A DNA stretch of 53,374 nucleotides from the IMG/VR virus record IMGVR_UViG_3300002835_000257, positions 1-53,374 of that record; one strand, written 5' to 3'. Below the pieces are notes generated by a model. The model did not search any database, was not told where the DNA came from, and saw nothing but the letters and a program-made list of their open reading frames with translations. The position numbers and the translations under genes are program-made. Each line of letters starts with the position of its first letter. Positions within the stretch are counted from its first letter, which is position 1. The stretch is from a virus. Shown here piece after piece: positions 1 to 53,374 of the stretch.

Positions 1-516
1 TCTTTCTTTAATCTCTGCAGATAGAGGAGATTTAGGGCCAAATGTGACACCCCAAATCTTCCCCGCGTCTCTACGGTCTTTATGTACGTCTTTTTGACGC
101 ATAGAAATCATTCCACGCTCCATCTCTGCCATTGCAGACATGATGGTTACAACAAAACGTCCTTGATATGTACCAGTGTCCAATCCCAAATCAAGAAGTG
201 CTAAACGCCACTCGTATTTATGTGAACGGTCAACAATACTTAAAAAGTCTCTTGTTGAACGTGCAAGTCTGTCTAAGCGTGTAACAAAAAGTGCTTGCGC
301 TTTTCCTGCGTCTAATTCATCTAATGCTTTTCGCAAAACAGGTCTTCCAGTAATACTTTTACCAGATTTACCTTCTTCACGAAGAATTACCGCTTTGTAT
401 CCAGCAGATTCAGCAGCAGCAATTAACTGTCTTTCTTGTGCGTCAAGAGAGACACCTTCTTCTGCTTGCATCTGAGTAGACACACGTGCATAGCAATAGG
501 CAATACCTTCACTCAA
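1..516 (-). CDS. Serine recombinase (resolvase/invertase family), C-terminus cut by window edge
   Basis: The translated product opens with the serine recombinase catalytic domain. YCYARVST carries the nucleophile Ser at about residue 13, RLDRLARS lies at about 80-87, and an AEMERGMIS-type E-helix follows. The start is inferred as TTG at 516, which overlaps the thyX stop as TTGA; no ATG is available upstream in frame. The protein continues past the left edge, so it cannot be told whether it is a short resolvase or a large integrase with a recombinase/zinc-ribbon C-terminus. Its position last in the thyX operon suggests co-transcription. It could integrate or resolve phage DNA, or mobilise a local element; that role is inferred. 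Confidence 0.88.
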   Translation of the reverse strand, partial: MSEGIAYCYARVSTQMQAEEGVSLDAQERQLIAAAESAGYKAVILREEGKSGKSITGRPVLRKALDELDAGKAQALFVTRLDRLARSTRDFLSIVDRSHKYEWRLALLDLGLDTGTYQGRFVVTIMSAMAEMERGMISMRQKDVHKDRRDAGKIWGVTFGPKSPLSAEIKER

Positions 517-1232
517 GGGGATACTCGTCCGTTCTTCACAAAAGCATCATGAGTTAAAGGCATAAGCTGTTTAAAAAATTCTTCATACTTTTCAGCAACC
601 ATCTCAATCTCGCGTTGCGGGTAAGACGGAAAACTTTGACCTTCAACATTACGACGAAGAGATAAAAAGTTCATAAGACTTCGAGAATTAATCGTCACAT
701 AAGCAGAAGAGTAGATAGTAAGAGGAAGAACGCCTCTAGCAACCTCCCGTGCGATACCCAATCGAATCATCTCTTCGTACTCCATGTATGAGTCTTTACA
801 GACTCGTCGGTAGTTACTGTAGACAATTGCATGTTGCTCGTCAGTACCATCTTCAAAGATATATGCTCCTGGTTTTCCAATCTGAAGCAGTTTTCTTTCT
901 TTGTTAGGTATATAGAACTCTGGCTCTAAAACTCGATAACGCCCAGACTCCTCGTTGTAGGAAGCAATGCGATGACGCATATGCTCTCTCCAAACAAAAA
1001 TAGGAGCCTTTACATAGAAAGTAAAGACCGAGTGCTCGAAAGGTGATCCATGACGGTCTCGCATCAAGAAATTAATAAGACCGCCCAATTTAGAGTCCTC
1101 AGTCCCGATTTGGGACTGAGCTCTTTCACCTAAAGTAGATACGCGAGCAGCAAAGGCAACATCATCATCTGAAGCGCTGTGCTTTACAAGTTCTACAACA
1201 ACATCAGAACTAAACTTTAATTCTGGGAGCAT
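513..1232 (-). CDS. thyX: Flavin-dependent thymidylate synthase ThyX
   Basis: ThyX methylates dUMP to dTMP using methylene-tetrahydrofolate, FAD and NADPH. The 239-residue product is a normal length for the family. It contains the ThyX signature RHRIASYNEESGRY at residues 86-99 and a downstream nucleotide-binding region with 'RNVEGQSFPSYPQREIE'. In phages it supplies thymidine nucleotides for replication. It fits the class II ribonucleotide reductase encoded at 24.8-26.9 kb, since both avoid the oxygen-dependent folA/class I route. The stop overlaps the TTG start of the recombinase gene, and the gene follows a small membrane-protein gene by 8 bases, so it sits in a minus-strand operon. Confidence 0.97.
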   Translation of the reverse strand: MLPELKFSSDVVVELVKHSASDDDVAFAARVSTLGERAQSQIGTEDSKLGGLINFLMRDRHGSPFEHSVFTFYVKAPIFVWREHMRHRIASYNEESGRYRVLEPEFYIPNKERKLLQIGKPGAYIFEDGTDEQHAIVYSNYRRVCKDSYMEYEEMIRLGIAREVARGVLPLTIYSSAYVTINSRSLMNFLSLRRNVEGQSFPSYPQREIEMVAEKYEEFFKQLMPLTHDAFVKNGRVSP

Positions 1233-1240
1233 GGACCCGC

Positions 1241-1474
1241 CTACTGCACTGGCTTGAGATGAGTTGGCTTTGGTTCTTCTTTTTTCTTTGGCTTGCTCGG
1301 ACTCTTGTTTTCTACATTTGCCTTAGCACGAGCAAAAGCTTGGAAGAAAGTCTTAACAATTGCATAAAGCAAAAGAAGACAAAATCCAACAACAATTACC
1401 ACGATGAGTGACCCTACTAAGAAAAGACCTAAGTCAAAGGCCAACTTAAAAGGTGCTTGCCAATCGATATCCAT
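1241..1474 (-). CDS. Small single-span membrane protein
   Basis: The 77-residue product has one strong hydrophobic segment at about residues 10-40 (LAFDLGLFLVGSLIVVIVV) followed by a Lys/Pro-rich basic tail (KSPSKPKKKEEPKP). This suggests one or one and a half membrane spans with a cytoplasmic tail. No family was recognised. It lies between the adenine methyltransferase and thyX genes in the same operon. Confidence 0.7.
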   Translation of the reverse strand: MDIDWQAPFKLAFDLGLFLVGSLIVVIVVGFCLLLLYAIVKTFFQAFARAKANVENKSPSKPKKKEEPKPTHLKPVQ

Positions 1475-1487
1475 AATTACTACCTTT

Positions 1488-2003
1488 CTATTTGTTTAGT
1501 GGTCTCATGACCACCAAAGCGCTGGGGAAGGGGGCTGCATTGGTCGAGTTACCAAACTTCAGCCTTCCACGAATAAAACGAACTTCGTGGTGTATTGCGT
1601 AGTCGTGGAACCAAGCAGTGTCAGTTCTTGCTGGCACTAGGCACACAACCGTGGCTCCTTTTTGAGATTCAGCATCAGCCTTTCTCATCCAGTCCTTAAT
1701 GGTCTTGCCATAAGGAGGATTAAGCCAAATAGCACCACCTTGGGCGTCAGCAGTCCAATCACGCTGGAAAGCGTCTTGTCTGTCTGCCTGAGGGTGGTCT
1801 GGTCCATACCAGTTATCTACCACCAAAGTAGAGGACTGCAAGGCTGCTGCATCCAAAGCAAAGTTAAACTCTGCATTTACCTTGGCATAGTAGTTTCTTG
1901 GCGTAGACCAAGTGTCGTCGAGAGACGACATGGCTGTTCTACTAGAGTAGAAGCCAGTCGACTCTTGATAAGGATTAATATCTACGGTCATACCCGTGTT
2001 CAT
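1488..2003 (-). CDS. Phage DNA N6-adenine methyltransferase (Dam-type)
   Basis: This is a short phage-type adenine methyltransferase of the DNA_N-6-adenine-MTase kind, about 170 residues. It has 'DTWSTPRNYYAKVN' near the N-terminus, where these proteins read W.TP..F; a DAAA segment with WYGPDH; the catalytic NPPYG motif at 95-99; and 'LVPARTDTAWFH' followed by 'VRFIRGRLKFG'. It would transfer methyl from SAM to adenine in DNA, usually to evade host restriction or to mark phage DNA. The first possible ATG (2003) overlaps the upstream gene by 29 bases; a second ATG lies at 1991 and may be the true start. Confidence 0.9.
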   Translation of the reverse strand: MNTGMTVDINPYQESTGFYSSRTAMSSLDDTWSTPRNYYAKVNAEFNFALDAAALQSSTLVVDNWYGPDHPQADRQDAFQRDWTADAQGGAIWLNPPYGKTIKDWMRKADAESQKGATVVCLVPARTDTAWFHDYAIHHEVRFIRGRLKFGNSTNAAPFPSALVVMRPLNK

Positions 2004-2508
2004 TAATCATTGCAACATCAGCATCGTAGTTGTCGTGTGGGGCAACACCGTGACCTTCAACAACTCTGTTAAAGAGGTTAAAAGCAGCGCAAACTGCAAT
2101 TGCGTCTTTTAGCTCTTCTTCGGTAAATCCAGCATCAAGCACTGCTAAACGGTCTTCGTCTGAGATAGAGCTTGGAGCTAAAGTCAGCTTCTTGACATAG
2201 TTGAGGATTGCCTCTAAACGGTGACCAGTGAAGTCGCCCTTGATAATTGCAAGGTCTTCTTCTGTTGCACCAAGTGAAGCAGTGAAAGCGGTATGAGAGC
2301 CACAGCAATACTGACAGCCGTTGAGGTTGCTAACAAATGCAGCAATGGTCTCGCGGTCAACTGACGGTAGGTGTGACTCTTCGCGCAAAATTTCCTGAGC
2401 GAAAGAAAGCAGCATCATGTACTTGTTCGGCCTCTCTTGAAAAACACCAACAATTCCCATTGGGTTGTTAGTAAGGGAGCTGAACTGTGGTCTGTTATGT
2501 GTAGTCAT
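1975..2508 (-). CDS. AhpD/carboxymuconolactone decarboxylase-like protein
   Basis: The 177-residue product carries the AhpD-type redox motif C65-x-x-C68-x-x-x-H72 within NGCQYCCGSHTA, embedded in an alpha-helical CMD fold ('ETIAAFVSNLNG', 'RLEAILNYVKKL'). Family members are thiol-dependent alkylhydroperoxidase partners or peroxidase-related enzymes, so the likely role is protection against peroxide stress during infection. It is first in the minus-strand operon leading to thyX. A promoter with -10 TATAAA sits just upstream, so close that the mRNA may be leaderless. Confidence 0.85.
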   Translation of the reverse strand: MTTHNRPQFSSLTNNPMGIVGVFQERPNKYMMLLSFAQEILREESHLPSVDRETIAAFVSNLNGCQYCCGSHTAFTASLGATEEDLAIIKGDFTGHRLEAILNYVKKLTLAPSSISDEDRLAVLDAGFTEEELKDAIAVCAAFNLFNRVVEGHGVAPHDNYDADVAMINEHGYDRRY

Positions 2509-2516
2509 GAGAATAG

Positions 2517-2544
2517 TTTATAGTAACTTAATTCTAAATTACAA
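2517..2544 (-). promoter_or_regulatory. Promoter of the AhpD-thyX operon, probably leaderless
   Basis: On the minus strand TTGTAA (2544-2539), a 16-base spacer and TATAAA (2522-2517) precede the ATG at 2508 by 8 bases. That leaves almost no room for a 5' leader, and no ribosome-binding site is visible. Confidence 0.55.
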
Positions 2545-2565
2545 CACCCAAGAGGGGTGTTTTTT
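2543..2565. terminator. Hairpin AACACCC/GGGTGTT with T-run
   Basis: A 7-bp stem (2543-2549 with 2555-2561) is followed by Ts on the plus strand. It sits immediately upstream of the minus-strand promoter and could insulate it from plus-strand antisense transcription. Confidence 0.45.
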
Positions 2566-2712
2566 AAAGGTATGATAAAGTTCAGATCGTACGAACTGAG
2601 CGTATATTTGGCTTTTTTAGAGTCAAAATGGGTTTTCCCCGTTTTTTCCATGCATCCCTGCTAGTAAAAGGGGTGTTTATTATAGAAAGTTTAGATTTTA
2701 AGCCAAATGAGG

Positions 2713-2742
2713 TTGTATGTGACGTGGGTCACATGCTATGGT
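2713..2742 (+). promoter_or_regulatory. Promoter with GlxR/CRP-like palindrome before the NlpC/P60 gene
   Basis: TTGTAT (2713-2718), an 18-base spacer and TATGGT (2737-2742, extended as TGCTATGGT) form a promoter. The spacer holds the dyad TGTGACGTGGGTCACA (2718-2733), a perfect match to the TGTGA-N6-TCACA half-site pattern of CRP/GlxR-type regulators known from actinobacteria, where such sites control cell-wall hydrolase genes. Lying between -35 and -10, a bound protein would be expected to repress. Binding is inferred. Confidence 0.55.
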
Positions 2743-2778
2743 GGACGAACAACTTAATAGGAACACCTCAACACTCAA

Positions 2779-2813
2779 CGACCGAGTACTAACTACCAAG
2801 GAAAGGTAGGTCG
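2779..2813 (+). promoter_or_regulatory. Leader hairpin enclosing the ribosome-binding site
   Basis: CGAC (2779-2782) can pair with GTCG (2810-2813), and CTACC (2793-2797) with GGTAG (2805-2809), leaving AAGGAAA in the loop just before the ATG at 2818. About 65 bases of leader separate the promoter and the start, enough for translational control. Confidence 0.35.
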
Positions 2814-2817
2814 CCAA

Positions 2818-3579
2818 ATGAAAAGGAAAAGTTTCATTACAGCTGGTGCAATGACAGCACTAGTAATAACTACAGGTACAAGTGCTGCTTTTGCTCTTGC
2901 AGAAGCGGTGCCAGAACAGATTCAAGAAGTAACAAAAGAACAACTAGTGACAATCCCCGCTCCAAAGGTTGTTAATCCTGTGCAGGTCACAAGCATCCTT
3001 TCGGGGCCAGTAAAAACATCATCCTTAGTGGCTGGTCCAATCATCAAGATAGAAACTCCTGAGATTGGCTCTATAGACTGGCTAGCTCAAGAAAAAGCAA
3101 GACAAGACAAACTCGAATCAGACGCTGAACGCAAGCAAGCAGAGTTAGAGGCAGAGATTGCTCGTCTAGAGAAAATTGCTAAGGACACTACAAACCTCAA
3201 TAAGGCAATCGCCCTTACCAAGAACTATGTCGGTAAAACATGGTACGCCCTAGGTGGCTCTACCCCTGATGCTTGGGACTGTTCGGGACTTGTGCTTTGG
3301 ACATACGCCCACTTGGGAATCAACCTCTATCACAGCGCTTCGGTTCAAAAAGAAGCAGGAACCCTTGTTGATGAGCCTAAAATCGGAGACATAGTTGCAT
3401 TTACTCACAGGGGGTATAGCAGGGCTTTTCACACTGCTATCTACACTGGACCAGACGAGATGCTCCACTCTGGCGGTAAAAGAGGGGACAAGACAGAAAT
3501 TACATCTATCAGCAAGTGGGGTAAAGGTAATGGAGACGTTGTAATTACCTATACTCGAATTGTTGAAACTAACAATTAG
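2818..3579 (+). CDS. Secreted NlpC/P60 peptidoglycan hydrolase
   Basis: The 253-residue product starts with a signal peptide (about residues 1-30, cleaved near SAAFALAEA). A linker and a coiled coil (about 88-125, Glu/Lys/Ala-rich) follow, and then an NlpC/P60 domain (about 130-250). The catalytic Cys is C155 in DAWDCSG and the His is H205 in AFHTAIYTG. Such enzymes cut D-gamma-Glu-diaminopimelate bonds in peptidoglycan. With a signal peptide and coiled coil it resembles a host RipA-type cell-wall remodelling enzyme more than a phage endolysin, and it has its own host-like promoter. It may have been acquired from a host. It could loosen the wall for release or superinfection control; that is inferred. 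Confidence 0.9.
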   Translation: MKRKSFITAGAMTALVITTGTSAAFALAEAVPEQIQEVTKEQLVTIPAPKVVNPVQVTSILSGPVKTSSLVAGPIIKIETPEIGSIDWLAQEKARQDKLESDAERKQAELEAEIARLEKIAKDTTNLNKAIALTKNYVGKTWYALGGSTPDAWDCSGLVLWTYAHLGINLYHSASVQKEAGTLVDEPKIGDIVAFTHRGYSRAFHTAIYTGPDEMLHSGGKRGDKTEITSISKWGKGNGDVVITYTRIVETNN

Positions 3580-3598
3580 TAGAGAAGAGAAAGACACA

Positions 3599-3856
3599 AT
3601 GACAAACGTATATAAAAGCATCGTAACTTCAGTGGTGTTTGGCAATGCCATTGCTTTCCCTGTAGTTGCATACACCTTCCCTTGGGAGACCTACCTAGTA
3701 GACCCAACCACCTATTACATAGTTCAAGCAGAGTCCTTGGGCTTCCTAATCGCTGGATGCATTTTTGTCTATGAGTGGGTTAAGTATTCAGAAAAACCTG
3801 CAATCTTGAAACTAAAAGGACTAAGGTTTAAAAAAGCAAAACCTTCAACAAAATAG
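3599..3856 (+). CDS. Small two-span membrane protein
   Basis: The 85-residue product has two hydrophobic segments (about 8-24 and 40-58) and a basic Lys-rich tail. The start at 3599 has the purine-rich AGAGAAGAG upstream and lies 19 bases after the NlpC/P60 stop; a longer reading from 3560 would overlap that gene. It is probably co-transcribed with the hydrolase. No family was recognised. Confidence 0.65.
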   Translation: MTNVYKSIVTSVVFGNAIAFPVVAYTFPWETYLVDPTTYYIVQAESLGFLIAGCIFVYEWVKYSEKPAILKLKGLRFKKAKPSTK

Positions 3857-3862
3857 CCATTT

Positions 3863-4036
3863 TCAGATAGTACGAGCCGAGCGTGCTTTTAAGACATGCC
3901 AGTGGTTACAGGCATCGCAAGGGTGTAGAAAGTAATTGGCTGGTCGCCCTTTTTTGGTTTCAGAATAGTTCTTCATTTGAACCATCCTGTCAGCCAGCTC
4001 CCTACTTTGAAAACCTTTCTTTGTGCATTTAGCCAT
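3863..4036 (-). CDS. Small Cys/His protein, 57 aa
   Basis: The product MAKCTKKGFQSRELAD... contains C4, and HPCDACNHWHV near the end, suggesting a small metal-binding protein. Longer in-frame starts exist but read backwards into the methyltransferase gene. The ATG at 4036 directly abuts the 22-bp element at 4037-4058, exactly as the methyltransferase start does, which supports this start. Confidence 0.6.
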   Translation of the reverse strand: MAKCTKKGFQSRELADRMVQMKNYSETKKGRPANYFLHPCDACNHWHVLKARSARTI

Positions 4037-4058
4037 TTTTCCGGGCTCCCGTTCCGTT
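4037..4058 (-). repeat. 22-bp start-associated element, copy 1
   Basis: On the minus strand this reads AACGGAACGGGAGCCC followed by GGAAAA, and it ends at the ATG of the 57-aa gene. It is identical to copy 2. The GGGAG part could act as a ribosome-binding site 9 bases from the start. Confidence 0.75.
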
Positions 4059-4059
4059 A

Positions 4060-4848
4060 TTAGTCTGCGTAGATTACTGAGGGGTAGCGATTTACAACTC
4101 CACGAGTTTTGGTGAGGGTTGCAAAGATGTTGTCCCCGATTGAGGTAAGTGGGTAGCCAAGCTGTCGTAGGCGGGTGATATCTTCCATAACCCCGTCTTC
4201 GAAAGAGTCCTCGGTCCATACCTGACCTGAGAACCCTGCTGCCTTGACTACTTGGCGTAGTGAGTATTCGCTGTATTCGTAGTTGTGGCGATACAAGGCT
4301 GGCTTGTGTCGGTATTGCATGTAGAAGTATGGATCTGTTCCTCGAAGCATCTTGTATAAAGCCCGTGAGCTGGTGATGTTTGGTGTGGTGAGGATTAGCT
4401 TTCCATTTGGCTTCAAAACTCGATTTATCTCAGCCAACATAAACATGGGGTCTAACTCCATGTGTTCTATGACTTCGCAGCAGATAACTACATCAAAAGT
4501 GGCATCTTCAACAGGGATAACCTCTGTCTCTAAGTCAACCCTGTATGTCGTTGCTTTGAGGGTTTTATCCTTGATTGAGATAGTTGAAGTACCACTTAAA
4601 GGCAAGTCTTTGTCAAAATCGGTGACATGAACTTCTAAATCTGGAGCTAGCTGCTGAAGTGACAACGGAATAACTTTTGAAGTTCCGAGCTCTAGTAGCT
4701 TGCCTTTTGGTTTCTCTTTGAGAAGTACATCAAGGGTGCGAGCCATACGACGCTTATGCCCCTGATGGTATGAGTCTTCAGGGGTAATAAGGTCTTCAAG
4801 AACATTCACTATCTCTTTAGGAATGTCTTTATATGGCTCGGAAATCAA
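4060..4848 (-). CDS. SAM-dependent class I methyltransferase
   Basis: The roughly 262-residue product contains a Rossmann methyltransferase domain. Motif I is GKLLELGTSK. Further on lie 'VPVEDATFDVVICCEVIEHMELD' type motifs, with an acidic motif IV and the EVIEH sequence, then RVLKPNGKLILTTPN. This matches ubiquinone/sugar-type Methyltransf_11 enzymes acting on small molecules or glycans. A longer in-frame reading translates the 22-bp element. The TTG at 4848 is preferred because it follows that element directly and overlaps the stop of the upstream zinc-finger gene as TTGA. The substrate cannot be told from sequence. Confidence 0.87.
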   Translation of the reverse strand: MISEPYKDIPKEIVNVLEDLITPEDSYHQGHKRRMARTLDVLLKEKPKGKLLELGTSKVIPLSLQQLAPDLEVHVTDFDKDLPLSGTSTISIKDKTLKATTYRVDLETEVIPVEDATFDVVICCEVIEHMELDPMFMLAEINRVLKPNGKLILTTPNITSSRALYKMLRGTDPYFYMQYRHKPALYRHNYEYSEYSLRQVVKAAGFSGQVWTEDSFEDGVMEDITRLRQLGYPLTSIGDNIFATLTKTRGVVNRYPSVIYAD

Positions 4849-4982
4849 TTTTCCGGGCTCCCGTTCCGTTCTGAGACCTTTCCGCATGCGATGCAGATGT
4901 CGTAATTCTTCATGGTGAAAGGGCAGGAGCTTTGGGTGGTGATTGGGTGCTTACAAAAAAGCTTTTTAAGGAATTCAATCAT
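4845..4982 (-). CDS. 45-aa zinc-finger-like protein
   Basis: The product begins MIEFLKKLFCKHPIT, then YDICIACGKVSERNGSPEN. The C-K-H and C-x-x-C positions suggest a single zinc knuckle. Proteins of this appearance (LFCKH...YDICxxCG) recur in tailed phages. Its stop overlaps the methyltransferase TTG start, which argues for coupled translation and for both assignments. Part of copy 2 of the 22-bp element encodes its last residues. Confidence 0.65.
   Translation of the reverse strand: MIEFLKKLFCKHPITTQSSCPFTMKNYDICIACGKVSERNGSPEN
4849..4870 (-). repeat. 22-bp start-associated element, copy 2
   Basis: Identical to copy 1 over 22 bases. It abuts the methyltransferase TTG start codon with no gap. 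Confidence 0.75.
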
Positions 4983-5008
4983 GGAATGAGGCTAGCATAA
5001 AAATCCTA

Positions 5009-5030
5009 TTTTCCGGGCTCCCATTCCCTT
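5009..5030 (-). repeat. 22-bp start-associated element, copy 3
   Basis: It matches copies 1 and 2 at 20 of 22 positions. It lies between divergent genes, 27 bases before the zinc-finger start at 4982, and overlaps the expected -35 area of the plus-strand gene at 5059. Confidence 0.7.
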
Positions 5031-5046
5031 TTACGCCGAAGCAGCG

Positions 5047-5052
5047 TATGAT
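5047..5052 (+). promoter_or_regulatory. -10 box TATGAT, leaderless arrangement
   Basis: TATGAT ends 6 bases before the ATG at 5059, so transcription would begin at or next to the start codon. No ribosome-binding site is visible. The -35 area overlaps copy 3 of the 22-bp element. Confidence 0.5.
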
Positions 5053-5058
5053 GATGGA

Positions 5059-5358
5059 ATGAGCGAAATTAAAGAGTTTGTGATTAGGGATGAAGATTGG
5101 GCTACCGACCTACAAAATGGTTTGGAAGGCTACATGATGGCTTTGTACGACTCCGTGGATGAGGAGAACTCTGAAGTGGAGACTGAAAGCGGTCTACCGT
5201 TTTGTGGATGCAACGTATGTGAGGCAAGAGAAATTTTGACTTTCATTGTGCCACGAGCAATCAAAGGCTACCTTGATGAGAAGGTCGGATTCGAAGATGC
5301 ACCAGAAGGGTTTGTAGGAAAGCTGGCTAAAGTGCCAAGCAACCTAAAACACGATTAA
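5059..5358 (+). CDS. Conserved acidic protein with CGCNVC motif (ComFB-like?)
   Basis: The 99-residue acidic product contains a C-x-C-x-x-C cluster (FCGCNVCEARE) near residue 53, followed by an amphipathic helix ('ILTFIVPRAIKGYLDE'). The layout of a short Cys cluster before a helix recalls late-competence ComFB-like proteins, but the match is weak. It is the only plus-strand gene between minus-strand units and has its own leaderless-type promoter. It overlaps the antiporter gene tail-to-tail by 4 bases. Confidence 0.65.
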   Translation: MSEIKEFVIRDEDWATDLQNGLEGYMMALYDSVDEENSEVETESGLPFCGCNVCEAREILTFIVPRAIKGYLDEKVGFEDAPEGFVGKLAKVPSNLKHD

Positions 5359-6536
5359 GCTTTTAAAAGCTTTCTGGCTATCGGTATCGTCACCATCGTA
5401 CTGAGTACAGCCATAAGCAAGAGAGCTGTAAACATGTCCGCTGTGATGATGCCTTTATCCAAAAGAATCGTAGCAAATATGATTTCTATAAGAGCCTTTG
5501 TCTGAAGCAAAGTGCCCATAAGTTTCCACTCGCCCTTAGGCCAACCTAGAATCTTGCTTGCCACAAAAACACCAGTAGTCTTTCCAGCAAACTGAACAGC
5601 AAACAAACCAAGAGCCAAGAGAAGAACTGCAATACCGCTTACTTCCCAACTGGTCCTTAAACCAGTTAGTAAGAAGTATGTAGGCATCATCAAAATTAAG
5701 ACTGTGTTTTTGAAGACCTCGAGTTGCTTTTCTTCAAACCACTCCTTCTTCATTACTGCACCAGCCATAAAGCCACCTACGATGTAGTGCAATCCTGACC
5801 AGTCTGCAGCAAGAGCAACTGCAATAGTCCAAACAATTGTTATGTACCAGATGTCTTGTTTGTTTTTAAGAGTCTTTACTAATGCGTTTAAGCCGTAGGC
5901 TGCCAAAGCAAAAATTGGAAGGAAGATTAGCTGTCGTAAAGACCTATCCCAATCCATAATGATTATGCCTAAAACAACCCAAATAAAAATATCATCTAAG
6001 CTTGCATAAGTTAGGACTCTTCTTCCTATAGGTCCATTAAAAATGCCAAGCTTTTCCATCAACAAAACCAAAATTGGTAGCGCTGTTACAGCCATGCCCA
6101 TACCCACAGCAAGAACAAACTGCCAAGTTGCTGCCTGTTCTCCTGCCCAAGGACCTCGGTCATAGATAATAAAAGCAAAGATAGAACCAAAAACTAGAGG
6201 GCCAGTTAAGGCTAGTGATGCTGTTGTGAAGGTGTCTTTCTTATTTGTAAAGGCTGCTTTTATATCTAGGTGAACTCCTGCTGACCAAACAAAAAAGATA
6301 ATGCCAAGCCACGCCACTCCACTCAAGACATTGATATTGTCTTTAGTAAATAAGTAGTTGAAGAACTCAGGGTGTAGAGAGCCAAGAACTGCTGGGCCTA
6401 GGAGAAGGCCAGAGATAATCTGAATAATTGGTAGTGGGACAAAGTTGTCAGTTTTAAAGACTTTCCAAATAATGTATGGAACAACATAAATTAGGAGAGT
6501 AGCTGCTAGGAATAGCTCGCTGAGGTTACGCAACAT
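5355..6536 (-). CDS. CPA2-family cation/proton antiporter
   Basis: The 393-residue product is almost entirely membrane-embedded, with about 11-12 hydrophobic segments. It has the family hallmarks PIIQIISGLLLGP near residue 38-50 and a conserved acidic pair in ASLDDIFIWVVLG near 180, typical of Kef/NapA-type monovalent cation:proton antiporters. Only the membrane domain is present; there is no RCK/TrkA-N regulatory domain. An intact antiporter is rare in phage genomes and would be expected to alter K+/Na+ or pH balance of the infected cell. It is transcribed alone after a terminator that ends the upstream lysis operon. An acquired host gene is likely. Confidence 0.88.
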   Translation of the reverse strand: MLRNLSELFLAATLLIYVVPYIIWKVFKTDNFVPLPIIQIISGLLLGPAVLGSLHPEFFNYLFTKDNINVLSGVAWLGIIFFVWSAGVHLDIKAAFTNKKDTFTTASLALTGPLVFGSIFAFIIYDRGPWAGEQAATWQFVLAVGMGMAVTALPILVLLMEKLGIFNGPIGRRVLTYASLDDIFIWVVLGIIIMDWDRSLRQLIFLPIFALAAYGLNALVKTLKNKQDIWYITIVWTIAVALAADWSGLHYIVGGFMAGAVMKKEWFEEKQLEVFKNTVLILMMPTYFLLTGLRTSWEVSGIAVLLLALGLFAVQFAGKTTGVFVASKILGWPKGEWKLMGTLLQTKALIEIIFATILLDKGIITADMFTALLLMAVLSTMVTIPIARKLLKA

Positions 6537-6561
6537 ATAAAGTCCCTTTGTCTATATAATG

Positions 6562-6596
6562 AAAAACACCTGTAATAGATCACTCTACTACAGGTG
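6562..6596 (-). terminator. Terminator of the lysis operon
   Basis: An 8-bp stem (CACCTGTA 6567-6574 with TACAGGTG 6589-6596) is followed on the minus strand by TTTTT. It lies between the last lysis-cassette gene and the antiporter. Confidence 0.75.
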
Positions 6597-6617
6597 CTTT
6601 CGTAAGTCTAGAAGCTG

Positions 6618-6806
6618 TTATTGCTTTTTCTTAGGCTTTTTTGCCTTACGTTGGAACTTAGTTCCTTCTTGAATAATCCCATCGCCATCGCGGTCAGTAG
6701 CGTTTGGGTTATATCCTTTTTCAATCTTCTTTGCGTTTTTGTCATCAGCAATAGCAATTAAAGCTATGACAGCGCCAAGAAGAAGGTAAACAATTACTGC
6801 TTCCAT
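6618..6806 (-). CDS. Small membrane protein with EF-hand-like DRDGDG loop
   Basis: The 62-residue product has an N-terminal transmembrane helix (about 3-21). An EF-hand-type calcium loop follows in ATDRDGDGIIQEGTKFQR (about 36-53), and then a Lys-rich tail. It ends the operon that carries the CHAP endolysin, so it may be a holin or spanin-like component; that is inferred from position and size only. Confidence 0.7.
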   Translation of the reverse strand: MEAVIVYLLLGAVIALIAIADDKNAKKIEKGYNPNATDRDGDGIIQEGTKFQRKAKKPKKKQ

Positions 6807-6815
6807 TATATTTCC

Positions 6816-7376
6816 TTACTTACCGCAAGTTGGGCATTTAGCTGCTGCAGCTGGAGCAGCAGGTGCTGCACCCGCTCCTTTGAACTTAGGACGACCAAAG
6901 CCAACGATTGAAATCTGTTCGCCAGCCTTGTTCTTCTTATATCCACGAAGTTTCTTTGAAACTTGTCCGCCATTTCGTTGGCTTCCCTTTTTATCTGGGC
7001 TAGTGTTTCCTTCGATACACCAGACAGTTCCATCGTTATTGTCTGCAATGACAATTCCAACGTGACTAATACGATCAACGCCATCTGCCGGGAAATCAAA
7101 ATACGCAATATCGCCTGGCTCTGGGTCACACACTTGTGCGTCGTACCAACGACCAGCTTTTTTAAACGCTGCTGCGCCAGCTGGAGTGAAAACAGTGTTA
7201 GGGATTTTTACCCCGGCCTCGTTCCCGCACCAGTTGACGAAACTTCCGCACCAGGGTTGGAAGTTAGCCTTTGTGTAAGCACCGTACTTTGTTTCGTTAT
7301 CCTTAGGACCTTCAATAGTTCCTAATTCAGCTTTTGCAACCTCAATAAGTTTGGCTGCTGTCCCCATATCTGCCAT
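6816..7376 (-). CDS. CHAP-domain endolysin
   Basis: The 186-residue product has a CHAP amidase/endopeptidase domain with the catalytic Cys in PWCGSFVNW (C43) and His in RISHVGIV (H105), plus the GDIAYFDF segment. An Ala/Pro-rich linker (GAGAAPAAPAAAA) leads to a C-terminal CPTCGK pair. There is no signal peptide, so release would need a holin; membrane proteins on both sides are candidates. Cysteine peptidases of this type cleave peptidoglycan peptide bridges during lysis. Confidence 0.9.
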   Translation of the reverse strand: MADMGTAAKLIEVAKAELGTIEGPKDNETKYGAYTKANFQPWCGSFVNWCGNEAGVKIPNTVFTPAGAAAFKKAGRWYDAQVCDPEPGDIAYFDFPADGVDRISHVGIVIADNNDGTVWCIEGNTSPDKKGSQRNGGQVSKKLRGYKKNKAGEQISIVGFGRPKFKGAGAAPAAPAAAAKCPTCGK

Positions 7377-7378
7377 TG

Positions 7379-7771
7379 TTAGTCTTTATCCCATCCTTCA
7401 TCGATGTCTTGTTCTTCTGGCATTTGGCCTTCTGGCTTACCTGTTGGAGCATCTTCAGTAGGTGTTGGGTCTACTGGTGCCGCTGCTGCAGGTGCTTCTG
7501 GTGTTCCGAAGTCAATAGGTGCAGGAGAATCTCCGCCCTTGCTGCCAATCAAAATACCTGCAAGTGTTCCTGTAATAAATGTTGCGATGCTTCCCAAAAC
7601 ATTAAAGAACATCTTGTCATTCTCAGACTGAGCATTGACTGGCTGAGTAACAAAAATCAGCGCATAAAGAATGCCAACTGCTGTGAACAATAGAATCAAT
7701 CCAAGAATGATTCCAAGAATAAACTTCAAGCGAGCATCTAGATCTGCTGAAGAGTACCTAACTCTAGTCAT
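7379..7771 (-). CDS. Two-span membrane protein, holin candidate
   Basis: The 130-residue product has two transmembrane segments (about 15-40 and 58-78). The acidic, Pro/Ala-rich cytoplasmic tail is rich in PTPTEDAP-like repeats. It lies 2 bases from the endolysin gene and overlaps the lipoprotein gene start side by 8 bases. Size, topology and position are those of a class II holin, but no holin family signature was recognised. Confidence 0.65.
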   Translation of the reverse strand: MTRVRYSSADLDARLKFILGIILGLILLFTAVGILYALIFVTQPVNAQSENDKMFFNVLGSIATFITGTLAGILIGSKGGDSPAPIDFGTPEAPAAAAPVDPTPTEDAPTGKPEGQMPEEQDIDEGWDKD

Positions 7772-7985
7772 TTGTTACTGTTCCTCCATCTGATGTAGTT
7801 CCATTAACTACATCCTCACCAACCAAGTCTTCTGGGCATGTCCCAGCGACTGTGCAGATAGGCGGTTTGCAATCTGCTGTTTCCCAATTTACAGGGTCTT
7901 GACATGGATATCGGTAATGACCGTTTCCACACCCTGTGAGAAGAAGACCTAGCGCTACCACGCTTAGGAGTCCTAGTTTTCTCAT
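7764..7985 (-). CDS. Conserved phage lipoprotein
   Basis: The 73-residue product has a lipoprotein signal (VVALGLLLTGC, lipobox LTGC with Cys at about 19). It is followed by YRYPCQDPVNWETADCKPPIC and a CPEDL segment, a pattern also known from small lipoproteins of cyanophages. Five Cys suggest disulfides outside the membrane. As first gene of the lysis operon it could be an outer lysis component or a superinfection-exclusion lipoprotein. The ATG is preceded by TGGAGGGAA. Confidence 0.78.
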   Translation of the reverse strand: MRKLGLLSVVALGLLLTGCGNGHYRYPCQDPVNWETADCKPPICTVAGTCPEDLVGEDVVNGTTSDGGTVTND

Positions 7986-8032
7986 TTTCCCTCCAATACA
8001 CTGTCCAAGGTCTATTATCGCTTATAGAAAAG

Positions 8033-8073
8033 AAGGCGACTGGACCGTTTTTTATTGGTCCAGCCGCCTTTTT
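8033..8073. terminator. Strong bidirectional terminator-type hairpin
   Basis: A 14-bp stem with one mismatch (8033-8046 with 8057-8070) carries T-runs on both outer sides. It separates the start of the minus-strand lysis operon from the plus-strand gene at 8167. Confidence 0.8.
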
Positions 8074-8166
8074 CCTTGCTTGTCGGGTAAGGAAACTTAG
8101 TGAATAAACTGATTATAAAACACATAGGTATGGGTTTTATAGGAAAAACAGTGTAAGTTATGGAGT

Positions 8167-8895
8167 ATGCGAGAAATCAAAATTAAGTTCTTAGATGCTT
8201 TAGGGGATATCCCTGAGGAAGTAAGACCCTACCCCGCAAAAAAGGTTTTACCAGAGTGGTATAAAAAACTGCCTTCATACATCGATGGCAAGCAGGGTCA
8301 GGTTTACTGGAATGAAGTAGGAATTAATCAGGGGACAGCAACTGGCAAAAAATGCATACCAATGTTAGATGCCATGACTGCTGGGTATATTATCCCTTTA
8401 CCAACAGATGTAAAAGTAACTAAACAAAACGGTCAACAGCTTTTTCAGTGGCCTGACCATGAAGTTCTTGCTTTCCACCCCCCGTTACAAATGACTACAC
8501 ATCCTCAAGTTGAAGAGCATCCAAATAATGCAATTCCAAAATTTAACTCGCCTTGGGTAATTATCACTCCACCAGGTTACTCCTGTCTGTTTATATCCCC
8601 CTTAAATAGAGATAAAAATGAAAGAATTGTTGAGTGTTTGCCAGGAGTTGTAGACACTGACACTTTTACACATCCAATCAACTTTCCTTTTTTGATAGAC
8701 CCTGAATGGACTGGAATACTCCCTGCTGGGTACCCAATGGTGCAAGTGATTCCTTTTAAAAGAGAGTCGTATGCTATGAGTTTTGAAACTACTAAAGAAG
8801 ATGTAAAACGAGTAAATGGTTCTTTAAGAAAACTAAAAATGAGTTTTTATAACGGATACAAAGACAGATTTTGGTCTAAGAAAGAGTATAACTAA
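8167..8895 (+). CDS. Conserved phage protein, paralogue of the 20836-21540 product
   Basis: The 242-residue product shares layout and motifs with the protein encoded at 20836-21540. Both have VLPEWYKKLP near the start, 'CxPMxDxMxxGY', TPPGYSxL, P.NR, D.D, 'PINFPFLI', a G.I.P.AG.P..Q.IPFKR segment, and an identical KKEYN end. The family's function is unknown. It resembles, tentatively, the DUF6065-type proteins seen near phage halogenases. No signal peptide or membrane span is present. The gene stands alone on the plus strand and stops 1 base before the tRNA-Gln gene on the other strand. Confidence 0.8.
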   Translation: MREIKIKFLDALGDIPEEVRPYPAKKVLPEWYKKLPSYIDGKQGQVYWNEVGINQGTATGKKCIPMLDAMTAGYIIPLPTDVKVTKQNGQQLFQWPDHEVLAFHPPLQMTTHPQVEEHPNNAIPKFNSPWVIITPPGYSCLFISPLNRDKNERIVECLPGVVDTDTFTHPINFPFLIDPEWTGILPAGYPMVQVIPFKRESYAMSFETTKEDVKRVNGSLRKLKMSFYNGYKDRFWSKKEYN

Positions 8896-8896
8896 G

Positions 8897-8967
8897 CTCC
8901 CCGTCATGGATTCGAACCACGATAACCGCCTCCAAAGGGCGGCGTCTTGCCGTTAGACGAACAGGGA
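8897..8967 (-). tRNA. tRNA-Gln (anticodon TTG)
   Basis: Read on the minus strand, a 7-bp acceptor (TCCCTGT with ACGGGGA), D arm GTCT/AGAC, anticodon arm CCGCC-CTTTGGA-GGCGG and T arm CGTGG-TTCGAAT-CCATG form a full cloverleaf. The anticodon is TTG. CCA is not encoded. Confidence 0.93.
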
Positions 8968-8975
8968 TTGAAATG

Positions 8976-9050
8976 TGGAGCCCCGAGTCAGGATTGAACT
9001 GACGACCCTTCGCTTACAAGGCGAATGCTCTACCACTGAGCTATCAGGGC
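8976..9050 (-). tRNA. tRNA-Thr (anticodon TGT), CCA encoded
   Basis: On the minus strand the acceptor GCCCTGA pairs with TCGGGGC. The D arm is GCTC/GAGC, the anticodon arm TTCGC-CTTGTAA-GCGAA and the T arm GTCAG/CTGAC. The anticodon is TGT, and the 3' CCA is encoded at 8978-8976. Confidence 0.95.
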
Positions 9051-9057
9051 AGTTTAA

Positions 9058-9168
9058 CTATGCTGTAACTAATCTTCTCTTAGTTTGATCAAACTTTTTT
9101 GGATACTTCTTAAAAGCTTTTCCGTTGTTTCTTTTGTCGTTTGTAACTCTAGCTGATTTAGCTGCCAT
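9058..9168 (-). CDS. Small basic protein, 36 aa
   Basis: The product MAAKSARVTNDKRNNGKAFK... is 36 residues and about one third Lys/Arg, as in small nucleic-acid-binding proteins. Its ATG overlaps the TAA of the adenosyltransferase gene as TAATG, the overlap used by neighbouring real gene pairs, which is the main support. No family was recognised. Confidence 0.6.
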   Translation of the reverse strand: MAAKSARVTNDKRNNGKAFKKYPKKFDQTKRRLVTA

Positions 9169-9737
9169 TATCTATCCCTACCTGCTTCCCAAAGAGAATC
9201 TCCAACTGAACGGTTTTCGTATCGAGCCATAACAAAAAGAAGGTCTGACAACCTATTTAAATAACGAGCAGTCAAAAGATTTACTCCATCACCAAACTGA
9301 TGTATTGCATGCCATGTTGCTCTTTCTGCACGACGAACAACTGTACGTGCAACATGGAGATGGCTAGAACTAGAAGTTCCTGATGGAAGTACAAAAGAAC
9401 GCAGGGGGTCTAAAAATGAGTTGTAATAGTCAATCTGAGTCTCAATATAGTAAATCTGTTTCTCGGTAACTCGAAGGGCTTCAGTTGTTGGGTTTTCTAC
9501 TACAGGAGTGCACAAATCAGCACCAACATCAAACAACTCATTTTGAATACGAAGAAGAAGAGTCTTTATCTCTCGACTCTCTACATGCAACATAGCAACA
9601 CCAATAAAAGAGTTAGCCTCATCTACAGTTGCAAAAGCCTCAAGGCGTGGGTCATTCTTAGATGTACGGCTCATATCTCCGAGAGATGTGGTGCCATCAT
9701 CGCCAGTCTTGGTATAGATGCGAGTGAGGTTTACCAT
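9168..9737 (-). CDS. ATP:cob(I)alamin adenosyltransferase, PduO type
   Basis: This enzyme attaches the adenosyl group of ATP to cob(I)alamin to make adenosylcobalamin, the cofactor of class II ribonucleotide reductase. The 189-residue product has the PduO ATP-binding N-terminus IYTKTGDDGTTSLGD at about 6-20, and the helical bundle with R-x-x-x-R-R-A-E (VVRRAERATW) and 'NRLSDLLFVMARY' near the C-terminus. The start at 9737 follows AGGACA and overlaps the upstream stop as TAATG; a start 8 codons earlier is less likely. It follows a transcobalamin-like exported protein and a small membrane protein, and the phage encodes NrdJ at 24.8-26.9 kb, so it very likely supplies that enzyme. Confidence 0.93.
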   Translation of the reverse strand: MVNLTRIYTKTGDDGTTSLGDMSRTSKNDPRLEAFATVDEANSFIGVAMLHVESREIKTLLLRIQNELFDVGADLCTPVVENPTTEALRVTEKQIYYIETQIDYYNSFLDPLRSFVLPSGTSSSSHLHVARTVVRRAERATWHAIHQFGDGVNLLTARYLNRLSDLLFVMARYENRSVGDSLWEAGRDR

Positions 9738-9895
9738 TAGTGTCCTGTCATGGCACGCCACACGTGTAGCGTAATTTGATGAGAAACGTAAAGCCCTACC
9801 GCGTTAAAACCAAGTGTTACTGCAAACTGCACCCATAGAGTTGCCTTAGTCTGCTCGCCAGAAATAATGTCAGTAGGACGCGTTAGAGTTTTCAC
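9737..9895 (-). CDS. Small membrane protein in the cobalamin operon, 52 aa
   Basis: The product starts MKTLTRPTDIISGEQTKATL and has one hydrophobic segment (WVQFAVTLGFNAVGLYV, about 21-37). The GTG start overlaps the upstream stop as GTGA, and its TAA overlaps the adenosyltransferase ATG, so it is locked into the operon. It may be a membrane partner for cobalamin entry or simply a small phage membrane protein; sequence alone does not decide. Confidence 0.65.
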   Translation of the reverse strand: MKTLTRPTDIISGEQTKATLWVQFAVTLGFNAVGLYVSHQITLHVWRAMTGH

Positions 9896-10353
9896 GGGAA
9901 TTTAACCTCTCCATTGTTAGCAAACACAAGAGCAATCCCATCCCCATTATGAATTGGGATTTGGTCAATACCTGTTTGAGCCCATCCCCATTCACCAACT
10001 AAATCAAATGGATTTAAGAAATGGTCATGCTCTTTATACAAAACTGCCCAGTACGCTTTCTCTGGTGGCATACTTTCACAAGTTTCCATAGAGCTGTCTG
10101 GATAGTTATTGACTCGGCAAACAACAGCATTTCCATACTTTTGAGTGCCTTCGATATCAACGTTAGCAAGCTTTAAAAACTCAAGAGCTGGTATCTCTCC
10201 CTCTACAGGAATGCACTGAGTTGTTTTTGCACCACCGTTAAGCGGGCCATAGTCTATGTAAAGTTCTGCGCAATCTGCTTTTGATTGCTGAGTAAAAACA
10301 AGAGTTCCAAGTGATAAAACAATTAAAGCAATACCTACTACAACTTTTCTCAT
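9892..10353 (-). CDS. Exported transcobalamin-like (DUF4430-type) protein
   Basis: The 153-residue product has a signal peptide (about 1-26). The mature domain looks like the DUF4430/transcobalamin C-terminal fold: an early beta segment, ALEFLKLANVDIEG, G.AVVCRVNNY, 'AYWAVLYKEHDHF' and a closing 'IHNGDGIALVFAN' segment. In actinobacteria such proteins are encoded with B12 transporters and adenosyltransferases and are thought to bind cobalamin outside the membrane. Here it is translationally linked to a small membrane protein and a PduO adenosyltransferase. The domain call rests on pattern, not on a search. Confidence 0.65.
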   Translation of the reverse strand: MRKVVVGIALIVLSLGTLVFTQQSKADCAELYIDYGPLNGGAKTTQCIPVEGEIPALEFLKLANVDIEGTQKYGNAVVCRVNNYPDSSMETCESMPPEKAYWAVLYKEHDHFLNPFDLVGEWGWAQTGIDQIPIHNGDGIALVFANNGEVKFP

Positions 10354-10377
10354 TCTGTCTTTCTATATCGGTTTAGA

Positions 10378-10593
10378 CTAAGAGTCTATCGGTTTCCACA
10401 AGTATTGTGAAGACATGTAAGGATTTACTTCAGAAGAACCTTGGTAGACCTGTCCAGTCTCTCTATCAACAAGAAGCCACTTTTCTGGACACTTAGTAGT
10501 AATAGATAGAGTTACAGCGTCATCTAAAGCTGGAGCAGTAAAACTTCCCCACCCTTGAGCTATTGAGCCAGCTTCAATACTTCTGTAATTCAT
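10378..10593 (-). CDS. Hypothetical protein, 71 aa
   Basis: The product (MNYRSIEAGSIAQGWGSF...) ends in YLWKPIDS and has no membrane span or Cys cluster. It starts 1 base after the cytidylyltransferase stop. No function can be assigned. Confidence 0.6.
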   Translation of the reverse strand: MNYRSIEAGSIAQGWGSFTAPALDDAVTLSITTKCPEKWLLVDRETGQVYQGSSEVNPYMSSQYLWKPIDS

Positions 10594-10594
10594 T

Positions 10595-11047
10595 TCAACC
10601 CTTTCGGATACGCTCTATCAACTCCGTTGAAGAGTATTCGTGCTTCCTACTATTGTAATAAATTTCTATACCGTGAGTTGCGCACCAGTCGCGTCCTGTG
10701 AAGTCTTTACCTGCGTAGTCCTCCCCGATGATACGAACATCAATAGGCAGGGTTTTTAATAGGTTGAGTAGGTCTTCCTCGGTCTCATAAACAACAATCT
10801 CATCTACATAACTAACTGCTTTTAACTGAATCTGACGCTCAATTAAAGATTGGATTGGCTTGCGCTTTTCGGGTCTATCAATACTTGGGTCAGTCTGCAG
10901 GGCAACTATTAAGTGATCGCAGACGGTTTTTGCCTCTTCAAGCATCAAAATGTGCCCTGCATGAAGTAAGTCAAAGCATGAGGCAGTAAATCCAACTTTG
11001 TTCTGCTTGAACATCCTCTCAAGTTCAATAAGCGCTGAAGATTCCAT
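10595..11047 (-). CDS. Cytidylyltransferase-like nucleotidyltransferase
   Basis: The 150-residue product has the nucleotidyltransferase HxGH motif (FDLLHAGHILML, H29 and H32) and a late SSTELIERI segment in place of the usual ISSTxIR. This matches glycerol-3-phosphate/ADP-heptose type cytidylyltransferases (TagD/RfaE-C like), which activate a small phosphate as a CDP or ADP derivative. It may supply an activated unit for glycan modification by neighbours. The ATG overlaps the upstream gene's TAA. Confidence 0.85.
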   Translation of the reverse strand: MESSALIELERMFKQNKVGFTASCFDLLHAGHILMLEEAKTVCDHLIVALQTDPSIDRPEKRKPIQSLIERQIQLKAVSYVDEIVVYETEEDLLNLLKTLPIDVRIIGEDYAGKDFTGRDWCATHGIEIYYNSRKHEYSSTELIERIRKG

Positions 11048-11817
11048 TAATCAATCACAGACTCTTTGATGGCTTTTAGCATTACATCTTTTGTTCTTGT
11101 TTTAGCAAAATAGTCGTAAAGTCTTTCTAAAGGAGGAAATTTACCAAAAATATATTTAGTTTCTACTATAGAAACAGTACGCTTAAAAATCTCTTCATTG
11201 TTGACAAATCTTTTTAAAACAACTTTTTTGTCTGTGTTAAACCTGACATAAAACATAGGCTCGCCTTCAGAAATGTGCATGTGTTCTACACCTTCCCACA
11301 GTAGGTACTCTGCGTGAACTGGTCTAAACCACTTACCAATGTCAAACTTACCTGTTCCAATAACTCCATACTTGGAAGCTTCGGTTCTGTGTAGGTAGGG
11401 GGCAATCATCTCCATCTCAAGGCTCTCTTCTGCAACAAATAGCCAAGCCATTGAAAGCATCAATGGATGCCTATTTACAATGTATGGAGTTCTAACTTTA
11501 GATTTAGCTGGATGAATTTGATACTTATTTGGTATCTCCCACATACCCTCCTGATTGTTGTAAACAAACTTACTATCTGTTACATTATTTATCATAAAAG
11601 TATTTTTGTAGTTGGAGTTAAAAGCTGGGCAATAGATAAGACTTTCTTGCTTAGCACCTTTGTCTTTTTGTTTTTTAAACTCTGGCAAGACCTCTATTGG
11701 GTCTTGATAAAAAATATTCCAGTCGATGTAAGTATCAGGGTAAATTTCAAAAATTGGTCCCCAATATACGACTATCTCGTCGCTGTTGTCTTTAGCCATG
11801 TATTTATCATAGTTCAA
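11047..11817 (-). CDS. Conserved phage protein of unknown function, 256 aa
   Basis: The product has many aromatic residues and motifs such as VYWGPIFEIYPDTYIDWN, 'IVNRHPLMLSMAWLFVAEE' and 'FDIGKWFRPVHAEYLLW'. These resemble uncharacterised phage proteins found near halogenase and sugar genes, but no catalytic signature was recognised. The reading begins at TTG 11817; an ATG 6 codons later (11799) is an alternative. Copy 4 of the 22-bp element lies 7 bases before the TTG. It leads the operon that continues through the cytidylyltransferase to the cobalamin genes. Confidence 0.72.
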   Translation of the reverse strand: MNYDKYMAKDNSDEIVVYWGPIFEIYPDTYIDWNIFYQDPIEVLPEFKKQKDKGAKQESLIYCPAFNSNYKNTFMINNVTDSKFVYNNQEGMWEIPNKYQIHPAKSKVRTPYIVNRHPLMLSMAWLFVAEESLEMEMIAPYLHRTEASKYGVIGTGKFDIGKWFRPVHAEYLLWEGVEHMHISEGEPMFYVRFNTDKKVVLKRFVNNEEIFKRTVSIVETKYIFGKFPPLERLYDYFAKTRTKDVMLKAIKESVID

Positions 11818-11824
11818 AATTGGA

Positions 11825-11846
11825 TTTTCCGGGCTTCCTTTCCGTT
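11825..11846 (-). repeat. 22-bp start-associated element, copy 4 (diverged)
   Basis: On the minus strand this reads AACGGAAAGGAAGCCCGG then AAAA, differing from copy 1 at two positions. It sits 7 bases before the TTG start of the gene at 11047-11817. Confidence 0.65.
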
Positions 11847-11901
11847 AAAAGCATCGGCGTTGCGAGAAATAAAGGTGAGGGGGAGAGGGTAGGGTTGTTG
11901 G

Positions 11902-12633
11902 GTGATATACGAGTGGAAGATGGATGGCGTTGTCAGGAACTATGGCGATGCGCTGGCTGAGTTAATAACGCCACCCTCTATTTATAAAATGTGGGCAGAA
12001 AACCAAGACCACATGTACTTCCCTTTGGGAAGCGTTATATGTAATGAAATAATAGAAGAAACTTTAAGACTTGGATTAAAACCAGTTTTTATTACATGTG
12101 GGTGGAGAGGCGAAGAGTTAGATAGCAGTCTTGTTGAGCTCTGTGAGTTTAGGACTGTGCGTGGCCCAAACACTCAAGCTGAGTTAGCAAGACATGGGAT
12201 AGATGTTGAATTTACAAGAGACCCTGCCTATGTTCTTCCTGAACTACTGACAAAAGCTCAACCTAATGGTTTGGCATTTGTAATGCGCCATCTAAAAGAC
12301 CCGTCTGAATATAATGAATTTACTGCTCATGAGTATGGAGCAGATGAAATTTATAGTGCAGTAGTTGAAACTCTTGACGACACTATACGTATAGTTCACA
12401 AGATTTCTGGTGCAAGATTTGTACTAGCTGGCTCTATGCATGCTGCTATGACTGCACATGCCTATGGGGTGCCTTTTGCTTTACTAGATGGGCCATACAT
12501 AGACTGTCTGCCTAAGTGGTATGACTGGTTTGCTTCGGTAGACTTAGGTGAGCCTGTATTCGTCAATAGTATTGTCGAAGGCAGACAGTGGTACAACGAC
12601 AACGTAAGGAATAGAAATAACGATGGCATTTGA
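11902..12633 (+). CDS. Polysaccharide pyruvyl transferase-like protein
   Basis: The 243-residue product follows the polysaccharide pyruvyltransferase family plan: NYGDALAELI near the N-terminus, VRGPNTQAELARHGI then 'FTRDPAYVLPEL' in the middle, and GARFVLAGSMHAAMTAHAYGVPFALLD near residue 170-200. Such enzymes add a pyruvate ketal to sugars or belong to related glycan-modifying groups. The start is GTG. It may modify a phage or host surface glycan. It overlaps the next gene by 11 bases. Confidence 0.8.
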   Translation: MIYEWKMDGVVRNYGDALAELITPPSIYKMWAENQDHMYFPLGSVICNEIIEETLRLGLKPVFITCGWRGEELDSSLVELCEFRTVRGPNTQAELARHGIDVEFTRDPAYVLPELLTKAQPNGLAFVMRHLKDPSEYNEFTAHEYGADEIYSAVVETLDDTIRIVHKISGARFVLAGSMHAAMTAHAYGVPFALLDGPYIDCLPKWYDWFASVDLGEPVFVNSIVEGRQWYNDNVRNRNNDGI

Positions 12634-13033
12634 ATACAGCAAAGAAGAATGGATGCGTCATGCCAAGACTGAGCTTGATATTGTTGACGAACAGCCAATT
12701 TACAAAGAGTTTTACTTAAAGGTGTTAGACGTCTTTACAGAATTTTCCCACAACCAAGACACTATTTATTTCACACCAGAAATTTTAGAAAAGCTTATGA
12801 GGCACGACAACTTAAAACCTCTAACTGCTCACCCAGCTGAATGGGAAGAAGTTGGTCCAGAAATCTGGAGAAACAAAAGAAATCCTCGGGCATACTCAAA
12901 CGATGCAGGTAAGACAGTCATTATGACTCCAAGAAAAGATGAAAATTACGAAAACAATACAATTATTCCAACTAATCTTCCGCCTCATATAGAAGAAACT
13001 ATGAGAAGTTTAAGAGACGTAAAAAACTTCTAA
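12623..13033 (+). CDS. Hypothetical protein, 136 aa
   Basis: The soluble, charged product (MAFEYSKEEWMRHAKTEL...) is translated from an ATG overlapping the end of the pyruvyltransferase-like gene, so the two form a plus-strand pair. No family was recognised. It ends 4 bases into the convergent gene at 13030. Confidence 0.7.
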   Translation: MAFEYSKEEWMRHAKTELDIVDEQPIYKEFYLKVLDVFTEFSHNQDTIYFTPEILEKLMRHDNLKPLTAHPAEWEEVGPEIWRNKRNPRAYSNDAGKTVIMTPRKDENYENNTIIPTNLPPHIEETMRSLRDVKNF

Positions 13034-13269
13034 TTCTTTTTAGTTGGGTAGTTTTCAGCGTCATCTGCCCAAAGCATGTCAAAAATATTTGAAGGCATAG
13101 AGTCACCCTTTTTTTGATGAGCCTTGAGGTGGTCAATCATTTCTTGAGTTGATTCAGCTTTATAAAAAGTTTCAATCATGTCACCGAAGCTGCACATTTG
13201 ACAGACTACTCCGCCTGATGAATGTGCATATACATAAACATCATCAGAAAAAAATCTTGCGTAAGCCAT
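13030..13269 (-). CDS. Actinophage-type small Cys/His protein
   Basis: The 79-residue product follows a plan common in actinobacteriophage proteins: 'DDVYVYAHSSGGVVCQMCSF' with a C-x-x-C pair near residue 23-26, then 'EMIDHLKAHQKKGDSMPSN'. The paired Cys and following His residues suggest a zinc finger. Function is unknown. Confidence 0.78.
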   Translation of the reverse strand: MAYARFFSDDVYVYAHSSGGVVCQMCSFGDMIETFYKAESTQEMIDHLKAHQKKGDSMPSNIFDMLWADDAENYPTKKN

Positions 13270-13301
13270 TTCTACCTCCTACTCGGATATGAACCATAGT
13301 A

Positions 13302-13643
13302 TTACATATCGTCAAGAAAAACTTGAATAAAAGATTTTTCCTCTACTGACAGGGAATCTTTTAATTCTAGATATTTATTATAGTTATGCTCTCTAAAATA
13401 AACTGTCTCACCTGAGACTGTAAGGTTTATTTCAACTAAGCCTTTTTGCCATAGGGCATTGGCGGTTTCTCCTACATGCTGTACTTGCATGTTCCAAAGC
13501 TCAGGGAATAGCTCTTCGCAAACATCAGTTATCTTGTAGACCGCTTCACCTGTATCAGGTGATATGCCATAAAACTCTACAGCACCCATCTCAAGGAGGA
13601 GTTCGAAGAGATAGTCAAACCTATCTTGATCTTGCTCTTCCAC
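13302..13643 (-). CDS. Hypothetical protein, 113 aa
   Basis: The acidic, probably helical product (MEEQDQDRFDYLFELLLE...) includes a stretch resembling a winged-helix scaffold (KITDVCEELFPELWNM, 'NALWQKGLVEINLTVSGETVYF'). DNA binding is possible but not shown. It is 2 bases from the upstream acidic gene in the same operon. Confidence 0.68.
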   Translation of the reverse strand: MEEQDQDRFDYLFELLLEMGAVEFYGISPDTGEAVYKITDVCEELFPELWNMQVQHVGETANALWQKGLVEINLTVSGETVYFREHNYNKYLELKDSLSVEEKSFIQVFLDDM

Positions 13644-13645
13644 GA

Positions 13646-13981
13646 CTACTCTTCTTCGTCGAAATCTATCTCTGACTCATCAGAGTCATCAAAATCAATG
13701 TCTGACTGAAAAACTATTGCTTCATCTAAAACATCATGCTCGGTGATAATTAGAGCAACGAGGCGAAGAGCTTGACGCTCTCTAAATCCTGCCTTAACTA
13801 GAGACTTAAAAAGTTCATGCATTTGAGCTGCATCTTCGTCCAAAGAAGACATGCCAAGCTCAATCTCTAGTTGATTAAAATCAACAGAGTCCTTTTTTGG
13901 CTCTTCCTGCGGAGAGTCAGGAGAGTTCATATCGCTCATATAGTCAGTGTAGACCTGTAACAGATTAGTCATTTTTTCCAA
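13646..13981 (-). CDS. Very acidic hypothetical protein, 111 aa
   Basis: The product is rich in Asp/Glu, ending DFDDSDESEIDFDEEE, with a central helical part (MHELFKSLVKAGFRERQALRLV). Its start overlaps the ABC/GNAT gene end by 17 bases, suggesting translational coupling. An acidic tail like this can mimic DNA or bind basic proteins, but no function is known. Confidence 0.68.
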   Translation of the reverse strand: MEKMTNLLQVYTDYMSDMNSPDSPQEEPKKDSVDFNQLEIELGMSSLDEDAAQMHELFKSLVKAGFRERQALRLVALIITEHDVLDEAIVFQSDIDFDDSDESEIDFDEEE

Positions 13982-15044
13982 TGTATTCGTGAGAATAAGA
14001 CCATCGATTTGGATTTAATTCCCACCGCATGTTTTCACGATGTATACGTCCATCTGAACGCTTCATGTGATTTTTTGAAGTTGGTTTCCATAATGGAGAA
14101 GTGTCTCTATATTCTCCTAAACGAGGATGAGAAGTCTTAGAAAAATATCTTTTATTATTGCTTAAGTAATGTTGAGCAACTGCTTCAGAAATCTTTGGTC
14201 CAAAACCAAGTCCTTGATAATCAGGATGTACAACTAAGCGATGTTCACGCCATGCATTTTGTACGGTACCTGAAGGGTAAGTCATGGATGCTACGTAACC
14301 AACTAACTGTTGTTCCCAGATAGCCACGTAGCTGTGTGAGGCTTTATTGAGTTGCTGCGAGAGATAGTGGTGCGAAGCGAAGTAGCTCCAAACGCTGTTG
14401 TGGGCAGGGTAAATGTCGAGAACCAGTTCAGGTCGTTGAAGATACCTTCCTGAGGTCCACTCGCCGCGGTCGGTGTCTATGACCCAATCTGGCTCAAGGA
14501 ACTCAAGGATGTCGCGGTGGACTGTAGCCAGTACGACTCCTTTTATGTTGTTGCGACGGATGTATTTAGACATTGATGTTGAAGCAGCCTTGGCTACGTT
14601 TCTATCTACTACTGAGGTGTACTCGTCAATGACAGCACCACTTTGCAAAGATATTGCTAAGTCAGCTCGAAACTTCTGACCATTCGACAAAACGTTGTAA
14701 GGCTTAACCCACTCAGGTACTGACATTAATCCAGCAGCCGAAAGTCTTTCATTTGCATCTACTGGGTCTTTAAAGTGTGAAGCAATTGATTTAGTTGAGT
14801 CCCATTTTGTGACTACTGGATTTCCAAAAGATTGGAGGAGAGTTGACTTACCTGTCCCAGAGGCACCAACGATTACGCCAAGGTTAAACTCACTAGGAAG
14901 TTCTGGAAGAACAAACGGGTGAAAGGTTGAAATACCGTCTGTTTCGTAATCGAAGGGACGGACCAAGTCCCGCGTAAGACTGTCCATCTCTACATAAGAG
15001 GTTAGAGGGGTGTCTGACCTCAGTAGCTTTTGCCAACTCTCCAT
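13965..15044 (-). CDS. ABC-type ATPase fused to a GNAT acetyltransferase domain
   Basis: The 359-residue product has an N-terminal ABC ATPase half: Walker A GASGTGKST at 60-68, a signature-like VLSNGQKFRADL at about 117-128, Walker B with catalytic Glu in SGAVIDEYTS, and an H-loop His in LATVHRDI. It is joined to a C-terminal GNAT domain with the acetyl-CoA loop HRLVVHPDYQGLGFGPKISE at about 268-287. No membrane spans are present, so it is not a transporter subunit. The fusion suggests an ATP-switched acetyltransferase. Target and role are unknown; it may act on host defence or translation. Confidence 0.85.
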   Translation of the reverse strand: MESWQKLLRSDTPLTSYVEMDSLTRDLVRPFDYETDGISTFHPFVLPELPSEFNLGVIVGASGTGKSTLLQSFGNPVVTKWDSTKSIASHFKDPVDANERLSAAGLMSVPEWVKPYNVLSNGQKFRADLAISLQSGAVIDEYTSVVDRNVAKAASTSMSKYIRRNNIKGVVLATVHRDILEFLEPDWVIDTDRGEWTSGRYLQRPELVLDIYPAHNSVWSYFASHHYLSQQLNKASHSYVAIWEQQLVGYVASMTYPSGTVQNAWREHRLVVHPDYQGLGFGPKISEAVAQHYLSNNKRYFSKTSHPRLGEYRDTSPLWKPTSKNHMKRSDGRIHRENMRWELNPNRWSYSHEYIGKND

Positions 15045-15085
15045 AGCTCGACGCTATCAGAGAAAGTGAAAAAAGTCCAGGTTAT

Positions 15086-16342
15086 TTAGAGTAAGTCAAA
15101 CCAAGAAATTGAACCGACAACGCTTCCAGTCCCTGAAAGAGTTTTTGCTGCTACAACATAAACATCACTTACTGGGCCGCCAACGCTTGATGCATTAGTT
15201 CTTCCAAGTTGCAAAGCAAAGTTTGCTAGCCCATTGATGTCAAGACCAACTGCAGCACTCTTCCCTGAGTTACCTGGACCAGAACCGCCAGCTAAGAAAT
15301 ACTCACCCACAACAGTTCCGCCACTCATAGAAGTTGCTGAGTTATTATATTCAATATTGTCGTTTGAATGGGTTGACCAAGTTCCCCCAGTTATTGAGGC
15401 TGGATTTCTAATAAGAGAAATAACAAAGTTTCCATCAGTTGATGGAAGTGCAGCAAAGTTAGCTGGGAGAATAACGGAGTCTTCTCGACCAGCTGCAAGT
15501 CTTATTGCTACAAGTGGGTAATAAGTAGTTCCAACTGAAACAGCTGTAGTACGAGATGCTGTCCAAGAGATTGACTGCTTTTGATACCCACCGTTAGAAA
15601 TAACTGAAATACAGATTTGCTTCATTGTGCTTGATGAAGCAGTAGTCCCTGTATTTTCAATTTCATATCTGCAGGGAAGTGAAGCGGTAGTCATATAAAC
15701 CGTGTCTATGTTGTTTGCGTGGTTGAACTGGTGAGCCTCAATAAAAATACCGTCAATAGCAAAACCAAGACGAACTGAACCTACACCAAGCCACTCATAC
15801 TCAGACCAAAGAATCTGTGCCTTACTTAAGTCAAGAAGTACATCTGAAGGACCAGTGCCATCAAGTTTGTCTAGATTCCATTCAGATTGAGGGACTCGAA
15901 CTTCGACAACATTGCCACTTGCATAAGAACGTCTTACAAAGTTAACGGTTGTTCCATCAAGCTCTAAATAAAAACCATTGTGGACTGAAAAGTATCCTGC
16001 TCTTTGACGAAGATTTGTTTTAGCTGGAGCAAAAACAAAAGTCTGCAAAACCTGTAATGATTTACCTGGTTGGTATGAAAAAACCTTTTTTGTTTCTCTA
16101 TAAAGCTTGTCACCAGAAGCAGTTCCAACAGTCAAAGCAGCTGTGCTTTGTTCTGGGATGTGAGTTGCTGAAGCGGTACCAGAGGTTACGTCGCTAAAAT
16201 CTCCGTTTTGACTGTATCTGTGGGAGGCGTCAAATAAAGTAAAAGCATCAGAGACCTTGGTACGTCCAAACATGTCTGAACGAAACGCGTTGATTTGATC
16301 GCGAGAAGGTTTAGAAACATTGTTGTTTGGTGTTGTAGCCAT
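15086..16342 (-). CDS. Virion structural protein (tail fibre/decoration type)
   Basis: The 418-residue product is Ser/Thr/Gly-rich and beta-predicted, with 'SDMFGRTKVSDAFTLFDASHRY' near the N-terminus and regions such as 'FSVHNGFYLELDGTTVNFVRRS' and 'WLGVGSVRLGFAIDGIFIEAH'. Proteins with this content are structural in T4-like cyanophages and other marine or freshwater phages. It is an isolated structural gene in the accessory arm, with its own promoter (TATACT 6 bases before the ATG). Confidence 0.8.
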   Translation of the reverse strand: MATTPNNNVSKPSRDQINAFRSDMFGRTKVSDAFTLFDASHRYSQNGDFSDVTSGTASATHIPEQSTAALTVGTASGDKLYRETKKVFSYQPGKSLQVLQTFVFAPAKTNLRQRAGYFSVHNGFYLELDGTTVNFVRRSYASGNVVEVRVPQSEWNLDKLDGTGPSDVLLDLSKAQILWSEYEWLGVGSVRLGFAIDGIFIEAHQFNHANNIDTVYMTTASLPCRYEIENTGTTASSSTMKQICISVISNGGYQKQSISWTASRTTAVSVGTTYYPLVAIRLAAGREDSVILPANFAALPSTDGNFVISLIRNPASITGGTWSTHSNDNIEYNNSATSMSGGTVVGEYFLAGGSGPGNSGKSAAVGLDINGLANFALQLGRTNASSVGGPVSDVYVVAAKTLSGTGSVVGSISWFDLL

Positions 16343-16348
16343 TATTAA

Positions 16349-16354
16349 AGTATA
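16349..16354 (-). promoter_or_regulatory. -10 box TATACT of the structural gene, leaderless spacing
   Basis: TATACT on the minus strand lies 6 bases before the ATG at 16342, with no ribosome-binding site. The -35 is weak. Confidence 0.45.
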
Positions 16355-16369
16355 AAGTAATAAAGGAAT

Positions 16370-16398
16370 TTGACTTTAGTAGAGGAAGAAGGTATGAT
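16370..16398 (+). promoter_or_regulatory. Strong sigma70-type promoter, leaderless
   Basis: TTGACT (16370-16375), a 17-base spacer and TATGAT (16393-16398) lie 6 bases before the ATG at 16405. It is back-to-back with the minus-strand promoter. Confidence 0.7.
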
Positions 16399-16404
16399 AA
16401 CAAA

Positions 16405-16725
16405 ATGGGACGCAGGAAAAAAACGACTGAACCTTCTAATCCAACGCCTAACCCGACTGCTCATTGGATTACTTCGAGCGAGATAGTCATCCATGGAAGA
16501 CATGTCAAGCAAGGGTCAGAGCTTTCCATCAAAGGAGAGCGAGGCAGATTCAATTTCATAAAGCACGTCTTGAACCCAAAAACTGGTTCTGAGTGGGTAG
16601 ATGTGGTGGGAGGGCCAGCAGGTTATAAGACATTAAGGTCCTTCCATGTTGATAAAATCCGTCGGGTTCATAATAAAGTTAAGACCAGAGCGGGCCGTAA
16701 GGCCAAGGGATTGGATGTAGAATAA
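16405..16725 (+). CDS. Small basic actinophage protein, 106 aa
   Basis: The product has a Lys/Arg-rich start and end (GRRKKTT..., KVKTRAGRKAKG) around a small beta domain: 'SSEIVIHGRHVKQGSELSIKGERGRFNFIKHV', then EWVDVVGGP and the SFHVDKIRRVH segment. Proteins of this type are common and uncharacterised in actinobacteriophages. It is expressed from the leaderless promoter just upstream and is followed 5 bases later by a zinc-finger gene. Confidence 0.75.
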   Translation: MGRRKKTTEPSNPTPNPTAHWITSSEIVIHGRHVKQGSELSIKGERGRFNFIKHVLNPKTGSEWVDVVGGPAGYKTLRSFHVDKIRRVHNKVKTRAGRKAKGLDVE

Positions 16726-16729
16726 AACT

Positions 16730-17005
16730 ATGAAATGTATCTGCGGCTATCACAGCTACCCAAATAATGCCCGTGTGTTTGCTAACCACATTCAAGACTG
16801 CATGGTCGATGGCGCATGCAAGGACATTATGCCTGTCCCAACTGTTGTATGGCGTGACGGTGGCTTTACTGTCGTACGCGAGGCTGACGAGGGTGAGCAG
16901 ACCTATGACCTTGGTCTTACCCGCCATGACATGAAAGAAGCAGAAGAGGTTCTAGAAACTACTCCAGCATCTGAGGAAGATCAGAGTTCGGACTCCACGC
17001 TTTAA
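16730..17005 (+). CDS. Zinc-finger-like protein, 91 aa
   Basis: The product begins MKCICGYHSYPNNARVFANH, then DCMVDGAC. The C-x-C, H and C pattern in the first 35 residues suggests a small zinc finger followed by an acidic tail. It is co-transcribed with the preceding gene. Its end overlaps the convergent gene at 16959 by 47 bases. Confidence 0.68.
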   Translation: MKCICGYHSYPNNARVFANHIQDCMVDGACKDIMPVPTVVWRDGGFTVVREADEGEQTYDLGLTRHDMKEAEEVLETTPASEEDQSSDSTL

Positions 17006-17444
17006 ACTGCCGTAAGTGGGATTCGTAACTCCCCTTACCTTTTATTTTGATTTGCACCTTTACTGGGTGCTCTGTGCTAATCGCCCAACATATTGAGCCA
17101 TGCCATGTCTCTGGTGCTTTCTTACCTAATACCCATGTATTAGTTGCAGTTGTATCTAAGCTTCCATTGGGGAGAACTCTGGCAAATCTGACTTTAATAT
17201 AATCGGGTTTCTTTGCGGGAAATTTTAGCCCCACTTGTGTGCAATAAAGTGCTCTGCTTTTACTTATCTTGCTAATTGATGTTTTTCCATCAAAATCAAG
17301 AGTCTTCCATGAATTAGCTTTTATCCATTGGGTTTTTTGAGTCTTCCAATGAACACTTTCTTTTGCTGAGACTATGCTAGAACTAGTAAGAAATAATACA
17401 ATAAACAAAGGAAACACGGTGAGTTTCCACCACTTTTTAATCAT
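16959..17444 (-). CDS. Secreted protein of unknown function, 161 aa
   Basis: The product has a clear signal peptide (about 1-27, 'LTVFPLFIVLFLTSSSIVSAKE'), then a basic, Trp-rich beta-like mature part with two Cys (YCTQVGLKF, SICWAIS) that could form a disulfide outside the cell. No family was recognised. It is an isolated minus-strand gene. Confidence 0.68.
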   Translation of the reverse strand: MIKKWWKLTVFPLFIVLFLTSSSIVSAKESVHWKTQKTQWIKANSWKTLDFDGKTSISKISKSRALYCTQVGLKFPAKKPDYIKVRFARVLPNGSLDTTATNTWVLGKKAPETWHGSICWAISTEHPVKVQIKIKGKGSYESHLRQFKAWSPNSDLPQMLE

Positions 17445-17500
17445 AAAGTACTATTCTACTAAACTGTAAGGTAAGACAAATTACGAAGAGAGGTAAAGAT

Positions 17501-17887
17501 ATGCCTTTACACAATCATTTGCTAGTGAACGGTTGGACACTAAATCCCCCGACTGATGAACAAGTTGTTATTGACTGGATGCGCAATCTAGTTGAATCAA
17601 TTGACATGAAGGTCATTCAAGGACCTTACGCTTCATACGTAACTGCTGAAGGTAATCGCGGGTTAACCGCAGTAGTTATGATTGAAACTTCTCACATTGC
17701 AATGCACATTTGGGACGAGGACAAGCCTTCAAAAGTCCAGTTCGATTTGTACACTTGTGGAGAGCTTCCTGTAAAGCAGGTACTAGATAATCTTGAAACT
17801 AACTTAAGTTTGTTTGACTATACCTATGTAGTTCTTGAAAGAACTGACGGATTTACTATCGAAGACTTTACAAAGCCTTCAAAGTAA
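17501..17887 (+). CDS. speD: S-adenosylmethionine decarboxylase proenzyme, SpeD class 1B-like
   Basis: SpeD makes decarboxylated SAM, the aminopropyl donor for spermidine. The 128-residue product carries the self-cleavage site ETSHIAMHIWDE (Ser64, which becomes the pyruvoyl group, and His65) and the catalytic Cys in YTCGELP (C86). The length is that of bacterial class 1B enzymes. No spermidine synthase is seen in the window, so the product would feed a host enzyme; polyamines could help neutralise packaged DNA. The ATG is preceded by GAGAGG. Confidence 0.92.
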   Translation: MPLHNHLLVNGWTLNPPTDEQVVIDWMRNLVESIDMKVIQGPYASYVTAEGNRGLTAVVMIETSHIAMHIWDEDKPSKVQFDLYTCGELPVKQVLDNLETNLSLFDYTYVVLERTDGFTIEDFTKPSK

Positions 17888-18091
17888 TTCAGACTCATCA
17901 ACAATATCTAAAGCCTTTTCAAAGAAGTTGTCTTCTTGCTTCATGTAGTGATGCCTACAGAAAAATAGATGACCTGCTTCAAAAGTGATTCGATAATAAG
18001 CTTGATGACCGCAGGAGTCACACTGCTCTCGAAGAGTTACATACTCTAGAGGTTTGTCTTCAAGCTTTATTATTTGTGTTGTTTCACTCAT
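17879..18091 (-). CDS. Actinobacterial zinc-ribbon protein (DUF7455-like)
   Basis: The 70-residue product has CDSCGHQAYYRITFEAGH then FFCRHHY, a two-Cys-pair/His arrangement seen in small actinobacterial DUF7455-type proteins. It overlaps the upstream DUF3039 gene by 8 bases. The function of the family is unknown; nucleic-acid or protein binding through the zinc site is likely. Confidence 0.8.
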   Translation of the reverse strand: MSETTQIIKLEDKPLEYVTLREQCDSCGHQAYYRITFEAGHLFFCRHHYMKQEDNFFEKALDIVDESELL

Positions 18092-18320
18092 GGCTCATAT
18101 GCTCAAAAATCTCTTTGCACATGGGGCAAACAGGAAACTTTTTTGGGTCTCGGGATGGTACCCAAATCTTTCCGCATAAAGCCATAATCGGTGTGCCATT
18201 AACTAGCGCCTCCATAATTTCATCTTTTGGGGCGTAGTGGGCGTACCGCTCGTGATCGCCTTCCTCAAATAGGACGCGAGTGTCTTCTTGGCTTTGAGTG
18301 CCAGAACCTAGCAGGGTCAT
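18084..18320 (-). CDS. DUF3039 family protein
   Basis: The 78-residue product matches the actinobacterial DUF3039 pattern closely: 'HYAPKDEIMEALVNGTPIMALCGKIWVPSRDPKKFPVCPMCKEIFE'. Cys in ALCGK and the CPMC pair form a probable zinc site. DUF3039 is essentially confined to actinobacteria and their phages, which supports the host assignment. Function is unknown. Confidence 0.9.
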   Translation of the reverse strand: MTLLGSGTQSQEDTRVLFEEGDHERYAHYAPKDEIMEALVNGTPIMALCGKIWVPSRDPKKFPVCPMCKEIFEHMSHE

Positions 18321-18329
18321 ACAACGATT

Positions 18330-19271
18330 CTAATACTCGATTGGAATGAGTGATTTTAAAACTAGCTCTTTTGGCATAACAGCAATATGACTAGATACAT
18401 CATCTCTTCCAAAACTTATTAGGAAGTTATCTTTATGGGCTACCAATCCTGCTGCAAATTCAATTCCAGATTTGAAGAACTGGAAGCCTTTTGAAATCTC
18501 TAAAATACTGCCTTTGGAGTCAAACCTTACAAAGTAGTGGATGTAGTTTCGGACTGCAGCGTTTTGAGTGCTAAACCTTTCGGGGGCCCACTTAGCCTCG
18601 TTTTTAATAAAAGTTCTGTGCATAACCCCAAGGTAGGTCCCGTCTTCAAGGAGTAGCAAGTTTGTATTGCCTCTTAGTTGAGACAGCTGCTTTATATCTG
18701 AAAATAGCGAAGTCAACATGTTGTTTTGAACTGTGGAGTTTGGTCCATAGATAAAATCAAAATAAGGATTTTTATCATATGTAGTCATCCAGTTTTTTTC
18801 TGGACGCTGGGTATCCATACCTGCAAAAATCTTAAAGTCAACAAACTTAGTACATTTGGCGTCTAGCCTAGCAATAGCCATTCGTGCATAAGGAAAGTCT
18901 CCTTTATCCATTACTACGCAGGTTAAGTGCCATGCACCATCGCGGTAGAAAACCTTTGGGTCCTCGAGCCCTCGTTTAAAATCTCCAGCAATTGAGGTGT
19001 CAATTAGTCTTAGCTTTTCTAGTTTGAACTCTTTGTTGAACTCTCCCCAATAAATCTTTGAGGTTATTAGGTTGCCTTCAGTGACATGGTAAGTCCCATT
19101 GTCAAGAATGACATAGTTGCTAGAGCGTAAAGCTCCAACATACTTATTTTTATAGTTTCCAATAGAAAGATTAGTCGCGCCCCACTTTTTTTCGTTAGGG
19201 TCAATTAATCGACGAACATCGATAATATGTCCGCCTAAGTCTCTAACGTATGGAAACTTGGAAAAATCCAT
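18330..19271 (-). CDS. Five-bladed beta-propeller protein, GH130/beta-mannosyl family-like
   Basis: The 313-residue product has glycosidase propeller motifs: GLEDPKVFYRDGAWHLTC at about 96-113, 'RGNTNLLLLEDGTYLGVMHRT', 'YIHYFVRFDS', and FFKSGIEFAAGLVAHKDNFLISFGRDD near the C-terminus. These recall GH130 mannoside phosphorylases and related beta-1,2-mannosyltransferases. It likely acts on a glycan. Its start codon overlaps the halogenase stop region by 1 base, so it is in the halogenase operon. Confidence 0.68.
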   Translation of the reverse strand: MDFSKFPYVRDLGGHIIDVRRLIDPNEKKWGATNLSIGNYKNKYVGALRSSNYVILDNGTYHVTEGNLITSKIYWGEFNKEFKLEKLRLIDTSIAGDFKRGLEDPKVFYRDGAWHLTCVVMDKGDFPYARMAIARLDAKCTKFVDFKIFAGMDTQRPEKNWMTTYDKNPYFDFIYGPNSTVQNNMLTSLFSDIKQLSQLRGNTNLLLLEDGTYLGVMHRTFIKNEAKWAPERFSTQNAAVRNYIHYFVRFDSKGSILEISKGFQFFKSGIEFAAGLVAHKDNFLISFGRDDVSSHIAVMPKELVLKSLIPIEY

Positions 19272-20836
19272 TACTGTTCTTTCATTCTCTCTAGGAACTC
19301 TTTATGACTGACTGCTTCAAAATCTGCAACGGTTTGAATTAACTTTTTAAAACTAATATATCTTTGTTCCATAAAAGTTCTAGTAAAGTTGTAAAACTCA
19401 AAGAGTTTATGGTTATCGATAAACTTTTGATTTTTAATGCCAAGCAAAATATAAGACCATGAATCAATTTCAAAGAATGCGTGGTCAATAAAGTCATTAA
19501 CAATAAAAGCTCGCTTGTTGTTAATGTCTAAGTATTGCTTGGCTTTTGCTGGAGCATTCTCGTATGTGTAGTGCTTCCAGAACTCTGTATCAGTCCTACC
19601 ACTCATGTAGTGAGCGTAAATAAATCCAATAACTTCTTCCTGATTTTTACGCCACGAAGCATTGAAATCATCGATAACACCTTGGTCTTTGATATACATA
19701 AGTTCGGTGTTACCAAGAATTGCACTAGTCCAGTCAATGATAGTTGTCCAAATAGAAGTTGCTTCTAATGGCTCAACGAACCCTGCTGAAAGACCTGCAG
19801 TATAGACATTCTTCTTCCAAGGCTCTTCTAAATAACCTGGCTCCCATGAGAATGATTTCTCTCTAGGCCACTCTGGGTCATAGCCAAGGAACTCAATAAT
19901 TTCTTCTTTTGCTTGCTCGTCATCAATCATGTCGCTGTTGAAGACATAGCCACATCCGTAGCGAGACTGCAAAGGAATCATCCACATCCAACCGTATTTC
20001 ATTGCAACAGCTTCTGTGTACGGAGGAATTTCTGAATCCATATCAATAAAAAATGGCATAGCAGCATTAACTGTTAAATGTTGTTTTGCAGATATCCACT
20101 TAGTATTAAACTTCTTGCTAAAAAAAGACTTAAAGCCACTGCAGTCAAAAATAAAGTCTGTCTTTATAGACTCTCCATTTTCCAACTTTAAAGTTGTTAC
20201 ATAGCCTTCATCATCAGTTGTGTAGTCCTCTACAACCCCTTCAACGTGAATAATCCCTCTGTCTTGACCAATTTCGGATAAAGTTTTTGCCAGCTTCCTA
20301 GCATCAAAATGTAAAGAAAAAGATCCCATTTTTTCAAATTGAAGAACAGGATCTTCTGCTGAATACATTTGATTTTGAATTGTTTTAAAAGAAACTTTAT
20401 TTTGCTCACATAAGCGAGTTATAAAACACCACTCATCTTGTGACTCTTTTAACTTTGCAGCTTCCGCAAAAATTGTTGGTGTTCCTGAAACATATCTCTC
20501 AAGAGATACGTTACTAGCTGCACAGTTGCCGTACCCTACAAATGGGTGGTAGAACCAATCTGACTTTCCACCATTATTCCAATTTGTAAACTTGATTCCA
20601 TTTTTTATAGTTACGTCTGCTTCTTGAATAAGTTTTGAAATAGGAATTTGAAGTACATCTAAAAATGAAATTAACTGAGGAGTTGAACCTTCTCCTGCAC
20701 CAAGAATGCCAATCTTGTCTGACTCAATAAGAGTTACTTTTTTTGTCGGAAGAACCGTTTTTGCATAGAGAGCAACAAGCCATCCTGCGGTCCCTCCACC
20801 TAAAATAGTGACATCTTTTATATCTCGAAGGTCCAT
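19271..20836 (-). CDS. Flavin-dependent (tryptophan) halogenase
   Basis: The 521-residue product is a flavin-dependent halogenase. It has the FAD site GGGTAGW at 13-19, the catalytic-lysine segment TIKNGIKFTNWN (K78), the WxWxIP motif as GWMWMIPLQ near 290, and 'AGLSAGFVEPLEATSIW' near 365. The family uses FADH2, O2 and halide to chlorinate or brominate aromatic substrates; cyanophage relatives such as VirX1 are known to be active. A flavin reductase is not seen here. The start at 20836 overlaps the preceding gene as TAATG; an earlier ATG would overlap far into it. The substrate is unknown. Confidence 0.93.
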   Translation of the reverse strand: MDLRDIKDVTILGGGTAGWLVALYAKTVLPTKKVTLIESDKIGILGAGEGSTPQLISFLDVLQIPISKLIQEADVTIKNGIKFTNWNNGGKSDWFYHPFVGYGNCAASNVSLERYVSGTPTIFAEAAKLKESQDEWCFITRLCEQNKVSFKTIQNQMYSAEDPVLQFEKMGSFSLHFDARKLAKTLSEIGQDRGIIHVEGVVEDYTTDDEGYVTTLKLENGESIKTDFIFDCSGFKSFFSKKFNTKWISAKQHLTVNAAMPFFIDMDSEIPPYTEAVAMKYGWMWMIPLQSRYGCGYVFNSDMIDDEQAKEEIIEFLGYDPEWPREKSFSWEPGYLEEPWKKNVYTAGLSAGFVEPLEATSIWTTIIDWTSAILGNTELMYIKDQGVIDDFNASWRKNQEEVIGFIYAHYMSGRTDTEFWKHYTYENAPAKAKQYLDINNKRAFIVNDFIDHAFFEIDSWSYILLGIKNQKFIDNHKLFEFYNFTRTFMEQRYISFKKLIQTVADFEAVSHKEFLERMKEQ

Positions 20837-21540
20837 TAGTTGTACTCCTTCTTCTTCCATACGTTTTGTTTGTAATGACCAAACAATTTGGTCATACCTT
20901 GCCACATACGTTTGTCTGCTTTATCGGCTAAAGAAGGGTCAAACTCTGAGTCCCAGTTGTCACGTTTAAATGGGAAAATTTGGTAGATAGGAGTTCCAGC
21001 AGGAATGACTCCTTCAAAGTTGTCTTTGATGTAAAACGGAAGATGACCATGAGGCATAATCGCATCCGAATCATGAATACCTGTAAGAGTAGTAAACGGC
21101 AAATCAAATCTATTAAATGGATGAGTAATCAAAACGCTATAACCTGGTGGAGTTTGAATTGAGAAAGGTGTTACCCATGCATATTGAGTATGATGATGAC
21201 CTGCTGGAATTGGCAGCAATTCCATTCCATGAACGCTTCTTTCTATCATAGGAATTGGTTCAACTATCCACTCGGTTTTTAAACCATCAGGACGTCTAGT
21301 TACAAGAACATCTTGCCAAAGTGTGGCGGTATAGCCAGAAATCATTGAATCAAAAAAAGGAACGCACATCTTCATGCCAATGTTGGGGCGTAACCCTTTT
21401 TCTGTATTGATGTAACTTGCCTCTTTACCATCAATAAAACGGGGAGACTTTTTATACCAGTCAGGTACGACATTCCTAATAGGAATAGGAGTGTCTGGGT
21501 AGTCGTGGCTTTTACCGAATTTGATTAACTTTCTTCCCAT
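20836..21540 (-). CDS. Conserved phage protein, halogenase partner, paralogue of 8167-8895
   Basis: The 234-residue product shares its whole layout with the plus-strand gene at 8167: VVPDWYKKSPRFIDGK, 'CVPFFDSMISGYTATLWQDV', SIQTPPGYSVLITHPFNR, 'FEGVIPAGTPIYQIFPFKR' and the KKEYN end. Direct overlap with the halogenase start suggests a functional link, perhaps substrate binding or carrier. The function is unknown. Confidence 0.82.
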   Translation of the reverse strand: MGRKLIKFGKSHDYPDTPIPIRNVVPDWYKKSPRFIDGKEASYINTEKGLRPNIGMKMCVPFFDSMISGYTATLWQDVLVTRRPDGLKTEWIVEPIPMIERSVHGMELLPIPAGHHHTQYAWVTPFSIQTPPGYSVLITHPFNRFDLPFTTLTGIHDSDAIMPHGHLPFYIKDNFEGVIPAGTPIYQIFPFKRDNWDSEFDPSLADKADKRMWQGMTKLFGHYKQNVWKKKEYN

Positions 21541-21557
21541 ATTGAAAGCCTACCCTA

Positions 21558-21737
21558 CTAATCGCTAAAACCGTCTAGGACATCTACTTCTGTTACAAAA
21601 GCAATAGTGCAGTTCCATGAACAAAAATGTTTGTCTGCATTTTTATGGGAGATAAGAACCCATGCTGCTTTATTGGCGTAAGTATTGGGAACGGATGCAG
21701 TACAGCTGGGTCCGTCGCATGTGAGAGCTAATGACAT
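21558..21737 (-). CDS. Zinc-finger-like protein, 59 aa
   Basis: The product MSLALTCDGPSCTASVPNTY... has CDGPSC and HFCSWNC pairs, a likely four-Cys zinc site. AGGAAGAC precedes the ATG at a good distance. It lies 17 bases before the paralogue/halogenase operon and probably belongs to it. Function is unknown. Confidence 0.72.
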   Translation of the reverse strand: MSLALTCDGPSCTASVPNTYANKAAWVLISHKNADKHFCSWNCTIAFVTEVDVLDGFSD

Positions 21738-21802
21738 GTCGTTTTGTCTTCCTGTCGTTATTGTTTCTTTTACCTGCAGTCTATGTGCTAGACCTTAAGG
21801 TG

Positions 21803-22585
21803 TCAAGGGAGTTTAATTGTTTGACCAACGTTGATTTTGTTTGGGTCTTTTATACCATTAAGCTTCACAAGAACAGCAATTGTTGTCTTGTAGGAAGCAG
21901 CAATTCTGGTAAGAGTGTCTCCAGATACAACCTTATGAACCTTAGCAGTTGCCGCAGGAGCAGGTGTGGAGGATGGCTTTGCTTTCACATCCGCAGAGGG
22001 TGATGCTTTCGTGACGGGAGCTTTCTCGTTGGTCGGAGCTAGCGGCACAACTACATCCTCTGGAGTCGGTAACTGTGCAGTTGCAGCTACCTTCTCGCTT
22101 GCAATTACACTCTTGATGAACTCCGTTGGCTCCAAAAATCCTGATCCATCGTCTGACCATCCGTGCGTTTTTCCTTTCCATACCTCGAGGTGCAAATGTA
22201 CACCAGTGCTCATGCCACTAGTGCCCATGACACCCAGTACAGTTCCAGCAGTCACCTTCTGCCCTGTCTTAACTTGAAGTGAGTTTTTCTCAAGATGGGC
22301 ATACAAATGGCTATACCACTGTCCATTTACTTGGCTGGTAATTTTTACATAGTAGCCAAAACCGCTTGGCTCTCCGTTGTCCATCTTAGTTTGAGATGGA
22401 CCTGCATAAGTGACCTTGCCATCAAAACATGCTTCGATGTAGGTCTTTCCACCCTTACCAACGATGTCTGTGCCGTTGTGGTGTTTGCGCTGCTTTTTGA
22501 CAGGGTGAACACGCCAACCCATGTGGCTGGTTACCTTCCAGTCTTTACCTGGAACACCATCAATTGGAAATTGTGACTTAGCCAT
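21803..22585 (-). CDS. M23 endopeptidase with C-terminal LysM domain
   Basis: The 260-residue product has a LytM/M23 metallopeptidase domain (about 15-150). Zinc ligands lie in '[10 protein letters not shown]' (H-x3-D) and 'VHLHLEVW' (HxH). A Pro/Ala/Thr-rich linker follows, then a LysM repeat ([20 protein letters not shown]...VKLNGI, about 215-258) for peptidoglycan binding. No signal peptide is present, so it may be a virion-associated or lysis enzyme. It is a paralogue of the neighbouring 218-residue gene, which lacks LysM. Both are likely products of a local duplication. Confidence 0.88.
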
Positions 22586-22591
22586 TAAAGT

Positions 22592-22644
22592 GCATCTTTC
22601 TAGTTAAAAATTGTATAAAAATACTAAGTCAACTAGAAAGATGC
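22592..22644. repeat. 14-bp inverted repeat in the M23 intergenic region
   Basis: GCATCTTTCTAGTT (22592-22605) and its complement (22631-22644) flank a 25-base AT-rich loop just upstream of the M23-LysM start at 22585. It may be an mRNA hairpin covering the ribosome-binding region (AGAAAG) or an operator. Confidence 0.55.
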
Positions 22645-22670
22645 GACTTTAAGTTAGAACACCAGTTCTT

Positions 22671-23327
22671 TTAAGGCTTTTTCTTTTTAGGCTTTGAATT
22701 AAAGGAAGGTACAGGGTTTACTAGTTTTCCTTTTGGTTTCTTTTTTGCTTCTAAACTACTTACATCAAAGCTAGGAGGTGTAGTGTCAACAGCACCAGTG
22801 TCAGGTGTAGTTTCTTGCGCAGAGGTTTTTAACTTTTCAAAAGACATAACTGCTTCAACAAAAGCAATCGGGCTAACAAAACCTTTACCGTTTAAATCCC
22901 AGCGGTGGACTTTACCTTCAACAATTTCAAAGTGAAGGTGTCTTCCAGCAGAAGCTCCTGTGTTTCCCATGATGCCAAGAATTGTTCCAGCTTCAACCTT
23001 CTGACCAGTCTTAACTTTTAGTGAACCTTCGACCATGTGACCGTAGCGAGCGACGTACCACTTACCATCAATCTTGCTACGAAGGTCTACATAATAACCA
23101 ACTCCACCAATAGAGCCGTCAGGGTTTTTTAACTTTGAAGTACCTGCATAGACAACAGTTCCGTCATGCCATGCTTCGCAATATATCTTTGGGTTAGATC
23201 CCCAAATGTCATCGCCATTATGATGCTTTTTTGTTTTTTCGATTGGATGTATTCTCCATCCGAAAGGGCTCGTAATTTTCCAAGCCTTGCCTTTTTTCCC
23301 ATCAATTGGGTATTGAGTTTTTGCCAA
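22671..23327 (-). CDS. M23 endopeptidase, second copy
   Basis: The 218-residue product has the same M23 domain as its neighbour (KHHNGDDIWG, 'RHLHFEIV') with zinc ligands conserved, but it ends in a Lys/Pro-rich tail (KPKKKKP) instead of LysM. The start is TTG with AAGGAA upstream. The tandem pair indicates duplication and divergence in wall binding. Confidence 0.85.
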   Translation of the reverse strand: MAKTQYPIDGKKGKAWKITSPFGWRIHPIEKTKKHHNGDDIWGSNPKIYCEAWHDGTVVYAGTSKLKNPDGSIGGVGYYVDLRSKIDGKWYVARYGHMVEGSLKVKTGQKVEAGTILGIMGNTGASAGRHLHFEIVEGKVHRWDLNGKGFVSPIAFVEAVMSFEKLKTSAQETTPDTGAVDTTPPSFDVSSLEAKKKPKGKLVNPVPSFNSKPKKKKP

Positions 23328-23345
23328 TTTGTTCCTTACACTAAC

Positions 23346-23363
23346 AAAACAGGGAGAATCCCT
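23346..23363 (-). terminator. Weak terminator hairpin
   Basis: AGGGA/TCCCT (23351-23363) is followed by GTTTTGTT on the minus strand, between the GNAT gene and the M23 gene. Confidence 0.35.
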
Positions 23364-23373
23364 AATTTCATTA

Positions 23374-23874
23374 TTACAAGTCTTCTGGCTGTGTTTTATA
23401 GATTAAATGTAAAACCGAGGAGTTTGCTGGGGTGTTGGCTTTGTAAACTGATTCTGTTTTGTAGAAGCCTGACTTTTCAATAACTCGAATACTTCGTTCG
23501 TTTATTGAAAGAATGTAGGCTTCTAAAGATGAAAGATTAAGTACATCAAATGCATACTCTTTCAAAAGGATTACAGCGTTAGTGGCGATGTTCCTATTAG
23601 ATAGTTGGGAATCAACCCAATAACTAATAACTCCCTTGTTGTCTTTAATTTGAAGAACTATCTGACCACAAACATGAAATTGCCAGAAGATGTTAAAAAC
23701 TTTAAGAACAGCACCTTCTTCAGGAGCTAAACGATAAGGCTCAATAAGATGAGCGTTTCTATCATAAACTTCTTTTACTTTTGCAGAGTCATGAGTTGTT
23801 GCTCTAGAAATAGAAACAAGACCCTGTGAAAGATTCACAAGGTCTGTTTCTAAGAATTCTTTTAAGCGTTCCAA
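23374..23874 (-). CDS. GNAT-family N-acetyltransferase
   Basis: The 166-residue product is RimJ/RimL-like: 'ISYWVDSQLSNRNIATNAVILLKEYAF' holds the acetyl-CoA loop, followed by 'LEAYILSINERSIRVIEKSGF', the classical late GNAT motif. It would acetylate an amine of unknown identity, possibly a protein N-terminus or an aminoglycan. It starts 1 base from the upstream gene. Confidence 0.85.
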   Translation of the reverse strand: MERLKEFLETDLVNLSQGLVSISRATTHDSAKVKEVYDRNAHLIEPYRLAPEEGAVLKVFNIFWQFHVCGQIVLQIKDNKGVISYWVDSQLSNRNIATNAVILLKEYAFDVLNLSSLEAYILSINERSIRVIEKSGFYKTESVYKANTPANSSVLHLIYKTQPEDL

Positions 23875-24129
23875 CTATTCTGTTGGTTCAGTTGGTGGAG
23901 CAAGAACTTCTTCAACAAATGGGTCAACCTCTGGATGACGCTGAGCTTCAGTAGGTGTCCACTCTGCAAGATCAGCCTCTTCAAGTGCTGCCTTATAAAC
24001 AGCATCAAGAGATGCACGGTCTTCTTCAATAGCAGGGTTATCGCTATTTACAGAAAGCTCTACTGTCTTTGCACGAATCCATGCAATCTTTTCCTTCGGG
24101 TCATCGAAGTGCGGTACTTGAATTGCCAT
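23875..24129 (-). CDS. Hypothetical protein, 84 aa
   Basis: The acidic, helical product (MAIQVPHFDDPKEKIAWIRA...) has a Pro/Glu-rich tail. AGGAAGGAC is well placed before the ATG. No function was recognised. Confidence 0.7.
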   Translation of the reverse strand: MAIQVPHFDDPKEKIAWIRAKTVELSVNSDNPAIEEDRASLDAVYKAALEEADLAEWTPTEAQRHPEVDPFVEEVLAPPTEPTE

Positions 24130-24169
24130 CTTTGTCCTTCCTTATGCTTTGGTATTCAATCATAGCATT

Positions 24170-24334
24170 TTATCTACTACGAGTAGATTTTGCTTCTAAC
24201 TCAACAATACGCTTTCTGAGCCTAATGTTTTGTTTTTGTAGTGCAACATTCTGTCTCCAGAATAGCCCCATTACTGTTAAACATCCTAATAACGCAATAA
24301 TAATCGCAACAACGTCACCTTGTGTAAATAACAT
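24170..24334 (-). CDS. Small membrane protein with coiled coil, 54 aa
   Basis: The product MLFTQGDVVAIIIALLGCLT... has one membrane helix (about 8-26) followed by a charged heptad-like coil (QNVALQKQNIRLRKRIVELE). Short single-span proteins of this form occur as holin or spanin-like proteins in phages. It is supported by reading-frame integrity and topology only. Confidence 0.55.
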   Translation of the reverse strand: MLFTQGDVVAIIIALLGCLTVMGLFWRQNVALQKQNIRLRKRIVELEAKSTRSR

Positions 24335-24364
24335 TATTACCCCCTTTGAGCCAAGTATGAAGGG

Positions 24365-24390
24365 GAGCCTACTGGCACGTCAATAGGCTC
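24365..24390. other. Hairpin GAGCCTA/TAGGCTC
   Basis: A 7-bp stem with a 12-base loop lies between the FmdB-like gene and the small membrane gene. There is no T-run on either side, so termination is doubtful. Confidence 0.4.
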
Positions 24391-24404
24391 GCCCAACATT
24401 AATT

Positions 24405-24578
24405 CTATTTCCTAGTTGAGTAGAACCCAGAACCTTTAAAAATTGTCGGAGCTGGGTGGTATATCTTACTCATAGGCTCAGAGCATGTATCGCAAACGAC
24501 ATCCTCTTCAGGGGCTGTCATGGGACGACGAACCTCTTGAAGATGCTCATTTTTGCACTTGTACTCGTAGGTTGCCAT
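24405..24578 (-). CDS. FmdB-type zinc-ribbon protein
   Basis: The 57-residue product starts MATYEYKCKNEHLQEVRRPM, has a second pair CDTC and ends PAPTIFKGSGFYSTRK. This is the FmdB/CxxC zinc-ribbon pattern (YEYxCxxH...C..C...PTIFKGSGFYxT). The ATG at 24578 with AGGACAG upstream is preferred to a longer reading that overlaps nrdH. The role is unknown; such proteins are frequent in phages and actinobacteria. Confidence 0.85.
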   Translation of the reverse strand: MATYEYKCKNEHLQEVRRPMTAPEEDVVCDTCSEPMSKIYHPAPTIFKGSGFYSTRK

Positions 24579-24588
24579 TGTCTGTCCT

Positions 24589-24813
24589 TTAGTGGAGGGT
24601 CGCAAGCATATCTGGTCTAAAGCCAGCCCAGTGGCTATCCCCCGCTATAACGACAGGTGCTTGCTTGTAGCCTAAAGAGGAGACAAGGTTGTAAGCACTT
24701 GGGTCAGTACTAATGTCAACGGTTGTGTACTCGATGTTCTTATCATCGCAATACTTTTTGGTTGCATTGCACTGGACACAATTAGGCATTGTGTAAATAA
24801 CTACTTGACTCAT
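24589..24813 (-). CDS. nrdH: NrdH-type glutaredoxin
   Basis: The 74-residue product has the redox site MPNCVQCNATKK (C12 and C15) and the late LGYKQAPVVIAG/HWAGFRPD motif of NrdH redoxins, which reduce ribonucleotide reductase using thioredoxin reductase. Its ATG overlaps the nrdJ stop as TAATG, linking the two. A longer upstream reading would sit inside nrdJ. Confidence 0.92.
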   Translation of the reverse strand: MSQVVIYTMPNCVQCNATKKYCDDKNIEYTTVDISTDPSAYNLVSSLGYKQAPVVIAGDSHWAGFRPDMLATLH

Positions 24814-26855
24814 TACTTGTTGTTCTCCACGACTAGTTTTATCTCGCAAGCATCTGTGGTGCAGTAAGCCTCACCGATTGCGTCAGATGCAAGTCCAGCG
24901 TAAACACCATCGAAGTCAATTGGGAAAATCTTGTTAACTGAAGCCTCGTATTCTTCTTCGGTGATTTGTGTGTAAGGCATCTGTGGGTAAGTAAAGTTTC
25001 CTGATGGAAGGAATGAAACAGTCTTGAGCTGTCCGTCGTACATGTGAAGGACTGTGCCTACATGCTCGCCTTCCTTCTCGGGATCAAATGAGACTGTGAC
25101 AGATACAGAGTTATCTGACCACCAGTGTTGAGCCATTGCAGCAAGTGACATCTTTTCAAAGATGGTAACGTCTTTTTCTGCACGCTCTGCATCTGACTTG
25201 ATTGGGAAGTAAACAACTGATGTTGTCTCTGGTGACTCTGATGCAGGTTCAACTGTGTAGTTAGCCATCTTAAACAACGGAAGCATTGGGTCGTTGTTAC
25301 CAAAACGAATTGCACGGTTAAAGAACTTTCCACCTGGAGTCCAGTGAACTCCTGGTGACTCACCTGCAAGGATTGACACTGTTCCTGATGGCTTAACAGT
25401 TGTGGTCTTAATTGACTCACGAACTCCAAGCCACTCTGAGTAAACCTCGTCATACTTCTTCACAACTGCATAGCCTTCGTCCATCCACTTACGTAGAACT
25501 GGAAGACCTTTTGTATCTGCAAAGTTTGCAACACCTGACATAGATGTACCAATGCGACGGTTACGCTGCATGATTGCGTTTGTCTCTTCCCAGTGCGTTG
25601 GGAGAAGAGTTACAGTCTTGGCGTAGAGGTAAGCAAACTTGAGTGTTCGCTTGTAGTCTTCGAGTGAGTCGTGACGGTTGAGGTAAGTTTCAACGAGCGT
25701 ACACATTTCATATGATTCGAGAGACTGTTCTGCACAAGGGTTGTAACCTGCGACTCGCCAGTCTTTGTTATTGATTGGGTCTGCCAATCTTCCGTACTGA
25801 CGAGACGTATCCATCCAGATAACGCCAGGCTCACCATTGCGGACAATTCCATCAATGATTGGGTTGAAGTCAGTTCCAACTTCAACTGCGACTGAGTTGT
25901 TTGACATCCAACCCCACCCTGGATTTTCTGGGTCGTATGAGTTGCGCTCAGGGAAACGCTCTGCATTTTTGAGGTTGAGGAAGTCTTCGTCATTGATGTC
26001 ACCAATGAGGATTTCTGCGCTTCTACGAACATTGCCCGAGACTACACAACGACCAATCAAATTACCAATATCTGCAATATCTGTGCGTGTGAGCTTGCCA
26101 CCTGCACGACCAGTGAACATCTTGCGAATAACATCGTGAAGAAGGATGAGTGGGTCTGGACCAGATGCTGTTCCACCAAAGGTTGCAATAGGTGCACCGT
26201 ATGGACGAATCTCTGAGTAATCAAAAACTAGAGCCTTCTGTCCTTCCTTAAGGAAAGAGTTAATAAGTGCAACGGTTGACTCCTGCCATCCTTCACGAGT
26301 GTCAGGGATAACGTAAGCCTCTTCACCTTGTGGCTCATAAATAGTGAAGTCCTTGTCTGCACCTACTTGGTCAAAGCCAACACCAACGCCAAGCATTGAT
26401 GCTTCCATAAGAAATGCAAATGGTTTTGCTGGGTTGTTCTTTGTCATCTCTGCAGTAGAAACAAATGCGCAGTTTTGAAGTGCAGCAGAGTTCTTCTGTA
26501 CGTTGACAATGCTTGTACCCATAACCCAAAGTCCACGTCCTGGTGGAGTCCACTTCAAGTTGAATAGGCGATCAAAAAATTCTTTAGCAGAGGATTGTGC
26601 CTTTGCATCGTTCCAAGGAAGACGTTGAGACTTTGCGTAATCTTTTTGAAGTGAGTATGTACCGTTGGTTACGCGCTCGCAGACTTCAGCCCAAGTCTCT
26701 TTAGTTCCATCTTCTTTCTTACGAGAGTAAGTGCGAAGGAATGTAATTTCACCAACGGAGTTTCCACCAGCATCGCGATAACCAAATGGCGCTTTCTTCT
26801 CTTTATATGTTGCTACGAAATCTTTTGATAGTGAAAAAGAGAAAGCGATACTCAC
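24813..26855 (-). CDS. nrdJ: Adenosylcobalamin-dependent (class II) ribonucleoside-triphosphate reductase
   Basis: The enzyme converts NTPs to dNTPs with an adenosylcobalamin-generated thiyl radical, independent of oxygen. The 680-residue product is the monomeric Lactobacillus-type form: NCAFVS near residue 127, VVSGNVRRSAEIL, then NPCAEQSLESYEMCTLVETY with the catalytic Cys/Glu, 'TTTVKPSGTVSILAGESPGVHW', and a C-terminal redox pair AYCTTDACEI. The start is GTG with AGGAGAC upstream. Cofactor supply is likely aided by the phage adenosyltransferase at 9168, and re-reduction by NrdH downstream. Confidence 0.96.
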   Translation of the reverse strand: MSIAFSFSLSKDFVATYKEKKAPFGYRDAGGNSVGEITFLRTYSRKKEDGTKETWAEVCERVTNGTYSLQKDYAKSQRLPWNDAKAQSSAKEFFDRLFNLKWTPPGRGLWVMGTSIVNVQKNSAALQNCAFVSTAEMTKNNPAKPFAFLMEASMLGVGVGFDQVGADKDFTIYEPQGEEAYVIPDTREGWQESTVALINSFLKEGQKALVFDYSEIRPYGAPIATFGGTASGPDPLILLHDVIRKMFTGRAGGKLTRTDIADIGNLIGRCVVSGNVRRSAEILIGDINDEDFLNLKNAERFPERNSYDPENPGWGWMSNNSVAVEVGTDFNPIIDGIVRNGEPGVIWMDTSRQYGRLADPINNKDWRVAGYNPCAEQSLESYEMCTLVETYLNRHDSLEDYKRTLKFAYLYAKTVTLLPTHWEETNAIMQRNRRIGTSMSGVANFADTKGLPVLRKWMDEGYAVVKKYDEVYSEWLGVRESIKTTTVKPSGTVSILAGESPGVHWTPGGKFFNRAIRFGNNDPMLPLFKMANYTVEPASESPETTSVVYFPIKSDAERAEKDVTIFEKMSLAAMAQHWWSDNSVSVTVSFDPEKEGEHVGTVLHMYDGQLKTVSFLPSGNFTYPQMPYTQITEEEYEASVNKIFPIDFDGVYAGLASDAIGEAYCTTDACEIKLVVENNK

Positions 26856-26951
26856 GTTGTTGTCTCCTGACAGTTGTTCTGTTTATGGGTTGATGATTTA
26901 GCCTACTTGCGTAGACTAGTTATTGCAAAGCTTTTGGTCTTGCTGAAACTA

Positions 26952-27098
26952 CTACTTATTCCAGCCTGAGTGCTGTCCAGCGCATCCCTGCTTTGGGCAG
27001 CGTGGACGACCGTGACCATCGTCGTATTCCCTAGGACGTCCACAATATGGACACTTGTCACGCAAGTTTTCTGGAAGCTTTTCTGGTGTTGGTCTCAT
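26952..27098 (-). CDS. Zinc-finger-like protein, 48 aa
   Basis: The product has CPYCGRPREYDDGHGRPRC and PKQGCAGQH, a four-Cys zinc-ribbon arrangement. The start overlaps the upstream DUF4406 stop as ATGA. It lies just before nrdJ. Function is unknown. Confidence 0.72.
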   Translation of the reverse strand: MRPTPEKLPENLRDKCPYCGRPREYDDGHGRPRCPKQGCAGQHSGWNK

Positions 27099-27466
27099 TT
27101 TGTAGTCTCCTTAGATAGATTATTATCTCCTAAGTAGAAGATGTTCATTTCCAATTCTCGAGCTATTTCAAGCTCTAAACGAGCACCAGAAGATTTCTCC
27201 CACCCGTTCAACATCACGATTGAGTCGCACTTTAAAAGTGCTTCGATGTCTCGGCGCATGTAAACCTTACGTGGATATAGATAGTTTGAGTCAAACTCCT
27301 CTGCAGGATTCCACACATTTAACCCTTGTGAGCGTAGATAGTCTGCAGCATTATTGAATGCTGGGCGGTTAAAATCAGGTAACCCTGTCATAGGACCTGA
27401 TATGTAGGTCAAAGGTTTATTAGTATTTTTGTCTAATAGTCTTGCTAGATTTTTAGGATTGAGCAT
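27095..27466 (-). CDS. DUF4406 / nucleoside 2-deoxyribosyltransferase-like protein
   Basis: The 123-residue product matches DUF4406: YISGPMTGLPDFNRPAFN, 'YLRSQGLNVWNPAEEFDS', 'YMRRDIEALLKCDSIVMLNGWEKSSGARLELEIARELEM'. The fold is related to nucleoside 2-deoxyribosyltransferases and could act on nucleotides, fitting the nearby nrdJ and nrdH. The start at 27466 is chosen for its TGATG overlap with the upstream stop; longer starts would overlap that gene by 51 bases. Confidence 0.88.
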   Translation of the reverse strand: MLNPKNLARLLDKNTNKPLTYISGPMTGLPDFNRPAFNNAADYLRSQGLNVWNPAEEFDSNYLYPRKVYMRRDIEALLKCDSIVMLNGWEKSSGARLELEIARELEMNIFYLGDNNLSKETTK

Positions 27467-27954
27467 CAATGCCCACAGGTGGAGATAAGCATATCTCTTG
27501 TTCCACACTCTCCACATTCAATAGTTTCAATTATGCCGTTAAGGTCATAATCTAAATATAACTGTCCCTCGATTTCTGTGTTATCTGGGATACCTGCTTT
27601 GTCGACATTCTCTAACCACTTACGAACATCGGAAACATAACGTGGATTGCCTGTACCTGCATCCATAAAAATAAAAAGTGAGGCAGATGTTGTATTAGTT
27701 TGGTTTCTATGAAGAGGTCCAAATTCATACTCTTCCAACTCTTCTTCTTCATCATCTGATTCATCTGACATATTCATAATCTGTTGCAGAATAAAATCTG
27801 TAACTTTAGATGCTTGGTCAACAGCCATGGAGTATTGACTATCTGGTCGAGTCAAGTCCCATTCAATGGGGTGCTCTTCTGGATGATCGGGGTCCCAACC
27901 TCCACCCTTCATCATTTCGATGGCTAAAGCATTTTTGATACTTTGAATATTCAT
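27466..27954 (-). CDS. Hypothetical protein with C-terminal Cys pairs, 162 aa
   Basis: The product (MNIQSIKNALAIEMMKGGGW...) has an acidic middle and ends IETIECGECGTRDMLISTCGH, a possible zinc site. The ATG overlaps the upstream stop as ATGA. No family was recognised. Confidence 0.7.
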   Translation of the reverse strand: MNIQSIKNALAIEMMKGGGWDPDHPEEHPIEWDLTRPDSQYSMAVDQASKVTDFILQQIMNMSDESDDEEEELEEYEFGPLHRNQTNTTSASLFIFMDAGTGNPRYVSDVRKWLENVDKAGIPDNTEIEGQLYLDYDLNGIIETIECGECGTRDMLISTCGH

Positions 27955-28298
27955 TTTCCTAAGTTCCTTAAATCTCTGCGTACTACAAGTTGTGTGGGAG
28001 CTTGGCAACATCCGTCGCATCCGTGGATTGCTAGATAGATGTCCTTTGCAATTGCAAATTCATCTGGGTCTGGGTGTCCAACGCCATGCGAGCATGTCCT
28101 CTCCATAACCCCTATGTCACTTCTCCAGTATTGAGGGAAGGAGCGCATGTGGTGATTAGAGCGGTTGTGAACGGTACAGAACTCTTTGCCGCACCTATCA
28201 GGTTCATGAACATTATGGATAAGGATGTCTGTATGTTCTAAGACCGCTGAGCCAGCGGGCAATTCGTCATTAAAGTCTGTCGTTTTCTTCTTTTTCAT
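27951..28298 (-). CDS. Conserved phage protein (HxxH/Cys-rich), 115 aa
   Basis: The product contains 'HNVHEPDRCGKEFCTVHNRSNHHMRSFPQYWRSD' and MERTCSHGVGHPDPDE, then GCDGCC. This dense His/Cys pattern occurs in uncharacterised proteins of cyanophages and actinophages, and metal binding is very likely. It leads the minus-strand operon running through nrdJ. Confidence 0.82.
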   Translation of the reverse strand: MKKKKTTDFNDELPAGSAVLEHTDILIHNVHEPDRCGKEFCTVHNRSNHHMRSFPQYWRSDIGVMERTCSHGVGHPDPDEFAIAKDIYLAIHGCDGCCQAPTQLVVRRDLRNLGK

Positions 28299-28322
28299 GG
28301 GTTCATCCTATAGTGTGGTGCC

Positions 28323-28982
28323 ATGGAAAAGAAGCATTACAACATAGTGATTGCAACTCCAGGCTCTGATATGAAGGCTGACTTTGTAAAAAGCCTTATT
28401 GAAACTACTAAATGGCTGAGCAAAAAAGGTCTGAGTTATCACTTCGTCTCTCAATTTTCGAGCTTTGTTCCAAGTGCTAGAGAGAACACTGCTACAGATA
28501 GTTATGGGTCAGATTGGGAGGCTACCTCCTTTGGGGGTGAGAAGTTCACCTGCGAAAAGATTGTGTGGATAGATTCCGACATCTCTTGGTCTGTCGAAGC
28601 CTTTGAAGCCCTTATCCAGTCGGACAAGGACATCCTCTCTGGGATGGTTGCGGTGGGTCGAGATGGACGGATTTCGGCTATGCGTCTGAACAGTAATGGA
28701 CACCCTGTCTCCTTAAACGCCACCGAATTTCTTCTAGAGGGAGAACCTGTCATGGTCGATGGGGTTGGCTTTGGATTTGTAGCCGTCAAGGCTGAGGTCT
28801 TCAAGAAGATGCAACGTCCTTGGTTTCGGATTAGGGAGACTGAGATTGAGGGGGCAGATTTTCCTGTCATGTTTGGGGAGGACTACTCTTGGTGTGTGGG
28901 GGCTAAGGAGGCTGGCTACAAGATTTGGCTCCACCCTCTGATTAGGGTTGAGCACCATAAGGCTGTCATTTTTACAGTCTAA
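28323..28982 (+). CDS. Glycosyltransferase family 2-like protein
   Basis: The 219-residue product has a GT-A-like layout: IVIATPGSDMKADFVKSL, then the DxD-type VWIDSDISWSVEAFEALI at about 80-97, 'PVMVDGVGFGFVAVKAEVF', and GEDYSWCVGAKEAGYKIWL. It is probably a nucleotide-sugar-dependent transferase acting on phage DNA, virion or host glycan. It is first on the plus strand after the divergence point; TATAGT ends 8 bases before its ATG. Confidence 0.8.
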   Translation: MEKKHYNIVIATPGSDMKADFVKSLIETTKWLSKKGLSYHFVSQFSSFVPSARENTATDSYGSDWEATSFGGEKFTCEKIVWIDSDISWSVEAFEALIQSDKDILSGMVAVGRDGRISAMRLNSNGHPVSLNATEFLLEGEPVMVDGVGFGFVAVKAEVFKKMQRPWFRIRETEIEGADFPVMFGEDYSWCVGAKEAGYKIWLHPLIRVEHHKAVIFTV

Positions 28983-29017
28983 ATGTCGACATTTCTAAGT
29001 TAAGTCTTATTCAAATC

Positions 29018-29426
29018 TAGTGTATGGTCTTTGGTTGTACTAGCGCCAAAAACATTAAAAGGTTTTTCAATTTCTGACGATAGTATCTACCTTCCTGCAC
29101 TTTTTTAAAGAAAAATAACTATCGTCAAAAAAGCCCTTCCATCTTTTAAAAGCTGATAGTTATTTTAAATAACTATCGTTGAAATCGTAAAGTTTTTTAA
29201 TTTTTGACGATAGTACATGTTTTTGCAGGAAGGTCAGTACTATCAGGAAAAAACAAAAAACTTTTAATTTTTGACGATAGTACAACTAAAAACTATACTT
29301 AATAATATAAATCTTAACCTATTTTCTAGACGCGTACGATAAAAAAGTTTCACCCCCTAGAAAACTGGGTTGAAATTTATAAAATTAAGAAGTAGTGTAT
29401 GGTAGTATTTAAATATAGTGTATGGT
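29018..29426 (+). repeat. Three copies of TAGTGTATGGT
   Basis: Exact copies are at 29018-29028, 29393-29403 and 29416-29426. Each contains TATGGT, the -10 hexamer of the promoters at 2737 and 47634. The third copy overlaps the start codon at 29422. Confidence 0.6.
29071..29283. repeat. Array of TGACGATAGTA boxes in the arm-switch region
   Basis: Plus-oriented TGACGATAGTA occurs at 29075-29085, 29205-29215 and 29272-29282. Inverted forms occur at 29118-29127, 29172-29182 (variant) and 29239-29245 (short). A 23-base dyad GATAGTTATTT-T-AAATAACTATC lies at 29155-29177. TGCAGGAA boxes flank it at 29092-29099 (inverted) and 29224-29231. No gene is seen in the AT-rich 28983-29421 interval. It may be an operator array or a replication origin. 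Confidence 0.7.
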
Positions 29427-29685
29427 TGTAGAGAAGTCAAAAAAAGTTAGGGGATTTGGGTTGACAAGTGTTAGGTCGAAAGGTAATAATACTTTTATGA
29501 ATGACGGAATGATAGTTACTCCTGAGAGAGTTAAATACATAGTTGCTGGTCGTTTGATGAAGGAATGGTTTCCTACAAGGATTCCACTTGATGCAGATGA
29601 GTGGCTAAAGATTGCAACCCAAGATGCAAGCTGGGTTGTCGATGAGTTACTGGCTCATGGGTTATTGAAGGTTGGTGACCAATGA
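29422..29685 (+). CDS. Hypothetical protein, 87 aa
   Basis: The product has a basic start and a soluble helical C-terminal part (PERVKYIVAGRLMKEWFPTR, then VVDELLAHGLLKVGDQ). The ATG at 29422 lies within a TAGTGTATGGT repeat without a ribosome-binding site, so the start is uncertain. The stop overlaps the next ATG as ATGA. Confidence 0.65.
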   Translation: MVVEKSKKVRGFGLTSVRSKGNNTFMNDGMIVTPERVKYIVAGRLMKEWFPTRIPLDADEWLKIATQDASWVVDELLAHGLLKVGDQ

Positions 29686-29912
29686 ACTGGATTGAGATAT
29701 TGATAATTGCAACTGCAAACTTTTTTGGAGTGCTACTTGCAGTCTTCATAATTTCTGCTGTACGAGAGTACAAAGAAGCTAAAAGAAAATCTGAGTTCCT
29801 CGAGCGAATGTTCGGTCAACTTATTGAGCGAGCAGAAACGGATGTTCAATTCAAGAACATCATGGGATGGAACTTCATGAGAGACGAAAGAGACGACAAT
29901 GACAAACGCTAG
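29682..29912 (+). CDS. Small membrane-anchored protein, 76 aa
   Basis: The N-terminal span (about 3-25, IEILIIATANFFGVLLAVFI) is followed by a charged helix. It overlaps both neighbours. No family was recognised. Confidence 0.68.
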   Translation: MNWIEILIIATANFFGVLLAVFIISAVREYKEAKRKSEFLERMFGQLIERAETDVQFKNIMGWNFMRDERDDNDKR

Positions 29913-30378
29913 AAATGCACTTGCCATGTTAGGCATAAACGCAGAAGAAGCAGTTGAGGTCGATCAAGCCTTGACTCGCAAACCAAGTTCAGACAAGCGA
30001 ATCTGTTTGTGTGGACACGCTATAAACAAACACTCCACAGAATCGGGTGTTATCCAATGTGTACCAAGCCGCTACTACTGCCCATGCAAAAACATGAGAC
30101 CAGTCGTCCTTGTTGAGGACACCAGATTGTTCTTGAGAAAGACCAGTGGTCCTGGAGCAGAACACGCTTTGACTCGTGGACTTGCTGCATCCTTTAGCGC
30201 AGACAAAAACGTTGAGTGGATTGCCGAAGTCAAATGCGATAAGTGTGGGGTCGAAGCAACTCCAGCAGGGGATGTTCAAATCTCACCTGTCGCTGTGACC
30301 GAATACAAAACCGTGTCCTATGAAGCCACAGGTTTTGATGCCCTTCTATGCACCACCTGTCTTGAGGAGATACGATGA
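29899..30378 (+). CDS. Actinophage zinc-binding protein, 159 aa
   Basis: The product has Cys clusters at ICLCGHAINKH, YCPCKNM, VKCDKCG and LCTTCLEEI, suggesting two zinc sites. The central part is beta-like. Such proteins are common and uncharacterised in actinophages. The start overlaps the previous gene by 14 bases and the stop overlaps the next ATG. Confidence 0.75.
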   Translation: MTNARNALAMLGINAEEAVEVDQALTRKPSSDKRICLCGHAINKHSTESGVIQCVPSRYYCPCKNMRPVVLVEDTRLFLRKTSGPGAEHALTRGLAASFSADKNVEWIAEVKCDKCGVEATPAGDVQISPVAVTEYKTVSYEATGFDALLCTTCLEEIR

Positions 30379-30668
30379 AGCAAGCACTTACCGCCCTACT
30401 TTGGGACATGACCATCAATAATGAAATCACCCCAGAGGCTTATCAAAAAATCATCCAAAAGGTCGAAGGTCTATCCAACGATGCTATTTTGGATAAGGTC
30501 GAAAAACTCGAGCAGATGGTCAAAGATTGGGAAGCCTCCATGGGGGAAGACGATAAGAGTTTCTACACCCTTGGAATCCGTCGAGCCATTGATGTCATAG
30601 TTGACAATGACCCAGACATTTTGAAGCAACTGCCTATCCTTGAAAAGGAGGATACCCCTGATGAGTGA
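30375..30668 (+). CDS. Hypothetical protein, 97 aa
   Basis: The soluble, acidic, helical product (MKQALTALLWDMTINNE...) is translationally coupled by ATGA to the zinc protein upstream. No family was recognised. Confidence 0.65.
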   Translation: MKQALTALLWDMTINNEITPEAYQKIIQKVEGLSNDAILDKVEKLEQMVKDWEASMGEDDKSFYTLGIRRAIDVIVDNDPDILKQLPILEKEDTPDE

Positions 30669-30846
30669 TAAAGATAAAATAACCCTAACTCGAGAAGAAG
30701 CCATCACTGCCCTACGGATTGCTCGAGCAGGTGGTTGGCACAGACATAAAGAACTCGACGAAACCGTCTGGCCCAAAGGCAAAAACCAGTTTGTTGATGA
30801 TGCAAGCCACCTTCTTAAAAAGCTCGAAGAGTTCCTCGATGTGTGA
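30661..30846 (+). CDS. Hypothetical protein, 61 aa
   Basis: The product MSDKDKITLTREEAITALRI... is preceded by AAGGAGGA, a strong ribosome-binding site that fixes the start at 30661. It ends the first plus-strand operon. No function was recognised. Confidence 0.68.
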   Translation: MSDKDKITLTREEAITALRIARAGGWHRHKELDETVWPKGKNQFVDDASHLLKKLEEFLDV

Positions 30847-30899
30847 ACGACACGCCGTATAAAATCACTTTTTATTCAGAACTTTTTGGGTGTCGTTCA
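30844..30899. repeat. 10-bp inverted repeat TGAACGACAC/GTGTCGTTCA; gene-free interval 30847-31065
   Basis: The left arm is at 30844-30853 (overlapping the stop codon), the right arm at 30890-30899. TGAACGACAC recurs at 35249 upstream of another promoter. The rest of the 219-base interval has no convincing gene. It likely carries the promoter for 31066 and perhaps a terminator or operator. Confidence 0.5.
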
Positions 30900-31065
30900 A
30901 TAATTAAAAACCCAGTGTTTTACGCTCATTTCGGACTTTCCTGTCAAAACTTTCCTTATTAAAGGACTCTTGTTTCACACCATTTTTGAAAAAAACTTTT
31001 CAACCATGTGTGTTATTTTGTATTCCAAGTAGAAACTAAAAAACCCTACTTAGAGAGATACATCG

Positions 31066-31362
31066 ATGAACAAAGCAGCACTCGAGTCCTACCTCCGTAA
31101 CCTCGCAGGTCAGGTCATCGGCGCAGTAATGATTGTCAGCCAGACCAGCGGAGTGGGCTCCCCACTTGACTTTGGTTCTGGCGAATGGCTCCTTGTAGCC
31201 AACGCTCTATGGGCATCTATCATCCCAACGGCTCTTCGCTGGATGAACAAGAAGGACCCAGCTTTCGGTCGCATCGCAGCCGTAGCAGCAGCAGAGGTAA
31301 CCAAGAAACTTGCAGCCGAAACAACAAAGGCCAAGAAGGCCCCAGCTAAGAAGAAGTCCTAA
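31066..31362 (+). CDS. Membrane protein, possible holin
   Basis: The 98-residue product has two moderately hydrophobic segments (about 13-28 and 40-58), then an Ala/Lys-rich basic tail (KKLAAETTKAKKAPAKKKS). Small two-span proteins with a basic tail are typical holins, but no lytic gene is adjacent. AGAGAGA precedes the ATG. Confidence 0.6.
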   Translation: MNKAALESYLRNLAGQVIGAVMIVSQTSGVGSPLDFGSGEWLLVANALWASIIPTALRWMNKKDPAFGRIAAVAAAEVTKKLAAETTKAKKAPAKKKS

Positions 31363-31380
31363 CAAAGGAATAACTTTACG

Positions 31381-31566
31381 ATGCCAATGACACCAGAGCA
31401 GCTAGAAGCTCACGTTGAAAAAGAGCTCGAACTTAAAGCCGAGATTGAGGCTTTGGTGGAGCGTCTGCGTAACTCGGAGTACCGCACCAAAACGGAGAAG
31501 GCGTACTACGCAGACCAATTGGCAGCTAAAAGATTAGAGCTGAGGGATCACCTCGGCTTGAACTAG
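31381..31566 (+). CDS. Coiled-coil protein, 61 aa
   Basis: The Glu/Lys/Leu-rich helical product (PEQLEAHVEKELELKAEIEA...) is followed 15 bases later by the TerS-like gene. AAGGAATAAC lies upstream. Function is unknown. Confidence 0.65.
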   Translation: MPMTPEQLEAHVEKELELKAEIEALVERLRNSEYRTKTEKAYYADQLAAKRLELRDHLGLN

Positions 31567-31581
31567 TGGGGGGTAAAAATT

Positions 31582-32565
31582 TTGACTGACGGCCTCTCAC
31601 TTTTTGGAACACCAGATGAGGAGGAGCGCGAAGCTCCCATCATCGATACACCCGTAGACCTACGGCCCGACCTTTCTGAATACGGATTGGTCGAACACGA
31701 ACGCGGCGTTGTTGAGGATAATTACTCCAACCGCGGAGTCCTCCGAAGCATGGGCTTCACATGGACACCCGTCTATACCGAATCAGGTCACGCAACTAAT
31801 CTCATTGAGGCCCGCTCTAAGGAACAACTCCAAGAGCGGCGTCTGCTTACCATCAGCACCAAACGGGCTCTGCTCTCTGACCAGAAGAATTCAAACTCAG
31901 ATTACCTAACGGGCCTTGACCTTGTGGTCGATGCCGAGGCATCACGGCAAGCACCACCTTGGGTGGTAGCGGCAACTCGCGCCTACATAAAAGAGCAGGA
32001 AGCTGGCGGCCCGCCTACCGCAAAGCGAGCGCCGAGAGTTCTACCCGTCCGCTGTCGCGAAACAACATTTGAAGGCATGCGCTGCCAGTTGTGGTCAACG
32101 GGTCGCATCAAAGATGACAGCCTGTGCAAGATGCACCTGGGTAAAAATAACAAGTCAACTCACGATGTGGAACGGGCCCGCGCAAAACTCCTACAGTCTG
32201 CTCCCTACGCTGTGGACAAACTTGAAGAACTTATGGAGACCGCTGTCTCTGAACCCGTCCGCCTCAAAGCGGCGACGGAGATTCTCGACCGTGCTGGCGT
32301 GCGTGCTGGTATGGAGATTGACATCGGCGTGGAGTTAAAGGATTCCCGCACACCCGCTGAGATTATTGCTGAACGGCTTGCTCGTTTGAAATCAGGAGCG
32401 AATGTCATCCAGGGCCAGCTCGTTGATCAGACTTCCATACAAGATGCGGAAGTTGTTCTGGAGCTCGATCAGGAACCCGCCAAAATTTTTACCCCCCAAG
32501 CTGAAGCTGTACCAACTTCCGAACAACCCGCTATCTCAGACGAGGAGCTCGACGAGCTACGATGA
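31582..32565 (+). CDS. Terminase small subunit-like protein
   Basis: The 327-residue product has a variable N-terminus and a Cys/His stretch (VRCRETTFEGMRCQLWS...LCKMHLG). A helical domain typical of actinophage small terminases follows: ARAKLLQSAPYAVDKLEELM, then 'SEPVRLKAATEILDRAGVRAGMEIDIGVE' at about 225-255. TerS binds the packaging site on phage DNA and loads TerL. The start is TTG after a GGGGGG ribosome-binding stretch that is part of an RGGTAAAAAT motif. No large terminase is seen nearby, which is unusual. Confidence 0.65.
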   Translation: MTDGLSLFGTPDEEEREAPIIDTPVDLRPDLSEYGLVEHERGVVEDNYSNRGVLRSMGFTWTPVYTESGHATNLIEARSKEQLQERRLLTISTKRALLSDQKNSNSDYLTGLDLVVDAEASRQAPPWVVAATRAYIKEQEAGGPPTAKRAPRVLPVRCRETTFEGMRCQLWSTGRIKDDSLCKMHLGKNNKSTHDVERARAKLLQSAPYAVDKLEELMETAVSEPVRLKAATEILDRAGVRAGMEIDIGVELKDSRTPAEIIAERLARLKSGANVIQGQLVDQTSIQDAEVVLELDQEPAKIFTPQAEAVPTSEQPAISDEELDELR

Positions 32566-32768
32566 CAACCGAACAACTTTTAGAATTAGCACAGCTGCAC
32601 GCAGAGCGGCTAGAGAATGACATCAAGCTGGCCCGCACAAGAGACGAGCACATCAGAGTAACGGCTCGCGCCAATGAAGCAGCGGAGATGGTTAACGGAT
32701 TGTTGAAACTTCAATCAAACGAGCCGCAAGTTGTTCGCAACATTAGCGGCATGGGATTTATAGATTAA
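32562..32768 (+). CDS. Hypothetical helical protein, 68 aa
   Basis: The product is helical, with 'LELAQLHAERLENDIKLARTRDEHIRVTARANEAAEMVNGLL'. Its ATG overlaps the TerS-like stop (ATGA). The gene end lies inside a large hairpin. Confidence 0.7.
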   Translation: MTTEQLLELAQLHAERLENDIKLARTRDEHIRVTARANEAAEMVNGLLKLQSNEPQVVRNISGMGFID

Positions 32769-32808
32769 TTACTAAACTATGCTAGGTGCTAGCATAGTTA
32801 GTAATTAA
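32765..32808. other. 20-bp near-perfect palindrome
   Basis: TTAATTACTAA-A-CTATGCTAG (32765-32785) and its complement (32789-32808) are separated by GTG. The left arm includes the preceding TAA stop. There is no T-run, so it may be an RNA-stability hairpin or a protein/recombinase site rather than a terminator. Confidence 0.7.
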
Positions 32809-32831
32809 TGGTTTGTCAAGAGGAGAACGGC

Positions 32832-32909
32832 ATGGGATTGCGAGACGGTGACTGTACTAAAGAACCCGTGCCTGAAGACGGCGTGTCTTTAATGGATGAC
32901 CTGCTATGA
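32832..32909 (+). CDS. Very small protein, 25 aa
   Basis: The product MGLRDGDCTKEPVPEDGVSL... is preceded by AGGAGAACGGC at ideal distance and overlaps the next ATG as ATGA. The strong ribosome-binding site and coupling are the support. Confidence 0.5.
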   Translation: MGLRDGDCTKEPVPEDGVSLMDDLL

Positions 32910-33007
32910 CAACGGATTGCTTCTGGTGCGGCGAGGAACTTAATGCGGACGGCGTGTGCAAAAGCTGCGCAATAACCCAGCGGCCCGTCGAACCAACTTC
33001 GAAATAG
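32906..33007 (+). CDS. Zinc-ribbon microprotein, 33 aa
   Basis: The product MTTDCFWCGEELNADGVCKSC has two C-x-x-C pairs 12 residues apart, a compact zinc ribbon. It is coupled to the preceding 25-residue reading frame. Confidence 0.6.
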   Translation: MTTDCFWCGEELNADGVCKSCAITQRPVEPTSK

Positions 33008-33715
33008 CGGCTCGCCCTAAGACGAGATACATACCAACGGTGCTCCCAAAAGCGGCGAGCGCTGGTAATACGTGGTGGAGACCCCAGTCACCTGACGGGT
33101 CGGCATGCGCAAACACAGAAATCATTCTTAAATTATAACGGCACGCTCGTGTACGCCTGTACTACAACGGTGTGTCACGTAGTAACTTACACCTAAATTG
33201 CAACGGTATTAATGCAGGGAGGTTTAAGCTGCCACTTAAGATCAGATCCAACTTCCCAATAACTTTCCCAAGCTAGCGGCCCGCTTAAGCTGCAGCAGAT
33301 CAGCTCCAACATCCAAACAATTAGGGAAAGCGCATCGGATCGGATCGAAAATTTTTACCCCTGAAGCTGGCCAGCTCCACCAACTTCCAAATAACTTCCC
33401 TTATTCCAGGCGCTGCACCAGGTGCCAGGATTTGCGGGGGGTAAAAATTCTTGATCGGATCGGGCCCGAAGCTGTCGAACTTCCAAATAACTTGACGGCT
33501 TGTCTGGAGCTGGAGCTCAACACTGGTTGACAAAACTTGACAGACCTATTAGGATTAGGTTTCTCAACCGAGCGGCCGAGAAACTAAAAAGGGCCCGATC
33601 AGCTCCAACTTGCAAATAACTTTTCCCATCCCAGAGGACCTCAAGGTCCACAGGGTCCACAGGGTCCACAGGGTCTAACTTGCGCAGATAAAAAATCTAT
33701 AATAGAATCGACGGC
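33008..33715. repeat. Repeat-rich gene-free interval
   Basis: No convincing gene is seen in about 700 bases. Imperfect copies of a (T/G)CCAAATAACTT-like unit occur near 33255, 33386, 33483 and 33610. GATCAGCTCCAAC occurs near 33298 and 33596. An inverted pair of GGGGTAAAAATT motifs flanked by GGATC sequences lies at 33342-33360 and 33437-33460. Similar AACTTCCAAATAACTT units recur near 35150, 35205 and 43415. The stretch is GC-rich and looks like a regulatory or origin-type region. Confidence 0.6.
33645..33676. repeat. Tandem repeat of GGTCCACAG
   Basis: Three exact 9-base units (33645-33671) plus a partial fourth. They lie directly upstream of the gene at 33716. Confidence 0.85.
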
Positions 33716-34009
33716 ATGATAGAAACCCTAATACTGTGGCAAGCAACCAGAATCAGAGATGACCTTGATGGCGAGAACTCTGGGCAAGATTGGATTATGT
33801 GGATGCTGGTTATCGGCTCGTTGCTGTGGCCTGTCGGAGTTTTCTTAGCTGCCCGTCGATATGCAGGTTTGAATGTTATTCGCTCCTTGATAGCGGCAGG
33901 ATCCCTGGTGAGTCTGTCCCTCTTCATCACTCCGATTGTTTATGTAGTTATCGGAATAATTTTATTTATTGTTGGTGTTTGCTATTTTGGCAGGGAAGAC
34001 ATACAATAG
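33716..34009 (+). CDS. Three-span membrane protein, 97 aa
   Basis: The product has hydrophobic segments at about 28-46, 52-70 and 72-90 (LVIGSLLWPVGVFLAAR, 'SLVSLSLFITPIVYVVIGIILFIVGVCYF'). An N-terminal amphipathic part precedes them. No family was recognised. TATAAT (33699-33704) lies 11 bases upstream of the ATG. Confidence 0.68.
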   Translation: MIETLILWQATRIRDDLDGENSGQDWIMWMLVIGSLLWPVGVFLAARRYAGLNVIRSLIAAGSLVSLSLFITPIVYVVIGIILFIVGVCYFGREDIQ

Positions 34010-34053
34010 TTTCTAGAGCAACTGCTCATAACAAAATGACGGAAAGGACACCC

Positions 34054-34356
34054 GTGTCAACAATTACAAAAGTAGCGGCATTACCTCAATGCGATTTCTG
34101 CGGCGAGAAAGCACGGTTTGACGGAATCACAATTTACGGCCCGTGGGCAAATATGTGTGAACCACACTTCGACAACAACGGCGTCGGCTTGGGAACAGGC
34201 AAGGGACAGCGGCTAGTCGAAGAAGGAGAAGATGTTGTGATGTCGTGGGGCGAGCTCGCGGATCTGAATCACGGCAAGCAAGTAGAACTGTTTGGGTTCT
34301 GCACCTGCGAAGACGGCGAGAAGGTATACGAAGATTGCACACAGGACGGTGAGTGA
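34054..34356 (+). CDS. Actinophage Cys/His protein, 100 aa
   Basis: The product starts VSTITKVAALPQCDFCGEKA and continues 'FDGITIYGPWANMCEPHFDNNGVGLGTGKGQRL', a form shared by many actinophage proteins. The CDFC pair and MCEPHF suggest a zinc site. GTG 34054 is favoured over ATG 34036 because GGAAAGGACACCC is properly spaced before it. Confidence 0.72.
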   Translation: MSTITKVAALPQCDFCGEKARFDGITIYGPWANMCEPHFDNNGVGLGTGKGQRLVEEGEDVVMSWGELADLNHGKQVELFGFCTCEDGEKVYEDCTQDGE

Positions 34357-34505
34357 TGCGCGGATATGTTGAGTGGTTAGAGAATCAAGAGCGGTTCCAA
34401 CCTGACGGCTGGGAGCCAACACACGAGGCGTGGATTGAATCGCATTTGGAAAAAGCGGATGCGGCAAGAGATGTGGAGGAAGATGAAAAAGATAATCGTA
34501 CCTAA
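34356..34505 (+). CDS. Hypothetical acidic protein, 49 aa
   Basis: The product MRGYVEWLENQERFQPDGWE... starts at an ATG overlapping the previous stop (TGATG) and overlaps the next gene by 23 bases. The coupling supports it. Confidence 0.6.
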   Translation: MRGYVEWLENQERFQPDGWEPTHEAWIESHLEKADAARDVEEDEKDNRT

Positions 34506-34899
34506 GAAGCTTTACCATGCAGCACCCGAATGCGTACTGATGGATATTCAAACGGGCGGCCTGAAGAGTAACTTCGGACAGATATATGCGGCAAGCAGTC
34601 CTGCCGATGCAATGAACTTTATGTGGTTCCGTGTGCTTGACCACCCGCACTACGAGTTCGAGAACGGCAAGATAGTCGGCATGCACTTAGAACGGCATGA
34701 CCGAATCTACGTATTTGAAATTTCAACTAACCGTACGAACTTAGATTGTTGGGATGTTGGAACGGATCACTCACCCGTGTTCTTCAGCGGCGAGAGTTGG
34801 GTGTACGCAGGTAAAAATATCGAACGGCGTGCCATAAGTGACATCACGTATTTCACCCGCGAGATGATTGACGCAGCAAGATCCGATGTCAAGATATAA
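34483..34899 (+). CDS. Possible ADP-ribosyltransferase-fold protein, 138 aa
   Basis: The product begins KKIIVPKKLYHAAPECVLMD then IQTGGLKSNFGQIYAAS, recalling the N-terminal H-Y/GL/IYA pattern of Tpt1/KptA and other ART-fold enzymes, in which His and Arg bind NAD or the RNA 2'-phosphate. Downstream are VFEIST, FFSGESWVYAGKNIERRAIS. The match is by eye only. If real it might modify host proteins or RNA. GGAGGAAG precedes the ATG. Confidence 0.55.
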   Translation: MKKIIVPKKLYHAAPECVLMDIQTGGLKSNFGQIYAASSPADAMNFMWFRVLDHPHYEFENGKIVGMHLERHDRIYVFEISTNRTNLDCWDVGTDHSPVFFSGESWVYAGKNIERRAISDITYFTREMIDAARSDVKI

Positions 34900-34922
34900 A
34901 TAATATTCGCAACTGGCGAGCG

Positions 34923-34962
34923 CCCGTTAGCTGTCACACGACGGCTAGCGGGTTTATTATTT
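34923..34962 (+). terminator. Rho-independent terminator
   Basis: CCCGTTAGC (34923-34931) pairs with GCTAGCGGG (34944-34952), one G-T pair, followed by TTTATTATTT. Confidence 0.8.
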
Positions 34963-34966
34963 GTGT

Positions 34967-35158
34967 ATGGGTAAAAAAGAACGGGACGAACTGAAGCGTC
35001 GCATCAAAGGCGTGCCAGGTAATTATGTCCAGAACCAGAAGGCTCAGGTCTTTGAAGACCGCCGCACTAAGCGTCGTAGAACCCGCGGGGTAAAAAACAT
35101 TGAGGCTGTTCAAGAATCGTTGATGTCTGATCCGCCGCCAGTCCAATCTTCCGAATAA
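34967..35158 (+). CDS. Basic protein, 63 aa
   Basis: The Arg/Lys-rich product (MGKKERDELKRRIKG..., KRRRTRGVKN) looks nucleic-acid-binding. The start codon overlaps an RGGTAAAAA motif, and a second copy is inside the gene. Confidence 0.6.
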   Translation: MGKKERDELKRRIKGVPGNYVQNQKAQVFEDRRTKRRRTRGVKNIEAVQESLMSDPPPVQSSE

Positions 35159-35262
35159 CTTTTTAATCAGGTCCAGGGCCCCAGGTTCCTCCAGGCCAAC
35201 AGGAACTTCTCAATAACTTTTTGTTCTTTTAATTTCTGCTGTTGCTGACTGAACGACACGAC

Positions 35263-35291
35263 TTGCATTTGTCAGGTAGATGGTGTAATGT
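35263..35291 (+). promoter_or_regulatory. TGCAGGAA-family promoter (variant)
   Basis: TTGCAT, a 17-base spacer with TGTCAGGTAGATGG, then TAATGT. It is followed by the ACGACGAAAGGA leader at 35300-35311. Confidence 0.65.
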
Positions 35292-35317
35292 TCTATCAAA
35301 CGACGAAAGGAGCAACA

Positions 35318-35473
35318 ATGAAATACATTGTTGAAGCAACACTTACTAAGAACTACGAAGTTGAAGTTGAAGCCAACAGCCCTATGGAAGCAATCGAGTC
35401 TTTAGATGAATGGATTGCAGATGACTTCGAGGGTTATGAAGTTGGTGCCAAGTGGGATTTCGAGGCTCGATAA
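35318..35473 (+). CDS. Hypothetical protein, 51 aa
   Basis: The product MKYIVEATLTKNYEVEVEAN... is acidic, beta-alpha, and resembles the N-terminal half of the product at 35676 (VEYVVECVVEADSAIEAIEF), indicating local duplication. It has a strong ACGACGAAAGGA ribosome-binding leader. Confidence 0.72.
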   Translation: MKYIVEATLTKNYEVEVEANSPMEAIESLDEWIADDFEGYEVGAKWDFEAR

Positions 35474-35676
35474 TGGCACGCATAGTTCATTTTGTTATTG
35501 CTGTTGATTTAGACAACAAAGAAGTTTCCATAGATGATGATGTGTTTATGGCACGCTTTGGAGTAAATGAATCTTTGTATGACACCGAAACCCAAGAGTG
35601 GCGTAGTGAAGACTGGGATACAGAGTATTTACCAGCACTTGAACTACTAAACACAATTCCACTAAGGAGTGAGTGA
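35473..35676 (+). CDS. Hypothetical protein, 67 aa
   Basis: The acidic product (MARIVHFVIAVDLDNKEVSI...) is coupled to the previous gene by TAATG and to the next by TGATG. No family was recognised. Confidence 0.7.
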   Translation: MARIVHFVIAVDLDNKEVSIDDDVFMARFGVNESLYDTETQEWRSEDWDTEYLPALELLNTIPLRSE

Positions 35677-35909
35677 TGGCTACATTTGTTGTCTATAAAA
35701 CAGTCGAGTATGTAGTTGAGTGTGTAGTTGAGGCTGACTCTGCAATCGAGGCTATCGAGTTTGCACAACAAGATGGCGACTGGGAGCAGATAGATGGCAA
35801 CGAAGAGAACTACGAAGCAATAAGAAAAGATTGCTGTTCTCACGACGCCCACGAAAACTATTGCGAATGTTGTATGAGCACTTGCGAAAAGTGCAAAGGT
35901 GTGAAATAA
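35676..35909 (+). CDS. Hypothetical Cys-rich protein, 77 aa
   Basis: The product has an N-terminal beta-alpha part like that of the 35318 product. A Cys/His-rich end (DCCSHDAHENYCECCMSTCE) probably binds metal. AAGGAGTGAG precedes the ATG. Confidence 0.72.
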   Translation: MATFVVYKTVEYVVECVVEADSAIEAIEFAQQDGDWEQIDGNEENYEAIRKDCCSHDAHENYCECCMSTCEKCKGVK

Positions 35910-35955
35910 TAAAACTGTTCCGAAGGGAACTTCCAAAACGACGAAAGGAAACACA

Positions 35956-36717
35956 ATGCCAAACTGGGTATTCAACAGTGTAAAAATTACTGGAAAAGAA
36001 GAAGACCTCCGTAAGTTTATGGGGAAGGCTGGAAAGTCTTACACGACTTATTACAAAGGCGTGCGGACAGAGAAGGAAGATGGCACTTGGACTTTTGATG
36101 CCGAGGCTGTTGATGAGAAACTTCACGAAGCCCCTATTTCATTTATGAACTTTCATTCACCTGAAGATGTAGATGCTTACTTCAGTGCGAGTGATTACAA
36201 GCCTGAAGGCTACGACAAGATGAGCACCGAGGAACGAATGGCACACGCTATGAAGTTCTCTAGCGACGGATGGTATGACTGGAACATCCGTGAGTGGGGC
36301 ACGAAGTGGGATGCTTGTAATCCTGAAATAACCAATAGCGACCCATCATCAGGTTCTCTTGGTTATCGCTTTGATACGGCTTGGTCTCCTGCTGAAGGTG
36401 CGTATCGCAAGATGGTTGAGCAACACCCCGAACTTCAGTTTGAGTTTTACTGTGAAGAAGAGCAAGGCTGGGGCGTGGAGTTTGCTGGCGAGAACGGCGA
36501 GTTCTTTATGACTAAAGAGTGGGACATACCGAACTCACATAAGGATTACTTAGACCTTGATTGGGAGTGCCGTGCTTGTCAATACTTCTCAGACTCAGGC
36601 GACCCAGACGACCTTCACGACGACTGCCCAGAAAAGCCAGAGTTGATAGCAAAGCAGAAGGAAGAAACAGGCACGGAAGTCGAGAAGTTTGAAGACATCA
36701 GCGAGATGCTGGTCTAA
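35956..36717 (+). CDS. Api92-like/DUF1281 ferredoxin-fold protein
   Basis: The 253-residue product begins MPNWVFNSVKITGKEEDL and contains DWNIREWGTKWDACNPE, 'YRFDTAWSPAEGAYRKMVEQHPELQFEFYCEEEQGWGVEF'. This is the pattern of Api92-like/DUF1281 proteins encoded by phages and mobile elements, whose role is unknown. A C-terminal extension carries CRACQYF and DDCPE, possibly a zinc site. The gene has an ACGACGAAAGGA leader. Confidence 0.82.
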   Translation: MPNWVFNSVKITGKEEDLRKFMGKAGKSYTTYYKGVRTEKEDGTWTFDAEAVDEKLHEAPISFMNFHSPEDVDAYFSASDYKPEGYDKMSTEERMAHAMKFSSDGWYDWNIREWGTKWDACNPEITNSDPSSGSLGYRFDTAWSPAEGAYRKMVEQHPELQFEFYCEEEQGWGVEFAGENGEFFMTKEWDIPNSHKDYLDLDWECRACQYFSDSGDPDDLHDDCPEKPELIAKQKEETGTEVEKFEDISEMLV

Positions 36718-36805
36718 ACGGCACGGCGTGGGTGGGGTAAAAAGTGCCCCACCCATTGCCACGGCAGGGTAAGATGGACTCATAAACGGAAGGGTAAAAA
36801 ACGGC

Positions 36806-37147
36806 ATGGAAAACGAAGACATTGTTGATGCGGAGCTCGTTGTAGAAGACGGCTCGCTAGAGGTAAAAATAATCGATCCGCAGCCTGTCGAGCGTAGCTT
36901 GGGATACTTCGCGCTTGACGGTAACTACGGTGATGCGAGTGGCATGATGGTTCTCGAGACTACGTACTGGAGAGACATCGACTGGGAGATTTTAGAAGCA
37001 GCATCTGATGACCAGCGTGCAAACGTTGCCCGTTTGATTACGGAATCATACGAAAAGCCAGAGGACATGACGGTGTTGTACGAGAAGTTCGAGCAGTACG
37101 GTATCGACCTCGATGACTTCATGCCGCGGGACCAGCTTGACAGCTAG
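36806..37147 (+). CDS. Actinophage acidic protein, 113 aa
   Basis: The product contains LGYFALDGNYGDASGMMVLE and 'TYWRDIDWEILEAASDDQRANVARLITESYEKP', a form seen in actinophages without known function. It contains an internal RGGTAAAAAT copy and is preceded by another. Confidence 0.72.
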   Translation: MENEDIVDAELVVEDGSLEVKIIDPQPVERSLGYFALDGNYGDASGMMVLETTYWRDIDWEILEAASDDQRANVARLITESYEKPEDMTVLYEKFEQYGIDLDDFMPRDQLDS

Positions 37148-37174
37148 GCCCCATCTAGGGTAAAAATAAAGCTT

Positions 37175-37203
37175 GCGCGGGTTTCTTCGTCGTTATCCCG
37201 CGC
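37175..37203. other. GC-rich hairpin GCGCGGG/CCCGCGC
   Basis: A 7-bp stem with a 15-base loop and no T-run lies 50 bases ahead of the terminator at 37255. Confidence 0.5.
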
Positions 37204-37254
37204 ATCACACCTGAGCAAGTGTTAAAACTGCTCACTATTACCAAGAATAGTTAT

Positions 37255-37288
37255 AACCCCCTTTGACTTACCATCGAGGGGGTTTTTC
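37255..37288 (+). terminator. Terminator AACCCCC/GGGGGTT with T-run
   Basis: The stem 37255-37261 with 37278-37284 is followed by TTTTTC. It ends the operon before the next TGCAGGAA promoter. Confidence 0.8.
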
Positions 37289-37349
37289 TTTGTCAGAGGC
37301 GTCCCCCAAAATGGGGACAGGAATAAATCAAAAAGTTGTTGCGTTCTAC

Positions 37350-37378
37350 TTGACACGATTGCAGGGAGATGCAATAAT
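37350..37378 (+). promoter_or_regulatory. TGCAGGAA-family promoter
   Basis: TTGACA (37350-37355), a 17-base spacer with TGCAGGGA (37360-37367), then AATAAT (37373-37378). The leader ACGACGAAAGGA is at 37400-37411. Confidence 0.78.
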
Positions 37379-37417
37379 CATCTCAATGCGAAAGCAGAAA
37401 CGACGAAAGGACAAAAA

Positions 37418-37906
37418 ATGGGATACACCCACTACTATTCAAGAACTCTCGATAGTAATGACCCAGAACTTTATGACAAGGTTCGTAAAGGTTTTATCGA
37501 GTTAGTAAAGCAAGCAGAACTCAATGGCATCACAGTTGCAGATGCTTTCGGCGAAAAAGCTGGCGCTTGGCAAGCAGATGGCGAGCGCATCTCTTTCAAT
37601 GGTCTTGAAACTGAAAGTTGCGAAACTTTTTCTTTCTCTCAAATAGTTCCCAAGCAACCTGATTGGCGTGAGAACGAAAAGATTTATTTCGATTTCACAA
37701 AGACTAACTATCGCCCTTATGACGCTTTAGTATGTGCGACCCTAATTCTTATCAAAGATGTTTATGGCTCACAGGTCGAGGTTTCTTCAGATGGTGGCTG
37801 GGAAGAGTGGTCTGAGGGCGTGTCTCTCTACACTTCAGTTTTCGGGGGCGAAGTGACACCTGAAAAACTTTTTGCCGAAGAACTTGCACATTTGTCAGGA
37901 AAGTAG
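37418..37906 (+). CDS. Conserved phage/plasmid protein (MGYTHYY type), 162 aa
   Basis: The product begins MGYTHYYSRTLDSNDPELYD, a start shared by uncharacterised proteins of phages and conjugative elements. It has an alpha/beta body ('NYRPYDALVCATLILIKDVYG'). Function is unknown. Confidence 0.75.
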   Translation: MGYTHYYSRTLDSNDPELYDKVRKGFIELVKQAELNGITVADAFGEKAGAWQADGERISFNGLETESCETFSFSQIVPKQPDWRENEKIYFDFTKTNYRPYDALVCATLILIKDVYGSQVEVSSDGGWEEWSEGVSLYTSVFGGEVTPEKLFAEELAHLSGK

Positions 37907-37950
37907 TAGATTAGTTTTCACTAGCAATAACAACGACGAAAGGACACCCA

Positions 37951-38406
37951 ATGCTAGATAACACGAAAGATGTTCAGGGCGTAGGCGTTTATGCCGAGTT
38001 CCGTAAGCCCGGAGCAACAATGCAAATAATCATCACACCTGATGGTTACACAACAGATGGCAAAGAAGTTCCTGCCAACCTGTTTCGCAGAGTGGTGACA
38101 CCTGCATCTCCAAAGAAACAATGGCGTAACTCTCCAATTCCAAATCACGCCATAACTGAGTTAGGTGGAGTTTCACTTGACGATAGTAAAAAAGAAGCGT
38201 TTGCTAATCAGCGTATGTTTTTCTCCATTGACTTGTTTGATGCGATAAACAATGGTGGCTGGCAGATTGTCAAAGATGCGTTTCTTATTGAAGTCTCTAA
38301 GAAAGATTTAGAGGACATACGAACAAGCAAGACACCCAACAAGTTGCTATACCGAATTGGTTTAGTGCGAGAGGCTAGTGAGTTCCCAACAGAACTCATA
38401 GCGTAA
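37951..38406 (+). CDS. Hypothetical protein, 151 aa
   Basis: The soluble product (MLDNTKDVQGVGVYAEFRKPG...) has no recognisable motif. The ACGACGAAAGGA leader is at 37933-37944. It precedes the MoxR-like gene by 23 bases and may be part of that unit. Confidence 0.7.
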   Translation: MLDNTKDVQGVGVYAEFRKPGATMQIIITPDGYTTDGKEVPANLFRRVVTPASPKKQWRNSPIPNHAITELGGVSLDDSKKEAFANQRMFFSIDLFDAINNGGWQIVKDAFLIEVSKKDLEDIRTSKTPNKLLYRIGLVREASEFPTELIA

Positions 38407-38429
38407 AAGAGAAAAGGACATAGGGAAAA

Positions 38430-39473
38430 ATGGAAACAACAAATCTTCGTGAAAGATACTCTTCACTTGGTGGAAGTTCTACATTGTGGAACTTGGCTGA
38501 GGAAGTAGTTGCACAGGCAGTTAGTGAAAACTCTTCAACAATTTTGTCAGCAGGTGTCACACCTGCGGGGCGTTATGTTGCTCGCGCTTCAGGTGCGGAA
38601 AGAGCGCCACGCAAAGCAAAGCACATTATCTCAGTAGATAGTATGGAAGGTGAAGAGTCTTATGTGCGACCAAATGGTGATTTGTATTTTGGTCGTAAGT
38701 GGGGCGAACACTCAGATGTGATGGCACTTCGCAAAGCAAGAGAAATGACTATGAAATCTTTCTCAGGTGAAGGTGGCTCTCCAATGTTCGGACTTATCTA
38801 TGGCGCACCGGGTTGCGGAAAAACTGCTATGGTCGAGGCAGCTTTTGGTGAAGATGTAGTCACACTTATGGGAACAGGTGACACCGAAGTTGCAGACCTT
38901 GTTGGTGGTTATGTTCAAACACCTTCAGGTGGTTTTGATTGGGTTGATGGTGGTTTGATAGATGCCGCTATAAATGGAAAAGTTTATTTCATTGACGAAA
39001 TTGGTTTGATTGACCCAAAGGTTTTGTCACTTGCTTATGGACTTATGGACGGACGACGCGAGTTAGTAGTAACTGCTAATCCAGAGCGTGGCACTATCAA
39101 GGCTCACCCAAACTTCTATGTAGTTGCCGCGACTAACCCAAATGCTCCGGGAGTTCGTTTGTCTGAAGCGTTGCTATCGCGTTTTACTATTCAAGTTGAA
39201 ATGACAACTGATTGGGCGCTCGCAAAGAAATTGGGAGTGCCGACAACTATGGTTACTGCTTCACAAAATCTTGCTAAGAAGCAAGCATCAAATGAAGTTT
39301 CTTGGTCGCCACAGATGCGAGAACTAATCGCTTTCCGAGATGTTGCGAAAACTTTTGGCAATAGTTTCGCTATCTCGAACTTGCTTGCTTCTGCCCCCGA
39401 AATAGACAGACCTGTCGTAGCAGATGTGCTGACAAGGGCTTACGGGGAAGAGGTCAAGTCAGCGAAAATCTAA
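38430..39473 (+). CDS. MoxR/CobS-like AAA+ ATPase
   Basis: The 347-residue product has Walker A GAPGCGKT (125-132), Walker B VYFIDEIG (about 190), a sensor-1 Asn in VVAATNPN and an Arg finger region LLSRFTIQVE. This places it in the MoxR/CbbQ/CobS group, which works with a VWA protein as a chaperone or chelatase motor. The VWA gene follows at 39614. No magnesium or cobalt chelatase large subunit is seen. Phages often carry CobS-like ATPases whose role is unproven. Confidence 0.88.
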   Translation: METTNLRERYSSLGGSSTLWNLAEEVVAQAVSENSSTILSAGVTPAGRYVARASGAERAPRKAKHIISVDSMEGEESYVRPNGDLYFGRKWGEHSDVMALRKAREMTMKSFSGEGGSPMFGLIYGAPGCGKTAMVEAAFGEDVVTLMGTGDTEVADLVGGYVQTPSGGFDWVDGGLIDAAINGKVYFIDEIGLIDPKVLSLAYGLMDGRRELVVTANPERGTIKAHPNFYVVAATNPNAPGVRLSEALLSRFTIQVEMTTDWALAKKLGVPTTMVTASQNLAKKQASNEVSWSPQMRELIAFRDVAKTFGNSFAISNLLASAPEIDRPVVADVLTRAYGEEVKSAKI

Positions 39474-39502
39474 CCCCTATGTCGGGTTTTCGCTGAGAGG
39501 TG

Positions 39503-39537
39503 GGGGGCGCTTCAGGGTGTCGCGCCCCCTACTTTCC
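39503..39537 (+). terminator. Strong GC hairpin GGGGGCGC/GCGCCCCC
   Basis: The 8-bp stem (39503-39510 with 39522-39529) has an 11-base loop. The following TACTTTCCC is only weakly T-rich. It lies between the MoxR-like and VWA genes. Confidence 0.5.
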
Positions 39538-39541
39538 CTAC

Positions 39542-39569
39542 TTGACACCTAAGGAAGTTTCATTATAGG
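39542..39569 (+). promoter_or_regulatory. Promoter of the VWA gene
   Basis: TTGACA (39542-39547), a 16-base spacer containing CTAAGGAAGTTTC and TATAGG (39564-39569). AAGGAACGACGAA before the ATG is a variant of the common leader. Confidence 0.65.
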
Positions 39570-39613
39570 ATTTACCTGTCTCGGACAAAGACATAAATGG
39601 AAGGAACGACGAA

Positions 39614-41383
39614 ATGGCACACATAAAGATTTCTGCCAGCAGAGCAGAGAACACTCCAACAGAGTGGCTTGGCGTAGGTCGAGCGATTGGCGAACTCACC
39701 AATGAGTGGTCTGATAGGTCAGACATAATCGCTTATGTTGGAAAAGGCGCAGGTGGAATTGCACCAGCGTGTTACAACCCAGCGCTCGCTGAAGTTGAAG
39801 TAAATACTGAAGTTGCTTTTGGTGGCGCGACTACTCCACAAATGGTTGGAGACTTGCGCGAGCGCAAGCAACAATTTGAGTTCCCTAAGGCGACAGGTGC
39901 GATTATGCACGAAGCCTTTCACGCAAAGTTTTCTATCTTCGACATACCAAAGGCTCACGAAGATTTAGCGAAAGATGAGTTTGAAGCCTTGATGCTACTT
40001 GAAGAGGGTCGCATTGAAACTCAGGGCGTTTGGCACAAACCTGACTCACAAAACTTTCTACGCAGTTGCGCGATTGAACTTGTTATTGCAGATGCGAAAG
40101 AAATGGAAGCAAGCACTTCAACTACTCAAAGTTGCGCGAGTGCGATTGGTTTGGTTTTAGCTCGCGTTGATGGTGGCATCTTAGATTTGTCAGATGTTGC
40201 AGGTATCGAAAAGCAAGTCATAGATTTCTTAGGTGAGGAAGTTGTTTCTAAGTTGCGAGCAATTTCAAAAACTTTCCGTGAAACTATTATTGACTTTCCA
40301 ACTCAGGCAGAGACTCTTCTCTATCCACTAGCAAAAGAGTGGGCAAAGATTATTCGCGACATAAAAGAAGAGAAGGGCGAGCAAGATGAGCAGATGGCTC
40401 AGGCTTTTGCTCAGGCACTTGCAGAGGCTTTAGAAGAAGCATCTGAAGAAAATGCTATTGGAGTTGCTATTGCACTTTCAGACCAGCAAGACCAAGAAGA
40501 GTCTGAGGCTGAAGCAAAAGCAAAGTCAGATGAAGCCAAAGAACAAAATGACAACAAAGATGTTGCGAAGAAAGTATTTTCAAAATCCACAACTGAAGCA
40601 GGTGGAAATACAAGTTCTCGACTTGTAGAAAGTAGAAAGCCAACTAGCGCAGAAAGAATTGCGGCAGTTACGATTTCTAAGATGTTTGAGCGAGCAAAGT
40701 ATCGTGACAGAGATGCAACAGAGATTACTTCAATTACTCCACCCGGAAGATTACGCTCTCGCGCTCTTGTTCAAAATGCGGCTATGAAGTCTCGCGGAAT
40801 TGTGCAACAAACTGAAGCGTGGCGTCGCACAGTTCGTAAGCAGACAGAGGAAACAACTCTTACAGTTGGAGTGATGGTAGACATTTCAGGTTCAATGGGT
40901 GATGCTATGAAGCCAATGGCGACAACTGCGTGGGTTATGTCTGAAGCAACTCGCAGAGTTCAGGGCAAGTGCGCTATGGTTTATTACGGCTCAGATGTTT
41001 TTCCAACTCTCAAAGCAGGTCAGCACCTAGATGAGGTTCGTATTTATTCGGCTTCAGATAGCACCGAGAAGTTTGACAAGGCTTTCAGAGCGCTTGATGG
41101 CTCACTAAATCTTCTCAATGGGAGTGGCGCTCGCCTACTTGTGATTGTTTCTGATGGACAATACACAGGTGAGGAAAAATCAAATGCTCGCAAATGGACA
41201 CGGCGTTGCGCTGAGTCAGGCGTTGCGGTCTTATGGCTTCCTTTCGACTCAGGGCATAGCGCTCGCGGATTACTTGATGAAAGGTCAGGTGTAGTTATGG
41301 CAGGTGTTCTCGACCCTGTAACGGCTTCAGTTGAAATCGGAAAGACCGCAGAGCGAGTCCTAACAAGTGTGGGTATGCGGTAG
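39614..41383 (+). CDS. VWA-domain protein with HExxH motif (CobT-like partner)
   Basis: The 589-residue product has an N-terminal domain with a zincin-type motif IMHEAFHAKF (H99, E100, H103) and a nearby EEGRIE. A Glu/Gln/Lys-rich acidic linker (about 255-330) leads to a C-terminal VWA domain with the MIDAS motif DISGSMGDAM. The order, ATPase then acidic linker plus VWA, is that of CobS/CobT and MoxR-VWA pairs. The HExxH motif suggests a metallopeptidase-like or structural zinc site. The pair may remodel host or virion complexes. Confidence 0.85.
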   Translation: MAHIKISASRAENTPTEWLGVGRAIGELTNEWSDRSDIIAYVGKGAGGIAPACYNPALAEVEVNTEVAFGGATTPQMVGDLRERKQQFEFPKATGAIMHEAFHAKFSIFDIPKAHEDLAKDEFEALMLLEEGRIETQGVWHKPDSQNFLRSCAIELVIADAKEMEASTSTTQSCASAIGLVLARVDGGILDLSDVAGIEKQVIDFLGEEVVSKLRAISKTFRETIIDFPTQAETLLYPLAKEWAKIIRDIKEEKGEQDEQMAQAFAQALAEALEEASEENAIGVAIALSDQQDQEESEAEAKAKSDEAKEQNDNKDVAKKVFSKSTTEAGGNTSSRLVESRKPTSAERIAAVTISKMFERAKYRDRDATEITSITPPGRLRSRALVQNAAMKSRGIVQQTEAWRRTVRKQTEETTLTVGVMVDISGSMGDAMKPMATTAWVMSEATRRVQGKCAMVYYGSDVFPTLKAGQHLDEVRIYSASDSTEKFDKAFRALDGSLNLLNGSGARLLVIVSDGQYTGEEKSNARKWTRRCAESGVAVLWLPFDSGHSARGLLDERSGVVMAGVLDPVTASVEIGKTAERVLTSVGMR

Positions 41384-41460
41384 CAAATACGGCACACCTT
41401 CAACCCGAAACCTTGATAGCGTCCTTCCAACGCATTGTCCAATCTGGGTAAGGGTAAAAC

Positions 41461-41492
41461 GGAAGCCCCGTCAGTAAAACGGCGGGGCTTCC
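41461..41492. terminator. 10-bp hairpin GGAAGCCCCG/CGGGGCTTCC
   Basis: A perfect stem (41461-41470 with 41483-41492) with a 12-base loop, followed by A-rich rather than T-rich sequence. It ends the VWA unit. Confidence 0.5.
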
Positions 41493-41525
41493 ACTCTAAA
41501 AAATAAAACGGCGAAAGGGGTAAAA

Positions 41526-41966
41526 ATGCAAGAGACACTACAACCGTATCTCGACCAAGCAGGTGCGGTCATTGAGTGGGGCGCGGGATTGCCTCATCAC
41601 GAAAGCAAACGGGACGCGATGTTTTATCGCGACGATAGTAGCTTCGTTTGCAAGGTAAAAATTTCAGAGTTTGCTGTTGATGTTTATTGTGATGGCATCA
41701 CAGATGTAAGAGACCGAACAAATGACGGGCGTTATAGAGATGGCTCGGATTTAATACGGGCTGGGTATGACACCGATGAGAAACTCAACGAGGCAACCGA
41801 CAGCGGTGACTTGGACGTTGTTAATAACAGTTGGTTCGATTTGTATTGCGATGGCGAGCATCTTGATGCGGTAAGCCACGACATCTTCGATGCGGTACAA
41901 AGCGCGGTTGCTTGGTTGCAAGAAGAGAAAGACAATGCGCTGAAGATTGAAAACGTATCCCTATAA
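41526..41966 (+). CDS. Hypothetical protein, 146 aa
   Basis: The acidic product (MQETLQPYLDQAGAVIEWGA...) has 'VKISEFAVDVYCDGITDVRD' and a Ser/Asp-rich C-terminus. Its ATG is formed by the end of an RGGTAAAAAT motif after GAAAGGGG. No function was recognised. Confidence 0.72.
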   Translation: MQETLQPYLDQAGAVIEWGAGLPHHESKRDAMFYRDDSSFVCKVKISEFAVDVYCDGITDVRDRTNDGRYRDGSDLIRAGYDTDEKLNEATDSGDLDVVNNSWFDLYCDGEHLDAVSHDIFDAVQSAVAWLQEEKDNALKIENVSL

Positions 41967-41998
41967 CGGGTAAAAATAACGACGAGGAGAAAACGACG

Positions 41999-42478
41999 AT
42001 GGCAAGAGTTATTCAGTTGATGTTGATTGAAGCAGAGACAGCAGAAGACGCAGCGAGTTCTGTATCAAGTTTGCTTGGAGATGGTTCTCCTAGTTGGTCG
42101 GACTACCACGACCTTGTTGAGGAGTTTGATGGTAAGTCAGCAGTTTCTTATGCGGAGACCATTGGCAAGTTAAAGTTCAAGGAGTTCCTTGATTACCGCG
42201 AAGCTGATCTGAAAAGATACTACGACCGGGTAAAAAATTTCGATCTCGCCAAAGCAGTTGAGAATTACGATCCGTTTCGGCCAGGGTATTCTTTTACGGA
42301 AGATGACTTCCGAACCTATGAACTACGCAAACTTGCAAACCTCTTGGAAGATACTTGGACTATGGACACAGGCGTCTATGACTTGGAGATTTGGTCAGCG
42401 AACCTCAAAGCCTTCAGAGAGCGTTGCGAACTTGCACCTGAGATGCAATTCCTAGTTGCGGTGAGTTTTCACCACTAG
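41999..42478 (+). CDS. Hypothetical protein, 159 aa
   Basis: The helical product (MARVIQLMLIEAETAEDAAS...) includes an internal RGGTAAAAAA copy. ACGACGAGGAG precedes the ATG. No family was recognised. Confidence 0.72.
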   Translation: MARVIQLMLIEAETAEDAASSVSSLLGDGSPSWSDYHDLVEEFDGKSAVSYAETIGKLKFKEFLDYREADLKRYYDRVKNFDLAKAVENYDPFRPGYSFTEDDFRTYELRKLANLLEDTWTMDTGVYDLEIWSANLKAFRERCELAPEMQFLVAVSFHH

Positions 42479-42500
42479 GCGACACGCCCAGCGGAAATGT

Positions 42501-42529
42501 TTGACACAGATGCAGGAAAGTGCAACAAT
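42501..42529 (+). promoter_or_regulatory. TGCAGGAA-family promoter
   Basis: TTGACA (42501-42506), a 17-base spacer with TGCAGGAA (42511-42518), AACAAT (42524-42529). Leader at 42538-42549. Confidence 0.78.
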
Positions 42530-42555
42530 AGGCTCAAACGACGAAAGGAGTAGAA

Positions 42556-42666
42556 ATGGCGACTAAAAAGCCCGTCATTATTTACATACATTGTTGGAGA
42601 TGCGGTGCGCCCTTCTCTATCAAGGAAAGTGATTACACTCATCACGCAGGGTGCGGAAAATGCTAA
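42556..42666 (+). CDS. Zinc-ribbon microprotein, 36 aa
   Basis: The product has CWRC and CGKC pairs (MATKKPVIIYIHCWRCGAPF...HHAGCGKC). A full promoter and leader are upstream, which strongly supports expression. The start of the next gene overlaps its end. Confidence 0.72.
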   Translation: MATKKPVIIYIHCWRCGAPFSIKESDYTHHAGCGKC

Positions 42667-42806
42667 GAAGCGTCTGCGCCAGATGCGGTTGGGAACTTCA
42701 TCAAGACTTTGGGTGGGTAGATGCCTTCGGCGAACTCACTTGTGCAGATGGAGTAGCCCATCAAGCATCAAAAGTTGTTACCAAATCGTTACCAAAAAGT
42801 GCTTGA
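42660..42806 (+). CDS. Small Cys protein, 48 aa
   Basis: The product MLRSVCARCGWELHQDFGWV... has one C-x-x-C pair and a later Cys/His (CADGVAHQ), a possible zinc site. It is translationally coupled to the preceding microprotein. Confidence 0.62.
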   Translation: MLRSVCARCGWELHQDFGWVDAFGELTCADGVAHQASKVVTKSLPKSA

Positions 42807-42812
42807 CTTGAC

Positions 42813-42842
42813 TTGACAGATGTCAGGAAGGTCGTGTAATGT
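42813..42842 (+). promoter_or_regulatory. TGCAGGAA-family promoter (TGTCAGGAA variant)
   Basis: TTGACA (42813-42818), an 18-base spacer with TGTCAGGAAGGT, TAATGT (42837-42842). Confidence 0.72.
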
Positions 42843-42920
42843 TTTATCTATCAGGGAAACCTGAGAACCTCTCTGAGGAAGTCTCCGAGAGAAATGACGA
42901 AAAGAAAAGGAGTCTTAGTT

Positions 42921-43283
42921 ATGTCTAAGGCAACAGTTACAAAGACAGTAGCAACACCAGCAGTAGTAGAAGTAACAACCACAGTTGAGACAAAAGCAAA
43001 TGCGGTTTATCTCGACAAGGCAACACAGATTGTGATTGAGCAGTTTATTGAGAAGCGTGACCTCATCACAAAGATGGAAAAAGAAAAGAAGGAACTAGAG
43101 GCACAAATCAAGAATTATCTTGGTGAGGCGACACAGGGACTTCTACCAGATGGAACTCTCCGTCTTGAAGTATCACACCGCGAGCGTCGCGGTATTGACA
43201 CCGAAGCCCTAAAGACCGCCTTCCCAGAGGCATACGAAGCAACACAGACTCTTAGCAAGTATGTGGTGCTAGTCGCTAAGTAA
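42921..43283 (+). CDS. Coiled-coil phage protein, 120 aa
   Basis: The Ala/Thr/Val-rich N-terminus is followed by a coil (LITKMEKEKKELEAQIKNYL) and a C-terminal domain with GLLPDGTLRLEVSHRERRGID and TAFPEAYEATQT. The latter resembles the C-terminal region of some YqaJ/exonuclease-associated proteins. It may accompany a recombination nuclease outside the window. The start is ATG 42921, preceded by AAAGGAG; an earlier ATG at 42894 is less likely. Confidence 0.7.
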   Translation: MSKATVTKTVATPAVVEVTTTVETKANAVYLDKATQIVIEQFIEKRDLITKMEKEKKELEAQIKNYLGEATQGLLPDGTLRLEVSHRERRGIDTEALKTAFPEAYEATQTLSKYVVLVAK

Positions 43284-43308
43284 AACCTAACCCCCCAATT
43301 AGGAGAAG

Positions 43309-43337
43309 CCCCTCGCAGAAATGCGGGGGGTTTTCTT
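43309..43337 (+). terminator. Terminator CCCCTCGC/GCGGGGGG
   Basis: The 8-bp stem (43309-43316 with 43323-43330) is followed by TTTTCTTTT. Confidence 0.82.
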
Positions 43338-43432
43338 TTGCTCAGATGTAGGGGTAAAAATTCCGGGAGCTGCGGCAGCAAATTCCAGGTCAGCAGCAAT
43401 TTCCTGCACCAGGACTTCCAAATAACTTTTCA

Positions 43433-43504
43433 ATGATGCACGGATTATTTGGTGGTGGGTGCGGTGGTGGTGGTGGCGCTCGCAAAAAGTTTGCGACACG
43501 CTGA
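43433..43504 (+). CDS. Possible glycine-rich peptide, 23 aa
   Basis: The short frame gives MMHGLFGGGCGGGGGARKKF. No ribosome-binding site is visible, so it may be a chance reading in the 43284-43653 non-coding interval. That interval otherwise holds a terminator, an RGGTAAAAAT copy, an AACTT-type repeat, a TCGCAAA hairpin (43480-43496) and a promoter. Confidence 0.25.
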   Translation: MMHGLFGGGCGGGGGARKKFATR

Positions 43505-43513
43505 AAAATAAAC

Positions 43514-43542
43514 TTGACAGAAATGCAGGGAAGTGAAATGAT
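43514..43542 (+). promoter_or_regulatory. TGCAGGAA-family promoter
   Basis: TTGACA (43514-43519), a 17-base spacer with TGCAGGGA (43524-43531), AATGAT (43537-43542). A leader of about 100 bases follows to the gene at 43654. Confidence 0.78.
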
Positions 43543-43653
43543 TCTTTCATACACGGAGTTCAGCAGTGGTCACCTGAACGACTTAAGACTCTAGAGGGTC
43601 GGAAACAAGATGTTGCTCCGTGTATACCTAAAAATGACGAGAGGACAACTCAA

Positions 43654-43896
43654 ATGGCAACAATAGAACTAAATGAAAAAGAAGCAGAACTATCTGCAAT
43701 GGGTATGGCAATGTTATTAACTTTCTTTCAAGAAAGAATTAACAAGCACAAGAACCACAAAGATTATTCAATGGATAAGTTGTTTGCAATGATGGAAATG
43801 TATGCAACAACAGGCGACCTGTGGGTGCGGTTTCAAGAAGCAACAGGAACTACAAAAGAAGAGATTGCACAGTATCTAGCAGAGCAGGAGAAGTAA
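43654..43896 (+). CDS. Hypothetical protein, 80 aa
   Basis: The helical product (MATIELNEKEAELSAMGMAM...) has a hydrophobic stretch (MGMAMLLTFFQ) too short for a clear membrane span. ATGACGAGAGGA precedes it. No family was recognised. Confidence 0.7.
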   Translation: MATIELNEKEAELSAMGMAMLLTFFQERINKHKNHKDYSMDKLFAMMEMYATTGDLWVRFQEATGTTKEEIAQYLAEQEK

Positions 43897-43898
43897 AA

Positions 43899-44312
43899 AT
43901 GGTAAAAGCAGATGAAAAAGTAGTTGCGAGACTACAAGAACTAAGACCACTTCAACGAGAAAAAGCAAGAGGGTTGAAGAGAGATGCTCCTGAAGTTTTA
44001 GAGTTCGACAGACTTCTTGTAGAGGAGATTGAGCGAGGAGTTTCGGCAGCAGAACTTGCGGTGCTTCTTGGATACAAAACTACGGGTGGAGTTTCTAATA
44101 GATACAAAAGAGTAAAGAAAAGTTATTCTGTTGGCTTCACTCAAACTGGAGAAGTGAAATCTACTCAGAGTTATAGGTTGGGGAGAAAAAGAAAAAAGAT
44201 GAAAGTTCGAGACCTTGTAAATCACTTGCAGATGAACTATCTCCCTGATGACGAAGTTGATACAAGAGATGTTGTTGAGTTAATAAAGGAGTTAGAGGGT
44301 AAAAATGAGTGA
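43899..44312 (+). CDS. Possible HTH DNA-binding protein, 137 aa
   Basis: The basic product has an HTH-like segment (GVSAAELAVLLGYKTTGGVS, about 55-74) and a basic region (SYRLGRKRKKMKVRD). It may be a small regulator of this gene cluster. The ATG at 43899 lies 3 bases after the previous stop. Confidence 0.68.
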   Translation: MVKADEKVVARLQELRPLQREKARGLKRDAPEVLEFDRLLVEEIERGVSAAELAVLLGYKTTGGVSNRYKRVKKSYSVGFTQTGEVKSTQSYRLGRKRKKMKVRDLVNHLQMNYLPDDEVDTRDVVELIKELEGKNE

Positions 44313-44529
44313 GATGGGAACGATTGACTCAATAACTCTTTCGCGGACAGTTTTGTTTGTTGGCGATTACTTTTCAATGATGACGACAGTTGTCCTAGAT
44401 GAGAAGTTGCGTGCCGAAGGAGAAGACGACGACGAGTTTGCCATTAGATTGGCAAAGCAATTTATGTTGGGTCACTACGGGTGGGACTTGGAGTCAGTTT
44501 CCAATGAAATTGGGGTTGTAGAGGAGTAG
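44305..44529 (+). CDS. Hypothetical protein, 74 aa
   Basis: The acidic product (MSEMGTIDSITLSRTVLFVG...) starts at an ATG formed by an RGGTAAAAAT motif with GAGGG as ribosome-binding site. It overlaps the previous gene by 8 bases. Confidence 0.68.
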   Translation: MSEMGTIDSITLSRTVLFVGDYFSMMTTVVLDEKLRAEGEDDDEFAIRLAKQFMLGHYGWDLESVSNEIGVVEE

Positions 44530-44569
44530 CTGCGGCAAATCAAGGGTAAAAATTTGTTTTATTCTAGAA

Positions 44570-44587
44570 CTCCAGCTCGTGCTGGAG
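44570..44587. other. Hairpin CTCCAGC-TCGT-GCTGGAG in gene-free interval
   Basis: A 7-bp stem with a tetraloop. The 44530-44719 interval also holds an RGGTAAAAAT copy (44544) and a TTTCCTGCACACC box near 44640 that may be a further promoter site. No gene is seen. Confidence 0.5.
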
Positions 44588-44719
44588 CTCCGCGCTCGCC
44601 GAGCTGATGAGGCGGGATTGCTACCCCCTGCCGCACCCTTTCCTGCACACCCTATGCGGGGAAGAGGTGTCCCTGCGTGCCTTCCTATCACACCCCTAAA
44701 AGAGGTTTACGATTGAGGT

Positions 44720-44968
44720 ATGTCAGAAATAGAGATTCTTGATTCCTCAGTCCACACCAACTCAGATGGGCAAAAGTTTGTTGCCGCATTGGTTGATGAT
44801 ACAAATGATGGAAGAGTAAAACTTGTAATTATGTTTGATGAAGAGGGCTACACGGCTGTCCTTGATTTAGACACACTCATTGAGGAAGAAGATGTTTCTG
44901 CAAAGAGGCACGCTCATCTAGGAACTGAGTATGACGAACTACTTAGAGAGATGCTCTGGGATTACTGA
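44720..44968 (+). CDS. Hypothetical acidic protein, 82 aa
   Basis: The product (MSEIEILDSSVHTNSDGQKF...) is acidic with a beta-rich first half. It is coupled to the proteasome-like gene by TGATG, so the two may act together. No family was recognised. Confidence 0.7.
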   Translation: MSEIEILDSSVHTNSDGQKFVAALVDDTNDGRVKLVIMFDEEGYTAVLDLDTLIEEEDVSAKRHAHLGTEYDELLREMLWDY

Positions 44969-45552
44969 TGACAACGATGGTGGCTGTGCAAGGACCTCAT
45001 TGGTCTGTGGTTGGTTGCGACAGCCAAGTAACTGAAGATGACAGGATTTTCTACCTTCCAAAAGATAATCCAAAGATAGTAAAAAATGGGCCCTTCTTGT
45101 TAGGGGCCGCGGGTGACATGCGGGCAATTAACTTGCTTGCTTATCAGTTTAAGCCACCTGTGCCGCCTATGAATTGCTCTGGCAATAGGCTGGATAAATT
45201 CATCTCAACTAAATTTATACCTGAACTCAAAGCCTTGTTTGATGAGGTGCAGTATGGCGAGAAGGGTAATCAAGACTCAACAATTCTCTGCGTTGTGCAC
45301 GGTGCGGTCTATGAGATTGGCTCTGGTTATGACTGGGCAAGGGACGCATCTGGAATTTACGCATTTGGATCTGGCGGAGCTTACGCTCTTGGATCGCTGC
45401 ACGCTGATCTCCAGGGTAAAAAATTCTCCGTTTCTTCAGTGCGTGCTGCTGTGCGGCGCTCGCTGGAGATTGCAACAAGCCTGGAACCTAACACGGGTGG
45501 TCAGTTGTTGATTTCTGTTCAGCAAGACGAGTGTCATCAGCCAAGTCGTTAA
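44968..45552 (+). CDS. Proteasome-like Ntn hydrolase
   Basis: The 194-residue product resembles proteasome beta/HslV-type Ntn hydrolases. After Met, Thr2-Thr3 begin the mature strand (TTMVAVQG); GCDSQVTEDD follows; then 'FLLGAAGDMRAINLLAY', and a late YAFGSGGAYALGSLHA motif typical of the fold. The N-terminal Thr would be the nucleophile after Met removal. No HslU or other ATPase partner is adjacent, but the MoxR-like ATPase lies 5.5 kb upstream. Peptidase activity and target are inferred. Confidence 0.75.
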   Translation: MTTMVAVQGPHWSVVGCDSQVTEDDRIFYLPKDNPKIVKNGPFLLGAAGDMRAINLLAYQFKPPVPPMNCSGNRLDKFISTKFIPELKALFDEVQYGEKGNQDSTILCVVHGAVYEIGSGYDWARDASGIYAFGSGGAYALGSLHADLQGKKFSVSSVRAAVRRSLEIATSLEPNTGGQLLISVQQDECHQPSR

Positions 45553-45663
45553 AGTTATTTGGAAGTTAAAACCACCAATACGCCTTAGCCTCGAAAGTGT
45601 CACTAAAAATCGGACATTTTGCCTGTGGTCTTTCTCACAAAAAATTATTTTATTTTCCTGCAT

Positions 45664-45695
45664 TTGGACTTGACTTTCCTGCACTTTCGTATAAA
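45664..45695 (+). promoter_or_regulatory. TGCAGGAA-family promoter, inverted box
   Basis: TTGGACTTGACT (45664-45675), inverted box TTCCTGCA (45676-45683) and TATAAA (45690-45695). A second TTCCTGCA lies just upstream (45655-45662). Leader at 45716-45727. Confidence 0.68.
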
Positions 45696-45733
45696 GTTAT
45701 CTATGTAAGGAAAAAACGACGAAAGGAAAGACA

Positions 45734-45895
45734 ATGCGAGGACTACCTGATAGTGCGGTTTATGGCACATACAAGCGCCTAAAGCCACGCCGTCGCCGTA
45801 ATCGCCGACAGGAACTAACCTTCCTAGAGATGGTGCAGGAAATCCTTCACGCTCTCTATGTGTGGAACTTGCGTAGAAAAGCGACACGCCGATAG
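45734..45895 (+). CDS. Small very basic protein, 53 aa
   Basis: The Arg-rich product (YKRLKPRRRRNRRQELTFLE...) is probably nucleic-acid-binding. Its own promoter and ACGACGAAAGGA leader support it. Confidence 0.7.
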   Translation: MRGLPDSAVYGTYKRLKPRRRRNRRQELTFLEMVQEILHALYVWNLRRKATRR

Positions 45896-45896
45896 T

Positions 45897-45923
45897 TTGA
45901 CAAAATGCAGGAAGATGTAATAA
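45897..45923 (+). promoter_or_regulatory. TGCAGGAA-family promoter
   Basis: TTGACA (45897-45902), TGCAGGAA (45906-45913) and TAATAA (45918-45923). It starts 2 bases after the previous stop codon; leader at 45943-45954. Confidence 0.75.
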
Positions 45924-45960
45924 ACTTATCCAGTAAGACAAAATGACGAAAGGAAACAAA

Positions 45961-46176
45961 ATGTTCGACAAAGCGATTGAGTTCATTGGACTAGCAGAAA
46001 CTTCTAAGTGGAAGCAAGAGCGCAAGTATGTGGTGCGCCGTAATGTGTTCTTCTCTGTGGCGCTCGCCGTAGTTGTTTTTGCGGTGTGGCAGGTGTCTGC
46101 CAATTTGTGGTGGACAGAAAATGGCTATTGCTGGGGCGATTTGATTGAGTGCCACTTTCCAAAGGAGACCAAGTAA
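45961..46176 (+). CDS. Membrane protein, 71 aa
   Basis: The product has one membrane span (about 28-46, VFFSVALAVVVFAVWQV) and a Trp/Cys-containing outer part (NGYCWGDLIECHF). It is coupled by TAATG to the next gene. No family was recognised. Confidence 0.7.
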   Translation: MFDKAIEFIGLAETSKWKQERKYVVRRNVFFSVALAVVVFAVWQVSANLWWTENGYCWGDLIECHFPKETK

Positions 46177-46358
46177 TGCGTAAAGGAAGATTTGGACAAG
46201 ACCTTGATTTGATTTCAGATACAGACTTTGCGGACTTCCTACTGAAGTTTGCCTTTATGACAGATGCGCAACTAGCAGAACGAGATGCGTTGCCAACTAA
46301 GGAAGCACGCCGACAGTATGTAAAAGACCTTCCACTTCCCAACAGAAAGCGAGGGTAG
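46176..46358 (+). CDS. Hypothetical protein, 60 aa
   Basis: The soluble product (MRKGRFGQDLDLISDTDFAD...) has no recognised motif. AAGGAGACC precedes the ATG, and it is coupled to both neighbours. Confidence 0.68.
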   Translation: MRKGRFGQDLDLISDTDFADFLLKFAFMTDAQLAERDALPTKEARRQYVKDLPLPNRKRG

Positions 46359-46360
46359 TG

Positions 46361-46852
46361 ATGGCAAAGGGTAAAAAAGCTGGCACAACTGCGCCGATTT
46401 GGGACGAGTTCGTTGAAGCGATGCCGATGGTCGATGGGAATCCAAGACCTGATTTGCTGGGCGAAGGCGAAACAATGTGGCAGAACAGGTTTTATGTTGT
46501 ATTCAAAACGCTGTTGATACCTCATCAAGGAGAAGATGGACCTATCCATCTGAGTATCAGACATCAGCAACGCAAGGCTGTTCGAGATTGGCGTCATTTT
46601 CAACGCATCAAGAACGAACTTGCGGGCAAGCAACGAGAAGCAATAGAGATTTTCCCACCTGAAGCCATGTTGGTTGATGGTGCGAATCAGTATCACCTCT
46701 GGGTTTTACCGATGGGAGATACAACGCCATTTACTTGGAAGTCAGGTCGTGCTGTTTCTGGGGAAGAAGGCGGGCAAGAGTTAGAAAGAAAGATGCGGGA
46801 CATGGGATTTGACCCAAAGTCAGCAATTCAAAGACCAAGAGATGAGGAGTAA
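46361..46852 (+). CDS. DUF7694-like phage protein, 163 aa
   Basis: The product contains HLSIRHQQRKAVRDWRHFQR, 'IKNELAGKQREAIEIFPPEAMLVDGANQYHLWVLP', a pattern of actinophage DUF7694-type proteins of unknown function. An RGGTAAAAAA copy encodes part of its start. The start is ATG 46361. Confidence 0.72.
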   Translation: MAKGKKAGTTAPIWDEFVEAMPMVDGNPRPDLLGEGETMWQNRFYVVFKTLLIPHQGEDGPIHLSIRHQQRKAVRDWRHFQRIKNELAGKQREAIEIFPPEAMLVDGANQYHLWVLPMGDTTPFTWKSGRAVSGEEGGQELERKMRDMGFDPKSAIQRPRDEE

Positions 46853-46855
46853 AAA

Positions 46856-47056
46856 TTGAAGAGTCAGCGTCTGGCTGAAGAAGCAGCGAAGATGTATGTG
46901 GAAGGTATGGCTGTTGAGGCTGTAGCAAAGCAACTCGGCGTCGCTTATAGAACAGCGAGAAAAGCCATTAGAGCAGGTGGTATCGAGTTTCGTGACCCAT
47001 CACAGCGTCTAGTGGGTAGAACTCGTCCTGATAGAAGGGTTGTCACCAATGCCTAA
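46856..47056 (+). CDS. HTH protein, 66 aa
   Basis: The product has a resolvase/Myb-like HTH: 'RLAEEAAKMYVEGMAVEAVAKQLGVAYRTARKAIRAGGIEFRD' (about 5-47). The start is TTG after GATGAGGAG. It may be a small DNA-binding regulator. Confidence 0.75.
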   Translation: MKSQRLAEEAAKMYVEGMAVEAVAKQLGVAYRTARKAIRAGGIEFRDPSQRLVGRTRPDRRVVTNA

Positions 47057-47195
47057 GAACATTGTTTGGACAGCATTAGTCTCGGCGCTCGCAAGCGCTG
47101 GTGCGGTGTTGTCTGCGGTATTAAATTCACCAAATTTTGTGATGGCATTTGGTGCAGTAGCAATTTCATCTGCCATCTTGAGTGGAAGAGAGTAA
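47049..47195 (+). CDS. Small two-span membrane protein, 48 aa
   Basis: The product MPKNIVWTALVSALASAGAV... has two hydrophobic segments (about 5-24 and 30-46), like a minimal holin. It overlaps the HTH gene and is 2 bases from the next ATG. Confidence 0.62.
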   Translation: MPKNIVWTALVSALASAGAVLSAVLNSPNFVMAFGAVAISSAILSGRE

Positions 47196-47197
47196 TT

Positions 47198-47593
47198 ATG
47201 TGGTTATTTACTGATACAGGGTTTGTTAGTGCGGTTGTTTCAAAGGAAGACCGAAGCAAGATTTCTGTTCGCGCTCGCGATAAGAAGTCCCTTGAAGGTT
47301 TTGTGAAGATGTTCAAGGTAAAAATTGTGGAGTTACAGCATCGTGACTACGAGTATCGCGTCTACCTCACAAAGGAACAACTGACTCAATGGATTTCAAG
47401 TCGCATCGAGCAGATGGATTACGACAACTTCAAGACTCAGGTGACGAAGACTCGCGGCTATGATTTCGCGGAGCCTCTGCACGGAGTCTGGTATGAGATG
47501 CTCGAAGTGTCTGACAAGCGTAAAAAGACCAAAAAAGGAAGCACTTTAGGTTCACGCTGGTATGACGAAGAATACAGTTTGCCTCAGGCGTAG
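47198..47593 (+). CDS. Conserved MWLFTxxGF-type protein, 131 aa
   Basis: The product begins MWLFTDTGFVSAVVSKEDRS, then ISVRARDKKSLEGF. This is a start found in a widespread uncharacterised bacterial and phage family. The C-terminal half (HGVWYEMLEVSDKRKKTKKG) is basic. Function is unknown. Confidence 0.78.
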   Translation: MWLFTDTGFVSAVVSKEDRSKISVRARDKKSLEGFVKMFKVKIVELQHRDYEYRVYLTKEQLTQWISSRIEQMDYDNFKTQVTKTRGYDFAEPLHGVWYEMLEVSDKRKKTKKGSTLGSRWYDEEYSLPQA

Positions 47594-47608
47594 CGTGCGT
47601 GTCTGTGT

Positions 47609-47639
47609 TTGACAGACCTTCCTGCACGTGTGCTATGGT
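47609..47639 (+). promoter_or_regulatory. TGCAGGAA-family promoter, inverted box
   Basis: TTGACA (47609-47614), inverted box TTCCTGCA (47619-47626) and an extended -10 TGCTATGGT (TATGGT 47634-47639). Confidence 0.68.
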
Positions 47640-47673
47640 TTTAGTGATGAAACGACACCTTAGACAAAACGAA

Positions 47674-47716
47674 GGGCGCCTCAGCCCATTGGTTGCGAGT
47701 AACTAGCAACCTGCCC
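47674..47716 (+). promoter_or_regulatory. Structured leader of the transglycosylase gene
   Basis: GGGC-GCCTCA-GCCC (47675-47688) and GGTTGC/GCAACC (47691-47696 with 47706-47711) can fold in the 100-base leader before 47742. Riboswitch control is possible, since wall hydrolases of actinobacteria often have one, but no known class was recognised. Confidence 0.35.
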
Positions 47717-47741
47717 ATGTCCCCTAACAAAGGAGAAGCAA

Positions 47742-48395
47742 ATGCGAAAGCCCTTATTTCGCCATGCCGAAACTACTACGTTTGGTGTGATAGCAGCAGT
47801 GCTAGCAGGAGCAGTCGTGTGGAGCGCGGCAGCAAATGCAGAAACAGAGAACGAAGAACAGAAACAAATAGTGGCGGCTGAAGTAGCCGCGGCTGAAGAA
47901 GTGCGGTTGTTCCAAGTAGCAACAGCGCGGATTACCCAAACTGCGTCCCGTGACAAGCAGCTTGAAGAGGTAAAAAATCTGAAGACTCAGATACAGCTCG
48001 AACTATTTGAAGACAGAACTGTCCCTCTTGCGCCGCTTGAGCTGAAGAACTTGCTCAAGCTCGTTGGGTTCGAAGGTCAAGGTTTGAAGACAGCATGGGC
48101 TGTTGTGATGACTGAGTCCAATGGTCGCCCTAAAGCCCATAACTCGAATACCCGAACTGGAGACAATTCTTACGGGTTGTTCCAAATCAACATGATAGGA
48201 GCACTTGGAGACGCTCGTCTTGAGAAGTTTGAACTCAAGAAGAACGAAGAGTTGCTTGACCCTGTGACTAATGCAGAGATTGCATTTCACATGAGTGCTA
48301 AAGGAACTGACTTCTCGGCTTGGAAAGTCCAAGGGTATAATCAGGGTAGTGAAAGATTTGAATCTTTCCTTGCTGAATACCCAACCAAAGGATAG
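47742..48395 (+). CDS. Membrane-anchored or secreted lytic transglycosylase (SLT fold)
   Basis: The 217-residue product has a signal anchor (about 12-32, FGVIAAVLAGAVVWSAAANA) and a Glu-rich coiled region. A lysozyme-like domain follows, with the catalytic Glu in 'TAWAVVMTESNGRP' and GDNSYGLFQINMIG as the second SLT motif. It would cleave peptidoglycan glycan strands. It pairs with the peptidoglycan-binding protein 2 bases downstream. The ATG follows AAAGGAGAAGC. Confidence 0.88.
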   Translation: MRKPLFRHAETTTFGVIAAVLAGAVVWSAAANAETENEEQKQIVAAEVAAAEEVRLFQVATARITQTASRDKQLEEVKNLKTQIQLELFEDRTVPLAPLELKNLLKLVGFEGQGLKTAWAVVMTESNGRPKAHNSNTRTGDNSYGLFQINMIGALGDARLEKFELKKNEELLDPVTNAEIAFHMSAKGTDFSAWKVQGYNQGSERFESFLAEYPTKG

Positions 48396-48397
48396 TT

Positions 48398-48895
48398 ATG
48401 AGCCAAGAACCAGAGCGTTTGTATAACTTAGAGGAGCCTATTGTTCCTGCGGTTGAGCCTGTTGCGCTCGCCGTTGAGCCTGAGACTCTGCCTGTAGTAA
48501 TGGCTGAGCCTAAGACTCCTGTAGTTGAAGAAGTAAAGCCTGAAGTGATTGCTGTAGTTGAAGAAGACGCAGCAGCTGAGAAGAAGAGCAAGGGTAAAAA
48601 AATTACGCCTCAAGCTGTTTCAACTCAGATCGCCGATGGCTCTGCGGTCTATTTGTCGAAGATCGTTTTTGAATCCCTCTATGCGAAGAACAGTAACTCT
48701 GTTGCTCTTCTTCAGTCTCGCCTAGTTGAACTAGGTTATGTCTCTGCTGGAGATGACAAGCAAGGTTGGATTAGTGCAGGAACTGCTAAAGCCCTTGAAG
48801 ATTTTAAGGCTGACAATGCGGTGACTCATAGCCTCTACTCCCAAGAGATGATTGAGGCAGTATTCGCTGGGACATCTGTAAAAGTCCTACCATAG
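48398..48895 (+). CDS. Peptidoglycan-binding domain protein
   Basis: The 165-residue product has a Glu/Pro/Val-rich N-terminal half (VEPETLPVVMAEPKTPVVEE) and a C-terminal PG_binding_1-like domain ('SVALLQSRLVELGYVSAGDDKQGWISAGTAKALEDFKADN', about 100-145). There is no signal peptide. It may target the adjacent transglycosylase or be virion-associated. Confidence 0.8.
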   Translation: MSQEPERLYNLEEPIVPAVEPVALAVEPETLPVVMAEPKTPVVEEVKPEVIAVVEEDAAAEKKSKGKKITPQAVSTQIADGSAVYLSKIVFESLYAKNSNSVALLQSRLVELGYVSAGDDKQGWISAGTAKALEDFKADNAVTHSLYSQEMIEAVFAGTSVKVLP

Positions 48896-48908
48896 TCGTA
48901 AAAGAAAG

Positions 48909-48941
48909 AACCCCGCCTCTTTGGGCGGGGTTTTTCTTTTT
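48909..48941. terminator. Terminator AACCCCGCC/GGCGGGGTT, bidirectional type
   Basis: A 9-bp stem (48909-48917 with 48924-48932) has T-runs on both strands, between convergent genes. Confidence 0.9.
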
Positions 48942-48946
48942 AATCC

Positions 48947-49180
48947 TTATTCGACATTTCTTTCAATGTCTCTAGTTGCTCCACAAGTTGGACACTTCCA
49001 CTCGTAGTATTCGGTGTCGTGTGACAATTCGATTTCAACCTCTGCCTCTACATCTTCAACCTCGAACATTTTGCAGTCTTCGTTGTAGCAAGCCTCTGCA
49101 CGGACATCACTCCACTCGTGTTGAGCCCCTGCGATTTGGTATTCGTTTCCTGTAACACCTTCTGGGTAGTAGCCTGACAT
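48947..49180 (-). CDS. Zinc-ribbon protein, 77 aa
   Basis: The product is acidic in the middle and ends YYEWKCPTCGATRDIERNVE, with an earlier pair ACYNEDC that could complete a zinc site. It has a TGCAGGAA promoter and an ACGACGAAAGGA leader (49187-49198, minus strand). Confidence 0.75.
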   Translation of the reverse strand: MSGYYPEGVTGNEYQIAGAQHEWSDVRAEACYNEDCKMFEVEDVEAEVEIELSHDTEYYEWKCPTCGATRDIERNVE

Positions 49181-49213
49181 TTGTTTTCCTTTCGTCGTTT
49201 GCCTCTAAGTAGA

Positions 49214-49241
49214 ACAATAACACCTTCCTGCACTTTTGCAA
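49214..49241 (-). promoter_or_regulatory. TGCAGGAA-family promoter, minus strand
   Basis: TTGCAA (49241-49236), TGCAGGAA (49232-49225) and TATTGT (49219-49214) with 16 bases spacing. Confidence 0.72.
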
Positions 49242-49251
49242 GTCTATTCGG

Positions 49252-49277
49252 TGTTTATTACATCACATTTTGATAAC
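49252..49277. repeat. Upstream promoter repeat, copy A
   Basis: TGTTTATTACATCACATTTT then G-A-TAAC. It is identical over the first 21 bases to copy B and lies just upstream of the -35 of the minus-strand promoter. Confidence 0.75.
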
Positions 49278-49278
49278 G

Positions 49279-49313
49279 AAAAAACCCCCCTGGTGAACTA
49301 AGCCAGAGGGGTC
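49279..49313 (-). terminator. Terminator of the 49326-49861 unit
   Basis: ACCCC-C-CTGG pairs with CCAG-A-GGGGT, followed on the minus strand by TTTTTT. Confidence 0.78.
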
Positions 49314-49325
49314 TTTCCCTAGATA

Positions 49326-49652
49326 CTAGGAGGCAACCAGTATCTTGCGGACTCGTTGTGCGGTGTCGTCGCCCAGAGGAAGGGTTTCACCCTCTTCCCC
49401 TGTGCCACCAGTGAGAACGACATCACCAACGACGAAATCTGAACCAACCCAGAAAGTCTTGTCCCAGAGTTTCTGTGCGGTTGTGTTGTGCGGTAGCCCT
49501 ACAAGTTTGCCTTCCTCGTTGAGCCACATAGTCAAGTCTTCTGCTAGGTCAATAGCCTGAACCCAGCCACCTACTGCGGACTGTAAGTCCTGAAGAGTAA
49601 TGCCGTCAAGCTCCTTGACTTCACCTGTTGCGGTTAGAACTAGAGCCTTCAT
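49326..49652 (-). CDS. Hypothetical protein, 108 aa
   Basis: The product (MKALVLTATGEVKELDGITL...) resembles small phage proteins with a beta-alpha start and a middle 'LNEEGKLVGLPHNTTAQKLWD' segment of the DUF3846 kind, tentative. It shares 1 base with the upstream gene. Confidence 0.72.
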   Translation of the reverse strand: MKALVLTATGEVKELDGITLQDLQSAVGGWVQAIDLAEDLTMWLNEEGKLVGLPHNTTAQKLWDKTFWVGSDFVVGDVVLTGGTGEEGETLPLGDDTAQRVRKILVAS

Positions 49653-49861
49653 TAGGCAGCCCTTCCCCAGATAATGTCCTGCACTTCTTCATCTGTCATA
49701 GTGCGGTAAGTCATTGCGGTGCCTGTGTGTGTCTGCTCGTATACGGTGAACTCTGTAATGTAGCGAGAGCCTGTAAATAACTCACGCACCTTCTTGATAG
49801 TGTCCACGTGGAAGTTGTATTGCGCTCCACCTGCGGTGATTGAAATTCCGTATGTCTTCAT
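49652..49861 (-). CDS. Hypothetical protein, 69 aa
   Basis: The product (MKTYGISITAGGAQYNFHVD...) is a small beta-rich protein without recognised family. It has its own TGCAGGAA promoter and a purine-rich leader. Confidence 0.7.
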   Translation of the reverse strand: MKTYGISITAGGAQYNFHVDTIKKVRELFTGSRYITEFTVYEQTHTGTAMTYRTMTDEEVQDIIWGRAA

Positions 49862-49914
49862 TTTGTGCCTCTTTCGTTTTGTCGTTTATGCGGTGAGCCT
49901 CTCACCACACGCTT

Positions 49915-49942
49915 AATCTAGCACCTTCCTGCACTATGTCAA
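49915..49942 (-). promoter_or_regulatory. TGCAGGAA-family promoter, minus strand
   Basis: TTGACA (49942-49937), TGCAGGAA (49933-49926) and TAGATT (49920-49915), 16-base spacer. Confidence 0.78.
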
Positions 49943-49952
49943 GTCCATTTAC

Positions 49953-49978
49953 TGTTTATTACATCACATTTTGGTAAC
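49953..49978. repeat. Upstream promoter repeat, copy B
   Basis: It matches copy A (49252-49277) at 25 of 26 positions and sits at the same place relative to its promoter. Confidence 0.75.
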
Positions 49979-50572
49979 AAGTTTCTAGCAGTCTCATAGC
50001 CATAGTGCTAGCCCTGACATCACAATAACTCCCCAGATTGTAGGCAGTCGCCAGGTGCTAGGCAGCCTGGCTGCCAGGTCAAACTTTGACAAGTTGTTTT
50101 GACCTGTCATCAACTTATTTGCTACTCGTCAGTAACCAGCTGACCAGTCTGACTATCAACAACTGAACAACATAGCCAGCCCAACCAAGATTGCTAGTAG
50201 CCCAGACCATCAACAACCTAACAACTTCTTAGCCTCAACAAGTCAAGCCCACCTAGACAAGCAAGAGCAAGCCTGACAACAAGTAAAAGCAAGCCTTGAC
50301 CTAACATCTCAACATTGTTTAGCCCCCTAGACCAGAGGCAAAAGAAAAAAGATGCACGAACATTGCCTTGCCTTTCCTACACCTACCCCCCTGCCTCAAG
50401 AAAAAAATAAAAAGCACATAGGCATTAACCAGAGAACAAGAAAAAGTTTTTGAAAAGAAAAAAGCCAGGGCCAGCAAAAAAAGCCCGGAACGATTTGGCG
50501 AAAGGCCAAATAATAGCAGAGCCGTCTGACAGGCCAAAAGTAAAAAACGTTAAGGTTCATAAAATCGCTGCT
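49979..50572. other. Gene-free CA-rich interval before the structural module
   Basis: No gene is supported in about 600 bases. It holds a dyad GGCAGCC-T-GGCTGCC (50061-50075), a hairpin AGGTCAAA/TTTGACCT (50076-50083 with 50098-50105) and a long stretch of CAACAA/AGCC-rich sequence with few stops avoided. It could be a packaging, origin or regulatory region. Confidence 0.55.
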
Positions 50573-50621
50573 GCCGTACAATGTATTGGCTCCGTACGGC
50601 ACCTCTAAAATCCTGTACACT
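50573..50621 (+). promoter_or_regulatory. Leaderless promoter with GCCGTAC/GTACGGC dyad
   Basis: TACACT (50616-50621) lies 6 bases before the ATG at 50628. The inverted repeat GCCGTAC (50573-50579) / GTACGGC (50594-50600) covers the -35 area, as an operator would. Confidence 0.5.
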
Positions 50622-50627
50622 ATAGAA

Positions 50628-51122
50628 ATGAAAATCCCTCACCTCTCAGCAGATGAAGTGGCTTTTATCAATTCCTTAGATAAAGCTTCCGCTGAGTCGC
50701 GCCTTCGCGCTTTGTGGGAAGCAGGTTGGTCTCTACAAGCTCTTGGCTCTTCTTTGGAACCTGCCAAGCCAAAGACAACCATCCACTTCTGGGTACGTCG
50801 TGCTGAGATTGTTGAGCAGCACAGACCAGTGCCTTCTCCACCACCCCGCTCCTTCACTGTCTCTACCCCTGTAAAGACAGCGCCCCGTTTGAGGACCATT
50901 TCTCCGGGCGTCCCTCCCAATGTAAAAGACCAACTACGAGAGCTTTCTGACCAAGCAAAGCGTTATAGAGCAAGGACCCCAGATAACCACCCAGTATCTG
51001 TAGCCAATCAGCAGTTGACTACGATGGTGAAGACCCTCTACACCTTGGGTGTACCTACCCAAGCGTTGGCAGAGGCCGCTGGAGTCTCCTACCGAGCCAT
51101 GGCTCGAAGGATTGCTAAGTGA
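50628..51122 (+). CDS. HTH DNA-binding protein, 164 aa
   Basis: The product has an N-terminal HTH-like region (SRLRALWEAGWSLQALGSSL), a Pro-rich linker and a C-terminal HTH ('TLYTLGVPTQALAEAAGVSYRAMARRIAK', about 135-164). Paired HTHs suggest a regulator, perhaps of the late genes that follow, or a terminase-like DNA binder. The ATG 50628 is chosen for its leaderless -10 box. Confidence 0.72.
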   Translation: MKIPHLSADEVAFINSLDKASAESRLRALWEAGWSLQALGSSLEPAKPKTTIHFWVRRAEIVEQHRPVPSPPPRSFTVSTPVKTAPRLRTISPGVPPNVKDQLRELSDQAKRYRARTPDNHPVSVANQQLTTMVKTLYTLGVPTQALAEAAGVSYRAMARRIAK

Positions 51123-51460
51123 ATACCGTTTTTAAGAATAAGACAGGCTCATACGCCCCTGAGGAGTTGGCTGTGGTTGTTTGGTCCAACCCAAAGATAA
51201 AAAACGGCAGAGGTAAGCAAGTCAGAGCTTTAGAGACTATGACTACCGATGATTCAACCCTGCCTATGGTTTTTCCAATTACACTATTAAAAAAGAGACG
51301 AGAGTGGAAGAATGCCACCTTCGTTAATTCATCCAATGATGTCTTTACTCTCCTACCCAAAAGTCATAGAAGCGTCCCTTTGATTATTCCTATGACTATA
51401 GCCAAACAGGCTCTCGGTTGGGACAATTTCTACATCCCTACCGAATACACAGAGGAATAA
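51119..51460 (+). CDS. Hypothetical protein, 113 aa
   Basis: The basic product (MNTVFKNKTGSYAPEELAVV...) starts at GTG overlapping the HTH stop (GTGA) and ends overlapping the next ATG. No family was recognised. Confidence 0.7.
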   Translation: MNTVFKNKTGSYAPEELAVVVWSNPKIKNGRGKQVRALETMTTDDSTLPMVFPITLLKKRREWKNATFVNSSNDVFTLLPKSHRSVPLIIPMTIAKQALGWDNFYIPTEYTEE

Positions 51461-51831
51461 TGAGAAAGCAACTAGACGTATTTCCAGCCATTGTAAAAGT
51501 CATTTCTCCGGGCTCTCTTTCCGATCTTAGCCTCGCCAATGTCACAGGGGATTTACCTCAAGGGACAAGGAAGTTGGATAGGTGTCGGGTGGCAATTGTC
51601 AATGACACGATTCTGATTGCTGTTGACTCCCCAGAAGGTCCCAAGCTGGTCTTCCGTGAGAAGGTTGTTGAGATGATTAACGAGAAGGGTCTAGACCGCG
51701 TAAAGACAGAATCAGGCAAGATGCTTGCCTTTGTGAAGGACACCAACTGCGGCTGTGGCTCTCGCCTAAGAAGCTGGAACCCATTTGGCAATGTCGTCTC
51801 ATCAACGGAGGACCCAAATGGCTTGGTTTGA
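51460..51831 (+). CDS. Hypothetical protein, 123 aa
   Basis: The product has a beta-rich body ('RCRVAIVNDTILIAVDSPEGPKLVFREKV') and a C-terminal NCGCGSRLRSWNPFG motif. It lies just ahead of the DUF1360 and portal genes, where such proteins are common in actinophages. The start overlaps the previous stop. Confidence 0.72.
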   Translation: MRKQLDVFPAIVKVISPGSLSDLSLANVTGDLPQGTRKLDRCRVAIVNDTILIAVDSPEGPKLVFREKVVEMINEKGLDRVKTESGKMLAFVKDTNCGCGSRLRSWNPFGNVVSSTEDPNGLV

Positions 51832-52102
51832 GTTCGCCATCCTCGCTCTGGCAACCTATCGCATCACCAGACTAATAACGCGAGACGTTATTACCGAATC
51901 AATCCGAAACCGAGTGTGGAAGAAGTACCCTCCAGAGTCCTCAAAGCTTGGGTACTTGTTTACTTGTGAGTGGTGTATGTCAATTTGGACAGCATCACTT
52001 CTCTACGGATGCTTTATCATTACATCAGTAACTGTTATTGTTGTCGTGCCATTCGCACTATCAGCCGTAGCAGGTCTGTTGACTGCGTATGAGGACAAAT
52101 AA
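51818..52102 (+). CDS. DUF1360 membrane protein
   Basis: The 94-residue product matches DUF1360: ILALATYRITRLITRDVITE, 'LGYLFTCEWCMSIWTASLLYG', then a membrane hairpin. It has two or three spans and a C-x-x-C pair. In phages these genes often sit beside terminase and portal genes. Role is unknown. Confidence 0.88.
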   Translation: MAWFEFAILALATYRITRLITRDVITESIRNRVWKKYPPESSKLGYLFTCEWCMSIWTASLLYGCFIITSVTVIVVVPFALSAVAGLLTAYEDK

Positions 52103-52136
52103 TCTCGTGCTCCGTAACAAAGTGAAGGGTTAGACA

Positions 52137-53374
52137 GTGGCTGTATTCAAGAAAGATGAACCACAGGAGCCAGTAAAGGCTGCACCTAAGGCAAAGTCTA
52201 ATTCTACTCGTCGTCCTCGGACTAATCGCTCCCGTCAGGTTGTAGCGCCAACACCAACACCATCAGGCATTCTTTCAGTTTTTACAACTAACACTCCTGC
52301 CTCATCTGCTGCATACAACGTTCCTCGTTCTCTTACTGCAGCAGCAGTTCAAGTTAAAGTAAATGACAAAGGCGAGTTTGAACAATTTAAAAATCGCAGA
52401 AGTGCATCTTCTAGCGCATGGCAAGCAGAAGCTTGGGAATACTACGACGCAATTGGTGAAATTAAATACGCATTTAATCTTGTTGCATCTGTTGTCTCAC
52501 GCATTCGCATTTACGCAGCAGCAATTGATGATGCTTCGCAAGCTCCAGTTTCAGTAAACGAATCTCGAGTTATTGAAGAGCGTCTTGCATCTGCCGCAGA
52601 GCGTGCACTAGAACGCCTTAACTCTGCATATGGAGGACAAGCAGGTCTTCTTAAGGATGCAGCACTAAATCTTTCTGTTGCTGGTGAATGCTATTTAGTA
52701 CAAATGCCAGCACGTCCAGGAACTGGAACACCAGAGTCTTGGGATGTTCGCTCTGTAGATGAAGTTGTTACAGATGCACGTGGTGGTTTCAATGTTATTG
52801 GTCGTCGTGAACAAGGTGCAGGACAAGGTGGCGGTGCATCATTTGGAGTAAGTAGACTTCAAAAGAATGCATTCGTAGGACGCATTTGGCGTTCACACCC
52901 ACGCTTTTCTGATGAAGCAGATTCATCACTTCGCGGTCTACTAGATCTTTGCGCAGAACTTCTTCTCCTCAACAGAACATTCCGTGCAACTGCACGCTCT
53001 CGTCTCAATGCAGGAGCACTTTATCTTCCAGATGGACTTTCTGTTGCAGCACAAGGTGACCCAGACTATCCATACGATTCAGAAGACGGTCTTGGTTCAG
53101 GTTTCACTGCTGAAGAAGCAGAAGATGAATTTGAAGAGCAACTTATCGATGCGATGACAACTCCGATTCGCGATGAAGAATCTGCGAGCGCCGTTGTTCC
53201 TCTCATCATTCGTGGACCTGCAGAACTTGGCGACAAGATTAAGCAGTTCAAGTTTGAGCGTTCATTCGACCCAGCACTTGCTGAGCGTTCAGACCGTGTA
53301 CTAGAGCGCATCCTTCAGGGACTAGATGTTCCAAAGGATGTTGTAACAGGTCTTGCAAATGTTAAGTACTCAAA
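52137..53374 (+). CDS. Portal protein, C-terminus cut by window edge
   Basis: The reading frame stays open for 412 codons to the right edge. The start is GTG 52137 with GTGAAGGG upstream. After a Pro/Arg-rich N-terminus come 'AWQAEAWEYYDAIGEIKYAFNLVASVVSRIRIYAA', 'LNLSVAGECYLVQMP', 'WRSHPRFSDEADSSLRGLLDLCAELLLLNRTFRATARSRL' and 'ERILQGLDVPKDVVTGLANVKYS'. This is the actinophage portal pattern. The portal is the dodecameric DNA gate of the capsid. Confidence 0.9.
   Translation, partial: MAVFKKDEPQEPVKAAPKAKSNSTRRPRTNRSRQVVAPTPTPSGILSVFTTNTPASSAAYNVPRSLTAAAVQVKVNDKGEFEQFKNRRSASSSAWQAEAWEYYDAIGEIKYAFNLVASVVSRIRIYAAAIDDASQAPVSVNESRVIEERLASAAERALERLNSAYGGQAGLLKDAALNLSVAGECYLVQMPARPGTGTPESWDVRSVDEVVTDARGGFNVIGRREQGAGQGGGASFGVSRLQKNAFVGRIWRSHPRFSDEADSSLRGLLDLCAELLLLNRTFRATARSRLNAGALYLPDGLSVAAQGDPDYPYDSEDGLGSGFTAEEAEDEFEEQLIDAMTTPIRDEESASAVVPLIIRGPAELGDKIKQFKFERSFDPALAERSDRVLERILQGLDVPKDVVTGLANVKYS

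Follow-up and report, generated by a model that had tools for sequence, protein, structure and literature searches.

Proteins of the kind described here are already known, as the PHROG 1040 family and as the group I homologues BPH, AAH and PPH (PMC8665760), and proteasome-like proteins of phages occur in DSL-LC01, Pitbull and Pumpernickel. On the function of phage HslV or proteasome homologues, literature searches turned up the survey of Fuchs et al. and a single phage protein annotated as 'BPH'. The survey describes no genomic context or co-occurrence of the new proteasome homologues that hints at their function, reports that no Actinobacteria-specific phage encoding AAH was found, and finds that, proteasome beta and HslV aside, the homologues lack a propeptide (Fuchs et al. 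2021, PMC8665760). BPH, the betaproteobacterial proteasome homologue, has no known partner; it binds epoxomicin covalently and leaves standard substrates untouched (PMC5777263).

Here we describe a locus in which a gene for a protein of this kind (the phage Ntn protein) is joined to a gene for a small acidic protein (the partner). The locus lies in a 53,374-base fragment, an IMG/VR virus record, that is called the window below (Table 1). The Ntn product starts with MTTMVAVQ, and the partner has a pI of 4.1 and a net charge of −15. The stop and start codons of the two genes overlap in a way that probably couples their translation. Among close relatives, dN/dS is 0.05–0.11 for the Ntn gene and 0.06–0.18 for the partner gene, indicating that both open reading frames are under purifying selection; given these values and the numerous homologues, both are therefore real genes.

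Table 1. Features of the window and predicted catalytic residues of the phage Ntn protein
Feature	Position	Strand	Evidence
Small acidic partner protein, 82 aa, uncharacterised family	44720..44968	+	Ntn gene downstream in 76/88 distinct homologues; AF2
TGATG, partner stop and Ntn start sharing one base	44966..44970	+	Sequence; pair gaps in relatives
Proteasome-like Ntn hydrolase, 194 aa, ATG start	44968..45552	+	PHROG_1040, PDB profile, AF2/Foldseek, residue conservation
Predicted catalytic set of the Ntn protein: nucleophile Thr2 (Thr1 after Met removal), Asp18, Lys36, oxyanion Gly49, Ser135			
MoxR/CobS-like AAA+ ATPase, candidate unfoldase	38430..39473	+	Pfam AAA_5 1.2e-18
MoxR/CobS-like AAA+ ATPase, then large VWA-like protein	38430..41383		
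Cobalamin adenosyltransferase alongside ribonucleotide reductase	9168..9761, 24813..26855		Pfam E = 4e-60 (adenosyltransferase)
Tryptophan halogenase family protein	19271..20905		Pfam PF04820, E = 8e-96
S-adenosylmethionine decarboxylase (polyamine synthesis)	17501..17887		Pfam E = 2e-14
Sodium/hydrogen exchanger family membrane protein	5355..6536		Pfam E = 8e-27
Adjacent tRNA genes, Gln(TTG) and Thr(TGT)	8896..9050		

The Ntn product is, according to its predicted structure, a proteasome-fold Ntn hydrolase of group I, similar to HslV and BPH. As a single sequence it matches PHROG_1040, 'peptidase HslV family', with an E-value of 1.4e-20, and scores below the threshold of the Pfam Proteasome model (14.4 bits; cutoff 22.4). 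A profile made from 78 viral Ntn homologues retrieves BPH (4e-11), HslV (9e-8) and proteasome beta (about 1e-6) from the PDB, and the similarity to the proteasome and HslV is thus above chance. An AlphaFold2 model built with the alignment of the 78 homologues reaches a pLDDT of 91.9 and a pTM of 0.88. Searched with Foldseek, the model finds BPH first (E = 1.3e-11, TM 0.70–0.75), followed by HslV and then proteasome beta; with E-values of 1e-11 to 1e-8 for these proteins, the structural comparison that had been proposed as a check recovers the alpha-beta-beta-alpha Ntn fold.

Within this fold family, sequence scores indicate that the phage Ntn protein is not an HslV equivalog, because it falls far below the NCBIfam equivalog cutoffs (NF003964, 26.8 vs 137 bits; TIGR03692, 23.9 vs 157.75 bits). 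We also rejected a 20S beta subunit of the host PrcB type, since the best matches are BPH and HslV and the Pfam Proteasome score is under the cutoff. Archaeal and eukaryotic proteasome beta are weaker PDB profile matches than BPH and HslV, and no bacterial 20S beta subunit occurs among the best 60. The idea that the phage protein interferes with, or substitutes for, the host proteasome is neither supported nor refuted by these results; by sequence affinity the protein belongs on the HslV/BPH side.

Conservation was assessed in 82 distinct actinophage Ntn sequences and 16 more distant homologues. T2, T3, K36, G49, G134 and G136 are invariant in the actinophage set, while position 18 is D in 81 sequences and E in one, and position 135 is occupied by S in 70 sequences and by T in 12. 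D18, K36 and G49 correspond to Asp17, Lys33 and the oxyanion Gly of proteasome-like Ntn hydrolases. All 16 distant homologues retain T2, and position 3 is mostly Cys or Val in them; because T2 is kept but T3 is not, Thr2 is the likely nucleophile. Furthermore, all 82 actinophage proteins start directly with Met-Thr and nothing precedes it, so the protein lacks a propeptide. The claim that Met removal would expose a catalytic Thr thus agrees with the conservation of both Thr residues. Residue 173, aligned with an Asp of BPH, is Glu in the window protein vs Asp in 80 of the 82 sequences.

At least 528 relatives of the Ntn protein are present among the 599 IMG/VR pattern matches listed. In GenBank, homologues are found in Actinomycetia phage DSL-LC01 (46% identical, annotated as ATP-dependent protease subunit HslV), in Arthrobacter phages Pitbull and Hum25 and Microbacterium phage Pumpernickel (annotated as protease), and, more distantly, in phages of other phyla. 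Cellular homologues are carried by plasmids of Rhizobium, Sinorhizobium, Mesorhizobium, Paraburkholderia, Streptomyces and Bacillus; two scans of genome contigs found no bacterial homologues. The rhizobial, Streptomyces and Bacillus plasmid proteins are related to the phage Ntn protein with a profile-profile probability of 99.7 and form a separate clade on the tree (support 99/95 vs 100/96). We infer that the plasmid set is AAH/PPH-like.

The host of the window phage is likely an actinobacterium, as had been supposed. WhiB genes occur in 12 of the 15 related records searched, including two contigs of 136–161 kb whose Ntn proteins are 81–84% identical, and the WhiB Pfam model matches only Corynebacterium among the control genomes. 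Among GenBank phages, matches to the window VWA gene are confined to actinophages (Gordonia, Microbacterium and DSL-LC01 phages). In addition, the window ribonucleotide reductase is 78% identical to its DSL-LC01 counterpart, and these three lines of evidence together point to actinobacterial hosts. Homologues of this reductase in some other phages are annotated as class II (B12-dependent). A tryptophan halogenase is likewise present in DSL-LC01 (DSL-LC01 paper).

The element of the locus that looks new is the partner family. The 82-aa sequence has no match in Pfam, PHROGs, NCBIfam or the PDB, and no homologue in 50,697 GenBank phage records or 72,556 plasmid records. Its AlphaFold2 model (pLDDT 87.6) has a beta4-alpha fold composed of four strands and helices, for which the best PDB match is not significant (E 0.19) and the matches to viral models are weak (A0A6J5Q910, E 0.017). 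In an alignment of 58 sequences the invariant residues include H12, N14, K34, F39 and W80, and the C-terminus carries a conserved LR..LW[DE] tail. The upstream genes that overlap the protease gene in the Pitbull, Tunturi_5 and R. etli homologues were considered as counterparts of the partner and are unrelated to it.

The partner gene is closely associated with the Ntn gene. An Ntn gene lies downstream of 76 of the 88 distinct partner sequences; 62 of these 76 distinct pairs are separated by −4 to +67 nt and the others by 456–1606 nt, and both genes are on one strand at all 90 loci tallied in two scans. Together with the overlapping codons, this association upholds the coupling to a small acidic protein that the original prediction had proposed. 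Across 29 Ntn loci that are non-redundant at 80%, the partner is the most persistent of nine neighbour families tested (23 loci, 19 adjacent), followed by an HTH gene (19, none adjacent), a 74-aa gene (12, none), a KOW-like gene (10, six adjacent) and WhiB (six, three adjacent). Three loci (L045, L053 and L086) contain none of the nine families but the partner.

The pairing is not obligate. All 55 partners of a first scan were accompanied by Ntn, yet wider scans revealed 12 distinct partners, from two lineages, whose contigs lack Ntn altogether. Conversely, partner-less Ntn proteins form one clade on the Ntn tree (13 entries), which includes DSL-LC01, in whose complete genome no partner homologue was found; neither protein therefore strictly needs the other. 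One further locus (L043) is only apparently partner-less, because its contig starts within the partner gene. In partner-less phages, and in lineages whose partner is about 1 kb away, the gene directly upstream of Ntn encodes a 113-aa protein of SH3/KOW-like appearance (L016:7634–7975, L074, L078, L237 and L238); it is a possible alternative partner of Ntn.

We further compared the partner C-terminus between phages with and without Ntn. An aromatic residue at the position of W80 is present in all 76 sequences accompanied by Ntn vs 2 of the 12 without it (57/57 vs 0/4 in a first look). A group of actinophage contigs (L198, L204, L206, L207 and L210–L219) keeps the partner in the same gene block, lacks Ntn and has also lost the LW[DE] tail, and two other contigs (L247, 127 kb, and L250) have an intact Trp and no Ntn anywhere. 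On the tree, a correlated loss of Trp80 and Ntn amounts to one event with L247/L250 as counter-example, and is not significant; of two well-supported independent comparisons, one agrees and one is without difference. The sequence correlation suggests, but does not show, that the partner C-terminus is a docking tail.

A MoxR/CobS-like AAA+ ATPase is encoded 5.5 kb upstream of the Ntn gene. We rejected it as a dedicated unfoldase of Ntn because the ATPase is also present in four of the five Ntn-less contigs searched. No HslU was recognised among the part of the open reading frames scanned in the window, itself a fragment.

We propose, with a probability of roughly 0.55, that the locus encodes a ring-forming phage Thr peptidase, akin to HslV and BPH, together with a small regulator dedicated to it. 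The model builds on the predicted fold, the conserved catalytic residues, the missing propeptide and the gene pairing. In this model, Met removal would leave Thr2 as the N-terminal nucleophile, activated by Lys36 and Asp18, and the Ntn subunits would form a ring with the active sites inside. Production of the enzyme would fall in the non-structural phase of infection and be coupled to that of the acidic partner, whose conserved C-terminal aromatic tail may bind the ring directly; the bound partner would then control substrate delivery or access in the manner of a regulator, with no dedicated AAA+ unfoldase. More specifically, and as a tentative suggestion with somewhat less than even chances, the partner could be a dedicated non-ATPase regulator (an adaptor, cap or activator) that docks its tail as HbYX or HslU tails do. 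Against an active peptidase with a regulator counts the fact that BPH, the closest solved relative, showed no peptidase activity (PMC5777263). The partner-less Ntn clade, the two Ntn-less partner lineages, the single event behind the W80 correlation and Glu173 of the window protein also speak against it.

The same peptidase might instead be held in check by the partner as an inhibitor or antitoxin-like guard, keeping the protease off until a given stage of infection. A small acidic protein placed before an enzyme, with overlapping stop and start codons and strong pairing, does resemble inhibitor–enzyme operons. However, Ntn-less phages retain the partner, an entire Ntn clade does without it, and PADLOC gave no match, making a guard unlikely.

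That clade and the two Ntn-less partner lineages would equally suit a stand-alone peptidase that acts on unfolded host or phage proteins and recycles amino acids, with the partner being merely a neighbour from a conserved block of early genes; in some lineages the partner does sit in a conserved block of small genes. We judge this unlikely too, given that the partner clearly exceeds every other neighbour in persistence and closeness at the 29 non-redundant loci, and is retained at loci that have none of the eight other block genes tested.

Functions vary within the proteasome-like family, as connectase illustrates (PMC8665760), and BPH is inert on standard peptides (PMC5777263). The Ntn protein could accordingly be a non-peptidase, for example a ligase or transpeptidase, for which the highly conserved, abutting partner would serve as substrate or product carrier. 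The predicted secondary structure, however, has no apparent S3/S4 helical insertion of the kind specific to connectase, and the protein as a whole takes the form of the compact group I core, so a ligase is improbable. Finally, phages commonly have their own maturation protease, and in DSL-LC01 about 6 kb separate the Ntn gene from the terminase gene that follows it, but a role as capsid maturation (prohead) protease is highly improbable, because DSL-LC01 has three separate annotated capsid maturation protease genes beside its major capsid gene, and in addition Ntn sits among small non-structural genes and related phages lack it.

A group I homologue is present in hundreds of viral contigs; those examined are largely of the freshwater actinophage type, and in most of them it is accompanied by one uncharacterised small protein. 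The 82-aa protein is thus a concrete candidate partner for enzymes without assigned activity or substrates, and the locus may offer phages a way to control the turnover of proteins in bacteria that abound in fresh water. If the partner is indeed a regulator, no earlier genetic partner would be known for any group I proteasome homologue apart from HslV, and the apparent inertness of relatives such as BPH on their own would have a possible explanation.

Compared with known systems, the phage Ntn protein shares with HslV the fold, the catalytic Thr and the GSGG motif, but its equivalog score is far under the cutoff. The PHROG_1040 relatives of DSL-LC01 (WJZ48484.1) and Pitbull (gp77) have the same Thr start and motifs; unlike the window phage, they are without a homologue of the 82-aa partner. 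BPH (PDB 5OVS/5OVU), the best fold and profile match, has the same Thr1/Asp17/Lys/Gly arrangement and, like the phage protein, apparently no AAA+ partner, whereas identity is about 16–20% and no small protein partner is known for BPH. AAH and PPH (Fuchs, Alva and Lupas 2021, PMC8665760) are, like the window protein, compact group I forms in phages. The phage Ntn protein differs from the AAH/PPH-like plasmid set in its oxyanion loop, which reads GAAGDxR vs GFTSSFR, and in its N-terminal start, which is Thr-Thr vs Thr-Cys or Thr-Val.
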